DNA of 44,516 nucleotides, taken from a virus. The DNA is taken from positions 1 through 44,516 of the IMG/VR virus record IMGVR_UViG_3300035016_000026. One strand, given 5' to 3'. The notes beneath the pieces are model-generated. The model was not told the origin of the DNA and searched no databases. It saw nothing but the letters and a program-made list of their open reading frames with translations. Positions 1 to 44,516 of this stretch are shown here, in pieces (the stretch's first letter is position 1; every line of letters starts with the position of its first letter). The translations under genes and the position numbers were made by a program.

Positions 1-228
1 ATGCATCTGTCACGGTGGCACAAGACGCTGCGCATGTCCCCGGCGATGGCAGCAGGGATCAGCGACACGCTGCACGACATGGAATGGATCGTCGGCATGA
101 TCGACGCTGTTGCGGCAAAGCCGAACCGGCCCGCTCGCTACAAGCAGGCGAAGGCCATTGAGAGCGCCGAATACATCAACAACAGCGTGACGGTCGAAAT
201 GGCAGATCGACGGAAGCCGCGCCGCTAG
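1..228 (+). CDS. C-terminal part of an IS1-type transposase (cut by window edge)
   Basis: The reading frame is open from the first base and ends at a TAG at 226-228. The stretch HKTLRMSPAMAAGISD (about residues 7-22) matches the ending I know from IS1-family transposases of alphaproteobacteria, in which an HKTLR-x-(S/T)PAMAAG motif precedes a short basic tail. The catalytic DDE part would lie to the left of the window, so the ATG at base 1 is probably not the true start. It marks mobile DNA flanking the prophage on this side. No IS terminal repeat can be seen. It could instead be a stand-alone remnant. The family call is from memory of the motif, not a search. Confidence 0.55.
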   Translation: MHLSRWHKTLRMSPAMAAGISDTLHDMEWIVGMIDAVAAKPNRPARYKQAKAIESAEYINNSVTVEMADRRKPRR

Positions 229-473
229 GCCGCCTCCAGCACTCCATTGAAACGGAAGAAGCGCGCCAAGGTCTGTGCCGCTTCGTCCGAAGCAAACTTC
301 GCCAGGATGCGGCCCGGGGCGCTAGGAGCCTCAGTGTCCACAGCAATGAGGTACAGTCCGTACCCATCGAATGCCGGGTTTTCCTCGGCCGCGAGGTCTG
401 CCTCTTTAGCTGTTATCTCGCCAATACAAAGGCTTTCCCTGTTGGATAGTCTGGCTATAGCTTGAAAGGTCAT
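225..473 (-). CDS. Hypothetical 82-residue protein
   Basis: I do not recognise this protein. The start at 473 is supported by an AAAGGAG ribosome site eight bases upstream on the minus strand. It ends in a phenylalanine- and alanine-rich segment (FFRFNGVLEAA) and shows no signal peptide or membrane helix. Its start lies only 31 bases from the start of the plus-strand gene at 505, so each gene's leader and promoter must overlap the other gene's 5' region, which suggests shared control. Base composition is lower in GC than the phage structural genes, consistent with host or cargo DNA outside the phage core. Its last bases overlap the end of the transposase fragment tail to tail. Confidence 0.55.
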   Translation of the reverse strand: MTFQAIARLSNRESLCIGEITAKEADLAAEENPAFDGYGLYLIAVDTEAPSAPGRILAKFASDEAAQTLARFFRFNGVLEAA

Positions 474-504
474 GATTCGGCTCCTTTAACTAAGGTGTTC
501 TCGC

Positions 505-1188
505 ATGGTTAACAAACCATCAATTTCGGTAAACAAGCTGGGCGAATACATCGTCAGTCGTGGCGCCCGGCAGCGCAAAATTCTCCACGACCGGAAGTAC
601 CCCGATCCTGAATTCAACATGGGCATGTACCATCGCGAAGCCGCAGAGGCGGTGGCGCTGTATCTGGTCGGTGGCGCCGTCGACACGTCTCCCATAGACA
701 AGGCGCTTCACGCGCTGGAGCAGCTTACGCCTGAGAAGATCGGGACGGCGCGGCGCATTAATGCGAACATCGACGCGCTGGAGCGCTTCAACGGGATGCT
801 GGACGATATCGACCTCATGGGCGCAGAACCGGAGCTTGGCGCCCACAGCCCCGCGAAGCTGACGTACCACGGCGTCGAGATTTCGGTTCGCCCCGAGGTT
901 GTCTTGCGGGCGACCGCCAAGGGCAAGGCCCAGGTGGGCGCGTTCAAGCTGCATTTTTCGAAGTCGCACCCCCATTCCAAAGAGTCCGCGGGATATGTAT
1001 CGGCAGCGCTCAACGAGTATTGCCGCCTTCACGTCGCGAGCTATGACGGCATTGTGAATCCAGCCTTCTGCCAGCTGATCGATGTAGCGTCCGGAACAGT
1101 GTTCCCCGGCGTGAAGTCCACAAAAGCGCGGCTGAATGACATTGGCGCCGAATGCCAGAACATTTCCGCTTTGTGGCCAACAATTTAG
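505..1188 (+). CDS. Hypothetical 227-residue protein
   Basis: The start at 505 has an AAGGTG ribosome site about seven bases upstream. The protein opens with a basic segment containing GARQRKILHDRKYPDPEFN, followed by a helical middle with many leucines and charged residues (about residues 65-110) and a mixed C-terminal half with several cysteines and histidines. The opening motif looks conserved to me among unnamed bacterial proteins, but I cannot assign a function. No membrane segment or signal peptide is visible. It diverges from the small gene at 225-473 with 31 bases between starts, and GC content is lower than in the phage. It may be cargo or host chromosome next to the left prophage end. 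Confidence 0.65.
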   Translation: MVNKPSISVNKLGEYIVSRGARQRKILHDRKYPDPEFNMGMYHREAAEAVALYLVGGAVDTSPIDKALHALEQLTPEKIGTARRINANIDALERFNGMLDDIDLMGAEPELGAHSPAKLTYHGVEISVRPEVVLRATAKGKAQVGAFKLHFSKSHPHSKESAGYVSAALNEYCRLHVASYDGIVNPAFCQLIDVASGTVFPGVKSTKARLNDIGAECQNISALWPTI

Positions 1189-1264
1189 CATCTCACGTTC
1201 CCGAAAATTGAAACTGAGACACTACCCAGCAAATGGTCACCTAAGGAATGATAGGGATGTGGCC

Positions 1265-1326
1265 GTAGGGTCGTGGTGACCGCCCCGCGATCCACCCGAT
1301 CTCCAATGGCGCCGCCGCGACCCTAC
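1265..1326. terminator. Long stem-loop at the left end of the phage late unit
   Basis: Arms GTAGGGTCG (1265-1273) and CGACCCTAC (1318-1326) pair perfectly. Allowing two G-U pairs the stem extends to 14 pairs (1265-1278 with 1313-1326), around a 34-base loop. There is no T-run on either side, so it is not a standard intrinsic terminator. It lies in the gene-free stretch 1189-1453, beyond the last late gene (minus) and beyond the end of the plus-strand gene at 1188. It could end transcription from both sides or mark the left phage boundary. I see no tRNA gene or other recognisable feature in that stretch. Confidence 0.35.
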
Positions 1327-1453
1327 GCAGCTTCCCAACCTTCGAAAAATAGCCCCGACCCCACAAACGTGAGACCAGGGCCGCTTTGGAGTTCAAGGTT
1401 GATGAGCTCACCAATCCCCATGGCAGTCAATTCACAATGTCCGCCCGCCGCAC

Positions 1454-1885
1454 CTATCCGCCCCTCGGCCGGCGCGCCGGCGGCGCGGGTGCCGTCGGCT
1501 CCATGAAGCGGTCGAGCCTGTTGCTCAGCCGGTCGACGGCGTTGCCGACCTGCTCGCTCAGCCGGTCGATCGACTTCTCGACCCGGCCGAGCCCCACCTG
1601 GACGCCTTCCTTGGTGGCATAGGTTTCGGCAACGTGCTGAGCCTGGTCGGTGATCATCTTGCGCAGCCCCTCCTCGACGAGTTTTGCCCGCTCCCGCTCG
1701 AGCTGGGCGACGGTGTCGCGCTCCCTGACTAGCTCCTCGAGCTTGACGACGTCGACCCGCTGGTCTCGCCGCAGCCCCACCACGAGACGGTAGACCCAGA
1801 TGAGGAACCCGGCGACCCCCGCGCCGGCGACGAAGACGACGCCGAAGAAGAAGGCGGCCGCCTCCCACGTAACTGCCCCTGTCAC
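1454..1885 (-). CDS. Membrane-anchored coiled-coil protein, last gene of lysis cassette
   Basis: This 143-residue protein has one hydrophobic segment near the N-terminus (about residues 8-33, AAAFFFGVVFVAGAG and onward). A long helical region rich in E, R, L and Q follows, ending in heptad-like repeats (SIDRLSEQVGNAVDRLSNRL). The start chosen is GTG at 1885, because the GTGA shares bases with the stop of the Rz1-like gene, implying translational coupling; upstream codons in this frame look like the shadow of Rz1. The topology resembles small phage membrane proteins found near holins. A role in lysis is inferred from position only; no family is recognised with certainty. Confidence 0.65.
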   Translation of the reverse strand: MTGAVTWEAAAFFFGVVFVAGAGVAGFLIWVYRLVVGLRRDQRVDVVKLEELVRERDTVAQLERERAKLVEEGLRKMITDQAQHVAETYATKEGVQVGLGRVEKSIDRLSEQVGNAVDRLSNRLDRFMEPTAPAPPARRPRGG

Positions 1886-2175
1886 CTCGGCGCCCCGTAT
1901 TCCGCCCGCCGCTCCTCGTACCAGGTGCCGAACTTCACGATTCGAGCATTGGCCTCCAGGCGCCCGTTCTGCTCGCGCTTTGCGACCTCGATCCAGTCGG
2001 TGCCGGCAGGCGGCCGCGACACGGCTACCGGCACGGCCCATTCCGGCGCCAGCGGCAGCTGGCGGGGCAGCACCCGGGCGTTACGGCCGGCGCTGGTACA
2101 GGAGATCAAGATCAGCGTCGGTAGCAGGGCAGCGGTCAGCCTCAGGCCGGTTCGTAAGGGTCTCACGTAGCGCAT
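1882..2175 (-). CDS. Rz1-like outer-membrane spanin lipoprotein
   Basis: The 97-residue product starts MRYVRPLRTG, has a hydrophobic stretch (TAALLPTLILIS) and a lipobox-like ISC with the cysteine at about residue 26. A proline-containing mature part follows (RVLPRQLPLAPEW), which is typical of Rz1 lipoproteins. The gene begins inside the 3' end of the Rz-like gene in another frame (overlap 2081-2175), the classic overlapping Rz/Rz1 arrangement. Known role: the lipoprotein pairs with the inner-membrane spanin across the periplasm to disrupt the outer membrane in the final lysis step. The start at 2175 was chosen over an upstream ATG at 2241 because the latter adds a very basic, non-signal-like extension. 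Confidence 0.8.
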   Translation of the reverse strand: MRYVRPLRTGLRLTAALLPTLILISCTSAGRNARVLPRQLPLAPEWAVPVAVSRPPAGTDWIEVAKREQNGRLEANARIVKFGTWYEERRAEYGAPR

Positions 2176-2422
2176 CGAGCGCCTCCTCTCTCTCTTGGAC
2201 TTCGGCCTCGAGCTCGGCCGCCTTCTTGGCTTCACTGACACGTGCCCGCTCCGCGAGTTCGCGATCGCGCTCTAGCGTCTGGATCTGCACCCGAAGCTCG
2301 GCTGCCTCGCCTCGGGCGCGTTCGGCGTTGACACCGGTCTGGTAGATGCCGGCCGCGAGCAGCAGGCCCGCCGCGGCGATCAGGGCCTTCAGCTTCCAGC
2401 CGACGAGGAGCTGCGCGATCAT
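2081..2422 (-). CDS. Rz-like inner-membrane spanin
   Basis: The 113-residue protein begins MIAQLLVGWKLKALIAAAGLLL, a single N-terminal membrane anchor. A long charged helix follows (about residues 30-95) rich in E, R and A (LERDRELAERARVSEAKK), as in i-spanins. The ATG at 2422 overlaps the TGA of the DUF6527-like gene by one base (TGATG). The C-terminal part is shared in another frame with the Rz1-like gene. Together with that lipoprotein it should span the periplasm. The call rests on topology and gene overlap, since spanin sequences are poorly conserved. Confidence 0.8.
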   Translation of the reverse strand: MIAQLLVGWKLKALIAAAGLLLAAGIYQTGVNAERARGEAAELRVQIQTLERDRELAERARVSEAKKAAELEAEVQEREEALDALRETLTNRPEADRCPATDADLDLLYQRRP

Positions 2423-2733
2423 CAGCAGCTCTCCCAGACGCCGTTGCGGAGCCAGCCGTGCCAATGGCCCTGGTGATGCACCGATGGATAGAGGGTTGGC
2501 GCCTCAAGGGAGCCGTTCCAGTTCCAGCTCGGACCGGCTGCGGGCTTGAATCCCCGACCGACCCTGAGTGGAGCCGTGATTCCGCAGCCGCAAGGGCAGC
2601 AGTACCAGAACTCCTGCGGCTGACCCTCGGCCACTGGCGCGACGAAGATGCTGCCGGCGACCAGTTCGTCGTCGAACCGCTCATAGCTCGGGAAATGTCT
2701 CGCAGGCACCGGCTTAGTCTTGACCTCGCTCAC
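2422..2733 (-). CDS. DUF6527-like zinc-site protein
   Basis: The 103-residue protein contains FWYCCPCGCG (about residues 43-52), a WNWNG motif, PTLYPSVH and a C-terminal HGWLRNGVWESC. I associate this pattern of cysteines, W-x-(F/W)NG, P-(T/S)-x-x-PS(I/V) and terminal H...C with the DUF6527 family, which is found in phage lysis regions and also next to ubiquitin-like (E1/E2) operons. The cysteines and histidines suggest a bound metal. The GTG start at 2733 overlaps the TGA of the upstream 46-codon gene (GTGA). Function in the phage is unknown. Confidence 0.65.
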   Translation of the reverse strand: MSEVKTKPVPARHFPSYERFDDELVAGSIFVAPVAEGQPQEFWYCCPCGCGITAPLRVGRGFKPAAGPSWNWNGSLEAPTLYPSVHHQGHWHGWLRNGVWESC

Positions 2734-2870
2734 GATCCGTCTCCGATCTCGTGGGGATAGTCATCGGCGCCACGCGGGCCATAGACCTGCCGCCACCACA
2801 CCCAGGCCAGCAGCGCGCCGAAAGCCAGCAGCGCGCCGGTGCCGAACAACAGCGGCCCCAGCGTACTCAT
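2730..2870 (-). CDS. 46-residue single-helix membrane protein, holin candidate
   Basis: This short gene reads MSTLGPLLFGTGALLAFGAL and then LAWVWWRQVYGPRGADDY, ending at a TGA. One hydrophobic helix covers about residues 5-26, followed by a short polar, acidic tail. Its ATG (2868-2870) overlaps the TGA of the endolysin gene, and its TGA overlaps the GTG of the next gene, so it is locked into a coupled lysis operon. Size, single helix and position fit a small holin or holin regulator. No specific family is recognised. Alternatively it assists the membrane-tailed endolysin. Confidence 0.65.
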   Translation of the reverse strand: MSTLGPLLFGTGALLAFGALLAWVWWRQVYGPRGADDYPHEIGDGS

Positions 2871-3868
2871 CGCCGCTCTCCCGACTGGAACGCGGCAACT
2901 CCGGCAGTCTCGCCCGCCTTGGCTCGCTGGTAGAGCCAGAATGCCACCCCGGCGACGGCGAGACCGTAAAACCAGGCGGGGACGTCGCCGGCGAGGTTGA
3001 AAAGTGGCTGCAGCGCTTCCTGCGCACCCTCGACCTCGCCGACGACGCCCATGATGGCGGTGTAGGCAGCTGCGCCGATGGCCGCGACCTTGCCCCAGAG
3101 CTTGGCGAAGTGGTTGGCCTTCACCTCTGGCACCTTCTCGCGCACAACCTTGGGCGGCGCCGCGGTGCGCTCAGGGCTCAGTTGGCGCCTCGGGGCCGCG
3201 AGGATCTCGGTGAGCAGCGCCTTGGTCGGCTCGCCGGTCAGCGGAAGGCCGTTGTCCGCCTCGAAAGCGACGATTGCGCCTCGGGTCTTGGTGCCGTAGA
3301 TGCCGTCGACCTCGCCGACCTCCGGGTAGCCCTTCGCGAGCAGCTGCTCCTGCACGGCCCGCACCAGGTCGGCATCGGCCGCGGGAGCGGCTGCAGGACG
3401 AGCCGGGCGCGTGACTGCTGGTGCCGGCGGTCGCCTGTAGCCCAGCAGCGACTTCTTGGAGTAGCGGGCGACGGTGACGGCGTTGCTCTGGTTGCCGCCG
3501 ATCACCCAGACGTGCGTCTTATCCTCGCCGAGGTAGAAGGCGACATGGCCCTGCCAGGCGCTGTTGCCGCGCTTGAACACGACAACGTCGCCGCGCTGCG
3601 GCTTCGTCACCTCCTGCCCCCAATCGAGATACGAGCGGGCAGCGAGCGATCCGGTCCCCTTGATGCCGGCGCGGCCGAGCATAGCGTGCTCGAAGGCGGC
3701 ACACCACGCGGTCTCGTCGTCCTTCACCCAAGGGTGGCCGGCCTCAGCAAAGAACTCAAGGACCTGGCCCTCGTGCCTGCTGCCGACGATCGCCGTCAGG
3801 CCCTCGAGCGCGAACGCTTCCACCAGCCATTCGGGGTCCTCAGGCTGCAGCGTCTTGATATCGGTCAT
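2867..3868 (-). CDS. Endolysin: TIGR02594-type peptidase, peptidoglycan-binding domain and membrane tail
   Basis: The 333-residue protein has three parts. Residues about 10-148 resemble the TIGR02594 CHAP-like family, with WCAAF (Cys56), GDVVVF (93-98), a GHVAFY histidine (His108) and GGNQ (124-127). Residues about 165-222 form a peptidoglycan-binding type 1 domain (LVRAVQEQLLAKG, VDGIYGTKT). Residues about 255-316 hold one or two hydrophobic helices (VAAIGAAAYTAIMGVVG and WFYGLAVAGVAFWLY). It should cut peptide bonds of the cell wall. The C-terminal helices would tether it to the inner membrane. It is the first gene of the lysis operon, directly after a terminator. Confidence 0.85.
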   Translation of the reverse strand: MTDIKTLQPEDPEWLVEAFALEGLTAIVGSRHEGQVLEFFAEAGHPWVKDDETAWCAAFEHAMLGRAGIKGTGSLAARSYLDWGQEVTKPQRGDVVVFKRGNSAWQGHVAFYLGEDKTHVWVIGGNQSNAVTVARYSKKSLLGYRRPPAPAVTRPARPAAAPAADADLVRAVQEQLLAKGYPEVGEVDGIYGTKTRGAIVAFEADNGLPLTGEPTKALLTEILAAPRRQLSPERTAAPPKVVREKVPEVKANHFAKLWGKVAAIGAAAYTAIMGVVGEVEGAQEALQPLFNLAGDVPAWFYGLAVAGVAFWLYQRAKAGETAGVAAFQSGERR

Positions 3869-3879
3869 CGGCGATCTCC

Positions 3880-3907
3880 AAAGAAAAGCCGCCCCGGATG
3901 GAGCGGC
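3880..3907 (-). terminator. Rho-independent terminator before the lysis cassette
   Basis: On the minus strand an eight-pair stem (GCCGCTCC with GGGGCGGC, one G-U pair) closes a four-base ATCC loop and is followed at once by TTTTCTTT. It lies 12 bases ahead of the endolysin start and about 150 bases after the last tail-fibre gene, so unmodified transcription from the tail genes should stop here. Confidence 0.8.
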
Positions 3908-3992
3908 GTGAAGGGCCCGCCGGCGAGGGCGGAGGAACTTGGGGGGACCAATCGTCGTTTAGGAGGCAGCGACTGCTACCGGAGGCACAGCT

Positions 3993-4109
3993 ATGGCAAA
4001 GGCCGCTGCGATCTACATCGTTCTCGCCTGCAGCACGCTCGCGATGGGCCTCTACATGGTGACCGCCGACCGGCCGGCACAGCCAATAGTTGTCGCCTCA
4101 CTGGAGTAG
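3993..4109 (+). CDS. 38-residue single-helix membrane protein on the opposite strand
   Basis: The reading MAKAAAIYIVLACSTLAMGL then YMVTADRPAQ is a clean single membrane helix with a short polar tail. A GGAGG ribosome site lies eight bases before the ATG. It runs against the surrounding late genes and its 3' end overlaps the end of the minus-strand gene 4052-4591. Its position between a terminator and the tail-fibre genes is typical of a moron expressed in the lysogen. I see no clear promoter. Function unknown. Confidence 0.45.
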   Translation: MAKAAAIYIVLACSTLAMGLYMVTADRPAQPIVVASLE

Positions 4110-4591
4110 GCGGCGCCGCTCTGCCCCTCGGCCATCCTCTCCACTTCTGCCAGCGCCGTATCGAGGGCCGCTTGAACGTCATCGCGGCCCTCGGCCGCAT
4201 CGAGGGCCGCAAAGGCCCGCTGGCGAACGCCGCTGAAGCCGGCCGCAAGCGCGCCCCATGCCGCGGCTTTGGCGTTGACGGCGATTGCCTTTGCGACCAC
4301 CTGGCCACGTCGGGTGGAGGTGTTCGCTCCTCCGTGCTCCGCGGCGCATTCGACGGTAAGCAAGGGAACGGTCGCAAGCTCCATTGCCTCCGGATCGGTG
4401 GCGAGGGCAGCTTGCGCCTCGGCCGCCTTGGCATCGAAGCTCATGCGCTCGGCGCGCGGATAGGGGGCGAGGAGGGCTGTCGTCGCGGCGTCGATTGCTG
4501 CGACAATGGACGCCTTGGCGCCGTCTCTCAGCATCGCCGCCTTGTCCTCGGCGGTAACCAGCTTGCTCTGGTCCACTGCGACGTTAGGCAT
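4052..4591 (-). CDS. Tail-fibre-linked protein, DUF4376-like
   Basis: The 179-residue, alanine-rich helical protein contains RMSFDAKAAEAQAALA (about residues 49-64) and a C-terminal helix (DVQAALDTALAEVERM). I associate this pattern with the DUF4376 domain of phage tail-fibre assembly or accessory proteins. It starts at 4591, overlapping the previous gene by eight bases, and is the last gene before the terminator at 3880-3907. The likely role is folding or attachment of the fibre encoded at 4895-5884. The family assignment is tentative. Confidence 0.6.
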   Translation of the reverse strand: MPNVAVDQSKLVTAEDKAAMLRDGAKASIVAAIDAATTALLAPYPRAERMSFDAKAAEAQAALATDPEAMELATVPLLTVECAAEHGGANTSTRRGQVVAKAIAVNAKAAAWGALAAGFSGVRQRAFAALDAAEGRDDVQAALDTALAEVERMAEGQSGAAYSSEATTIGCAGRSAVTM

Positions 4592-4892
4592 CGGCGGCCT
4601 CCTCTGCCGGCAGGATGATCAGTCCGTCGGGTGGGTCGATGATCGGGTTGGGGAAGCCGACATGTTGCGGCGGCTTCGGACCGTGGGGCAGAATCAGCGT
4701 CAGCTCCAGTTCACCGCTGACGCGCGTTATGTCCCCGCTGACCCACTCGCAGTCGATGGCGTCTGCGGGGAGTGTGGCACCCTCCGGGATTGCCGAGAGG
4801 TCAAAAACGTCGTCATTGATGGTGAGCACGTCGCCCGCCTTGGACACCTCAAGGGTGTTGTCGCGGCGCTGCGGAGCGAGATTGATTTTCAT
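4584..4892 (-). CDS. Tail-fibre-region protein, 102 residues, unknown
   Basis: The start at 4892 has a GGAAGGTGG ribosome site; a longer upstream opening in the same frame is only the shadow of the fibre gene. The protein is mainly polar with strand-like alternation (DVLTINDDVFDLSAIPEG, ELELTLILP), followed by a proline-rich C-terminus. It lies two bases after the tail-fibre gene and overlaps the DUF4376-like gene, so it is likely made with them as an accessory or chaperone. I do not recognise the family. Confidence 0.6.
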   Translation of the reverse strand: MKINLAPQRRDNTLEVSKAGDVLTINDDVFDLSAIPEGATLPADAIDCEWVSGDITRVSGELELTLILPHGPKPPQHVGFPNPIIDPPDGLIILPAEEAADA

Positions 4893-4894
4893 GA

Positions 4895-5884
4895 TTAGAA
4901 CCACCTTCCGATCGCTGCGGCGTTTATGGAAATGGAGGAGGCGCTGCCTGCATAAGTTATTGCCACTATCGAAGCAGACGTCGAACCGGTTGATGTGGGG
5001 CCAACAATTCTGGGCTGGTCGCTTGGACTCGAATTGCAGGTGAGCTGCAAATTTGGTGCCCCTGAGAATGCGGCTGGATAGGTCCACACCACAGTCCCGC
5101 TGGCTCCCGGAACAACGGCAAAGCAAAGCTGAGTCCCATCAGGTAGCCGCAAATATGTGCCGTTGCTGTTGCTGCCATACTCAAATAGGGCCCCGGTGGG
5201 CGTTCCGCCCAACTGCGAGACCGTGCCCACGATGGCCTGGGCGACAACCGTATCCACGCCGGAAAATCGGGGGAACCGGCCTGCCGCAGTTGTTAGACCT
5301 GCGATGGCAGCGAGAAGCGCATCGTGGGCTTGCACGTCGCTGCCGATGACGAGCCCGAGCGTGCCCCGTGCCGTCGCCGCATCGGCGTCGTCGAGCAGGG
5401 TGCGCGCGAAGGCGGTCAGGGTGAACAGGGCCGCCGCGCTGGCACCGGTGAAGTAGGCAGCTTTATCGGCTGCTGCTGTCACTCCGAGCAGCGACCGTGG
5501 CCCCGCCTTTAAGTCGGCCAGCGCCTTGGTCCCCGCTCCGGTGTAATACGGTAGCTTGTCGGCAGCGCCGGTCAGCCCGGCCTCGGCTTCAAGGTTGCCG
5601 TTGCCCAGCAGCGCGATCAACGCTTCCGTTGCCTCGAGCGAGCGCGTCAGGTCCGGCAGGCGCTCAATGGCGTAGGTGGCGCCGGCGAGGGCCGTTCCCG
5701 GCCAGGCCGCCTCGATCGTGATCTGCGTCTCGCTGTCGACGCTGGTGATCGGCACCCATAGCCCCTGCGCTGGAATGCCGAACTTGTCGCCGGCACGGAT
5801 GGCATCTGTCACCCAGGCGGTACCGGTGCCGGTGATGACGGCGCCGGCGGAGGTGACCGTGCCGTCGGTATAGTAGCCGCCCAT
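4895..5884 (-). CDS. Tail fibre protein with receptor-binding C-terminus
   Basis: The 329-residue protein opens with a beta-rich domain I know from phage fibres ([17 protein letters not shown], then [19 protein letters not shown]). A repetitive alanine-, leucine- and glycine-rich middle follows, with repeats such as [16 protein letters not shown] and [16 protein letters not shown]. The C-terminal domain (about residues 235-329) has [14 protein letters not shown] and IVAITYAG...NAAAIGRWF, resembling gp53-like fibre tips. It should bind the host surface. The last 300 bases are richer in A+T than the rest, a sign of exchange of the tip. Its ATG overlaps the TGA of the upstream small gene. Confidence 0.75.
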
Positions 5885-6072
5885 CAGTTCTCATCCTTGG
5901 CTGGTGCGGGTGGGGCGGCGTCGCTCTCGCGGGCGGCGAGCTCGCGCCGCAGCTGATCCACCTCGGAGGCACGGAGCAGGCTGCGCTGCCGGAAGAAATC
6001 GGCCATGGCAGCGAACTCTTCAGAGACGGCTGACAGCTGAAGCTGAGCCGGGGCATCGGGCTTTTTGGACAT
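5884..6072 (-). CDS. 62-residue helical protein upstream of the fibre gene
   Basis: The short protein is polar and helical ([20 protein letters not shown]), with a proline- and alanine-rich acidic end. An AGAAG element lies near the ATG. Its TGA overlaps the ATG of the fibre gene, which implies coupling. It may be a fibre accessory. No family is recognised. Confidence 0.55.
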
Positions 6073-6093
6073 CTTTGCTTCTCGTGCTATGCG
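6065..6093 (+). promoter_or_regulatory. Possible promoter for the plus-strand lipoprotein gene
   Basis: TTGGAC (6065-6070) and TATGCG (6088-6093) are separated by 17 bases and lie about 40 bases before the lipoprotein ATG at 6135. Both hexamers match the consensus only partly. The element overlaps the start of the minus-strand gene ending at 6072. Confidence 0.3.
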
Positions 6094-6134
6094 CGTGGCG
6101 TTGAGTGGGGGCTAGCGGATCGGGAGGACCAACG

Positions 6135-6335
6135 ATGAATGCAGTCAGGACAGGCGCCATCGTCGCAGCGGCATTACTTCTGAGCGGGTGCATGGCGAAC
6201 ATGACGCCCGAGCAGCGAGCACGGACTGAGGCGCGGCTGGCGGAGCCGACGCCGCAGTCGATCGGGCCGGCCTTCTTCGGGCCGTCACGCGACTGCGACG
6301 AGTTGCTCAAGCACGGCGAAGTGTCGTCCTGTTAG
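6135..6335 (+). CDS. Small lipoprotein on the opposite strand (moron candidate)
   Basis: The 66-residue product reads MNAVRTGAIVAAALLLSGC, a textbook lipoprotein signal with the lipobox LSGC (Cys19), then a polar tail with two further cysteines. A GGGAGG ribosome site precedes the ATG. It runs opposite to the late genes and fits exactly in the gap between the minus-strand genes at 5884-6072 and 6332-6541. Phage lipoproteins expressed in the lysogen often alter superinfection or the cell surface; that role is inference. An ATG at 6105 in frame lacks a ribosome site and would spoil the signal. Confidence 0.65.
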   Translation: MNAVRTGAIVAAALLLSGCMANMTPEQRARTEARLAEPTPQSIGPAFFGPSRDCDELLKHGEVSSC

Positions 6336-6541
6336 CCACCGTGCCCCTTGGAGGGCCGCGAGTTCTCTTCGTGGGCAAGGGGCACTATCTCGCCATCCAC
6401 TACCCTGCCGACTACATGCCCAGAAACGACGCCTTCGCCATCGCCGACCTGAGCCGCGACAATCTCAGAATGAGAGACCGCCTTGTGCCGCTTGGTGAGC
6501 CCTGTTGCGAGGTCGTAGGTGGTGAAAAGATACAACCCCAT
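6332..6541 (-). CDS. 69-residue protein after the tail-tip gene, unknown
   Basis: The protein starts MGLYLFTTYDLATGLTKRHK and is polar, with a GEGVVSGHVVGRVVDGEIVP stretch suggesting beta strands. It follows the large tail-tip gene by five bases on the same strand and ends against the stop of the plus-strand lipoprotein. Nothing identifies its function. The position suggests a tail-tip or fibre adaptor. Confidence 0.5.
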   Translation of the reverse strand: MGLYLFTTYDLATGLTKRHKAVSHSEIVAAQVGDGEGVVSGHVVGRVVDGEIVPLAHEENSRPSKGHGG

Positions 6542-6546
6542 TCCCC

Positions 6547-9500
6547 CTATTTGCTTGCGTTCGTGCCGACGAATCGCAACTCACTGTAACCGTACCCGGA
6601 TACGGCAGTATTGGATGTAAGCCTAAGTCGGTAGGTATAGTAACCAGCGGCCGGCGGGATGTCTACATATGTGAAATCCATCTTTTGTAGCGATCCGTCA
6701 TCGCCATCGTAATCATCAGTCCTTAGAAGGGTCTGAGAACTTGTGCTGTTATCTCTTCTGTAGAGTCTCGCAGTTACGTTCCCTGATCCGGGGTTAACAG
6801 TGCTTCCGTTCAGGATCAGAATTACAGATCCACTTAGGTAGGTGGGGAAAGCTAGCTCAACATAAACGTTCTCGCCGGAATTAAGGTCTGAATTCGCCGG
6901 CTCTACTGCGTACACAACGGTGGTAACCGCGCCGTCAACAATGTGGATGGTGTTGACGCTGAGCTCATCGATTTGAGCAGAGCCAACGACCAGGTTGTCG
7001 AGGAAGGCGCTGGAGCCCACAATTTCCTCAACGTTGATGGAGTCCGAGGTAAGATTGGCGATGCGGGCGTTATCAATGAAAGTCGTGCCGGCTTTGAACA
7101 CAGCCGCCACCGTACCGCCGGCACGAACGACTATCTGGTCGCCATCTAGGATGGTGCGAGCGAGGGCGGCGGTGGCCTCGAAGTAGATGCCCGTCGACCG
7201 CATGGTCTCGCCGGCCACGCTGAACTGCAGCGCACCGCTGGCGGTCCAGCCTGCAGATGGTGTGCCAGTCAGGTCCATGCGGAAGGTAGCAGCACCCCCT
7301 GAATAGCCAATCTCCCCCTGCAGCGTCGTCAGCGCCGTGGCGGTCGCCGTCACCTCGCCGTCGAGTTCGGTGACCGAGGCGCTGAGCAGGTCGAGCGCTT
7401 CGATCGTGGCATATTCACCGAGCTCTGCCTCCAGCGACTCCACGCGGGTGACAATCGCCGCGTCGGCCGTCGCCAGCGTATCGACTTCCAGCGTCCACGC
7501 CGCCGTGTTGTCGTCGATCTCGCTGCGCAGCTCCTGGCGTAGGGTCTGCCGGTCCAGCCGGTTCTGGCTGGCCTGGTTGATGACCATGAGCGAGTTGCGC
7601 TGCAGGCCCTCGCGAAGATCGCGGATGCTCTGGCCGGCACGCTGCTGCCAAGCCGCAATGTCGGCGTCGAGGGCGGCAAGGTTGATCGGGTAGAAAATGT
7701 AGTTGCCTGTGATGCGGATGTCCGGCAGCTCGCCGGCCACGAACTCCCGAATACTCCATGGGCCTTGTAAGTTACCGATCGCCGCGACCCGAAGGGTAAG
7801 GATCTGCGGCAGCACCGACACGGTGAAGCGGTTGGCGTTGCCGGCGTAGACTGGGGTCCAGGTCACCTCGCCGTCATAACTCACCTCGGCGACGTAGCCG
7901 CCGCTGGCGCCCGGCGCCGGCAACCACATGGCGTCGAGCTCTAGGCCGGCGACGGCGGGCCGAAGTTCGGCATACAGTCCCAGCACCACCGGCCGCAGCG
8001 GCACCGCCGGCGGCAGCGTCGGCGGCGTCCAGGGAGAGGGCATGACCTCCGTGCCGTCGGCGAGGTAGACCTCTGGCGCATCGACCACGGCCATTATCTC
8101 TACCTTGCCGGCGGCATTCGGCACCGCCGAGACCAGGAGGCCGTTGAAGGGCCGGGTTTCGCCGTCGCAGATCAGTACATGCGCCGGCTCCGCTCGGGCT
8201 GAGGGCAGGATGCTGGCAAGCGAGCCCATGTCGCCCTCGACGGCTGCGCGGTCGGCGGCATCGAGGGTGAGCTCGCGCCCATTGGTCGTCTCGACCAGGC
8301 AGGGCCCCCATTCCGCGCCATCCTTTCCGCGGAGGATGACATAGGCCGCCCCCGTGATGTCCTGCACAGGATCCCGATCGATAGTGAGCACGTCGCCGGC
8401 GCGCCCGGCGAGCGCGGCCGTCTCCACCCCTTCGATGAAGGGGTGCATGACGAGGATCGGGTCCCCCCGCACCAGCAGCTTACCCTCCCAGTCCGCCGTG
8501 AACCCGACGAACTCGCGCTGGTAGGCATTGACCGCCGCCTCGGTCACCCCCTCACGCCAGGCCTGATCGTGATCGGTGATGCCAAATGCCTCGAGCTTCT
8601 GCGGTTGCTCGGCGCCGATCGCGGCCAGCGAGGCGATGACCTCGCGCTGCTGCCATGTGGTTTCGTCGATGAAGCCGACGGCGACGCTGTCCGGCTTCTC
8701 CTCATCGAACAGCACCAGGCGGTGCTGGAAGCTGCCGCGCACCACGTTCCGCGGCGTAAACGTCGCGCGCTTGATCGCCTTCGGCTCGAGTCGCACGAAG
8801 CCGATGCGGCCGCCCACACGTACCGGTTGCGCCCGCCCTGCCCGCAGCACCGCCCGCAGGGCCTCGGCAAGGGTCCAGGTGCGGTCGAAAAGGGCGTTGA
8901 AGGTGTCCCCGCGACCGGCCCAGGTGGCGGCGAGCGCGGCGAGGGCATCGAGGTCGAACTGGGATTCGGTGAGCCCGATGGAATGATCCGAGTTCATCAG
9001 CAGGTCCGCGGCCGCCCAGGCGATGGAGCGGGTGGCCTGCAGGGTCCATTCATCCCCATCCCAGACCGGCAGGTGCCGGGTGGCGGTGATCCGGATTTGG
9101 CTCGAGGAGAACTGGCTGAGCTGCTCGCTCGCCCGCACCTTCATGGCGAGCAAGGTACAGCCCGGCGGCGTCACGAAGCCGGTCAGATAGCCGCGGAGCC
9201 CGGTCCAGACGCAGCCGTTGACCGCGGTGCCGTCATCATCGTCGAAGGCTTCGTTGGCAAGGAACTGCACCTCGTAGCGCCCCGGCGCCACGTCCGCCGC
9301 CCGGGTCATTCGCTGCGGGGTGCGGGTGGCGGCCGAGATGCTGGAGGAGAAGATGTTGGTCCAACTGCCGACCGGCGCGCCATCATTGTCGATTTTGCGG
9401 TACTGGGCGCGCAGCGAGATCGAGTTCGAGGCGACGCCCCTGTCCTTCGCGCGCCACAACCCCCCCGGGAATGCGAAGTCGACGGCGATGCGGTCAATCT

Positions 9501-10350
9501 CGGTACCGGCGATGTTAACAACGAACGGCCCGAGGACGTCGGACGGGTCGGGAACCTGCTGGCCAGCCACCTCTTGGGACGTGACGACGTTGGCCGGGAA
9601 CAGCGTTACATCGTCTCCCGGCTGCACGATCTCGAACTCGAGGTCGGAGAAGCTATCGGAATAGCCGTCGACGCTGTTCCAGGCTTCGGTTTCGCCGATC
9701 TCGATCTTCTCGATTTCGGCGGTGCCGACCGTCGCCGCAAACAACTGGTAGAGGTACTGGTCGTTGCCGGCATATTCCGAGTACGGCCGAGAGGCGAAGC
9801 GCGGCGGATAGCGCAGGCGCCCGTAAAGCGCCGGGATCGGCTCCAGCGGCGTCGCCTGGTTGCCGGCGGCATTCACCGAGTAGACGTTCTCCTTCGTCTC
9901 CTCGGGCACCTGCGGCGGCTGGAACAGCGTATTGAGCAACAGCGAGCCGCCGGCGAGCAGCGCCGCCGAGAAGACGGCAGCGCCAATGGTCCCGGCGCCG
10001 AACACGGCAGCGCCGATCATGGGCGCCGCGATCGACAGGGCGACCGCCGCCAGCAGGGCGGCGATCTGCTTGCCGGTATTGCCGCCATCGCCGCCCCCAC
10101 CACGGGGCACTGCGACGAACGCCAGCACCTCGCCCGGGCGCACCACGCGCACGGCCCAGCAGCCGCGCAGCACCGGCTCGCCTTCCATGACGGCGATCGT
10201 CGGCAGCCGGAACTGCAGGCCGTGAATCTCGATCACCTCTGCGACCGTCATCGGCCGCTCGAGCGCAAGCTCGAGCTCGGGCGCGCCGAACGGACCGGTA
10301 AGCAGCACCGCTCGGCCGCCGGCCGGGTTGATGGGGAGATTCACATTCAT
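6547..10350 (-). CDS. Tail tip / host specificity protein, lambda J-like
   Basis: The 1267-residue protein begins at the ATG at 10350, which overlaps the TGA of the NlpC/P60 gene; codons upstream in frame are that gene's shadow. Order of parts: a small beta domain (1-100), a hydrophobic alanine-rich stretch (about 90-150, IAALLAAVALSIAAPMIG), then a large tail-hub region including ATPLEPIPALYGRLRYPP. Fibronectin-like strands follow, then a coiled-coil region (QSIRDLREGL...RLDRQTLRQELRSEI), a DUF1983-like segment and a C-terminal tip. The last 115 or so residues are encoded by clearly A+T-richer DNA. It should form the tail tip that contacts the receptor and opens the tail. Confidence 0.85.
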   Translation of the reverse strand: MNVNLPINPAGGRAVLLTGPFGAPELELALERPMTVAEVIEIHGLQFRLPTIAVMEGEPVLRGCWAVRVVRPGEVLAFVAVPRGGGGDGGNTGKQIAALLAAVALSIAAPMIGAAVFGAGTIGAAVFSAALLAGGSLLLNTLFQPPQVPEETKENVYSVNAAGNQATPLEPIPALYGRLRYPPRFASRPYSEYAGNDQYLYQLFAATVGTAEIEKIEIGETEAWNSVDGYSDSFSDLEFEIVQPGDDVTLFPANVVTSQEVAGQQVPDPSDVLGPFVVNIAGTEIDRIAVDFAFPGGLWRAKDRGVASNSISLRAQYRKIDNDGAPVGSWTNIFSSSISAATRTPQRMTRAADVAPGRYEVQFLANEAFDDDDGTAVNGCVWTGLRGYLTGFVTPPGCTLLAMKVRASEQLSQFSSSQIRITATRHLPVWDGDEWTLQATRSIAWAAADLLMNSDHSIGLTESQFDLDALAALAATWAGRGDTFNALFDRTWTLAEALRAVLRAGRAQPVRVGGRIGFVRLEPKAIKRATFTPRNVVRGSFQHRLVLFDEEKPDSVAVGFIDETTWQQREVIASLAAIGAEQPQKLEAFGITDHDQAWREGVTEAAVNAYQREFVGFTADWEGKLLVRGDPILVMHPFIEGVETAALAGRAGDVLTIDRDPVQDITGAAYVILRGKDGAEWGPCLVETTNGRELTLDAADRAAVEGDMGSLASILPSARAEPAHVLICDGETRPFNGLLVSAVPNAAGKVEIMAVVDAPEVYLADGTEVMPSPWTPPTLPPAVPLRPVVLGLYAELRPAVAGLELDAMWLPAPGASGGYVAEVSYDGEVTWTPVYAGNANRFTVSVLPQILTLRVAAIGNLQGPWSIREFVAGELPDIRITGNYIFYPINLAALDADIAAWQQRAGQSIRDLREGLQRNSLMVINQASQNRLDRQTLRQELRSEIDDNTAAWTLEVDTLATADAAIVTRVESLEAELGEYATIEALDLLSASVTELDGEVTATATALTTLQGEIGYSGGAATFRMDLTGTPSAGWTASGALQFSVAGETMRSTGIYFEATAALARTILDGDQIVVRAGGTVAAVFKAGTTFIDNARIANLTSDSINVEEIVGSSAFLDNLVVGSAQIDELSVNTIHIVDGAVTTVVYAVEPANSDLNSGENVYVELAFPTYLSGSVILILNGSTVNPGSGNVTARLYRRDNSTSSQTLLRTDDYDGDDGSLQKMDFTYVDIPPAAGYYTYRLRLTSNTAVSGYGYSELRFVGTNASK

Positions 10351-10814
10351 TGGATCGGCAAGGCCTCGGCCGGGAGGTGGAAGCGGAACCGGCGCCAGCC
10401 GATCGCTTCGAGGGTGGAAATCGTGTCGGCAACGACGCCGCAGTTTTCGATGGAGTGGACGATGATGCCGCCGTCCTCGCGCAGCCAAGTGCCGAGGTGA
10501 TAGCCGCAGAGGTTGCGCGCCATGGTCACCAGCGCTCCGTCCTCAGGCCGCGGCACCTCGCGCCAGCGTCCGCGCTCGGGATGAACGGCAATGGCCGCGG
10601 CGATCGCCGATCGGCCCGCCGCGCCCGGCATCGTGAACTCCGGCATCTCGCGCCCGAAGAGCCCCGCCTGCAGCGCCCGCGCGGCGCCGTAGCAGTCGAA
10701 GGCCTCCGGTCCCTGGGCGCCCAGCCGATATGGCCGGCCGATCAGGGCGTTGATGACTGAGAGCCGGCCCTCGCCTACACTTAACTGTTCCAACTCGGAA
10801 GGCTTAGCCGTCAT
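10347..10814 (-). CDS. Tail-tip NlpC/P60 peptidase, lambda K-like
   Basis: The 155-residue protein has FDCYG (Cys41) and later GYHLGTWLREDGGIIVH with His106 and His120, the Cys-His layout of NlpC/P60 peptidases. It is expected to cut peptidoglycan locally during DNA injection. It starts at 10814, where its ATG shares one base with the TGA of the upstream DUF1833 gene, and its TGA overlaps the ATG of the J-like gene. The position between L-like and J-like genes equals that of lambda K. Confidence 0.85.
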   Translation of the reverse strand: MTAKPSELEQLSVGEGRLSVINALIGRPYRLGAQGPEAFDCYGAARALQAGLFGREMPEFTMPGAAGRSAIAAAIAVHPERGRWREVPRPEDGALVTMARNLCGYHLGTWLREDGGIIVHSIENCGVVADTISTLEAIGWRRFRFHLPAEALPIQ

Positions 10815-11380
10815 TACGCACCCCCGAAGAGGCCGGGGAAGCCGTCGCGGCTGAAGCTGCGCCGCGGGAACCCCTTGTTGAGCAGGTCGACGAAGGTGGC
10901 GGTTCCTTCGAGTCGCAGTACCGAGACGCTGACCACCCGCATTGTGAGCTGGTTGATGATCATGTCCGGCGGCCCACTGGTGGCGTAGACGCCGGTTTCC
11001 GTATCGCGCAGCGCCACCCATTCCCGATAGATGACCTGCGCCGACGCCCGCACCCGCGCCGCCGCCTGCAGCTTCGGCCAGATGCTGCGCGGCACGTTGT
11101 CGAGCGTGATCTTCAGCGAGCCGAAGCTGCTCTCGGACTGCTCGGGCAGGCTCAGCTGCATGGCGAGCGGCACGAAGGTCTTTGTCTGACCGGCAAACAG
11201 CGGCGCGTCCGCCTCATAGGTCAGGTCCCAGGCGCGATCGTCGAGCGCGACGCGGATGGAATCGGCATTGTCCTCGGCATCGACGAACTGCGGGTGCAGC
11301 AGCTCCAGCGTATGCACCACGTACTCGTCGACCGGCGCCGAGGCGTAGGCCTCGGCCAGCGCTGCGCTCCAGTCCGGCAT
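10814..11380 (-). CDS. DUF1833 minor tail protein, lambda L-like
   Basis: The 188-residue protein shows the DUF1833 layout: an N-terminal LELLHPQF, a central LPEQSESSFGSLKITLDNVPRS, YREW, and a C-terminal LLNKGFPRRSFSRDGFPGL. The ATG at 11380 was chosen because it abuts the previous gene's stop and the homology begins at MPDWSAALAEAYA. By order it replaces lambda L, a minor tail-tip protein. No cysteine cluster for an iron-sulphur site is present, unlike lambda L. Confidence 0.8.
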   Translation of the reverse strand: MPDWSAALAEAYASAPVDEYVVHTLELLHPQFVDAEDNADSIRVALDDRAWDLTYEADAPLFAGQTKTFVPLAMQLSLPEQSESSFGSLKITLDNVPRSIWPKLQAAARVRASAQVIYREWVALRDTETGVYATSGPPDMIINQLTMRVVSVSVLRLEGTATFVDLLNKGFPRRSFSRDGFPGLFGGA

Positions 11381-11739
11381 CAATAGTCCTCGACGTCGAG
11401 CACGAGGCGCACCCGGTGCCGCAGGCCATGGCCGGCGTCGTCGGCGTAGCGCTCGCGGAAGCTGCAGGTGCGCTCTGCAAAGCCGGAGCCGGTCCACACC
11501 GGCATCGTGAACTCCAGCACCCCGTCGACCAGGTCGTCGCGCACCCAGGCCTTGAAGACGTCAAAGGCGGCGTTGCTCATGCGGACGGTGAAGGTCAGCG
11601 TGGCAATGTTCTTCGTCGTCGACCGCCGGCCACGCCGCGACCCGTCCTCCATGTCGGTCCGGTCCGGCTCACGGAACGGCAGCGCCTGGAAGGTGCCGGC
11701 GAGCGGCTCCGAGGGCACGGCTTCGGGCCAGGTCTCCAT
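11380..11739 (-). CDS. Minor tail protein, lambda M position
   Basis: The 119-residue protein contains TATLTFTVRM-like strand patterns (IATLTFTVRMSNAAFDVFKA) and WVRDDLVDGVLEFTMPVWTG. It resembles short beta-rich tail-tip proteins located right after the tape measure. It starts at 11739, immediately after the tape-measure stop, and shares its stop region with the next start at 11380. The function is inferred from the lambda-like order (H, then M, L, K, J). Confidence 0.65.
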   Translation of the reverse strand: METWPEAVPSEPLAGTFQALPFREPDRTDMEDGSRRGRRSTTKNIATLTFTVRMSNAAFDVFKAWVRDDLVDGVLEFTMPVWTGSGFAERTCSFRERYADDAGHGLRHRVRLVLDVEDY

Positions 11740-13767
11740 CTAGAGGCCCCGCCGGCGCAGGCCATAGACCTGCTCTACAGTGCCGAGTTTGCCCTCGGCC
11801 GCGGCACCGTTGACGGTGCCGATGATCAGCCGCGCGATATCCACGCCGCCTTCCTGCCGCATCGTCGCTTCCTCGACCTGCTTGCCCTCGCCATTGCGGT
11901 TGACCAGCTCGACGCGCAGCGGACGGCCCCCGCCATCGGAACGGCTGTGCTCGAGGTTGCGCATCAGGGCGGCGATCAGGCCATCGGCGTTGTCCATCTG
12001 CCGGGGCGTGAAGATGCCCTCGTCCCGCCGCGCCACCACCAGCTGCTCATCGGCGTTGAGGCCGCCCATGTGCCGGCGTGGCAGGCTGGCAGTACTCGCC
12101 GCCGACAGCCGGCGAGACTGCGGTGCGGCACCCCGCCCCACCTGCCACCCCGAATGCGCCTGGCCGAAGATGGCGGAGCCCCAGAGGCCATTGCCGAAGG
12201 TCCCGCCGGTGGCACCGGCGCCGGGCCGGAACGCGCCGGCGAGCAGCTCGGTGAAGGCGCCGATGCCCGTGTCGAGCCCGGTTGAGAACATCTTGTCGAG
12301 GACCTTGCCCAGCGCGTTGTCCCAGGCCTCGGTGGCGTCCTTGCCTGCCCGAATATCGGAAACAATGCCGCCGAAGACGTCGCGCGCCGTATCGCCGACA
12401 TTGTCGAGGACGTCCTCGACCTGCTTCAGCGCCGTTTCCTCGGCGGCGATCTGCTCGACCAGCCCCTTGATCGTCTGGCCTTCGGCCGAGGCGGCCTCCA
12501 CGCCGGCGCGCCGCAGCTCATTGAGGAGGCGCTTCTCCTCCTCCGTCGCGCCGATCGCCGCCAGTTCGTCCCGCAGCGCCCGGATCACGCCCTCGATCTT
12601 CTCGCGCTCGCGGTCCGCTGCGGCGATCGCCTTCTTGTCCGGCGGCGTGATGCCGCCACCGCCACCGCCTGGTACGGTGATATCGATGGGATCGGGGCGA
12701 CTATTGAGCTCGTCGAGTATCTGGCGCTCCATTTCCGCCAGCTGCGCCAGGCCGTCCTGGGCGCGCCTAATGCCAAGCTCCAGCCCCTCCCGGGTATCGA
12801 GAACACCGAGATTGCCGGTGCGAAGCTTGGACTGGTTCTGCAGGATCTGGTTTTCCAGCCGCACTCGGTTGCGCCCGGCCTCCTTCAGCCGCGCATCCAG
12901 CCCCGCCTTAGACTGCTGATCGAAGGATTCGAAGCGCTCCATAAAGTCGTAGAGCGCTCCCGCTGCCTCGAGGATCGCCCGATGCAGGGCTGTCCCCACC
13001 GTGGTCGCGACGGCCTGGAACTTCCGGTCCAGCTCGTCGGCCCGATCGATCATCTCCTCCGACATGACGGCGCCCAGCCGGTGGGCCTCGTCGATGGTCT
13101 GGCGGATGCCGTCGGCACCTTGTTCGATCAGCTGCACGAACCGCTCCCCGCCAGTGCCGCCGAAGATCTCGTCGGCGATGCGGATGGCGGCCGCGCGGTC
13201 GAGTTCGCCGAGCTTGCCGATGATCTCCGTGAACAGCTCCGAGGGGTCCTTCAGCTTCGCTTTCAGTTCGTCGGCCGAATAGCCTAGCCGCTGGAACGCC
13301 TCGGCTGCACTGCCGCCGCCGGTGGCAATGAACTGATCTGCGCGCAGCTGCAGCTCTTTCATGCCGTCCGTGAGACTGTCGACGCCGAGGCGGTTCTGTT
13401 CGGCGACGTACTTGAGCTCCTGGAAGCTCTTGACGTCGAGACCGGCCCGGCGCGCGGCGTCGCCAATCTCCGCCACGCTGCGGGCGACGTCGCGGATGGC
13501 ACCTACGCTGAGCCCGCTCGCAAGTCCGACGCCGATGCCAACGAGGCTGGTGCGCACCAGCCGCGCCACACCGTTCAGTCCCGTCAGCGTCTTCCGAGCA
13601 TTCGCGGCGCCATCGTTCACGGCGCGCAGCGCGTGGCTTGCCGGCCGCCCCGAACGCTCAATGGCGCGCAATGCATCCTGCCCCTCGCGGCCGATATCCT
13701 TGAGCGCCCGCTCGACGACTTCCTTGTCCTTGACGGAGAGGCGAATGCCGACTTCTTTGCTCTTCAC
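11740..13767 (-). CDS. Tail tape measure protein
   Basis: The 675-residue protein is mostly helical. It opens with VGIRLSVKDKEVVERALKDI, has a hydrophobic glycine-rich segment (LVRTSLVGIGVGLASGLSVG, about 69-90), and then long charged helices (LKELQLRADQ, REREKIEGVIRALRDELAAI). The C-terminal part ends with RVELVNRNGEGKQVEEA, typical of short tape measures. It should set tail length and occupy the tail lumen. It lies directly after the frameshifted GT product, with which it shares four bases, as in lambda (G, T, H). Confidence 0.85.
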   Translation of the reverse strand: MKSKEVGIRLSVKDKEVVERALKDIGREGQDALRAIERSGRPASHALRAVNDGAANARKTLTGLNGVARLVRTSLVGIGVGLASGLSVGAIRDVARSVAEIGDAARRAGLDVKSFQELKYVAEQNRLGVDSLTDGMKELQLRADQFIATGGGSAAEAFQRLGYSADELKAKLKDPSELFTEIIGKLGELDRAAAIRIADEIFGGTGGERFVQLIEQGADGIRQTIDEAHRLGAVMSEEMIDRADELDRKFQAVATTVGTALHRAILEAAGALYDFMERFESFDQQSKAGLDARLKEAGRNRVRLENQILQNQSKLRTGNLGVLDTREGLELGIRRAQDGLAQLAEMERQILDELNSRPDPIDITVPGGGGGGITPPDKKAIAAADREREKIEGVIRALRDELAAIGATEEEKRLLNELRRAGVEAASAEGQTIKGLVEQIAAEETALKQVEDVLDNVGDTARDVFGGIVSDIRAGKDATEAWDNALGKVLDKMFSTGLDTGIGAFTELLAGAFRPGAGATGGTFGNGLWGSAIFGQAHSGWQVGRGAAPQSRRLSAASTASLPRRHMGGLNADEQLVVARRDEGIFTPRQMDNADGLIAALMRNLEHSRSDGGGRPLRVELVNRNGEGKQVEEATMRQEGGVDIARLIIGTVNGAAAEGKLGTVEQVYGLRRRGL

Positions 13768-14530
13768 GCTTCCGGCCCTCCTTCTTTCTCACTCATCGCC
13801 AGCAGGAAGCCGCGCTCGCACGCGGCGACCAGCACGTCGGCTGTTTCGGTATCTATCCCGGCCGCCTCGAGGCGGCGCAGGATGGCGTCAGTTTCGACGC
13901 CGACCACCTGTCCCATGGAAGTGACCCGCACCCGGTGGGCACCGGCCCGGAACAACCCCCAGGCCATGCGCCCGGCGTCGGTCCGGGGCGCCTCCTGGTG
14001 GTAGACGCACTGGCCGGGGTTCGTGGTGGCACAGGCCTCGCCGGCGGCGGCGCAGCCATCGCAGTAGGTTCGTCCCCGGCCCTTGCCGTAGTGCCATTCG
14101 GCAAGGGCCCTTAGGCGTTTCCCTCGCGGACCGCGGCGTTGTGGCGCGCCATCTGCCGGGCAATGAACAGGTCGGCGGCGCGGGTATCGCCCAGCAGGCG
14201 CGTGACCAGCTCGGGCTTGAAGGCCACCGGCTTCCGATCGATGGTCACGCCCTCCCAGTCGACGATCGCCAGCTCGCCAAGAGAGAGCGCGAACATGGCA
14301 TCCCAGACGCCCCGTTCGTCTGCCGGGTCGGAGAGGTCCGGCAGCCCCGAAACCACGCCGCCGGCCTTGGTGACGGCCTCGCCGGCTTCCTTGAGCGTCA
14401 CCACCAGGGCATCGGCCCGGGCCCGGGCGGCATAAACCATTGCCGCGCCGCCGGGAGCCGCGAGAACCCGCGCCCCGTCATAGAGCTCGAGCCAGCGCGG
14501 CTCCGCCTTCTGTGTGTCGAGCAGCTCCAT
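13764..14530 (-). CDS. GT-like tail assembly chaperone made by -1 frameshift
   Basis: Reading through the heptamer at 14117-14123 with a -1 slip joins 138 codons of the G-like frame to 117 codons that stay open to the TGA at 13764, giving about 255 residues. The extension starts RLRALAEWHYGKGRGRTYCD, carries four cysteines at extension positions 19, 22, 29 and 37, and ends LAMSEKEGGPEA. No start codon with a ribosome site lies near the beginning of the extension; an internal ATG at 13967 covers only its last 67 residues. The frame and position match lambda G-T. The fusion is predicted, not proven. Confidence 0.75.
14111..14530 (-). CDS. Tail assembly chaperone, G-like (zero-frame product)
   Basis: The 139-residue protein starts at 14530, where the ATG meets the tail-tube gene's stop. 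The in-frame upstream extension is rejected because it is basic shadow sequence. It is rich in A, L, E and R and has FALSLGELAIVDWEGVTI and FKPELVTRLLGD. It occupies the position of lambda G between the tail tube and tape measure. The last codons before its TAA contain a slippery heptamer, so a minority of ribosomes should continue as the GT fusion. The role is to bind and hold the tape measure during assembly. Confidence 0.8.
   Translation of the reverse strand: MELLDTQKAEPRWLELYDGARVLAAPGGAAMVYAARARADALVVTLKEAGEAVTKAGGVVSGLPDLSDPADERGVWDAMFALSLGELAIVDWEGVTIDRKPVAFKPELVTRLLGDTRAADLFIARQMARHNAAVREGNA
14117..14123 (-). promoter_or_regulatory. -1 ribosomal frameshift site GGGAAAC
   Basis: In the G-like frame the minus strand reads G-GGA-AAC, a perfect X-XXY-YYZ heptamer, one codon before the final codon and stop. 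A -1 slip enters the frame that stays open for 117 codons. Lambda uses GGGAAAG at the same place. Confidence 0.8.
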
Positions 14531-15804
14531 CAGTAGCTCTCGACGTCGTTGGTCAGCACCACGCCGAGGAGATAGCCAAGCGTCGTGTCGTGCGCCGCCC
14601 GCCACTGCCAGCTCTGCGAGATGCCGCCCGGGCCGTTGATCGGAAGCTTAGGGTTGAAGAAGAACACCCGCGGCAGCTGGAACTTGAGGCTCCAGCCGGG
14701 GTGCGACCGGAGAGTGAAGCTGAGCTCCATCGCCGCCGGCGTCTTGCCGTCGGCCAGGTCCTCGAGCGTGGTATCGGCGCCGAAGCGGACATCGACGGTA
14801 CCGGTCGCCATGCGCTCGCCTTCATCGACGCCATCGATCATGCCATCGGCGCGGATCGTCTCGACGGCCTCGAGGGCGTTCGAGAAGCTGAACCTGGCCG
14901 CCGTGACGTTGGCGATCGCCCCGCCACCCACCGTGATCGCACCGCGGGCATTGTCGAAGGGCAGGTAGGCCAGCATGATCGGGGCGGCATCACGCGCCGC
15001 AAGCGGGTGCAGCGTGATTGTGAACTCGTCACCCACCTCGAAGTCGGCCGCGCCATCCGCGATCGTGAACTTGACCGGCCCGTCGAAGGCATCGCCGACA
15101 TCGACGGTACCGATCTGCTCATCGTCGGTGTCCAGCACCTCGAAGGTGCCGCCACCCGCCGCGGCGGCGGTGCAGACGACGCGATAGTCGCCGGCGGCCG
15201 CGCCCGCGGCAAACGCGGGATCGGCCAGCGTCAGGACGCCGTTTCCGGTGTTGCCGGCATCGGCTGCCACAGTCGCCGATCCGCCGACCGTGCCATCCTT
15301 GATCTCCCCCTGGCCGACCAGCGGGATCTCCACCAGGGCGCGCCCGGTCCGAGCCATGTCGAAGTTCATGCCGCCGGCCTTGACGCCGTGGACGGTGCGC
15401 CACTTCGCCGCTGTGAGCTTCGGATGGCCGGTCTGGCTCGAAAAGCTCGGCAGGTCCTCGCCCGAGGCAAAGACATGTTCGAAGATCCCGCTGTCGACCT
15501 CGGTCTCATCGCTGTCGGGGACACCCAGCACCGCCCGCAGTGCGACACCCATCGAGCGCGCGCACATGGGCAGCGTCATGGAATCGTTGACGACGACAGG
15601 ACCTTCCACCGGGTCGCCGGCGTCCGGCGTCCCGCGGTTCCAGGTGGGGTCCTCTTCGGGGGTCCGTTCCGGCGACAGGCCGTACTGCCGCAGCGGGACG
15701 CGGTAGTAGACGCCGCCGGCGCCGCCGTCGGGCGGAATTCCATATGTAGTCTCGAAGCCGATCAGGTTGACGGCATCGGCGCCGACTGCGCGGGGTTTCG
15801 TCAT
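14530..15804 (-). CDS. Major tail tube protein with inserted Ig-like structural domain
   Basis: The 424-residue protein starts at 15804 behind an AAGGAAGG ribosome site. Residues 1-175 and 270-424 look like a tail tube (KWRTVHGVKAGGMNFDMAR, LRSHPGWSLKFQLP, HDTTLGYLLGVVL). Residues 181-265 form a separate glycine- and alanine-rich beta domain (GNGVLTLADPA, GGGTFEVLD, VKFTIADGAADFEVGD) that is closely similar to a segment of the head decoration protein at 18795-19475. By order it equals lambda V. Subunits would stack as the tail tube, with the extra domain exposed outside. Confidence 0.8.
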   Translation of the reverse strand: MTKPRAVGADAVNLIGFETTYGIPPDGGAGGVYYRVPLRQYGLSPERTPEEDPTWNRGTPDAGDPVEGPVVVNDSMTLPMCARSMGVALRAVLGVPDSDETEVDSGIFEHVFASGEDLPSFSSQTGHPKLTAAKWRTVHGVKAGGMNFDMARTGRALVEIPLVGQGEIKDGTVGGSATVAADAGNTGNGVLTLADPAFAAGAAAGDYRVVCTAAAAGGGTFEVLDTDDEQIGTVDVGDAFDGPVKFTIADGAADFEVGDEFTITLHPLAARDAAPIMLAYLPFDNARGAITVGGGAIANVTAARFSFSNALEAVETIRADGMIDGVDEGERMATGTVDVRFGADTTLEDLADGKTPAAMELSFTLRSHPGWSLKFQLPRVFFFNPKLPINGPGGISQSWQWRAAHDTTLGYLLGVVLTNDVESY

Positions 15805-15825
15805 GGCAGGTGTCCTTCCTTTCGC

Positions 15826-16230
15826 TCAGCCGGTCGCCCGGTCAGCCCAGTAGTCGATTTCGATGGTGACTTCGGCGCCCTTCATCGGCAGCGCGCCCCA
15901 GAGCTCCTGGCGCGCCATCTCCGGCGGCAGCACCCGGACGTCGGTGACATTGGCGTCGAGCGGCGCGGCCGCTTCGATCGCCGCCGCATAAAGCTCGACA
16001 GCCGCTTCGATCGCCGCGTCGCGCTCCGGCCCGGTCTCGGCCTGCACCACGATCAGCAGCACCGGTCGCGCGGTGAACTCGAAGATCGGTACGTTGAAGA
16101 ACTCGTCGGTCTCCTCGGCCGCCCCGTCGAGCAGAGTGGCGAAGGTGCCGACGACGTCGCCGAGAGGTTCGTTGCGCGGCACCTGCAGCACGGTGGCCAG
16201 CGCGTCGAGAATGGGCTCCCGCTTGGTCAT
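15826..16230 (-). CDS. Tail terminator protein, lambda U position
   Basis: The 134-residue protein starts MTKREPILDALATVLQVPRN and has a beta-rich end (LPMKGAEVTIEIDYWADRA), the usual layout of phage tail terminator proteins. It is placed between the DUF6441 (Z-like) gene, whose stop it overlaps (ATGA), and the tail tube. It would cap the tube after polymerisation and join it to the head. Confidence 0.7.
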   Translation of the reverse strand: MTKREPILDALATVLQVPRNEPLGDVVGTFATLLDGAAEETDEFFNVPIFEFTARPVLLIVVQAETGPERDAAIEAAVELYAAAIEAAAPLDANVTDVRVLPPEMARQELWGALPMKGAEVTIEIDYWADRATG

Positions 16231-16880
16231 TGCTCGCCCCAGGCAGCAATGATGTTGTCGGCCATCTGCGCCGGCACGCGTTCGTACAGCGCCTGCGGGT
16301 CCCAGAGCTTGGGCAGCCGCACGAACGGCACGAGGAAGAACATGACCACTGTGCTCCATCCCTTCCGATAGCCGCCCGACTTGGTGCGGCCGCCATCCTT
16401 CAGGCGCCGCCCAACCTGGCCGGCCTTGTTGCGCTTGACCGCATCGACCACCAGCAGCGAGGCCGCGCCCCGCCGATAGACGAAGCGCAGCGGGCCGTAC
16501 CGCTCGTCGTTCCAGTTGCTTGGCGAGACCCGCCGGCGCATGTACTCCCGCGGCGCGTCCGGCGACGGGATTGCCAGAAAGAACCCGTTCGGGCTCCGCA
16601 CGGCCCGTGCCGCCGAGAAGGCATCGATGATGTGCGGCGCATTCGACCAGACCCGGCCGGCGGCGCCGAACGACATCGTCGGCAGCCGAGGATCGGTGGC
16701 GCTGCGCCAGGCATTCGCGACCTTCACCGAACCCATGGTGGCCATCACCTGGCCGCGGAGGTCCTTCTGCAGGTCGCCCGTCGTCCGCATGACGCCGCGG
16801 GTGACGGCAAGCTTTCCCGCCGCCGCCTCCTCCGCCATCACCTTCTCGAGGTCGCCCGTCAGCGCCGCGACGAACCGCAT
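16227..16880 (-). CDS. DUF6441 tail-completion protein, lambda Z position
   Basis: The 217-residue protein carries patterns I associate with DUF6441: KVANAWRSATDP, AAGRVWSNAPHIIDAFSAAR, RSPNGFFLAIPSP, GPLRFVYRR, LLVVDAVKRN and a C-terminal MFFLVPFVRLPKLWD. It is encoded one base after the FII-like gene and overlaps the U-like gene by four bases. The role is assumed to be tail completion or head-tail joining, from gene order. Confidence 0.75.
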   Translation of the reverse strand: MRFVAALTGDLEKVMAEEAAAGKLAVTRGVMRTTGDLQKDLRGQVMATMGSVKVANAWRSATDPRLPTMSFGAAGRVWSNAPHIIDAFSAARAVRSPNGFFLAIPSPDAPREYMRRRVSPSNWNDERYGPLRFVYRRGAASLLVVDAVKRNKAGQVGRRLKDGGRTKSGGYRKGWSTVVMFFLVPFVRLPKLWDPQALYERVPAQMADNIIAAWGEQ

Positions 16881-16881
16881 C

Positions 16882-17205
16882 TCAGGCGACCTTGGTCAGC
16901 GCGATCGCGATTTCGAAGCGGCCGTCGCCGACCGGCTCGATATCGATCACGCGATAGGTGCCGTCGGCATCGATTAGCAGATGCCCCGATGCCAGGGCCG
17001 GCAGCGCCGCCTTGAGGCCGCGCGTGACATGCGTGGCGGCGCGCAGGTTCTGCCCCTGCAGCTCGAAGCGCTCCGTCGCCGGAATGATGCCCGATATCGC
17101 CTTCTCCGCCGTCACCGGTGCGGCAGCCCCCACCTTCACCGCGACGTCCTCGAACAGTCGCTCGCGTGCCGCATCCAACACGCGCTCGACCAGGTCGCGA
17201 CGCAT
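16882..17205 (-). CDS. Head-tail connector protein, lambda FII position
   Basis: The 107-residue protein begins MRRDLVERVLDAARERLFED and ends with a strand-rich GTYRVIDIEPVGDGRFEIAI, a layout seen in head-tail connectors. It starts at 17205 where ATG and the previous TGA share a base. Codons further upstream in frame are shadow of the helix-hairpin-helix gene. It should sit at the portal side of the head-tail interface. Specific family not certain. Confidence 0.6.
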   Translation of the reverse strand: MRRDLVERVLDAARERLFEDVAVKVGAAAPVTAEKAISGIIPATERFELQGQNLRAATHVTRGLKAALPALASGHLLIDADGTYRVIDIEPVGDGRFEIAIALTKVA

Positions 17206-17579
17206 CAGCGCTTGAGGTCGGCCAGAGTCATGCGGCGGGCCGCTTTGGCCGACCGTAGCGCCCGCGCCTGGTCGCCGGGGATGCTGACTGTCTCGCCCTT
17301 CCGGCCATGCTCGCCGTCCGCCAGCAGCACAACGGACACAGCTGCGGCTCCGGTCGCGGGCTTGCCGGCGGAACGCGACGCGGGCGGCGACGAAGCGGCA
17401 GCGCCGACGGCCGCCGCCGCAATCCAGCCCTCGACGTCGTGGATCGCCTTGAACCCCGCCTTCAGCCTCAGGGCCGCGGCATCGGCACCGGCGAGTTGCG
17501 CAAAGCTCGTGACGCCGGCCGCATGGAGCTGCTTTTCGGTGGCCTTGCCGATGCCCTTGATCGTCTTCAGGTCGTCCAT
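17205..17579 (-). CDS. Helix-hairpin-helix protein, lambda FI position
   Basis: The 124-residue protein opens with a helix-hairpin-helix (DLKTIKGIGKATEKQLHAAG, then VTSFAQLAGADAAALRLKAG), a sequence-independent DNA-binding fold. An alanine-rich linker and a C-terminal segment (VSVVLLADGEHGRKGETVSI) follow. The ATG at 17579 is favoured over a GTG at 17588 because GGAGGTGA lies five bases before it and contains that GTG. Located between the capsid and FII-like genes, it may help DNA packaging or head completion as lambda FI does; that is inference. Confidence 0.7.
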   Translation of the reverse strand: MDDLKTIKGIGKATEKQLHAAGVTSFAQLAGADAAALRLKAGFKAIHDVEGWIAAAAVGAAASSPPASRSAGKPATGAAAVSVVLLADGEHGRKGETVSIPGDQARALRSAKAARRMTLADLKR

Positions 17580-17623
17580 TTCCGTCACCTCCTGGGTGGG
17601 TTGCGAGCGGCTGTCGCCGTATC

Positions 17624-17654
17624 CGGACCCGCACAGTCTGGGTGCGCGGGTCCG
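17624..17654. terminator. GC-rich hairpin after the major capsid gene
   Basis: CGGACCCGC (17624-17632) and GCGGGTCCG (17646-17654) form a nine-pair stem with a 13-base loop, in the 91-base gap after the capsid stop. No T-run follows on the minus strand, so it may act as an RNA-stability element more than a terminator. Confidence 0.4.
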
Positions 17655-17670
17655 TAGGCTGCGGCAGGGC

Positions 17671-18720
17671 TCAGTCGCTCGAGGAAATCTCGACCAGCAC
17701 TTCCGGGCGCTTGGCGATCGGCAGCGGGTTCGACTCGGACTTGAGCTCGATGCCGGCGCCGTGCTTCAGGATTTCGGGCGAGATGTAGATGTCCTGACCG
17801 ACGGTGTTGACGAAGCGCACGTCGTTGGCCGGGGCGAACCAGGTCTTGAAGGTGTCCATGGTCCCGACCGGGAAGGCATGGCCGTGCTTCGCCTCGATGA
17901 AGCGCTCGTTGACCACTTCATTGTTGGCGTTGCGGACCGGCGCCGAGCCGTAGTACTCGCGAAAGCGGATGTTCTGGAAGTCGAACACCCGGCCCCACTG
18001 ACCGCCGAGATTCTCACGCTCGGCTTGGGCGATGGCGACGACGCCCTGCTGGTTCGAGGTCCAGTACTTCTCGACCTTCGGATGCTGGATGAAGGCGCTG
18101 AAGAAGCCGTTGTCGACCAGCACCTCGACGCCGGACATGGTCTCGCCCTTGAGGTTGGTGGCGATGTGCTCGAACACCTCGGCGCACTTGGCGATGACGT
18201 CGGTGGTATCCGTTCCGAGCTTGAAGTCCACCGTCTTCTTGGTCTGGCCGAACACCTCGTAGAGGTCGTAGAGGGTCTGCCCGTTGCCATCCTTGATCAG
18301 ACCCTTGAGGGCTGACATCCGCAGGTACTCGAGGGTGATGTCATGGTTGTTGCGGATCTTGCGGAGGCGCTTGGCCATCTCGTCGGCGAGCGTCGCCGGC
18401 TTCTTGGTACGGCCGACCAGGATCATCAGGTTCTGGATGTCCTGCGGTGTGATCAGGTCGAGGTCGGGGAAGTGCGGCACCTCCATGAAGATGGTGTTGC
18501 CGGTCTCGCGCCCGCCGGGCGTGCCCGGTGCACCGCGATCCTTGGCCGGCAGCACGCGCAGCACGCCGTCCTCGATCCGGATTTCGACGATGGTGGAGAT
18601 GACGCCTTCCATGTCGAACAGACCCATGGCTCGGATCAGGCCATAGCTGTTGGGGATGCGATTAACCTGCTCAGTGAGGTCGGTCGCGGTATAGGGGAAA
18701 TTGAAGTCTTCCGGGTCCAT
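17671..18720 (-). CDS. Major capsid protein, lambda gpE family
   Basis: The 349-residue protein matches the Phage_cap_E type: FPYTATDLTEQVNRIPNSYG near the start, IVEIRIEDGVLRVLPAKDRG, FMEVPHFPDLDLITPQDIQN, KIRNNHDITLEYLRMSALKG, FFSAFIQHPKVEKYW and EAKHGHAFPVGT. Length is normal for the family. It starts at 18720 with a GGAAG element about eight bases upstream. A terminator lies just ahead of the gene, so it needs either antitermination or its own promoter. It forms the icosahedral shell. Confidence 0.9.
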   Translation of the reverse strand: MDPEDFNFPYTATDLTEQVNRIPNSYGLIRAMGLFDMEGVISTIVEIRIEDGVLRVLPAKDRGAPGTPGGRETGNTIFMEVPHFPDLDLITPQDIQNLMILVGRTKKPATLADEMAKRLRKIRNNHDITLEYLRMSALKGLIKDGNGQTLYDLYEVFGQTKKTVDFKLGTDTTDVIAKCAEVFEHIATNLKGETMSGVEVLVDNGFFSAFIQHPKVEKYWTSNQQGVVAIAQAERENLGGQWGRVFDFQNIRFREYYGSAPVRNANNEVVNERFIEAKHGHAFPVGTMDTFKTWFAPANDVRFVNTVGQDIYISPEILKHGAGIELKSESNPLPIAKRPEVLVEISSSD

Positions 18721-18740
18721 CGCCGGGCTTCCTTTCTTGG

Positions 18741-18767
18741 ATAAGAAAAGGGCCGCTCACGCGGCCC
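18741..18767 (-). terminator. Rho-independent terminator between decoration and capsid genes
   Basis: On the minus strand GGGCCGC-GTGA-GCGGCCC (seven perfect pairs, four-base loop) is followed directly by TTTTCTTAT. Its position inside the head operon, between two genes whose products are needed in similar amounts, implies antitermination or partial readthrough. Confidence 0.8.
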
Positions 18768-18787
18768 GGGGCATTCGTTGGCGGGAG

Positions 18788-18810
18788 GGTGCGGCTAGCT
18801 CAGCCGCACC
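18788..18810. terminator. Hairpin spanning the decoration-protein stop codon
   Basis: GGTGCGGCT (18788-18796) and AGCCGCACC (18802-18810) pair perfectly over nine bases around a five-base loop that, with the stem, includes the TAG stop at 18795-18797. No T-run follows. With the terminator 20 bases further on it makes a tandem structure. Confidence 0.4.
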
Positions 18811-19475
18811 ACGATCGACTTGGCTTCCATCGCCTCGTAGAGCGCAGCGCGCTCGTCGGCGGAAATGCCGTCCGGCAGCACCAGGCCGTCGCTGGCGACG
18901 ACGGCCGGGCCTCTGGCCAGCGCCAGCACCGAACCGTCGACGCCGTCGGCGGCCGTGGCGCGCTGAAGGGCGATGCCCCAGAACACCTGGCTGCCATCGA
19001 CTGCATCCGGGTCCCAGGCTTTGGCCTTGACGCCCTTCGGCACCGTGATCGTGAAGGTATCCCCGATCTCGAAATCGGCGGCGCCGTCGGCGATCGTGAA
19101 CTTGACCACGTCATCGAAGGCGACGCCGACGGTTGCGGTGCCGATATTGGCGCCTGCAGGGTCGAAGACATGGAAGGTGCCGCCGTTCGCCGCTTCGGTG
19201 GCGGCGACGATCCAGTAGATGCCCGGCACCACACCGGCGCCGACGGCAGGATCCGCGAGCGTCAGTACGCCGTCACCGGCGTTGCCGGCGTCGGCGGCGG
19301 ATTCCGGATCGCCGGAGTCGCCAAGACCGAGCGGAGTACCGATCTCGATTTCCCGGGTGGCACCGTCGCCGGCGAGCAACACTTCGGACTCGCGGGTGAA
19401 GTCGGGAAAGGCTTCGTACTTCAGAAGAGCGGTCTGCAGCTTTGGGCCGTTGACCGAGAAAGAGCGCGGCGGCAT
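18795..19475 (-). CDS. Head decoration protein, lambda D-like, with inserted domain
   Basis: The 226-residue protein starts behind an AGGAGG site. The outer parts (residues 1-60 and 148-226) resemble HDPD/gpD: YEAFPDFTRESEVLLAGDG, and VFWGIALQRATAADG...PAVVASDGLVLP. Residues 61-145 are an inserted beta domain (GDGVLTLADPA, GGTFHVFDP, VKFTIADGAADFEIGD), about two-thirds identical by eye to residues 181-265 of the tail tube protein. It should sit on the outer shell as trimers and stabilise the capsid. The gene lies between the protease/scaffold and capsid genes, as in lambda. Confidence 0.8.
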   Translation of the reverse strand: MPPRSFSVNGPKLQTALLKYEAFPDFTRESEVLLAGDGATREIEIGTPLGLGDSGDPESAADAGNAGDGVLTLADPAVGAGVVPGIYWIVAATEAANGGTFHVFDPAGANIGTATVGVAFDDVVKFTIADGAADFEIGDTFTITVPKGVKAKAWDPDAVDGSQVFWGIALQRATAADGVDGSVLALARGPAVVASDGLVLPDGISADERAALYEAMEAKSIVVRLS

Positions 19476-19555
19476 GCCGGCCTCCTATCGTTGGGTTGCT
19501 CGGAAAGTAGATCGGAGCGGCCTGTCCGGTCGCTCCGTTTGGGGTCGCGACGCGC

Positions 19556-20119
19556 CTAGCGCCCGCCTGCCCGCTTGGCGTTCAGCCGGTCGACCGCGGC
19601 GCCGAGGCCGGCGGATGCCTTGCTGCCGCCGCCGGTATCGCTGCCGGGATTGCGGTCACGGCCCTGCATCGCGTCGCCGAGACGGGACTTCCGCGGGGCG
19701 GCTGCCAGCATGGACTTCGCCTCCCCATAGGTGAGCTTCTTCGCGCTCACCTTCTCGGCCAGCTTGCGGGCGAGGTCCTCGCGACCCTTGGCCTGCTTGG
19801 CGCCGAGGAGCTTGAAGCCGGCGCGGGAACCGGTGGCCTTCGCCGCTGGCTCGTCGTCGTCGTCATCGTCACCCTCGGCCGCGGCGTCGTCATCGTCGTC
19901 CTCGGCCTTGGCCTCTTCCTTGTCCTCCTCGGCCGCGGCGTCGTCATCGTCGTCCTCGGCCTTGGCCTCTTCCTTGTCCTCCTCGGCCGCGGCGTCGTCA
20001 TCGTCGTCCTCGGCCTTGGCCGAAACCCGGACGCCGAGCGCCTTGAGCTGGGCGAGAGCGGCCTTGTTACCCCGGGAGGCCTTCGCCCGGAGTGCCGCGA
20101 TCTGGTCTTCTAGCGACAT
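19556..20119 (-). CDS. Nested scaffold protein, Nu3-like, internal start in the protease gene
   Basis: An in-frame ATG at 20119 (Met340 of the long protein) is preceded by AAGGAG with a six-base spacer, far stronger than chance for mid-gene sequence. The 187-residue product (MSLEDQIAALRAKASRG onward) is helical, with an acidic repeat and a basic C-terminus that could bind capsid subunits. The arrangement equals lambda C/Nu3, where the scaffold is the independently started C-terminal part of the protease. Predicted only from start signals and synteny. Confidence 0.7.
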   Translation of the reverse strand: MSLEDQIAALRAKASRGNKAALAQLKALGVRVSAKAEDDDDDAAAEEDKEEAKAEDDDDDAAAEEDKEEAKAEDDDDDAAAEGDDDDDDEPAAKATGSRAGFKLLGAKQAKGREDLARKLAEKVSAKKLTYGEAKSMLAAAPRKSRLGDAMQGRDRNPGSDTGGGSKASAGLGAAVDRLNAKRAGGR

Positions 20120-21136
20120 CTCTGTCTCCTTCTGCTGGCTGGCGCGCGCGGCGGGCTTCGCCGCAGTCGTCCCTGTCGCAGCCGGCGCGCCGGACCCGGT
20201 GGTTTCGGACAGGGATTCGGCAAACGCGGCGAAGGCCGCGCGTTCGGTGGCGATCTCGTCGACCAGGCCGAGGGCCAGGCCGGAGCGCGCCGCATCGTCA
20301 TGCTCGGCGAGGAACCATCTTGCCTCGAGGGCGACGATCTGCTCGGCGCTCAGGCCACGACCGGCTTCGACGGCGCCTGTGAACCGGCGCGCCACCTGGT
20401 CGACGACGCCCTGCAGGTGGGCCCGGGCCTCCTCGCTGAGCGGCTTCCACATGGCACCGTCGGTCTTGCCCGGCGCCGACTGAATGGCTTCGACCTTGAT
20501 GCCGGTCTCCGCCAGCCAGCCGCTGATGTCGGTGTGGACGATGACGACGCCGATCGAGCCGACATCGCCCTCCGCCGGCGCGAGGATCCTGTCTGCACAG
20601 GACGCGATCGCATAGGCCGCGGAACATGCCATTCGCGCATGGACCCAAAACGGCTTGCCGCCGTTGGCGCCGTTGCCGGCACGGAGCTCGTCGCAGAGGT
20701 CGAAGCACCCGTCGACCAAGCCGCCTGGGGAGTTGAGGCGGGCAAAGATGCCGCGCACCCGGTCGTCTTCGAGGGCAGCGGCGTAGGCGGCGCCGATCTG
20801 CGTATAGCCGCCGACCCAGACGTCATCCCACCAGTCGTAGTAACCGTCCGGCGCCAGCACTCCCTCGATATCGATGACCGCGATGCCATCGACGATCGAG
20901 TAGCCGTCGCCATAGTCGACGTCGCTGGCCCAGCGGATGGGCGCCATCGCCAGAGTCTCGGGCTGCTCGGAGCGCTCCGCCCGGCCGCGGCCGAGACCGA
21001 GCATGCCGAGAGCTCCAGAGACCAGTCCACCGGGCCGCTGCGACGTAAGGCTGCGCTCGACGAGCGCCGAACAGCGGCGGGGCTCGAGCAGCACGATGCC
21101 ACCGGGCGTCCGTAGCGCCAGATCCAGATCCGTCAT
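19556..21136 (-). CDS. S49-family head maturation protease fused to scaffold, lambda C-like
   Basis: The 526-residue protein has an SppA/ClpP-fold protease (about residues 75-300): GVLAPDGYYDWW, FARLNSPGGLVDG, MACSAAYAIASCAD with the likely nucleophile Ser172, DVGSIGVV, and GKTDGAMWKPLS with the likely Lys224. A linker and an acidic repeat region (about 370-425, AEDDDDDAAAEEDKEEAK repeated) follow, then a basic C-terminus. The start at 21136 has AGGAGA. In lambda the same layout gives protease C and scaffold Nu3 from one frame. It would cut the scaffold and itself during head maturation. Confidence 0.85.
   Translation of the reverse strand: MTDLDLALRTPGGIVLLEPRRCSALVERSLTSQRPGGLVSGALGMLGLGRGRAERSEQPETLAMAPIRWASDVDYGDGYSIVDGIAVIDIEGVLAPDGYYDWWDDVWVGGYTQIGAAYAAALEDDRVRGIFARLNSPGGLVDGCFDLCDELRAGNGANGGKPFWVHARMACSAAYAIASCADRILAPAEGDVGSIGVVIVHTDISGWLAETGIKVEAIQSAPGKTDGAMWKPLSEEARAHLQGVVDQVARRFTGAVEAGRGLSAEQIVALEARWFLAEHDDAARSGLALGLVDEIATERAAFAAFAESLSETTGSGAPAATGTTAAKPAARASQQKETEMSLEDQIAALRAKASRGNKAALAQLKALGVRVSAKAEDDDDDAAAEEDKEEAKAEDDDDDAAAEEDKEEAKAEDDDDDAAAEGDDDDDDEPAAKATGSRAGFKLLGAKQAKGREDLARKLAEKVSAKKLTYGEAKSMLAAAPRKSRLGDAMQGRDRNPGSDTGGGSKASAGLGAAVDRLNAKRAGGR
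19881..20021 (-). repeat. 54-base in-frame tandem repeat (2.6 copies)
   Basis: Units 19881-19934 and 19935-19988 are identical and a partial third copy runs 19989-20021. Each unit encodes 18 residues (AEDDDDDAAAEEDKEEAK, in a shifted register) of the acidic scaffold segment. Perfect identity suggests recent expansion. Confidence 0.95.
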
Positions 21137-21154
21137 TGCGATGTTCTCCTGCGC

Positions 21155-22774
21155 TCAGTTCGAGGCGCGGTTGTCGGGAAGATCCGTGCGGGCGACGATT
21201 CCGACGTCCGTCTCCGGATCGGCGATACCGAGCCGGATCATTTCTTCGCGTTCCCGGGCCTGCTGCTCGAGCACCATCTCCCAGTCGCCGCCCTGCTCGG
21301 CCGCCTCGCGCTCGAGCGTCGAGATCCGGCCGTCGCGGCGCAGGGTCGACGCTTGAGCCTCCTTCACCGGATCGATGTAGCCGCGGCCCGGCCCAATCCA
21401 TTCGGCCCGCAGGTACGCTGCCGGTTCATCGTAGAAATCAGGGGCGCCGGACGGCAGCTCGACAAGTCCCGTGTCGATCGCATCCTCGAGCCAGGCCGCA
21501 TAGATCGGCTGCGCAAAGCCCCACACCAGGATTGCCCGCAGCCGCATCATGCCGCGCCACACCTCGTTTAGGGCCGCCCGGGCCGATGAATAGTTGGTCT
21601 GGCTCCAGTCCATGCTCAGCTGCTCGTAGCTGATGCCGAGAGAAGCGGCGAAGGCCTGCAGGAACGACGTCTGGAAGGCCGGGTAACCCGTCGTCTGCCG
21701 CGGCTGGGTATTGAGCTCGAGGCGATCCGACGGGAACATCGTCAGGAACCGCGCATCCTCCATGACGCGCCGATCTGCATAGAAATCAGCCCGTTGATCG
21801 TTGAACGCGTCCCAGTTCGTGGCGCCGTCATTGCCCAGCCGCTCTGCGGCGTAGTCAGCGCCGAGCTCGGTGTAGATCGATCCGAGAATGGTGGCGTTGA
21901 TGGCGGCCGTGCGCACCTCGGATTCCGAGTAGCGCGACAGCATCCGGGTCTTGACGATGCCGGCGACGAACTTGGAGACGCCGCGCGATTGCCCCGGGCG
22001 GCGCTTGTCGTAGAGATGCAGGACCTTCGGGCGATCCCAGCCCGGCACCACCCGGTCCCAGCGCTCGATGCGGTCCCAGCTGAAAGGATCGGTCGTCAGC
22101 CCGAAGACATCGGCAGGGTGCGAGCGCCGGATATGATAAGCGATCGGTGCGCCGTCCTCGTCCTTCTCGACGCCGCCCCGCAGCGTCTCGCTGTCGGGCA
22201 TGCCGTTGGGATTGGAGAGGCGGTCCGGGTCGATGAGCTGGACCGCAGTGCGGCTGCCCCAGCCATCGCGCTCGCGCCAGCGGAGCACCGAGAGGCTTTC
22301 GCCCACCCCGACGAACTCGCGGGCCGCCAGGCCCGCAAGGCCCGTGAACGGGAGCTGGCGTTCCGCGTCGCAGCGGAAAATCGGGTCGTCGGCCCACCCC
22401 CGCCACGCCGACTGGATGCGGCGGCCGAGCGCGTGCGCCTCCGCCAGGCTAATGCCCAGCGCTTCAGCGTCAGGCTTCGAATTGACGCGGAGCGCACCCC
22501 CCACCAGCATGTCGACCTGACGGTCGATGCCGGCGCTGACCCAGCCCTCGTTGCGCTCGAGGTCGCGGACCCGGCCGATTGAGACGTCGCGCTCGCGCAG
22601 CCACTCCGCGTCCGCCGACAGCATCGGCGGCACCCAGCCGGCCAGCGACTGATGGCCCTGGTCGGCCGCGGCATAAGCACTGCGCGGCGCCGGACCCCTG
22701 CCATAGGTCATCATGCGGGCCGACGAACCGGCAGCATCGCCGGCGCTGACGCGAACGCGGGGCTTGCTGCTCAC
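21155..22774 (-). CDS. Portal protein, lambda gpB family
   Basis: The 539-residue protein shows lambda-type portal features: ERNEGWVSAGIDRQVDMLVGGALRV near residue 75, GESLSVLRWRERDGWG, VQLIDPDRLSNPNG, GWDRPKVLHLYDKRRPGQSRGVS, and EQLSMDWSQTNYSSARAALNEVWRGM near residue 390. Length is normal. It forms the dodecameric channel at one vertex and is the docking site for terminase. Its start at 22774 overlaps the gpW-like gene by four bases, so the two are coupled. Confidence 0.9.
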   Translation of the reverse strand: MSSKPRVRVSAGDAAGSSARMMTYGRGPAPRSAYAAADQGHQSLAGWVPPMLSADAEWLRERDVSIGRVRDLERNEGWVSAGIDRQVDMLVGGALRVNSKPDAEALGISLAEAHALGRRIQSAWRGWADDPIFRCDAERQLPFTGLAGLAAREFVGVGESLSVLRWRERDGWGSRTAVQLIDPDRLSNPNGMPDSETLRGGVEKDEDGAPIAYHIRRSHPADVFGLTTDPFSWDRIERWDRVVPGWDRPKVLHLYDKRRPGQSRGVSKFVAGIVKTRMLSRYSESEVRTAAINATILGSIYTELGADYAAERLGNDGATNWDAFNDQRADFYADRRVMEDARFLTMFPSDRLELNTQPRQTTGYPAFQTSFLQAFAASLGISYEQLSMDWSQTNYSSARAALNEVWRGMMRLRAILVWGFAQPIYAAWLEDAIDTGLVELPSGAPDFYDEPAAYLRAEWIGPGRGYIDPVKEAQASTLRRDGRISTLEREAAEQGGDWEMVLEQQAREREEMIRLGIADPETDVGIVARTDLPDNRASN

Positions 22775-23007
22775 AGGCGGCCTCCGAAGCCGGGCCGGAT
22801 GGGGCCGAGGCCCGAACGGCAGCCCGTTAGACGCGACCGCGCCACCTCGAGGCGGGCGATCTCGCCATTGATCTCGCTCAGTGTCGACACGGCGAACTCC
22901 GCGCTGCCGTCGCTGTAGCCGACCTTGGTGGTGGTGTTGCCGAGCAGTCGCGCCTGCTTGGCCGCCCGCAGCTCGACCAGAGCCGCGTCGATTTCTTCGA
23001 GCGTCAT
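22771..23007 (-). CDS. gpW-like head-tail joining protein
   Basis: The 78-residue protein has the gpW layout: an N-terminal helix (LEEIDAALVELRAAKQARLLG), a short beta hairpin (TTTKVGYSDGSAEFAVST) and a second helix (LSEINGEIARLEVARSRL). An AGGAAA element precedes the ATG. It lies between large terminase and portal exactly as lambda W. The mature protein plugs the portal before the tail is attached. Confidence 0.85.
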   Translation of the reverse strand: MTLEEIDAALVELRAAKQARLLGNTTTKVGYSDGSAEFAVSTLSEINGEIARLEVARSRLTGCRSGLGPIRPGFGGRL

Positions 23008-23018
23008 TGGCGCGTTTC

Positions 23019-25127
23019 CTATCGGTTGAGGCGCTTGAGGGCGTCGAGCCCGCTGGCCTTCGGCTTTGCGTTCACTGCCACCGCCGGCCCCGGCGGAGGC
23101 TCGTCATCGGCGACCACCGGATTGACGGCCGGCGCGGAGATGGTGCCCTCCTGGAACAGGTCACCGTCGGGCGTCTTCAGCATCTCGGCCAGGTCCTTCG
23201 CCCGCTGTTCCCATTGCGCGTCGCTCCACTGCCAGAGGCCGACATAGTGCGTGAGTGCCCAGCCGTAGACGTTGCAGTCGAGCCAGTGGTTCGGCCCCCG
23301 GACCTTCCATTCACGGCGCTTCTCGCCGTTCTTCTCGACTGTCGCGACGTACTCGCTGACCAGGTGCTCGAAGTAGAGCTGCTCGGCGTTTGCCGGGTAG
23401 TGCTGGAGGCCGCTCGGTAAGCCGCTGTCGCCTTCCTTGGCCACCCGGCCCAGATAGACCATGAGGGCGCCCTTGATGCCCCAGGTGCCGACCAGCCACA
23501 CCCGCATGCCGTGCTTGCGGGCGCGGCCGGCGCTGAGTCCCGACTTCTTCACCTCCGGCGACTGCGACCGGAAGATCGGCAGCTTCGACCAGCCGTCCTC
23601 GCCCTTCAGTGCCAGCGCATTGTGGCGCCGCTTCACCCAAGCATAGACCGCATCGGCGTTGTAGCCGCTGTCGACCCCGATCCTGTCCGGGGCGATCCGC
23701 ACCCCACCGAACAGCACGCCGCGCTCGGCGATGATGTCCAGTTTCGGCCACGCCCCCTCGAGCGGCGCATCGGTCGTGCCCGGCAGGAACCCGTAATCGA
23801 GGTGCCAGGTCTGCTTGTTCGGCCCCCATCCCTGATAGGTCCAGTAGATCCCGTCCCCCTGCACGTCGGCGGTCAGCGTGACATACAGCACCCCCGCCGG
23901 CGCCTGGCCACGCTGCCAGTCACCCTCGCGTCGCGCCGACAGCGTCTCCCAGTCCGGGACGTCGGTCTTCGGCTTGTAGGGCCGCCCGAGGTCCGAATTC
24001 TGGAACGGCTGGATCTTGGCCGGATCGTCCGCCGCCGCCGCCTGGCGCGCCAGCAGGTTGTCCCAGCGCTCGAAGGTGCTGGTCACCCCCGTCATCGCAA
24101 AGCCGACGATGGTCGACCGTCCGGTCTCCCGGAACCGCCAGGCATCGCGCTCAGCGGCCGGTATCGACTTCGGCGGCACCTTGCCATTGGCGTCGGGCGC
24201 CGTCGGAATCCAGCAGGCTCCGTTCTCCGGCGCCTTCATCTCCGGCTTGTCGGCATCGAAATGCTGCTGCCCGCAGGACGGGCAGACGACGTGCGCCCGG
24301 TAAGGCGGCGCCTCGTTGTGAACCAGGTCCTCGAAATCCCAGTCGGTCAGCGTCCCGCAGCCCTTGCAGGCCATGTAGTAGCGGCGCATGTCGCTGCGCT
24401 GATACTCCGCATCGATGTCCTCGCCTTCGAACTTGGGCGAGGAGACGTCGAGCACCTTGGCGAGTCCGAAGACACGGTACGTTTTCAGCCGGGCGTCCGA
24501 CAGGTCCTTCGGGTCGCCCTCGCCGTCGGCATTGTCCGTCCAGGCCGAGCGGTCGTCACGGACCATGTAACGGATCGAGTGCTGCCGCAGGGAGGCCGCG
24601 GAGTTGGCGCCGGCGAGCAACAGATACCCGCCCTTGAAGCGGACCCGGTCCGCGGTTGTTCCCTCGCCCGATCGTGAGCGCTGCGGCGCAACCACGCCGC
24701 CTTTCATCGGCGACAGCACCGGGGTCGCGGCGATCGTCGGCCCGAGCTTCTCCTGGTACCAGTCCTTCGCCGCCTTCACCGTCGGCCCGACATACATCGC
24801 CGGCCCGGGCGAGCGGTGCATGATGAAGCCGAGCCAGTTTTCGGCGACGGCCGAGCCGCCGGACTGGCTCGGCTTCATCACAACAACCTGCTCGCTCGGA
24901 TGATCCGAGGACAGCACGTCCATGATCTCGACGAGCTCGGGCGCCACCTCGTTGCGCCATGGACCTGGTACCGAGCCCCCCTCAGGGACAACCCGGTGCG
25001 TCTCGGCCCACACCGAGACCTGTTCCTGCGGATCCGGCCGGATGCCGGCGGCGGCCCCGCGGTAGACGACGCGGCCGTTCGCCTTGAGCTGGCGGGCGCT
25101 CGCCCGCTGCAACTCATGCGTCGCCAT
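23019..25127 (-). CDS. Terminase large subunit, lambda gpA family
   Basis: The 702-residue protein starts at 25127 (MATHELQRASARQLKANG), chosen because a longer frame start is shadow of the small subunit. The ATPase part has MKPSQSGGS (about residues 84-92) as Walker A. Two CxxC pairs about 30 residues apart (ACKGCG and VCPSCGQ) suggest a zinc-binding loop. The C-terminal half has gpA-type nuclease features such as VRIAPDRIGVDSGYNADAVYAWVK. It cuts and packages DNA with the small subunit, whose gene it overlaps by 14 bases. The gpA type implies cos-ended DNA. Confidence 0.9.
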   Translation of the reverse strand: MATHELQRASARQLKANGRVVYRGAAAGIRPDPQEQVSVWAETHRVVPEGGSVPGPWRNEVAPELVEIMDVLSSDHPSEQVVVMKPSQSGGSAVAENWLGFIMHRSPGPAMYVGPTVKAAKDWYQEKLGPTIAATPVLSPMKGGVVAPQRSRSGEGTTADRVRFKGGYLLLAGANSAASLRQHSIRYMVRDDRSAWTDNADGEGDPKDLSDARLKTYRVFGLAKVLDVSSPKFEGEDIDAEYQRSDMRRYYMACKGCGTLTDWDFEDLVHNEAPPYRAHVVCPSCGQQHFDADKPEMKAPENGACWIPTAPDANGKVPPKSIPAAERDAWRFRETGRSTIVGFAMTGVTSTFERWDNLLARQAAAADDPAKIQPFQNSDLGRPYKPKTDVPDWETLSARREGDWQRGQAPAGVLYVTLTADVQGDGIYWTYQGWGPNKQTWHLDYGFLPGTTDAPLEGAWPKLDIIAERGVLFGGVRIAPDRIGVDSGYNADAVYAWVKRRHNALALKGEDGWSKLPIFRSQSPEVKKSGLSAGRARKHGMRVWLVGTWGIKGALMVYLGRVAKEGDSGLPSGLQHYPANAEQLYFEHLVSEYVATVEKNGEKRREWKVRGPNHWLDCNVYGWALTHYVGLWQWSDAQWEQRAKDLAEMLKTPDGDLFQEGTISAPAVNPVVADDEPPPGPAVAVNAKPKASGLDALKRLNR

Positions 25128-25767
25128 CGTCCACCAGGTCCTCAGGCCCGTCCGGGCTCTCGTCGTCCATGTGGTCGAGCGCATCGGCGAGGTTGGCGAG
25201 GGTCCGCCGGATCTCGGTCTGCAGCAACGCCCGCACGGCCCGTGCATCGGGCTGCGCCGCTATCCGCTCGGACAGCGCGGCCGGCATGCCCAGCAGCCGG
25301 TCGCGCACCATGCGAAACACCTGCATGGTGCGGTGCTCAACGTCCTCCCGATCGGCGATGCGACCGAGGCGCTCCTCGAGATCGAGGCGCGCGCCCTCCG
25401 CGTTGTACAACTCGCGGAGCGCCCGCGACTGGTGGTACCCGCCGCCGCCGGGCTGCGTGTCGTCAGCGCCGGCATCGTCCTCGCCGTCGCCAGCGTCGAG
25501 CTGCGGCGCCGCCCGCCCATTGCGCAGGTCCTGCGCCGGATCGGTCTCGTCCCGCACGGCGCGGAGATACGCGACCAGGTTGACCAGCACCGCACCGCGT
25601 GCGCCCGGCTTGGTCGCCAGCCGGCCAGCGGCAACGAGGCTCGCAACCCGCTTGCGCACCGCCTCCCGGCTGACCGGTGGCGACTGTCTGCGGCCGGCTT
25701 CGGCGAGAGACACCCAGAGGCGAGCGTCACCGTCAACCGTGGCAACTTCGTCTGTCAACGGCGTCAA
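25114..25767 (-). CDS. Terminase small subunit, Nu1/DUF1441-like
   Basis: The 217-residue protein has an N-terminal winged-helix-like segment (VSLAEAGRRQSPPVSREAVRKRVASL), an acidic glycine-rich linker and a helical C-terminus (LRELYNAEGARLDLEERLGRIADRE), as in Nu1-type small terminases. The frame is closed by an in-frame stop about 36 bases upstream. The first plausible start is a TTG at 25767, with only a weak AGGG near it, so the true start is uncertain; a GTG about 18 codons downstream is the alternative. It recognises the packaging site. Confidence 0.8.
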   Translation of the reverse strand: MTPLTDEVATVDGDARLWVSLAEAGRRQSPPVSREAVRKRVASLVAAGRLATKPGARGAVLVNLVAYLRAVRDETDPAQDLRNGRAAPQLDAGDGEDDAGADDTQPGGGGYHQSRALRELYNAEGARLDLEERLGRIADREDVEHRTMQVFRMVRDRLLGMPAALSERIAAQPDARAVRALLQTEIRRTLANLADALDHMDDESPDGPEDLVDDGDA

Positions 25768-25962
25768 CCCTGTCGATTTCCAGCGAAACTAGCGAACACC
25801 CGCGCTCAGCCGCACCGCATACGGAACGGCCCGGGGAAGGACCCATTGAGGGCCTGAGAGGCCCGGTTTCCTTGGACTTTCCTTGTCGAGCCCGCCCGGC
25901 GGGGTGGGCTGGAGAAGGAAGGAGGCGAGCCGCACCCGATGCGGCTCGCCAGCAACACCCCC
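25768..25962. other. Gene-free stretch beside small terminase, candidate cos region
   Basis: No credible gene lies here. It contains several inverted repeats: GGGCC-N5-GGCCC near 25852, AGCCCGCCC (25889-25897) with GGGTGGGCT (25902-25910), and the perfect hairpin annotated separately. In lambda-type phages cos lies just before the small terminase gene, so this is the most likely place. I cannot identify the nicking sites. Confidence 0.3.
25924..25950 (-). terminator. Strong hairpin after the secreted-protein gene
   Basis: An 11-pair perfect stem (GGCGAGCCGCA with TGCGGCTCGCC) closes a five-base loop 12 bases after the stop of the gene at 25963-26256. On the minus strand a pyrimidine tract TCCTTCCTTCTCC follows. 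It is likely an intrinsic terminator with a weak tract, or part of the packaging site. Confidence 0.6.
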
Positions 25963-26256
25963 CTACATCTGCAGCTGCAGATCGACGCCTCCGAAGTGCC
26001 CGTTGGAATAGCGCGGGTGGGCCAGCGCACGCTCACCGAAGGCCACCGTCGCCGAACTCTCTGGCTCAACGCCTTCGAGCTGCAGCTGGTGGCCGAGGCG
26101 ATCGAGAGCCAGCGCGTCGTCGGCGAAAGCGATCGCCGCCGGATACGGGAAGTCGGGGAGGAAGGTTGCTGCGGCCGCCGCCGGCGCCAGGGCACCGAGG
26201 GTCAGCAGGAGAGACGAGACGACAAGGATAGTCATGCGGCTGAAGAGACGCACCAT
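25963..26256 (-). CDS. Small secreted protein, unknown
   Basis: The 97-residue product has a clear signal peptide (MTILVVSSLLLTLGALAPAA from Met8, likely cleavage after the run of alanines near residue 29). A short mature part follows, containing FLPDFPYPAAIAFADDAL and no cysteines. A GAGG element lies seven bases before the ATG at 26256. The gene is framed by a terminator on each side and has the GTTCC palindrome in its leader, so it is probably a separate unit. Such isolated exported products in prophages are often morons acting on the envelope. Family unknown. Confidence 0.6.
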   Translation of the reverse strand: MVRLFSRMTILVVSSLLLTLGALAPAAAAATFLPDFPYPAAIAFADDALALDRLGHQLQLEGVEPESSATVAFGERALAHPRYSNGHFGGVDLQLQM

Positions 26257-26280
26257 GGTCGGACCTCACTGTTGGGTGGC

Positions 26281-26305
26281 TAACCGTTCCATCCGGGAAC
26301 GGTTA
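26281..26305. promoter_or_regulatory. Palindrome TAACCGTTCC-N5-GGAACGGTTA (site A)
   Basis: Perfect ten-base arms flank a five-base centre. It lies 25-49 bases upstream of the secreted-protein start and joins the T-run of the terminator to its right. The core GTTCC-N5-GGAAC recurs at 36980-36994 and 40626-40640. There is no T-run after it on the minus strand, so it is more likely an operator or protein site than a terminator. Confidence 0.6.
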
Positions 26306-26340
26306 AAAAGAAACGCGCCGGACCGGTTGGCCGCAGCGCG
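26305..26340 (-). terminator. Rho-independent terminator after the putative late regulator
   Basis: On the minus strand CGCGC and GCGCG arms (26336-26340 and 26314-26318), with an inner CGG-CCAA-CCG stem, are followed by TTTCTTTTT. It lies about 50 bases after the stop of the gene at 26393-27169. Confidence 0.6.
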
Positions 26341-26392
26341 TGTGATTCCCCTATTGGGATGCCTCTCACATGCCGCAAGTTCCAACCCCGAG

Positions 26393-27169
26393 TCAAGCAG
26401 ACCGGGGCTTTTGCACCCCGCGATTCGGCGGCGCATCGTCTCGTTGCCGCCGGCGGCGCGGGCCTCGGCCCTTCTTCGGCACGGTCCAGTCGGTGGCCCG
26501 GCTCTGCACCGCCGCCTGTGCAGCGTCCCTGACCTCCCCCACCGTCCGCTGACGATCCTGCAGCTCGACCTCATCGTCGATGATCGGCAGGTCCTCGGCC
26601 TCGGCGGCAGCTGGCGGCGCACCCACCCAGGGCGTCTCTGGCGCTGCAGGCCCTGTCGCCAGATGGGTGCGCAGGTGCTGGTTCAACGGCTCGACCATTG
26701 AGGCGAGCGCTTCGCGCCACAGCGTCCACTGCGCCCGGTCGAAGCGGACGATTTCCATCTCCCGCGACCAGGTGCGCATGTCCAGCATCGGCCCGACGCG
26801 CGGACTGCGATTGTTCCCGGGGATGGCGTACTCCCAGCACAGGCGCCCGTTGCGCTCTCGCAGCTGGCGCGGCACCGGATCGCCGATATCGGCGCCTTCC
26901 GGACGACGGCCCGTCTTCCCGTAGCGAACGACCAGGGCCGCGGCTTCGTCGGGAAGGCCGCAGATGGCCTGCAGCACCATGGCGACATCGCCATCCTCGG
27001 CGGCCGATGGAGGTGGTGTGCCATAGCGCGAGGTCTGCACCCGCGTGCCCAGCGCGGCAAGCTGGCCCCAGGCATCCCCGCCGCCGCCCACCAGGCCAAG
27101 GCCCGGCACCTGGTGCATCAGCGCCCACTCCACCAGGTCCTCAATGTCCCGCTTCTCGCGCACCGTCAT
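26393..27169 (-). CDS. Unknown early-region protein; late regulator candidate by position
   Basis: The 258-residue protein begins REKRDIEDLVEWALMHQVPG and GLVGGGGDAWGQLAALGTRV, a pattern I know only from prophage proteins without clear names. The middle (RYGKTGRRPEGADIGDPVPR) is basic, and the C-terminus is very basic (KKGRGPRRRRQRDDAPP), suggesting nucleic-acid binding. It is the last gene of the early block and is followed at once by a terminator and the late genes, the place of a Q-type antiterminator in lambdoid phages. Helix-turn-helix residues cannot be pointed out with confidence, so the role is inferred from context. Confidence 0.5.
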   Translation of the reverse strand: MTVREKRDIEDLVEWALMHQVPGLGLVGGGGDAWGQLAALGTRVQTSRYGTPPPSAAEDGDVAMVLQAICGLPDEAAALVVRYGKTGRRPEGADIGDPVPRQLRERNGRLCWEYAIPGNNRSPRVGPMLDMRTWSREMEIVRFDRAQWTLWREALASMVEPLNQHLRTHLATGPAAPETPWVGAPPAAAEAEDLPIIDDEVELQDRQRTVGEVRDAAQAAVQSRATDWTVPKKGRGPRRRRQRDDAPPNRGVQKPRSA

Positions 27170-27206
27170 CGCCTTTGCACCCCTTCATCCCCAGCCATTC
27201 CCGATC

Positions 27207-28199
27207 TCACCCGCTCGCTGCTGTCGGCGGGGCGCGCGGATCGTTCAGCGCGATCAGCAGCGCCTGGAGACCGGAGCCCCGATGACGCAGCTCGGCGTCC
27301 ACCGCACGCTGCAGAGTGGCGTCGTCCACCTCGCTGAGGAGGGTGACATAGCTGTCCTTGCCGAGAGACTTGAGGTGAGCATGGGTGGCGGCCCAGACAC
27401 GGCTTTGCGCCGCACCGCGGGCTGCATCCCCCATGGCCATGCCGCCGCCACCAGACACCGGGTAGAGGAACTCGCGCTGCCGGCTGTCCGGCGGCTTCGC
27501 GCGGTGCCTGCCACCACCACTGGACTCTCCGATGGGTTTCCTTCTCAGGTTTTGGCGGACTCTTTCGTCCGGGTCGGCGGACCGCAGAGTCCGGGTCGGA
27601 GCAGAGTCCGCCTCGTTCATCTTCGGCCCGGCAACCTCTGAGGCTACGGCCGCGGCGCGCAGTGCAGCCCACGTCGGAACATAGGCGTTGCGATGCGAAT
27701 AGCCGCCATGGATGACCCGCCGGAAGAGGCCCGCGTGAACCAGCTCCGCCACCGCCCGCCGGACCGATCTCATCGTAAGATCAAGGTCCTCGGCGAGCCC
27801 GGCTGTGCTCGGGTCGCAGCGTCCGGAAGTGAGATTGTAGCGCTCGATCAGCCTTCCACCGACCTTGCGCGCCGCCGGCGATAGGCCCGGCATCATCAGT
27901 AGCGCCGCCCTGGCGACGGATTTGGGCCCGCCCCCCGAAGCGGTCGCCGCGCCGTCCATCGGAACATGAACGACCCGGACTCCCGAGTCCGCCTCATTCA
28001 TCTTCGGCGCCGGAGAGGCGGGCCGCTGTTGCGCGGGCGACACAGCGGTTTCAGGCGCCAGCGCCCTCCGCACCGCGCGCAGGAGCTCCTGCTCAACCTT
28101 CCAGTCGCGCGCCGCCCGCGCGGCCGCGACCAGCTGATCGGCGCTGCAGCCGGCGGCAGCCAGGCGTTCGAGCAGGAAGTGCAACTCACCGAGGGTCAT
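27207..28199 (-). CDS. Winged-helix replication-type DNA-binding protein
   Basis: The 330-residue protein has a winged helix at about residues 105-178 (SPAARKVGGRLIERYNL, AGLAEDLDLTMRSVRRAVAE, LVHAGLFRRV), the type found in phage replication initiators. It has polar, proline-rich flanks, and a C-terminal helical part (RVWAATHAHLKSLGKDSY). The peptide PKMNEADS occurs twice, at 65-72 and 192-199, encoded by a near-identical 24-base repeat. GANTC-containing repeats lie within the gene, as iterons lie in lambda O. It overlaps the TSCPD-like gene by four bases. Replication initiation is likely but not proven. Confidence 0.65.
   Translation of the reverse strand: MTLGELHFLLERLAAAGCSADQLVAAARAARDWKVEQELLRAVRRALAPETAVSPAQQRPASPAPKMNEADSGVRVVHVPMDGAATASGGGPKSVARAALLMMPGLSPAARKVGGRLIERYNLTSGRCDPSTAGLAEDLDLTMRSVRRAVAELVHAGLFRRVIHGGYSHRNAYVPTWAALRAAAVASEVAGPKMNEADSAPTRTLRSADPDERVRQNLRRKPIGESSGGGRHRAKPPDSRQREFLYPVSGGGGMAMGDAARGAAQSRVWAATHAHLKSLGKDSYVTLLSEVDDATLQRAVDAELRHRGSGLQALLIALNDPRAPPTAASG
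27522..28008. repeat. GGACTC/GAGTCC repeat cluster, possible origin iterons
   Basis: Six copies of GGACTC or its complement lie at 27522, 27557, 27587, 27604, 27977 and 27985. A 12-mer GAGTCCGGGTCG occurs at 27587 (plus) and 27971 (minus). A 24-base direct repeat with one mismatch lies at 27604-27627 and 27985-28008. Each hexamer contains GANTC, the CcrM methylation target. The cluster sits inside the replication-type gene. Confidence 0.5.
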
Positions 28200-28531
28200 G
28201 CCGGCACCTCCGGCCGCCAGGCCAGCAGCTGCTCGAGCACCACGCCGGCGAGGCCTTCCTGGCGGCTTTCGGCATCCTTGGTAGCGGCGCTGGCCATCAC
28301 CTCGAGCGGAGCGCCGTGCTGCAGCGCGATCGAGATCAGCAGCGCAAGGTCACGCGCTGCCATGTCCGCCTGGCTGCCGACCTTCTGGTAGGAGGAGAGG
28401 AAGACCTCACCGATCCGCCCGTCGGGGTAGCAGCCGATGGTGACGGCGTAGAGCTTGCCCGTGCTCGGCGGGAACTCGACATCGAAGCTCTCGGAATAAC
28501 GGCGGGCGGGGAGTTTCTCGCGGGCGCTCAC
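28196..28531 (-). CDS. TSCPD-like small protein
   Basis: The 111-residue protein has ARRYSESFDVEF, CYPDGRIGEVFLSSYQKVGS, AARDLALLISIALQHGAPLE and ends with a helical tail. This pattern matches the small TSCPD-domain proteins (related to the C-terminal domain of class II ribonucleotide reductase, NrdJ) common in rhizobial prophages, as I remember them. There is no reductase domain here. Its stop overlaps the replication-type gene start and its start overlaps the next gene's stop, so it belongs to one coupled early operon. Biochemical role unknown. Confidence 0.65.
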   Translation of the reverse strand: MSAREKLPARRYSESFDVEFPPSTGKLYAVTIGCYPDGRIGEVFLSSYQKVGSQADMAARDLALLISIALQHGAPLEVMASAATKDAESRQEGLAGVVLEQLLAWRPEVPA

Positions 28532-28809
28532 AGCAGGCTCCCCTGCCGGTCATCGGCCGCGGTCGTCAGCCCCTCGCGCAGGGCCAGCCAGCGCGGCACG
28601 CGGATCCGCAGCGTCGAGCCCAGGGCGACCGGCTCGATCTCGATCACCGACTTCGGCAGCCACACCCGGACATCACCCTCGCCGGTGTTGGACACCTGCA
28701 CCGAGAGCGGGCGCGTGCGGTGCAGGTTGACCACCAGCGTCAGCATCTCGCTCTCGTGCGCATCGCGCGGGGCGTTCGGGTGCCGATCCTCATCGAGGAA
28801 GCCGCGCAT
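28528..28809 (-). CDS. Hypothetical 93-residue early protein
   Basis: The start MRGFLDEDRHPNAPRDAHES at 28809 is set by the TGATG overlap with the preceding gene; a longer in-frame opening is shadow. The protein contains LTLVVNLHRTRPLSVQVSNT and VRVWLPKSVIEIEP, suggesting a small beta fold. No family is recognised. It is coupled to both neighbours by overlapping stop and start codons. Confidence 0.6.
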   Translation of the reverse strand: MRGFLDEDRHPNAPRDAHESEMLTLVVNLHRTRPLSVQVSNTGEGDVRVWLPKSVIEIEPVALGSTLRIRVPRWLALREGLTTAADDRQGSLL

Positions 28810-30041
28810 CAGGCGCGTACCTCCGGAAAGCCGTTGTGCTCGACGCCATCGAGGGTCCGACCGGCCTGCTTTTTGCCCAAGCGCCACACGTCCGGCTCAT
28901 CGTCGCGGTGCATTTCCTGACTCATGCGGACGGTTACCGTCTCAAACGACCAGCCGTCGTCGTAATAGCTCGCGGCCTGCTCGGTTCGCGCCGGCGCACG
29001 GCTGGCGCACTCGCCAGGCGCCCACTCCCCCCACTGCTTGAACAGGAAGGCGACGCCGGCGGCAGCGCACTGATCACGCAGTTCGCGCGCCCAATCCGGG
29101 TGCATCGGCCGGGCGCCGGGGCCGCTCTCGCCGCCGACGATCACCCAGTCGAGGAAGACGCCGCCATGCGCGATCGCGGCGGCCTTCGCCATTGCTACGA
29201 TGCTGGCGAGGCCCTCAGGTGAGGGATTGCCGTTGATGTGCATCGCGGGTGCGACGAAGGCGGAAAGGTTCAGCTGCCCCAGCAGCGGCTCGGCCGAGAT
29301 AAACCGCACCGCCGCCGGCGTTTGCAGCAGGTAGGGAATGCGCGTGTCGGCAGTGACCTGATCCTCGACAGAAGTGCCGAGCCAGACGTTGGGGAGGGGC
29401 CACGCCCACTGCATGATCTTCAGCCGGTCCTGCTCATCCCACAGCTCCGCACGTTCGGTGTCGTCGAGCTTGAACTCGCGGATGAACCCCTCGCATTCGC
29501 GCTCGACCTGGTCCCTACGCCCCTCACCCACTGTCTCGGCCGGCACGTCGAAAACGTCGCCGCCGAACTCGAAGCGCTGCGCCGGTGCGGGTTGCCAACG
29601 CTCGAGCATGTATGCCCGCATCCGCTCCGGCCGCTTCGTCAGCACCTGGAAGGTGTGCTGCGGGCAGAGCGCCATCACCGCGAAGATGCGGTCGATCCAC
29701 TCATCGGGCACCGACTCGTGGAACAGGTCCGACATCGAGTTGACGAAGATCTTGCGCGGCCGCTTCCAACGTAGCGGCTGGGTCAGCACCGCTTCGCCGG
29801 CGAACGCAATCTTGCCCGTCCAGCGGGCCTCCCGGCGCGGAGGCAACTGGGTTGTCTTGCCAGCCGCGGCCGTCTTCGTGACGACGAACCTTGCCAGTCC
29901 CTCATACGGCTGTCCCAGCCCGGAGAACCTCGCTGCTACCCCCTCGGCATAGCAGTGCCGGCAGCCCTCCGAGACGCGGCTGCAGCCGCGGAGCGGATTC
30001 CAGGTGGCGTCGGTCCACTCAATTCCGGTGTTATCGGCCAT
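28809..30041 (-). CDS. Gp37/Gp68 family (DUF5131) protein, putative radical SAM type
   Basis: The 410-residue protein starts ADNTGIEWTDATWNPLRGCS and has RVSEGCRHCYAEGVAARF near residues 26-43. The three cysteines (Cys23, Cys30, Cys33) make the C-x6-C-x2-C pattern of this phage family, expected to hold an iron-sulphur cluster. Further family marks are KIFVNSMSDLFHESVP, FQVLTKRPERM, NVWLGTSVEDQ, WVIVGGESGPGARPMHPDWA and FLFKQWGEW. The ATG at 30041 has GGGG just upstream; ATGs at 30050 and 30059 are also possible. The substrate is unknown; family members are spread by phages. Confidence 0.85.
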   Translation of the reverse strand: MADNTGIEWTDATWNPLRGCSRVSEGCRHCYAEGVAARFSGLGQPYEGLARFVVTKTAAAGKTTQLPPRREARWTGKIAFAGEAVLTQPLRWKRPRKIFVNSMSDLFHESVPDEWIDRIFAVMALCPQHTFQVLTKRPERMRAYMLERWQPAPAQRFEFGGDVFDVPAETVGEGRRDQVERECEGFIREFKLDDTERAELWDEQDRLKIMQWAWPLPNVWLGTSVEDQVTADTRIPYLLQTPAAVRFISAEPLLGQLNLSAFVAPAMHINGNPSPEGLASIVAMAKAAAIAHGGVFLDWVIVGGESGPGARPMHPDWARELRDQCAAAGVAFLFKQWGEWAPGECASRAPARTEQAASYYDDGWSFETVTVRMSQEMHRDDEPDVWRLGKKQAGRTLDGVEHNGFPEVRA

Positions 30042-30113
30042 TTGCCCCATTTCCCCCATACACGCACGCCGCGCACCCTTTCCCCGGGCGCGCGGCGCGA
30101 CAGTTCGACGCCG

Positions 30114-30983
30114 TCAGGCGACGTAGAAGACGGGCGTGCTGGTCTGCTCGCGCACCGACTCGCCGATCGAGCGAAAGGCCTCGCGCTCCAGATTTTCGAT
30201 GCCGGGCACCGCCAGCCCGAGGGTCAGCTCGCCCTTGTCCATCCGGTGACGCAGCTTGGCGGTCAGCGAGACCGGGTTGCCGCCCTGGAAGATCGGCACC
30301 ACGATGACCACGTGCTCGGGCAGGCTGTATTCGCCACCCCGGGTGGTGCCGGAATCGTCCTGTTCCTCGTAGGCGAACTTGATGTTGCCGTTCCGGTCGT
30401 TGCGGGCGGACTTGAACCTCACCACGCGCTCGATCTCGATGTCGCCCATCGCCTCGAGCAGGTCCGCCGCGGCGGGCTCCGCGATGGTGTGGATCATCTC
30501 CTCGATGAACTCGACCATCTTCTGCTGATCGAGGAACTTGCCGAACACGGCCCGCCACTTCGCATAGTCGACATCGAAGGGGCATTTCAGCGTCGCGACG
30601 TGCGCTCCCCGCCCCGGAACGGCTACATCGCCGCCCTCGCGGGCGCGACCATGATAGTCGAGCACGGCGACGATGCTGTTCTGCCCCAGCGAGGCGCGGC
30701 AGATGGCGGTGGGGGATTTGAACTGGACGATGTAGTCGGTGAAGGACTTCGGCTCGATCATCGTCTCCGACTGGGTGACGAAGGTCGGCAATGCGGGGTC
30801 GAGCGCCGGCACCGTGTGAGCGCGCATCCCCTCGGCCACGAAGTGAGTGATGGATCCGTCGGGGTTCACCACCGGCGGCCGCACCGCCCGGTCTTCGCCG
30901 ATTGCGAGGATCTGGGCGACCTCGCCGAGAAACCCCTCGTCCAGAATGGGCGCCCCCGCCCTGTTCTCTGTCGTCTTGGCCAT
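30114..30983 (-). CDS. DUF2303 (YfdQ-like) protein
   Basis: The 289-residue protein starts at 30983 behind GGAGGG. It has family-like features: PPVVNPDGSITHFVAEGM, ESLG-like QNSIVAVLDYHG, AKWRAVFGKFLDQQKMVEFIEE, ADLLEAMGDIEIERVVRFKS and a beta-rich C-terminus (VVIVVPIFQGGNPVSLTAKL). DUF2303 proteins are common in phage early operons, often near recombination or replication genes; their molecular role is unknown to me. A longer open frame upstream is not supported by composition. Confidence 0.8.
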   Translation of the reverse strand: MAKTTENRAGAPILDEGFLGEVAQILAIGEDRAVRPPVVNPDGSITHFVAEGMRAHTVPALDPALPTFVTQSETMIEPKSFTDYIVQFKSPTAICRASLGQNSIVAVLDYHGRAREGGDVAVPGRGAHVATLKCPFDVDYAKWRAVFGKFLDQQKMVEFIEEMIHTIAEPAAADLLEAMGDIEIERVVRFKSARNDRNGNIKFAYEEQDDSGTTRGGEYSLPEHVVIVVPIFQGGNPVSLTAKLRHRMDKGELTLGLAVPGIENLEREAFRSIGESVREQTSTPVFYVA

Positions 30984-31053
30984 GCGGCCCTCCTGTGCTG
31001 TGCTCTGGGTGGACACCCCGCCGGCACCTGCCGAACGGGGGCGGAAGAACGCG

Positions 31054-31404
31054 TTACTGGTCGTCGGATGCGCGGCCCTGGCCGTTGCGGAAATCCGCCT
31101 CGACCACGGCCGGCAGATCGGGCTGGCGCGGGTCGCGCCGGACCAGCTCGCCCGAGGTCTCATCGAGGAAGGTGATCATCTCGGCGCGCGGAGCTTCCGG
31201 CACCTTCACCGTCAGGGAGGGCACGATGGTGTAGGTCCCTTCCGACTTGCTCTTGATCTTGATCTTGAGCGTCAGTTCCCCGGTACCGCTGCCCCGGGCG
31301 TTCTCGATCGCGTCGACGATTTTCGACACGCCATCCTGCATGTCGGCGATCAGCCGCCCGCGATCGGCGTCGCGCAGCATCTGAATGATGGGTTGTCTCG
31401 GCAT
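31054..31404 (-). CDS. Early-region protein next to DUF2303, 116 residues
   Basis: The protein begins PRQPIIQMLRDADRGRLIAD and has a strand-rich middle (GELTLKIKIKSKSEGTYTIV, PSLTVKVPEAPRAEMITFLD), ending acidic. Proteins of this size and pattern often accompany YfdQ-like genes in phages and the two may act together; that is recollection, not a search. It precedes the DUF2303 gene by 70 bases on the same strand. Function unknown. Confidence 0.6.
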   Translation of the reverse strand: MPRQPIIQMLRDADRGRLIADMQDGVSKIVDAIENARGSGTGELTLKIKIKSKSEGTYTIVPSLTVKVPEAPRAEMITFLDETSGELVRRDPRQPDLPAVVEADFRNGQGRASDDQ

Positions 31405-31445
31405 TTTGGTCCTTCCGTTCTGGCGCCCCCGGCGCCGGTTGCTAT

Positions 31446-31739
31446 TCAGTCGAACACACTCTGTGACAGCGTGGCCGCTGCCCCCGCTTTCTCACGATCG
31501 CGGAAGGCCTGCTTGCGCGCCGACTCGCTCAAGCCCCAGACGCCATCGACGCTGTTGGCGATGTAGGGCATCGGCCCCTTGCCCAGCCCCGCCTCGCGCA
31601 GAATGGTGCGCACCGACTCGGCGCGAAGGCCGACACGTCGGCCGATATCGCTCGGCTGGTGCCCGCGCTCGTGCAGGTCGAAGACCCGCTGCCGGCGCTC
31701 GAAGCGCTTGAGCAGGGTCTCGGGGCGCAGATGGCTCAT
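31446..31739 (-). CDS. Helix-turn-helix DNA-binding protein, 97 residues
   Basis: Residues about 10-50 form a helix-turn-helix of the resolvase or transposase type (RRQRVFDLHERGHQPSDIGRR, then VGLRAESVRTILREAGL). The rest is short and polar (VDGVWGLSESARKQAFRDRE). It starts four bases inside the end of the ParB-like gene (ATGA overlap), so it is probably made with that protein. It may regulate the operon or mark its DNA target. Confidence 0.7.
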   Translation of the reverse strand: MSHLRPETLLKRFERRQRVFDLHERGHQPSDIGRRVGLRAESVRTILREAGLGKGPMPYIANSVDGVWGLSESARKQAFRDREKAGAAATLSQSVFD

Positions 31740-33595
31740 TCCGCCGCCTCCAGCCGCTGCTCGAGCACGGTCGCACCGGGGCCGACATAGCTCCGGGTGC
31801 GCAGTTGCGGCGGTAGCCAGCCGGTCTCCCGGGCCCTGGCAGCGGCGTCGGCCGCCATCTCACCCTTCTTGGCGTCCCGCATCGGCTCGCCGGTCATCTC
31901 GCCCCAGGCCAGGGCGACCAGCGCCTTAGTGACGCCCCTGAAATAGTTGTCGGCGTCAAACTTCGGCTGCACATCCGGATCGAGGAAGTCGATCAGCGCC
32001 GCCGTGTCCTCGTGGCGGCCGGTGTTGAAACCGCGGACGTCGACGAGGTCCGCCACGAGCGCCGCCAACTCGCCCATTAGCGCCGATCGCGTGGTCCCCT
32101 GCACGCGCGCCAGCTCCTTCGCGAAGGTCGACGTCTTGTCCGGCGGCACAACCCCCACCGGACGCACATCGATGTTGAGGCGGGGATAGCCGCTGTGCCG
32201 CATCTTGGTCAGAAGCGTCGCGACCAGCAGCTGCAGTGCGATATCGGAATCCGCCGCCACCGTTGCCTGCAGCGCCGAGGTCATCGTCTCATTAAGGCTC
32301 GAGGCGACGTTCGACCCGGGATCCGCGAGCGTCGGCGCCGGCTTGCCGGACGCACTGCCGGATTCCCCCGGCAGTTTGGTACCAGGCCGCACCACCCCCA
32401 GCAGCGGCTCCCGGGAGCCGTCGGGCCAGTAGACGACGCCGGAGAGCTTGCGCTGCTCGGCCGAGAAGACTTTCGGGGCCTTCTCGATGACGCCCTCGCG
32501 CTCGAGCTGTAGCTCGCTGGCCTCATTCCAGGCGGCCTCTTCCTCCTCAGTCCACTCGGCCTCGTCCTCGCCTTCGTAGTCGTCTCGAATACGGGGGTGC
32601 TTCTCCTTGAGGTCCGCAATCTTGCGCTCGAGCGCCGCCACCATGGCGGCTCGTTCCGGGTTCAACTCGCCCGGCTCCGGCCGCAGCTTCGTGGTGGTGT
32701 ACGACAGCGCCTTGTGGCCGCCCCACTGGTCGGTGCCGAACTCGTCGGCGGTCTCGACGAAGAGCCAGCCCTCCGCCAGCCACGCCGCCTTCTGTTCTAC
32801 CCAGTGCGCCGCGATCAGCCGGTCGATCACGTCCTGGCTGATCCACCAGGCTGACTTGTCGTCGAACTCGTCGCCGAGGATCTGCCCGCCGGCGGCGAGG
32901 TAGGCCGTCTTTCCGATCAGCTGCGCCACCGGGCTGCTGCCGGCAACGAGCTGCTGCGTGAAGGCCTGCCGGATCTGGCGCGGCTCGAGTTCCCAGCTGG
33001 CCCTGGCCTCCTTGAGATAGGCAGCCTGCTTCTCCGGCTCCGCCTCGACCGTGAAGGCCTGCGCCGCCGCCATCGTGATCTTGCCTGCATCCAGTGCCTC
33101 GAGCACGTCCGGATGCAACGTCGCGAGCTTCAGCCGCTGCTGCACGCGCTTCTCGGTCACCCCGAAGCGCGCAGCGACGTCCTTGTTGGAGGCATGCCGC
33201 GCGAGTTCGGCGAACAGCCGTACCTCGGCCGACGTCGTCGGCGGCACCCGCTGGATGTTCTCGGCGACGGCTTGTTCGCGCGCCGCGTCATCGCTCTCCT
33301 CGCTGATGACGACGGCCACCGGATAGCGGCCGTTCACTTCCTCGCCGCGGATCAGGGCCTTCTGGTCGCACAGCCGCCGCAGGGCCGCGAGCCGGCGGTT
33401 GCCCGCGGTGACCAGGTACCGGGTGGCGCCGGCAGCCAGCCGAACTTTCAGGCTCTGCAACAGCCCGTGTTCCGGGATCGAGGCGAGGAGATCGTCGAGC
33501 TGGGTGAGCCGCGCCTCCTGGCCGGGCATCGCGAGGATGACCGGGTCGTGGTCGAGGTCCGAGAGGTTCACCTGCGTTGCGACTGTGACTTTCAT
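31736..33595 (-). CDS. ParB/Spo0J-like protein
   Basis: The 619-residue protein has the three ParB motifs: LLASIPEHGLLQSLKVR (37-53), YLVTAGNRRLAALRRL (60-75) and REQAVAENIQRVPPTTSAEV (106-125). A helix-turn-helix follows (NKDVAARFGVTEKRVQQRLK, 137-156). The remaining 450 residues include an acidic stretch (DYEGEDEAEWTEEEEAAWNE) and a C-terminal helical domain. Length is about twice that of chromosomal ParB, as in phage and plasmid ParB-nuclease-like proteins. An AAAGGGA site precedes the ATG. There is no ParA gene nearby; instead a HerA-type ATPase lies directly upstream. Confidence 0.85.
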   Translation of the reverse strand: MKVTVATQVNLSDLDHDPVILAMPGQEARLTQLDDLLASIPEHGLLQSLKVRLAAGATRYLVTAGNRRLAALRRLCDQKALIRGEEVNGRYPVAVVISEESDDAAREQAVAENIQRVPPTTSAEVRLFAELARHASNKDVAARFGVTEKRVQQRLKLATLHPDVLEALDAGKITMAAAQAFTVEAEPEKQAAYLKEARASWELEPRQIRQAFTQQLVAGSSPVAQLIGKTAYLAAGGQILGDEFDDKSAWWISQDVIDRLIAAHWVEQKAAWLAEGWLFVETADEFGTDQWGGHKALSYTTTKLRPEPGELNPERAAMVAALERKIADLKEKHPRIRDDYEGEDEAEWTEEEEAAWNEASELQLEREGVIEKAPKVFSAEQRKLSGVVYWPDGSREPLLGVVRPGTKLPGESGSASGKPAPTLADPGSNVASSLNETMTSALQATVAADSDIALQLLVATLLTKMRHSGYPRLNIDVRPVGVVPPDKTSTFAKELARVQGTTRSALMGELAALVADLVDVRGFNTGRHEDTAALIDFLDPDVQPKFDADNYFRGVTKALVALAWGEMTGEPMRDAKKGEMAADAAARARETGWLPPQLRTRSYVGPGATVLEQRLEAAE

Positions 33596-33619
33596 GGGAG
33601 AATCCCTTTCTGCCGCGCG

Positions 33620-35485
33620 CTACGCGCCGGCTCGGTGAGAAGATGAGGCGTTGGCAACAGGCCGGGGATCGCTGGCCTCCGGCCGGGCAACGCGCCTGAA
33701 GCTCAGTTCCATGCGCTTGGCCTCGGCGGCGACATTGGGATAGGGCCGCCCGATCTTCGCCGCGACGTGGATCAGCAGCTCGCCGGCGGCGCAGCCGTCG
33801 ATGAGGATCTGACGCTCGGCCTCCGACCAGGGGACCCGCTGCTTGTAGCCGAGGAGGCTGGCCTTCGTCCGGATGCCGGCTTCGGTCTTGCCGAGTTCGG
33901 CCGCGATCTCCTTCACCGGCACCTTCGCCTCGTAGCGCAGCCGCAGTGTCTCGATATCCGCCGCCGTCCACGAGTCGGCAGCCCGGCAGTAGTTGTTCTT
34001 CTGGGCGAACTTGAAGATGCCGGTCAGCCCGCGGTGGAAGCCCGCCTGCCGGAGGTCCTCGAGTATTTCACGGTACGGCTTCCCTGCCTCGAGCCCAGCG
34101 ACGGCGATCGCTTTCTCGGGCTCCGTCCAGTAGTTCACCCGGTCCCGCGTAATGCCGAGCCCAATCGCCCGCATCTGCACGGCCACCCGGCCCCGATCGA
34201 AGCCAGCCTCCGCGAGGAGCGTGACTATGTCCGCGATCTTCACCTCGCGGGCATAGCCATCGGCGATGATCTGGTCTTCCGCGTCCGACCAGTTTGACTT
34301 CGCCCGCTCGCTCCTGAGGCCGAGGTCCCTGGCCCGCCCCGAAACCCCGCTGACCGATCGACGCCGGAAGCCGGATGCCTCGAGCCGATCGACGATCTCT
34401 CGAACCTCCAGCTTCTCGCGGTAGCCCTCGGCAATGATCTCGTCCTCGCGGCGGTCCCACCCTCGGCCGCGCCGGCCCTTCCGCGGCTGCTCCACCTGCG
34501 TTTCCGAGGTGGGCACCTGCTGCAGCAGCGCTGCGGCGGCACTGGCGGAAATCCTCGGTGGGGCAACGACCTCCGGCGCCGCACCCTTGTGCCGTGACTG
34601 CACGGGGCCCGCGCGGAAGCGCACCCGGCGCGGCCCGGCGATGGCCGGCCCGATGCCGAGGAATTCGCCGTCGCCGAGGCTGCGGAGCGCCCGGCTGTGC
34701 CCGAGCGTAAAGCCCAGCAGGGCCCCGGCCCGTTCAAGGTCGCGATCGAAGATGGTGCGGCCGACGACGATGTTCGTCGCCTTCGAGACCACCGCCTTCG
34801 ACGTCTCGGCCAATCGCTGCGTCGCGATGACGCCGCACAGCCCGCGCTTGCGGCCGCGCCCCATCAGGTCAGCCAGGGCGGCGATCGCCTGCTTGCGCGT
34901 ATCGGCCTCGACGTCGCCGGTGTCGTAGTGCGGCGCCATCGTCTGTGCTTCGTCGATCAGCACCAGCAGCGGATGCCAGTGCAGCTCCGGCGCCGCGATC
35001 AGCCCCGCCGCCAGGTCGGCGACCAGCTGCAGCCGCTCTTCAGACGTGGCGTCGGAGAGGTCGAGGACGACGCTGTAGCGGTGTTCCCGCAGGTGCAGGG
35101 CAAACGCCCTGCCCCCGATCCGGAGCGCGTCGGCCGCCGTCACCACGGCGACGTCGAAGTGATCGGCAAGCGTTGAGAATTCGCCGTCCGGGTCGACCAG
35201 CACCTGCTGAATGCGACCGAAGGCCTGCTCGAACAGCCGCCGCAGCAGCATCGACTTGCCGGCGCCGCTGTTGCCCTGGATCAGCAGCCGCCCCTCGATC
35301 AGCTTTCCGAGGTCGAAACCGACCGGACCGCCATTGTCGGTGGACTGTCCGATATGCACCGCACCCGGCGCCAGCTCCTGAACGGCAGCGGGTTTCGGAG
35401 AGTCCTTCGGAACGATGTATGGCAGTGGCGCCGTCTTGTTCGAAGGGTGCGTCGCCAGCAGCGCGTTGAGTTGGGCGCGGTTCAT
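33620..35485 (-). CDS. HerA/DUF87-type ATPase with five tandem SANT/GcrA-like DNA-binding repeats
   Basis: The 621-residue protein has an ATPase domain (about 40-300) with Walker A GNSGAGKS (71-78), LVDPDGEF (96-103), Walker B LLVLIDEAQ (173-181) and GLCGVIATQRLAE (215-227), matching HerA/FtsK-type motors. From residue 343 five repeats of about 45-55 residues begin with WD, WS, WT, WT or WS plus acidic residues (at 343, 399, 453, 506 and 553). Each continues as two or three helices ending in a pattern like RARDLGL, MRAIGLG or KASLLGY, which resembles the GcrA/SANT helix-turn-helix. It should be a DNA translocase targeted by the repeats. The start overlaps the next small gene (ATGA). Confidence 0.8.
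   Translation of the reverse strand: MNRAQLNALLATHPSNKTAPLPYIVPKDSPKPAAVQELAPGAVHIGQSTDNGGPVGFDLGKLIEGRLLIQGNSGAGKSMLLRRLFEQAFGRIQQVLVDPDGEFSTLADHFDVAVVTAADALRIGGRAFALHLREHRYSVVLDLSDATSEERLQLVADLAAGLIAAPELHWHPLLVLIDEAQTMAPHYDTGDVEADTRKQAIAALADLMGRGRKRGLCGVIATQRLAETSKAVVSKATNIVVGRTIFDRDLERAGALLGFTLGHSRALRSLGDGEFLGIGPAIAGPRRVRFRAGPVQSRHKGAAPEVVAPPRISASAAAALLQQVPTSETQVEQPRKGRRGRGWDRREDEIIAEGYREKLEVREIVDRLEASGFRRRSVSGVSGRARDLGLRSERAKSNWSDAEDQIIADGYAREVKIADIVTLLAEAGFDRGRVAVQMRAIGLGITRDRVNYWTEPEKAIAVAGLEAGKPYREILEDLRQAGFHRGLTGIFKFAQKNNYCRAADSWTAADIETLRLRYEAKVPVKEIAAELGKTEAGIRTKASLLGYKQRVPWSEAERQILIDGCAAGELLIHVAAKIGRPYPNVAAEAKRMELSFRRVARPEASDPRPVANASSSHRAGA
33695..34459 (-). repeat. Five-fold SANT/GcrA-like repeat region (protein level)
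   Basis: This segment encodes residues 343-597 of the ATPase. The repeats diverge in DNA but share the order W-acidic, I/L-x-x-GY, an IV or IA helix, and a final arginine- or lysine-rich helix ending LGL or LGY. Confidence 0.65.
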
Positions 35486-35676
35486 GACTGACCCTCCACC
35501 AGCTCGAGGCGGCGGGTGCTGCCGAGTTTCCTGTCGATGGCGACGGTACCGCCGTTCGAAACCTCGATCGCATCGACACTGAGCCGCTCCTCCCGACCAT
35601 CCGGCAATGTCGCGACGATGGTCATGCGGGCGCCTGAGCGCTTTGCGGTCCAGCTTCTCAGCCTAAGAGTGGTCAC
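35482..35676 (-). CDS. 64-residue protein between ATPase and methylase genes
   Basis: A GTG at 35676 is preceded by AAGGAG with seven bases spacing and gives TTLRLRSWTAKRSGARMTIV as the N-terminus after the initiator. An ATG at 35730, overlapping the methylase stop, would add 18 low-complexity residues and has no ribosome site of its own; it remains possible through coupling. The protein is basic with strand-like segments (VSNGGTVAIDRKLGSTRRLE). Function unknown. It overlaps the ATPase start. Confidence 0.55.
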   Translation of the reverse strand: MTTLRLRSWTAKRSGARMTIVATLPDGREERLSVDAIEVSNGGTVAIDRKLGSTRRLELVEGQS

Positions 35677-35726
35677 GGTGGAGCTCCTTCTGTTGAGGTT
35701 GTCGTTAGAGGGTGGGCGGCCGGCGC

Positions 35727-37274
35727 TCATGACGCCCGCCGCCGGTTCGCAGCTGCCGACATCAGCTTCTGCCGCTCGCGGCTGCCGAGGCCCATGCGCT
35801 TGGCGCGCTGCTTCACCGCGTTTTCAGAGAGCCCGGTGGCGGCGGCCAGGTCGGCGAGCGGGGTGTTGGCGGCATAGCCGTCGCGGATGATGGTATTGGC
35901 GTCGCCCAGGGCATTGGGTGCGGGGGAAGCCGGGAGGTCGATAGCCTCCTCCCCCGCGTTCTCGACGGACGGTAAAGCGCGTGTACCCCCGCTGGCTACG
36001 CCACTTTCGTGGCCGACCACAGACGCTACATGGGCCGCTTCAGCCGGTCGCTGGACCGTCGGAATAGGTGCGGGAGAGGGTGCGCCCTCCCCCGCGGTCG
36101 CGGTTTCGCTGCTGGGCGCCGCACCGCCATTCGCGCCGGGTTTCTCCCCGGGCAGCTGCTCGGAGGGCATTCCGCCCGTCCGCATCTCCAATACATCGGC
36201 TTCCGGGGCCTCGAGCCCCCAGGCATCCCACCCCGGCCGCAGCCGTCGAGCGTTGAGCTCGATCTTCGGCAGGTTGGGGAAGTAGCTCTCGATCAGCTCA
36301 TGGGCCCAATCGGGCTTTTCGCTGTGGGCGCCCGGGCGTGATGCGATGACCGATGGCCATTGTGTGCCCGGCGCCGGCGCCGGCACATTGCCGCGCGTCC
36401 CCACCAACAGCAGCTCGTGCCGGTTGCGGTTCCAGTAGCCGGTGCCTTCCTCGAGCTTGTCCCAGACGAACTGCGACTTGTACTCGAAGCCCCAGAACCG
36501 CATGACCTCGAGCGCCTGCGGCAGCATCGGCGCCGTCGCCCAGAGGAACAGCACGCAATCGGGCGCCGCCAGCGTCCCCACCGGCCGCGCCTTGATGGTG
36601 GCAAGGTCCGAGGTCGGGTAGTGGTTGTCGGCCGCGCGGTCGAGGCCGGCTTCCGAATAGGTTTCGAACCTCCACTCCGGATCCGCGTAGATCACGCCGT
36701 AGAGCCGGTCCGGCAGCGCCTTCTGCTTGTGCGCCAGCTGCGCCTCACGGATCCGCCGCCGGAGCTTCTTGTCGGCAGTGTTCAGTTCCTTCAGCGGATT
36801 GACGACGATCGCCCGGCCCGCCTCGATCTTGGCCCGGGCCTCGGCGATCACCTGCTCGAACAGCGGCGCGGCCTTCCGCGCCAGCTGCTGGGCATTCATC
36901 GAGAGCTTGCGGTCGATGCCGACGTCAGCGAGGGTGACGCGCAGCGGTCGGCCTGGGCCGGAGCCGGAATCGTCTAAGTGTTCCCCCTCGGAACGGTTAC
37001 CCTCGCGGCCCGGGCGGCGCGCCACCAGCTGGCCGGCTTCCTTGGCCCGGATCAGCATCTCGCCCAGGCGCCGCTCGGACCGCAGCTGCAGCTCGACCGC
37101 GTTGGCGGTGAGCGAACGGTCCTTCGCCTGCCGGCCCGCGACCTTCAGCTGCTCCGCTTCGTTGCGCACCGACAGCACTTCGTCGACCCGCACCGCCTGG
37201 TCGAGCCAGTACACGGCGCGCTCGTAACGGCTGAGGTTGCCAGGCGGTTCGGCGAGGGCGGGAAGGTCGGTCAA
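35727..37274 (-). CDS. MT-A70 family DNA adenine methyltransferase with C-terminal GcrA-like helix-turn-helix
   Basis: The 515-residue protein has an N-terminal helical region (ERRLGEMLIRAKEAGQL). The MT-A70 core (about 190-355) carries YADPEWRFETYS (196-207), AADNHYPTSDLATI, VLFLWATAPMLPQAL, VWDKLEEGTGYWNRNRHELL and a final HSEKPDWAHELIESYFP. The catalytic motif is DPEW (198-201), not the usual DPPW. A proline- and alanine-rich linker leads to a helix-turn-helix (NTIIRDGYAANTPLADLAAA, then ENAVKQRAKRMGLG, 460-497) like the repeats of the neighbouring ATPase. No restriction enzyme is nearby, so it is an orphan methylase, likely giving N6-methyladenine. Confidence 0.85.
   Translation of the reverse strand: MTDLPALAEPPGNLSRYERAVYWLDQAVRVDEVLSVRNEAEQLKVAGRQAKDRSLTANAVELQLRSERRLGEMLIRAKEAGQLVARRPGREGNRSEGEHLDDSGSGPGRPLRVTLADVGIDRKLSMNAQQLARKAAPLFEQVIAEARAKIEAGRAIVVNPLKELNTADKKLRRRIREAQLAHKQKALPDRLYGVIYADPEWRFETYSEAGLDRAADNHYPTSDLATIKARPVGTLAAPDCVLFLWATAPMLPQALEVMRFWGFEYKSQFVWDKLEEGTGYWNRNRHELLLVGTRGNVPAPAPGTQWPSVIASRPGAHSEKPDWAHELIESYFPNLPKIELNARRLRPGWDAWGLEAPEADVLEMRTGGMPSEQLPGEKPGANGGAAPSSETATAGEGAPSPAPIPTVQRPAEAAHVASVVGHESGVASGGTRALPSVENAGEEAIDLPASPAPNALGDANTIIRDGYAANTPLADLAAATGLSENAVKQRAKRMGLGSRERQKLMSAAANRRRAS
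36972..37000. promoter_or_regulatory. GTTCC-N5-GGAAC palindrome within the methylase gene (site B)
   Basis: The core GTTCC-CCCTC-GGAAC lies at 36980-36994. Over 26 bases (36972-36997) it matches site C at 40618-40643 at 22 positions although the two lie in unrelated reading frames. Confidence 0.5.
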
Positions 37275-37495
37275 TGCTTCCTCGCAATCGTGAAGTGAAA
37301 GGCACCGCCGGCGATTCTGAAGGAGACGAGGTCGCTGCCCGTGTCGTCGACTTCAGCCGCCGGAATGATGAGGTCGTCGCCCCGTGCCTTGAGGCGCTTG
37401 AGCAGCGTGATCAGCAGTTGATCCTTGAAGTCGTCCAGCACGGCGGCGTGCGCTGCTGCCCCGGCGGCCCGTGCCGCGTCTGTTCCCTTGCCCAT
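37271..37495 (-). CDS. 74-residue early protein, unknown
   Basis: The start at 37495 (MGKGTDAARAAGAAAHAAVL) is preferred because sequence upstream in frame is shadow. The protein has an alanine-rich helix, then LDDFKDQLLITLLKRLKARG and a strand-rich end (LVSFRIAGGAFHFTIARKH). Its stop overlaps the methylase start (ATGA). I know similar unnamed proteins ahead of phage methylases, but no function. Confidence 0.6.
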   Translation of the reverse strand: MGKGTDAARAAGAAAHAAVLDDFKDQLLITLLKRLKARGDDLIIPAAEVDDTGSDLVSFRIAGGAFHFTIARKH

Positions 37496-37527
37496 CCGCC
37501 CCTTCGCCCCCGTTCGCCCTGGCCGCA

Positions 37528-37734
37528 CTAGTGCGACGCAGTGGCCTTCCGCTTTTCCAGTCGTGCCCGTGCCGCCGGCACGACCTCGGCCGGCACGTTG
37601 ATCGCCTTGCGCCGCAACCAGTCGCTGCGATCCCTGCCGTCCAGCTGCTGCCACTCGGTGAGGCAGGCGGCCGCGAAGGCCCGGCTCTTGGCCACGGTCA
37701 CGGAGACGTATTCCCGTCCGTCCTGTCCGATCAT
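37528..37734 (-). CDS. 68-residue early protein, unknown
   Basis: The protein reads IGQDGREYVSVTVAKSRAFA and later ACLTEWQQLDGRDRSDWLRR, polar and basic, with no membrane segment. Its ATG overlaps the TGA of the CII-like gene. It is likely part of the same early transcript. Family not recognised. Confidence 0.6.
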   Translation of the reverse strand: MIGQDGREYVSVTVAKSRAFAAACLTEWQQLDGRDRSDWLRRKAINVPAEVVPAARARLEKRKATASH

Positions 37735-38210
37735 TCGCCCCCCCTGCTCTCGGCTTCGACCTGCAGGTCGAGCGCGGCCAGGGCGGTCATCGCCTCCTGA
37801 ATCTCGCGACGGAACGCCACGCGCTCGGCCTGGGTGATTTTTTCGTCGTCGAGGACGGCGCCGATCCGCACGAAGACTTCGGCGGTTTCCTTCATCGCCT
37901 TCCCGGTGATGCGCCCCAGCGGGGAATTGCTCCGCACCACCGCCGGCATCGGCACCAGGATGTGATTGCTGAGGCGCGCGAGCTCGCGGGTGACTACCGG
38001 TCCCACTTCGGACTCGAGATCGGCGATGATGTCGATCGGCGCGAAGCGCTCGGCGTACTCGGCCTCAAGCGAACCGTAGTTCGAGACTTCCTGCTGCCGC
38101 ACCCGGGTCAGCGATGCGGCATGCGTGGTGCCACCGAGGCGCCGCACCAGCTCGCGGAAAACCGTCTTGAGGCCGTTGTACTCGGAGCGTGGAAGCTGGC
38201 GCGCAGTCAT
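37731..38210 (-). CDS. Phage CII-like regulatory protein
   Basis: The 159-residue protein has an N-terminal helix-turn-helix-like segment (LKTVFRELVRRLGGTTHAAS, then TRVRQQEVSNYGSL), followed by EYAERFAPIDIIADLESEVG and VVTRELARLSNH. This resembles the phage regulatory CII (CP76) family, whose members pair a GG-x(3)-A-A helix-turn-helix with the PID(I/V) segment. A GAGG element precedes the start at 38210. It is the first minus-strand gene after the Cro-like gene, as cII follows cro in lambda. A role in the lysis-lysogeny choice or early control is inferred. Confidence 0.65.
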   Translation of the reverse strand: MTARQLPRSEYNGLKTVFRELVRRLGGTTHAASLTRVRQQEVSNYGSLEAEYAERFAPIDIIADLESEVGPVVTRELARLSNHILVPMPAVVRSNSPLGRITGKAMKETAEVFVRIGAVLDDEKITQAERVAFRREIQEAMTALAALDLQVEAESRGGE

Positions 38211-38296
38211 GGCGTATCGGCCTCGCGCGCTACCCGATGACCCTCCGGCGCCGGGTGTGACAGAAAGTCGATTCCCGAAGCCGTGGGGGCTCTATC

Positions 38297-38608
38297 ATGC
38301 AAATTCCGGTGACGCCGCGCCTCAGACGCGCGCTGATCGACCTCCGGGTCGCGGAAGCGGCGCTGCTGAACTCTGGAAAGAATGGTGGGGAAGCGCCTTG
38401 CAGCGGCACGTTTCCCCACCGAGTTCAGGAAACCGCTGGGCCGAGGGAGGAGGAAACGGCCGTGCGGGCAGGCACGGACGGCAGCGCCCTGGCGAGGGAG
38501 GAGGATACGCCAGGAATTGCCGACCGAGAAGTTGGGGCGGGCGAGCGGCTGACTAGCTTCGCACCCGCCCCGGTCCGCCGCCTGGGTGACGGACAAAGGG
38601 AGGATTAG
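38297..38608 (+). CDS. Possible 103-residue protein, plus strand
   Basis: The frame begins MQIPVTPRLRRALIDLRVAE and is plausible as a helical protein for its first 35 residues; the rest is low-complexity and polar. A GGGGG element lies upstream of the ATG. Its stop directly precedes the start of the next plus-strand gene at 38609. Purine-rich GAGGGAGGAGG tracts occur twice inside it, so the region may instead be a leader with ribosome-site-like repeats. Existence uncertain. Confidence 0.35.
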   Translation: MQIPVTPRLRRALIDLRVAEAALLNSGKNGGEAPCSGTFPHRVQETAGPREEETAVRAGTDGSALAREEDTPGIADREVGAGERLTSFAPAPVRRLGDGQRED

Positions 38609-38857
38609 GTGATGGGTAGAGATGGGAGCCGGGAACCAGCGCCCCTGGTCGAAGAGGTGGGCGTGCCTTGCCTGTTCTGCACCGGAGCGGCCTTCGAAGT
38701 GCGGGAAGGCATGGTGCACATCTCCGGCTGGGTGGAGCTGCAAGCGGTCGACGGAGTGACGGAGCGCCGACTTATGGCGCGGATAGTCATCCCCTGCGAT
38801 CCTGCCAGGCATCTGTCCCGGAACATGAACCGCGCGCTCCGCCGGCGCAGCCATTGA
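38609..38857 (+). CDS. Small protein with CxxC, plus strand
   Basis: AAAGGGAGG lies about nine bases before a GTG at 38609 and an ATG at 38612, either of which may start the 81-82 residue protein. It has VPCLFCTGAAFEVREGMVHI (a CxxC pair) and WVELQAVDGVTERRLMARIV, suggesting a small metal-binding beta protein. It converges on the Cro-like gene with 11 bases between stops. Function unknown; antisense position between cro-like and cII-like genes is unusual. Confidence 0.55.
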   Translation: MMGRDGSREPAPLVEEVGVPCLFCTGAAFEVREGMVHISGWVELQAVDGVTERRLMARIVIPCDPARHLSRNMNRALRRRSH

Positions 38858-38868
38858 TCCCGCCCGGA

Positions 38869-39162
38869 TCATTCCGCTGCCTCCCGCGCCGCCGTGGCGG
38901 GATAGGAAATCGGCTCATGGCCGAACACGTCTGGCCGCAGCTGATGGCGCGAGATGCCAGTGACCGCCTCGATTCGCAGAACCATATTGGGCGGACATGC
39001 ACCACGACGCTTCCATGTGGACACATGGCCCCGCGTCTTGGGTTCGACGGCGGGCATAGGCAACTGAACTTCATTGACTTTCGATGCCAAGGCGGCTTGC
39101 CCCCCTGCGCATTCCACCGCCTCGATCAGAGGCCCGAGCATGTCAATCTGGTTGTCAGTCAT
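38869..39162 (-). CDS. Cro/YdaS-like helix-turn-helix protein
   Basis: The 97-residue protein has IEAVECAGGQAALASKVNEV, then HVSTWKRRGACPPNMVLRIE and AVTGISRHQLRPDVFGHEP. The AGGQAALA...HVS-W-RRG...R-E--TG-SRH-LRPD pattern matches YdaS-type Cro-like repressors. An insert of about 15 residues (VQLPMPAVEPKTRG) separates the two halves of the helix-turn-helix region, longer than usual. It diverges from the repressor gene at 39246 across three operator sites. It likely turns down repressor synthesis after induction. Confidence 0.75.
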   Translation of the reverse strand: MTDNQIDMLGPLIEAVECAGGQAALASKVNEVQLPMPAVEPKTRGHVSTWKRRGACPPNMVLRIEAVTGISRHQLRPDVFGHEPISYPATAAREAAE

Positions 39163-39168
39163 GGGGCG

Positions 39169-39197
39169 ATGTAGACATGTGTCTCCATCTTCGTCAA
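39169..39197 (-). promoter_or_regulatory. Promoter for the Cro-like gene
   Basis: On the minus strand CTTGACG (hexamer TTGACG, 39192-39197) is followed after 17 bases by CTACAT (39169-39174), close to the start at 39162. Operator O1 (39171-39186) covers the spacer and -10 region. Confidence 0.5.
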
Positions 39198-39241
39198 GTG
39201 AGGAGTAGACCCGCGTCTCTCTCCTGCGGACTATTGTCTAC
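39171..39241. promoter_or_regulatory. Three repressor operators O1-O3 in the divergent switch region
   Basis: O1 at 39171-39186 (GTAGACATGTGTCTCC), O2 at 39205-39220 (GTAGACCCGCGTCTCT) and O3 at 39226-39241 (GCGGACTATTGTCTAC) all fit AGAC-N4-GTCT, O3 with one arm change. They fill the 83-base gap between the Cro-like and repressor genes. Confidence 0.75.
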
Positions 39242-39245
39242 GGTC

Positions 39246-39587
39246 ATGGCGACCATGGGCGACAGAATTCGAGAGGTGCGCGAGGAGCTTGGCATCAGCC
39301 ATCGCGACCTCGCCGACCGGATGAAGAAGTTCGGCGCAAAGGCTCACTGGACGACCCTCCAGAAGCTGGAGGAGCGCAGCAGCGAGCGGTCGAAATTCTC
39401 TATGGCGATCGCCGAGGCGCTCGGCGTGAACGCCCAGTGGCTGCTGGATGGCGTGGGCCCGCGGGAGCCGATGCGTAGCCTCGACCGTAAGATGAAGCTG
39501 CTCCCGCAGGACGACTTTGACGACCTCTATGGTGACCTCGAGGCGATGATCGAGCGGCGACTCGAGAAGCGAAACATCCAGAGTTAG
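39246..39587 (+). CDS. Short XRE-family repressor (CI-like)
   Basis: The 113-residue protein has an XRE helix-turn-helix (MGDRIREVREELGISHRDLA, then TLQKLEERSSERSKFSMAIA, EALGVNAQWLLDGVG). A short charged C-terminus of about 40 residues follows (DDFDDLYGDLEAMIERRLEK). It has no S24 peptidase domain, so RecA-stimulated self-cleavage as in lambda CI is not expected. ATGs at 39246 and 39255 are both possible; neither has a strong ribosome site. It faces the Cro-like gene across O1-O3 and probably binds them as well as O4-O5. Confidence 0.75.
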   Translation: MATMGDRIREVREELGISHRDLADRMKKFGAKAHWTTLQKLEERSSERSKFSMAIAEALGVNAQWLLDGVGPREPMRSLDRKMKLLPQDDFDDLYGDLEAMIERRLEKRNIQS

Positions 39588-39781
39588 TAGCGGCGTTAAC
39601 CGCTGGTTAAGGGCGCGCCGGTGTTTCCGGGGATATTCACCATTCCAGCTTTGAACCTTCACCCCCTCCGGCGGCAGCCTTTGCGGGAAGCGGCTTGTTT
39701 CGGTGCCCCTAATGGGGACTCCCGCTAAGTGGCAGGAGGAGAAGGGCCCGAGAAGCCGCCGCAATCGAGGGAGGCTTCACT
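39588..39781. other. Gene-free stretch after the repressor
   Basis: I see no gene here. It contains AGCGG-N6-CCGCT at the repressor stop, which could be a weak terminator, and CCCC-TAAT-GGGG near 39706. A GGGAGG ribosome site at its right end serves the gene at 39782. No good promoter hexamers are seen. Confidence 0.4.
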
Positions 39782-40231
39782 ATGTCCTACGACAATTTTG
39801 GCGGGCCGGGCGCCCACGTCCTGGAAACCAGCAGGACCCCCGCCGAGCGGCTGATAGACCTAAGGGCGAGCGTCTCGCCGGAGGGCGAGGCGGCTAGCTT
39901 CGATCTGCTGTTCACCAACCAGACCCCGTTTCGCTGCGAACTGCCCTACTCCGACATGCCGGGGTTTTTCGCAGAGATTCGGCACGCGGCGAACCTGATG
40001 ATCAACCGCCAGGCGCTCCGCCTCGACAGCGGCGCCGACCAGACGCTCGAAATGTGCCAGATGGCGCTGCGGCCGGCGATCATCGAGATCATCGTCGATC
40101 CACTGACGTCCGACCGGCTGTTCCTCTTTCAGTTTCATGATCATGCGCCGGTCGCATTGCGGATCTCGGCGGCCGAGCTGCCCATGATGCTCCAGCAACT
40201 CGCTGAGGCCATCCGCCGCAGCCAGCACTAG
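39782..40231 (+). CDS. Hypothetical 149-residue protein
   Basis: The protein starts SYDNFGGPGAHVLETSRTPA and has a soluble alpha/beta look (FTNQTPFRCELPYSDMPGFF, MALRPAIIEIIVDP, RLFLFQFHDHAPVALRISAA). It ends in a helix (ELPMMLQQLAEAIRRSQH). GGGAGG precedes the ATG by eight bases. It lies between the repressor and the O4-O5 promoter, so it may be expressed in the lysogen. I do not recognise the family. Confidence 0.65.
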   Translation: MSYDNFGGPGAHVLETSRTPAERLIDLRASVSPEGEAASFDLLFTNQTPFRCELPYSDMPGFFAEIRHAANLMINRQALRLDSGADQTLEMCQMALRPAIIEIIVDPLTSDRLFLFQFHDHAPVALRISAAELPMMLQQLAEAIRRSQH

Positions 40232-40256
40232 TTGCTGCGACAGCTGTCCGGCAGTT

Positions 40257-40298
40257 GTAGACCTTTGTCTTGACAGGTAGACAATCGTCTACCACTAT
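40257..40298 (+). promoter_or_regulatory. Rightward promoter with operators O4 and O5
   Basis: TTGACA (40270-40275), 17 bases, then CACTAT (40293-40298). O4 is GTAGACCTTTGTCTTG (40257-40272) and O5 is the perfect GTAGAC-AATC-GTCTAC (40277-40292), which fills the spacer. Repressor bound at O5 should block RNA polymerase. It drives the operon that begins at 40331 and ends with the integrase. Confidence 0.75.
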
Positions 40299-40330
40299 CG
40301 CCCTCCAGTTTCACCCGCTGGAGGGCACCC

Positions 40331-40666
40331 ATGTTTCACTCCCCCATTCGTCGCGAACGGCCCCGCTCCATCCCTGAGCGCATGGCCGCCGTCATCCTCG
40401 CCGGCGACGGCGCCGAGGAGAGCGCCGTGCCGCTGCTGCAGCGCGCCGGCTTCTCCGGCCGCGAGATCGCCGCGCACATCGACGAGGCCGACCGCCTGGT
40501 CACCCGCGCCCTGCTGCCCACCATCACGCCGCAGGCCAACGCCCCGCTCTGCCGCTTGGCCGAGGTCCTCGCCGCGTCGGTGGCGCTTGCCCTGCAGGTC
40601 GAGTGTGGGGCTCGGACGTCGAAGTGTTCCACCGCGGAACGCTTGGAAGGCGCCGCAAATGGGTGA
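40331..40666 (+). CDS. First gene of the rightward operon, 111 residues, unknown
   Basis: GGAGGG lies five bases before the ATG. The protein has PERMAAVILAGDGAEESAVP, LLQRAGFSGREIAAHIDEAD and an alanine- and leucine-rich helix (LCRLAEVLAASVALALQVEC). The GFSGREIAAHIDEA segment looks like part of a helix-turn-helix. It overlaps the next gene's start by eight bases. Its 3' end carries the GTTCC palindrome, site C. Function unknown. Confidence 0.6.
   Translation: MFHSPIRRERPRSIPERMAAVILAGDGAEESAVPLLQRAGFSGREIAAHIDEADRLVTRALLPTITPQANAPLCRLAEVLAASVALALQVECGARTSKCSTAERLEGAANG
40618..40643. promoter_or_regulatory. GTTCC-N5-GGAAC palindrome (site C)
   Basis: The core GTTCC-ACCGC-GGAAC is at 40626-40640, 18 bases before the next start codon at 40659. 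The flanks AAGT and GCTT extend the symmetry. Confidence 0.5.
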
Positions 40667-41018
40667 GGCAAAGCGCAAGCGCGAGAGGATGACACCGGTC
40701 GAGCAACGCGCGCTCGACATCACCCACAAGCTGGCCAACGAGGGCAAGCTGATTGCCGGCGGCTTCGCCGCATGGTGCATCCATCAAAAAATTTACCCGT
40801 AGACGGCCGACGTCACCAAGCTCGCGACGGCGCGCGACGCCTACATGGCCGGCGCCGAGCATCTGTGGTCGAGCATCATGGCGACGCTGGATGCTGGCAC
40901 CGAGCCCACAGACAACGACATGCGGCGCATGGACCTGCTCCAGGCCGAGATCGAAGCCTGGCGGGCCGAGAAGCTCGCGGCGATGGCGCAATCCTACCCG
41001 ACCAAGGGGAACGCATGA
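40659..41018 (+). pseudogene. Small conserved phage gene interrupted by an in-frame amber codon
   Basis: The frame starts MGEAKRKRERMTPVEQRALD behind GGAAGG, runs 47 codons to ...HQKIYP, meets TAG at 40800-40802, and continues open in the same frame for 71 more codons (TADVTKLATARDAYMAGAEH, LWSSIMATLD, ending PTKGNA) to a TGA overlapping the next ATG. The part after the stop keeps the helical pattern (AYMAGAEHLWSSIMATLD, MRRMDLLQAEIEAW) I remember from intact phage homologues. A point mutation to amber is the simplest reading; suppression or readthrough is the alternative. The two halves could also be separate products. Confidence 0.7.
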
Positions 41019-41314
41019 TGCCCGTCACTCGCGACCCAGACTTTCCAGCAGAAATCGCCAACCTGATGCAGGCATTCAACGCCTGTGCCGATGGCCACAA
41101 CTCGCTGCATGTGCTGGAGGCTTCCGCCAACATGCTTATCGCGGCGATCGGCACCCATGCCCGATCTTCCGGCCGTGGCCGCGAAGACGCGATCGGGCTT
41201 GCGCGCCATCTCGCTGGCGGACTTGAGCGACACGTCGCCTATCAGTGGGACCGCGAAGCGAAGGCGGCAGACGTTGCCGTGGGTGACAAACAGGCGACCG
41301 GTGAATGCTCATGA
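41015..41314 (+). CDS. Hypothetical 99-residue helical protein
   Basis: The ATG at 41015 overlaps the TGA of the interrupted gene (ATGATG). The protein has FPAEIANLMQAFNACADGHN, SLHVLEASANMLIAAIGTHA and AIGLARHLAGGLERHVAYQW, all helical. Its stop overlaps the acetyltransferase start. The helical pattern and histidines give no known family. Confidence 0.6.
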   Translation: MMPVTRDPDFPAEIANLMQAFNACADGHNSLHVLEASANMLIAAIGTHARSSGRGREDAIGLARHLAGGLERHVAYQWDREAKAADVAVGDKQATGECS

Positions 41315-41724
41315 GCGCCCGGATCATCGACCAGCTCGACGACGACCCGGAGATCGCTGCTTGGGTTGCGGACAGCCTGAGGGAAGGTCAGCGCCGCGGG
41401 TTCTTCAGCCTTCGCTGCGAATTGTCGGGGGCCGAGTCCTGCGCCGTCATCGGCGTCGACGGCACTGAAACTGCCGGCTTCGCCACCTTCTGGCACCCCC
41501 GTGTCGGCCACGACTTCGTCTGGATCGACCTGCTCTGGGTCGAGCCGCCGTTCCGCCGCCGCGGCATCGGCACAGCGCTGATCAAGGCAGTGCTGCAGGC
41601 GCACGCCGCGCCCTTCCGCATCGGCTTCGGCAGTCTTGTCGGTAACGCCCCGATGCATGCCCTCGCGGCCAGCATGGGGTTCGCGCCATGGGCGACGCAA
41701 TTCGAGGCGGAGGTGCCAGCATGA
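41311..41724 (+). CDS. GNAT-family N-acetyltransferase
   Basis: The 137-residue protein has a GNAT core: strands VIGVDGTETAGFATFW and VWIDLLWVEPPFRRRGIGTA, where RRRGIG is the acetyl-CoA phosphate-binding motif A. The helix LIKAVLQAH and GNAPMHALAASMGFAPWATQ complete the fold. The start at 41311 is set by the ATGA overlap; another ATG lies two codons upstream. The acceptor is unknown and may be a protein, a small molecule or a phage or host amine. GNAT genes are frequent prophage cargo. Confidence 0.8.
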   Translation: MSARIIDQLDDDPEIAAWVADSLREGQRRGFFSLRCELSGAESCAVIGVDGTETAGFATFWHPRVGHDFVWIDLLWVEPPFRRRGIGTALIKAVLQAHAAPFRIGFGSLVGNAPMHALAASMGFAPWATQFEAEVPA

Positions 41725-42152
41725 TGGACCGGCCCCTTCACTACTTGCTTCCCGCCCTGGTGAGCACCGCGTGCGCCTTCGTCGGCGGGTACGGCCTCGG
41801 CCTTACCGACGAAGGCTACCTATCCCGCCTCTTCTCGGACAGGTCCTGCCCAACGAACGAAACGACCACAAGCAGAGACAGCAGGCCTATCCCGACGATC
41901 ATCATGCCCGCGAACCTCATCACATCGCCGGCGGAGGGCGTGGCAGGTTCAACTCTGACGACGAGCCCTGCGGCGAACGCCGTCGCCATGGAGGCAAGGA
42001 AAACTCCCAATAGCGACAGCGCCAGCGCGATGCGCCGGTACAGTCGCGGCCGCGTCACGGCGAGGCCGAAAAGTGCCGCTGCGAACCCGGCGGCAAGGCT
42101 TCCGACGATCGTTTCCATCATCCCCCGAACCTCCTCAGCCGGGGAAGCTTAA
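41721..42152 (+). CDS. Small membrane protein with an overlong, possibly meaningless tail
   Basis: The ATG overlaps the acetyltransferase TGA. The first 38 residues (DRPLHYLLPALVSTACAFVG, then GYGLGLTDEGYLSRLF) look like a real one-helix membrane protein. The remaining 105 residues are Ser/Thr/Ala/Pro-rich and lie exactly antisense to the membrane-protein gene at 41816-42121. The likely story is a short gene whose end was replaced when the opposite-strand gene was inserted. The full 143-residue product may still be made. Confidence 0.4.
   Translation: MMDRPLHYLLPALVSTACAFVGGYGLGLTDEGYLSRLFSDRSCPTNETTTSRDSRPIPTIIMPANLITSPAEGVAGSTLTTSPAANAVAMEARKTPNSDSASAMRRYSRGRVTARPKSAAANPAARLPTIVSIIPRTSSAGEA
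41775..41816. terminator. Stem-loop at the end of the opposite-strand membrane gene
   Basis: GCCTTCGTCGG (41775-41785) and CCGACGAAGGC (41806-41816) pair perfectly over 11 bases around a 20-base loop. The right arm touches the stop codon of the minus-strand gene. There is no T-run. It may terminate that gene or be the scar of its insertion. Confidence 0.45.
41816..42121 (-). CDS. Three-helix membrane protein on the opposite strand (moron candidate)
   Basis: The 101-residue protein has three hydrophobic helices: IVGSLAAGFAAALFGLAV, IALALSLLGVFLASMATAFA and MMIVGIGLLSLLVVVSF. A basic loop (RPRLYRR) follows the first helix and a charged tail (GQDLSEKRRDR) ends the chain. GAGGAGG lies eight bases before the first of two ATGs. 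It runs against the rightward operon and would be silent in that transcript, so it probably has its own promoter. Small membrane proteins in this setting often block superinfection; that is inference. Confidence 0.6.
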   Translation of the reverse strand: MMETIVGSLAAGFAAALFGLAVTRPRLYRRIALALSLLGVFLASMATAFAAGLVVRVEPATPSAGDVMRFAGMMIVGIGLLSLLVVVSFVGQDLSEKRRDR

Positions 42153-42155
42153 CCG

Positions 42156-42764
42156 ATGTCGCTTCGAGACCAAATCTTCTCCCCTACCTTCAGCGGCTTA
42201 GTCGACCTGGTGAACCCCGACCCGGCAACTATCACCGCCGAGGCGATGGCGCACGGCCTGGCGCTGATCAACCGCTGGTGCGGCAGCACCGAGACGCCGG
42301 TCGCCGTCGCCCAGCACTCCGAGCTCGTCTACAACATCTTCCGGCTGCGGCACCCCGAGCTCGCCGACCACGCCATCCACGCCCTGCTGCACGACGCGCA
42401 TGAATACCTGCTGGGCGACATCATCACTCCAACGGTGAAGCTGCTTTGCCTGCGGGTGCCCGGGCTCGACAAACACATCGAAGCCGAGAAGGCGCGGCTC
42501 GACGCCGTCATCCGCACCGCCTTCGACGTGCCGGCACCATCCATGGCGGTGCTCGCGGCCGTGCACGAAGCCGACCAGTTGGCCGCCACCGTCGAGTGGT
42601 TCACCGTGATACCGGCGGCCAACGGCCAGTGCCCCTTCCCGCAGCTGCCGCGTGGCGTCCCCACCCGCCTCCGTCGCACCCTTCGCTGGCACGAGGCCGA
42701 GGACAGCTTCCGCGGCGCCCTCAAGGTGGAGCTGGGGCTGCGGAGATGGGAGGATGCGGCGTGA
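42156..42764 (+). CDS. HD-domain phosphohydrolase, YfbR-like
   Basis: The 202-residue protein shows the HD layout: NRWCGSTETPVAVAQHSELV (His54), HAIHALLHDAHEYLLGDIIT (His78-Asp79) and a distal VHEADQLAATVEWFT (Asp). It also has the phage-type TPTVKLLC segment after the HD motif. YfbR-like enzymes remove phosphates from deoxynucleotides. It is followed by a MazG-like gene with GTGA overlap, so the two form a nucleotide-pool pair. No strong ribosome site is seen before the ATG. Confidence 0.8.
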   Translation: MSLRDQIFSPTFSGLVDLVNPDPATITAEAMAHGLALINRWCGSTETPVAVAQHSELVYNIFRLRHPELADHAIHALLHDAHEYLLGDIITPTVKLLCLRVPGLDKHIEAEKARLDAVIRTAFDVPAPSMAVLAAVHEADQLAATVEWFTVIPAANGQCPFPQLPRGVPTRLRRTLRWHEAEDSFRGALKVELGLRRWEDAA

Positions 42765-43075
42765 GCACGGGCGAGATCAACCCTTGGTTTCCGGAGCAGG
42801 ATCAGCTGCGTCTCGCCGTCCTCGGCAAGCTCATCGAAGAGTGCAACGAACTGTCGGCGCGCGCCGCGCGCTGCATCATCCAGGGTGTGGCGGAACGCGA
42901 TCCAGCTTCAGGGCTGCCAAATCTCTTCGAGCTTGAGAAGGAAGCGGCTGACGTCCTCGCGTGCATTGCCATAGCCGGCGAATCGCTAGGCTTCACCCCA
43001 AGCCCCTCTCGGATGCTGGACAAGCGGACCGGCTACCGCCAGTGGCACCGGATGATCCGGACGCCAGCAGAATGA
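42761..43075 (+). CDS. MazG-like nucleotide pyrophosphohydrolase
   Basis: The GTG start shares bases with the TGA of the HD gene. The 104-residue protein has LGKLIEECNELSARAARCII (EExxE, residues 27-31) and FELEKEAADVLACIAIAGES (ExxD, 61-64 or nearby), the metal-binding pattern of all-alpha NTP pyrophosphohydrolases. The C-terminal MLDKRTGYRQWHRMI is also family-like. It may act on deoxynucleotides with the HD protein. Confidence 0.75.
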   Translation: MSTGEINPWFPEQDQLRLAVLGKLIEECNELSARAARCIIQGVAERDPASGLPNLFELEKEAADVLACIAIAGESLGFTPSPSRMLDKRTGYRQWHRMIRTPAE

Positions 43076-43311
43076 CCCGCCCCGCTGCCATCCCCGCCGG
43101 ATCCTGGCCGCGCCGCATGGGCGCCTCCCACGCCGCCGGCTACTGTGGCGAGCCCTCGGTCGACGCCTTCCTTAAGCGTGTCGGTTCGGAATATCCTCAG
43201 CCCCGGGTCAATGACGGGCGGCGCAAGCTATGGCTGAGGGACGATCTGGATCGGGCGATCGGCGTGCAATCGGCGGACATGGACGTCGTGGACGCCGCCG
43301 AGGTCATGTAA
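43072..43311 (+). CDS. Excisionase-like winged-helix protein
   Basis: The 79-residue protein contains WPRRMGASHAAGYCGEPSVD, AFLKRVGSEYPQPRV and GRRKLWLRDDLDRAIG. This follows the AlpA/MerR-type excisionase plan: helix-turn-helix, a wing with basic residues, then W-x-R-x-DLD. It overlaps the MazG-like gene (ATGA) and precedes the integrase by two bases. It likely directs excision and may control the integrase. Confidence 0.75.
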   Translation: MTRPAAIPAGSWPRRMGASHAAGYCGEPSVDAFLKRVGSEYPQPRVNDGRRKLWLRDDLDRAIGVQSADMDVVDAAEVM

Positions 43312-43313
43312 GC

Positions 43314-44516
43314 ATGGCCATCGAGCTGCCGCGATTCGTCATCGCCAAGCGCCTCGCCTCCGGTGCCACCGCCTTCTACTGGAACCCGCCACCCTACTGG
43401 CGCAAGCAGGCCGAGGCCGCCGGCCGCCGCTGGCCCTTCGAGAGCCAGGTGCTGGGGCAGGATCTGCGCCAGCCGGAGCTCGACGCCGCCGCCGGCGTCT
43501 ACAACGCCCAGTTCGACGAGTGGCGCGAAGGTGGCGGAAGGTCGATCGGCCGCATCCGCCGCTATGCGCCGCACGGATCCGTCGCCTGGCTGGTCGAATC
43601 GTACCTCAACAGCGACACGTTCAAGCGCCGGGTGAGCGAGCGCGCGCGGCCCGACTATCGCAACCTGCTCGATCACTGCCTCTCCTACCCGCTGAAGGCC
43701 GGCGGCAGCTTCGGCGAGTTGCCGGTGGCCAGCGTCACGCCGGCGGCCGCCGAGAAGCTCTACAGCTGGGTCATCGCCGGCGGCCGTTACCGCCAGGGCG
43801 AGAAGGCGGTGATGTACCTCAAGACCGTCTGGCGGCTGATGCAGCCGCACCACCCGCGGGAGTTCCGACGCGACGTGCCGAACCCCTGGGTGGGGGTGCA
43901 ACTGGTCAGCCGCGTCAAGGAGGTGAAGCCGGCGCACGATCGCAACGACGTCTACGCCTTCGCCTGGAAGGCGATCGAGATCGGGCGACCAGAAGTCGGC
44001 GCCGCGGCGGTAATCTGCTTTGAGTGGCTGCAGCGGCCCGAGAACGTGCTGTCCGGCTACGTCCGCTGGCCGGATTATCGCGGCAAGAGCCACCCCGACC
44101 ATATCCGGATCGAACACCACAAGACCGGGCAGATGGTGATGCACCCGCTGCAGGAAATCGCCACAGATGGCGCTGTGACGCTCTTCTACGCCGACGCCGA
44201 GGCTGTACTCGCAAAAACCCCCCGGCGAGGCCTGCCGGTCATCCTGCGGCCCGAGGGCACCATCTATTCCCCGACCCGGTTCGCCCAGCTGGTGCGCCAG
44301 GTCGCCGACGCCGCCGGCCTCCCCAAGACCTTCAGCCTCGACGCCTGCCGCCACGGCGGCATGACCGAGCTCGAGGAGGCGGAGCTGACCGATGGCCAGG
44401 GCCGCGCCCTCAGCGCCCACCGCAGCCGTGCCTACGAGGGCTACGCCAAGCGCACCGAAAAGCGGATGCTGGCAGCCACCAGGCGGCGCCACGCCCACCT
44501 CGCGGGGAACAAATGA
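43314..44516 (+). CDS. Tyrosine recombinase / phage integrase
   Basis: The 400-residue protein has an N-terminal arm and core-binding region (KRLASGATAFYWNPPPYWRK, ESYLNSDTFKRRVSERARPD). The catalytic domain carries ICFEWLQRPENVLSGYVRW (Arg I), IRIEHHKTGQMV (Lys), FSLDACRHGGMTELEEAELT, and HRSRAYEGYAKRT with the likely nucleophilic Tyr. The usual HxxR reads DACR here, followed by His. The ATG at 43314 was chosen because it follows the excisionase-like stop; the in-frame upstream sequence is shadow. Its stop is the last base of the window. It integrates and, with the excisionase, excises the phage. Confidence 0.9.
   Translation: MAIELPRFVIAKRLASGATAFYWNPPPYWRKQAEAAGRRWPFESQVLGQDLRQPELDAAAGVYNAQFDEWREGGGRSIGRIRRYAPHGSVAWLVESYLNSDTFKRRVSERARPDYRNLLDHCLSYPLKAGGSFGELPVASVTPAAAEKLYSWVIAGGRYRQGEKAVMYLKTVWRLMQPHHPREFRRDVPNPWVGVQLVSRVKEVKPAHDRNDVYAFAWKAIEIGRPEVGAAAVICFEWLQRPENVLSGYVRWPDYRGKSHPDHIRIEHHKTGQMVMHPLQEIATDGAVTLFYADAEAVLAKTPRRGLPVILRPEGTIYSPTRFAQLVRQVADAAGLPKTFSLDACRHGGMTELEEAELTDGQGRALSAHRSRAYEGYAKRTEKRMLAATRRRHAHLAGNK

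What the first reader, a model, noticed from the sequence alone, without database searches (positions are those of the whole stretch)
31446..37274. ParB - HerA ATPase with five DNA-binding repeats - MT-A70 methylase: an unnamed phage module
Seen: a 619-residue ParB-like protein, a HerA/DUF87-type ATPase whose C-terminal 255 residues are five tandem SANT/GcrA-like repeats, a small protein and an MT-A70 methylase are consecutive minus-strand genes, most with overlapping ends. A helix-turn-helix gene overlaps the end. Known: HerA motors with nuclease partners (NurA, SIR2, DUF4297) act in repair and defence, ParB proteins bind and slide on DNA, and MT-A70 enzymes modify adenine. Inferred: the repeats aim a DNA motor at sites set or read through methylation, serving phage DNA replication, partition or defence. 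No helicase, primase or ParA is seen in the phage, so this block may replace them.
Basis: partly seen in the sequence, partly recalled or inferred. Interest (0 to 1): 0.8.

Follow-up and report, generated by a model that had tools for sequence, protein, structure and literature searches.

The report
Phage DNA motor with five-unit DNA-binding tail
A bacterial virus carries a small ring-type DNA motor tethered to five repeated DNA-binding units, sitting in a swappable gene slot just upstream of a DNA-clamp (ParB) gene; related motors recur in phages, plasmids and bacterial chromosomes, but the methylase next to it belongs to this phage's own operon and not to the motor.

Summary
The genes are real and at the stated coordinates: ParB-type CTPase clamp, minimal HerA/FtsK-type ATPase with five tandem three-helix DNA-binding repeats (T5-D5/Myb/GcrA-like), small ORF, MT-A70 methylase. 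Neighbourhood searches split the proposed four-gene module. The ATPase-repeat gene recurs in 17 phage records and lies by ParB in 10 (directly upstream in 9), from three separate ParB lineages. MT-A70 accompanies it only here; none of 80 close MT-A70 relatives has this ATPase within about 8 kb. The phages whose ParB and MT-A70 are closest keep MT-A70 and ParB in the same early operon without the ATPase. Between nearly identical phages the slot upstream of ParB is swapped: fused ATPase-repeats, split ATPase plus repeat gene, or two HNH-nuclease genes. The ATPase is therefore an exchangeable accessory, not an essential replication function. The phage has an O-like initiator with an iteron-like cluster, so the block does not replace a replication initiator. 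Split versions occur on sphingomonad plasmids; a repeat-free chromosomal homologue occurs in nearly half of 398 sampled genomes of one order. Best reading: an optional, site-directed dsDNA translocase acting beside a ParB clamp; role untested. New variant of a known kind.

The parts
31446..31739 (-). small HTH protein, 97 aa, last gene of the block; no relative found in ATPase-bearing phages
31736..33595 (-). ParB-type protein, 619 aa: ParB_N CTPase domain plus HTH (residues about 24-215), conserved C-terminal region ending GWLPPQLR; no ParA-binding motif
33620..35485 (-). Minimal HerA/FtsK-type ATPase (core about residues 45-310; Walker A GNSGAGKS 71-78, Walker B LVLIDEAQ) fused to five DNA-binding repeats (343-599)
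33689..34459 (-). region coding the five three-helix (D5/Myb/GcrA-like) repeats, residues 343-599 of the ATPase
35482..35730 (-). 82-aa ORF of unknown function overlapping both neighbours
35727..37274 (-). MT-A70 adenine methyltransferase, 515 aa, with a C-terminal HTH (461-500) resembling one ATPase repeat
37731..38210 (-). CII-like activator, start of the early operon; CII-like then MT-A70 is conserved in related phages
28809..30059 (-). DUF5131 (Gp37/Gp68) gene, recurrent in ParB and ATPase neighbourhoods
27207..28199 (-). O-like replication initiator, with GGACTC cluster (27522-27990) at a lambda-ori-like position

Best explanation
The block is part of a CII-led early operon of a temperate-type tailed phage. 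MT-A70 and ParB are residents of that operon in this phage's relatives; the ATPase gene is an optional insert in an exchangeable slot directly upstream of ParB. The ATPase is a minimal HerA/FtsK-type ring motor without a recognisable N-terminal HAS barrel and without a nuclease gene beside it. Its five homeodomain/Myb-like units act as a sequence-reading tether, as the gamma domain does for FtsK. Proposed mechanism: the repeats dock on specific sites, the core assembles around the duplex and translocates, displacing or repositioning proteins on that DNA; ParB loads and spreads as a separate CTP clamp on the same DNA; MT-A70 marks adenines independently. Because near-identical phages carry HNH-nuclease genes in its place, the benefit is most likely accessory (remodelling or competing with DNA-bound host, plasmid or rival-phage complexes) and not core replication. 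Shown: genes, domains, repeats, slot exchange, recurrence. Inferred: hexamer, translocation, site specificity, benefit.
For: HerA fold and motifs; repeats; D5-like PHROG 1.7e-22; repeats match the HTH protein 2LVS at 6e-9. Slot exchange: L124 vs L004, five upstream genes and ParB 79-91% identical but split ATPase plus repeat gene against fused gene at 44%; L131 vs L010, flanks 85-100% and ParB 93% identical but two HNH_3 genes in place of the ATPase. Sisters without ATPase: L176 (ParB 46%, MT-A70 58%, DUF5131 52%, O-like 39%) and L172. Window ATPase 72% but ParB 28% identical to L003, so they were joined separately. ParB tree: ATPase-linked rows in three separate places. Split two-gene form on plasmids.
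Against: No activity is known for any member. Three separate joinings of the ATPase to ParB could equally mean a dedicated partnership. A repeat-free, wHTH-like-tailed homologue sits on ordinary chromosomes in nearly half of 398 sampled genomes of the order, which suggests a cellular maintenance role for the family. Absence of the HAS barrel rests on sequence; the model is poor for residues 12-76.
Confidence: 0.5

Rival explanations
1. Dedicated ParB-motor pair: the repeat-tethered ATPase and the ParB clamp act together on phage or plasmid DNA as a ParA-independent organiser or partition machine.
For: Directly upstream of ParB in 9 of 94 ParB loci and close by in 10 of 17 ATPase records, from three ParB lineages; 4-bp overlap in seven phages and short gaps (22-24 bp) in two; a second HerA-type family also lies 2-3 genes from ParB in L133 and L162, and a HerA-annotated gene lies three genes from a putative segregation gene in MW202482. 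ParB N-terminal third is a canonical CTPase-HTH clamp.
Against: HNH genes in the same slot overlap ParB by the same 4 bp; 7 of 17 ATPase records show no ParB and most ParB loci lack the ATPase; ATPase and ParB have discordant histories; no parS-like site found.
Confidence: 0.2
2. Regulatory switch: the D5-like array and ParB (KorB- or Noc-like) control early/late transcription, the ATPase remodelling the complexes.
For: Repeat region belongs to the PHROG named 'transcriptional regulator, D5-like'; GcrA-family genes near the ATPase in L003 and L022 and a GapR-like gene next to it in L033; ParB relatives such as KorB silence genes at a distance (PMC11790492).
Against: ATPase is exchangeable with HNH genes; no site or promoter target identified; a DNA-pumping ATPase is unusual for a regulator.
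Confidence: 0.15
3. Anti-invader system: the ATPase works in superinfection exclusion or defence, as other HerA proteins do.
For: PADLOC mad8 profile matched nearly full length (1.2e-14) and several HerA defence models; slot shared with HNH nucleases; HerA/FtsK capture systems described (PMC10853773, PMC12839542).
Against: No nuclease or other effector beside it in the window; sits in the early operon; no other mad profile hit in the block; chromosomal-type homologue L085 lies among metabolic genes.
Confidence: 0.12
4. One reading: methylation-directed motor that replaces replication functions.
For: Different methylases lie next to the ATPase in several elements: N6_Mtase in L003/L007 and plasmid pLA4, CcrM-like in L021, phage N6A type in L011; MT-A70 carries one similar HTH.
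Against: MT-A70 in 1 of 17 records; the MT-A70 HTH is also present in L173, which has no ATPase nearby; O-like initiator present; primase and helicase-like ATPase present in ATPase-ParB phages.
Confidence: 0.03

Closest known systems
HerA/FtsK superfamily of dsDNA translocases (HerA-NurA, HerA-DUF4297, SIR2-HerA)
   Same: RecA-type core, Walker A/B, best structural matches 8xau, 8woc, 8ziq
   Different: Core only, about 45 residues before it, no nuclease partner, five C-terminal DNA-binding repeats; far below NCBIfam HerA cut-offs (30 vs 800 bits)
T5 D5-like proteins (PHROG 323) and Myb/GcrA/homeodomain arrays
   Same: Tandem three-helix DNA-binding units; 1.7e-22 to PHROG 323; plasmid split version hits Pfam Myb above cut-off
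   Different: Here fused to a motor; window protein alone is below Pfam Myb and GcrA cut-offs
ParB-CTPase clamps (ParB, Noc, KorB)
   Same: N-terminal CTPase plus HTH, box-II arginine, Foldseek matches at about 1e-8
   Different: About 600 aa with a conserved C-terminal region, no ParA-binding motif, no ParA gene seen
FtsK with gamma domain; Streptomyces TraB (from memory)
   Same: dsDNA motor with a C-terminal sequence-reading HTH module
   Different: No membrane domain, different HTH class, not homologous in the tail
Phage ParB-methyltransferase fusions (PMC12704722)
   Same: ParB and a DNA methylase linked in phages; L191 shows a ParB_N-MT-A70 fusion related to the window MT-A70
   Different: Separate genes here with the ATPase between them

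Membership tests
HerA/FtsK superfamily | RecA-type core with Walker A and B and HerA-like fold | tested here: met
Canonical HerA (HerA-NurA type) | N-terminal HAS barrel | tested here: inconclusive
   only about 45 residues precede the core, and chromosomal homologues have about 4; model unreliable for residues 12-76
Canonical HerA (HerA-NurA type) | adjacent nuclease partner | tested here: not met
   no nuclease family among block genes
Canonical HerA (HerA-NurA type) | score above NCBIfam HerA cut-off | tested here: not met
   30 bits against 800
MADS defence (mad8) | match to mad8 profile | tested here: met
   1.2e-14, positions 7-314 of 314
MADS defence (mad8) | other mad genes alongside | tested here: not met
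   no other mad profile hit in the six block proteins scanned
ParABS partition system | ParB CTPase plus HTH domains | tested here: met
ParABS partition system | ParA gene and ParA-binding motif in ParB | tested here: not met
   motif absent in all 12 ParBs checked; no ParA among scanned window ORFs
ParABS partition system | parS sites | tested here: inconclusive
   no shared palindrome or repeat family near ParB
D5-like repeat proteins (PHROG 323) | profile match to the repeat region | tested here: met
   1.7e-22, three stretches
GcrA | Pfam GcrA above cut-off | tested here: not met
   no hit in window protein; 21.8 vs 26.9 bits in plasmid repeat protein
MT-A70 methyltransferases | Pfam MT-A70 above cut-off | tested here: met
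   74.5 vs 23.9 bits
PRTRC ParB | NCBIfam cut-off | tested here: not met
   54 vs 278.6 bits

The most novel reading that the evidence does not exclude
A ParA-independent DNA-handling machine in which a repeat-tethered HerA-type motor works on the nucleoprotein complex laid down by a ParB clamp, assembled independently in at least three phage lineages, with relatives on plasmids and a conserved chromosomal version of unknown function.
Probability: 0.15. Interest if true: 0.8.

Novelty: new variant of a known kind. Interest (0 to 1): 0.5.

Why it matters
It defines a compact family of DNA motors (ATPase core plus D5/Myb-like array, fused or as a two-gene pair) shared by phages and plasmids, with a chromosomal homologue common in Hyphomicrobiales; no description of it turned up in the papers searched. 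The swaps between nearly identical phages show directly which gene is optional and give matched natural strains for testing what a site-tethered HerA motor does beside a ParB clamp without ParA.

Tried and rejected
Four-gene conserved module: rejected, MT-A70 and ATPase stand together only here. Replacement of replication genes: rejected. Methylase-ATPase link through a shared repeat: weakened, since the MT-A70 HTH occurs without the ATPase. Methylase enrichment near the ATPase: suggestive only; several seeds were chosen because they were adjacent, and unbiased family scans found both adjacent and distant methylases. parS or target sites by repeat search: nothing convincing. ParB-like start of the Bradyrhizobium phage MT-A70 (L089): noticed by eye, not confirmed. 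Literature search for HerA with ParB in phages gave no description of this pair. A direct viral-collection search with the window ParB alone found no relative; the alignment search did. Gene calls in related loci come from a home-made predictor, so small ORFs are uncertain.
Full report
What is there. The window is a 44.5-kb IMG/VR virus record with lambda-type head, tail and regulatory genes. The block is on the minus strand: CII-like activator, two small ORFs, MT-A70, 82-aa ORF, ATPase, ParB, HTH protein, then further early genes (DUF2303, DUF5131) and an O-like initiator at 27207-28199. Coordinates and family labels in the finding are correct. Neighbours overlap by 4 bp, except ParB and ATPase, which are 24 bp apart.

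The ATPase. The core (about residues 45-310) matches DUF87 and HerA profiles, and its model matches HerA structures best. Residues 343-599 hold five repeats, supported by shuffles, a family repeat profile and five predicted three-helix units. They belong to the D5-like PHROG 323; the best solved relative by sequence is the small HTH protein 2LVS. Seventeen related fused proteins form one clade. A second form keeps ATPase and repeats as two overlapping or adjoining genes, on sphingomonad plasmids, in faecal phage contigs and in L124 and L110; the plasmid repeat protein has seven units and passes the Pfam Myb cut-off. A chromosomal homologue with a different, winged-helix-like tail (read by eye) accounts for most of the matches found in 185 of 398 sampled genomes of the order and 20 of 385 of the class at E <= 1e-60; a few of these matches are phage-type copies.

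Is the neighbourhood conserved? In 17 records with the fused ATPase, ParB_N was found close by in 10, directly downstream in 9 and 1.2 kb away in L006. In a ParB tree, ATPase-linked rows fall in three separate places, each beside ATPase-less rows. Many losses cannot be excluded, but window ATPase and ParB have different nearest kin: the ATPase is 72% identical to L003, whose ParB is only 28% identical, while the nearest ParB (46%) is in L176, which has no ATPase. MT-A70 was found in 1 of the 17 records. Of 80 close MT-A70 relatives none has the ATPase within about 8 kb, but about ten have ParB in the same stretch, and L191 fuses a ParB_N domain to MT-A70. CII-like then MT-A70 is conserved. So MT-A70 and ParB are recurrent early-operon neighbours, ATPase and ParB are another recurrent pair, and the window joins the two. 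One further contig, L110, holds a split ATPase, ParB and a short MT-A70 in one stretch, but scattered and on both strands.

The slot. L124 and L004 share flanking genes at 63-91% identity and ParB at 87%, yet one has a split ATPase plus repeat gene and the other the fused gene (44% identical). L131 and L010 share flanks at 85-100% and ParB at 93%, yet L131 has a small gene and two HNH genes where L010 has the ATPase. The HNH genes overlap ParB by the same 4 bp, so tight spacing is a property of the slot, not proof of partnership. Among 94 ParB loci the gene directly upstream was the fused ATPase in 9, a repeat array in 1, HNH in 3, MT-A70 in 2, and mostly small unknown proteins otherwise. The ATPase is therefore dispensable and exchangeable.

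Replication. The window has an O-like initiator with a GGACTC cluster, and ATPase-ParB phages of the L003 group also encode a DnaG-type primase and a helicase-like ATPase. A Mu-like phage (L019) carries the ATPase without ParB. The ATPase is thus not tied to one replication mode.

ParB. The first 215 residues are a canonical CTPase-HTH clamp by sequence and by model; none of 12 relatives has the ParA-binding motif defined in PMC12704722. The long C-terminal region is conserved within the family and unassigned.

Methylation. Adjacent methylases of several families occur in five kinds of element (window, L003/L007, L011, L021, plasmid pLA4), but other methylases in the same records are far away and numbers are too small for a claim. 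The MT-A70 C-terminal HTH resembles one ATPase repeat (7e-6), but occurs in L173 without the ATPase.

Verdict. Observation confirmed; interpretation partly supported. The most likely reading is an accessory, site-tethered HerA/FtsK-type translocase in an exchangeable slot beside a ParB clamp. Its benefit is inferred, not shown.

Noticed in passing
window 27522-27990: Six of the window's 17 GGACTC copies lie within 480 bp inside the O-like gene, an iteron-like origin candidate.
   Followed up: partly
window 28809-30059: DUF5131 (Gp37/Gp68) gene recurs near the ATPase (L033, L021, L022, L020) and near ParB in Microcystis phages (L016, L017).
   Followed up: partly
L002, L006, L011, L012, L013: A second, distantly related HerA-type ATPase gene lies next to or near the first; a relative of it lies near ParB in L133 and L162.
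   Followed up: partly
L033:767-1450: GapR-like DNA-binding gene directly downstream of the ATPase, followed by an HNH gene.
   Followed up: no
L020:2195-4894: Diversity-generating-retroelement-like genes (reverse transcriptase and Mtd-like protein) beside the ATPase.
   Followed up: no
L172:6892-7713: A 273-aa protein that looks ParB/Srx-like by eye occupies the slot upstream of ParB in a close relative.
   Followed up: no
L131:4488-5956: Two HNH_3 genes, with SANT-like N-terminal repeats by eye, replace the ATPase in a nearly identical phage.
   Followed up: yes
window 2870-2960: ARAGORN tRNA-Trp call lies inside an endolysin-like ORF and is probably spurious.
   Followed up: no
L081:1492-3000: Chromosomal ATPase homologue with winged-helix-like tail, common in Hyphomicrobiales, function unknown.
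   Followed up: partly
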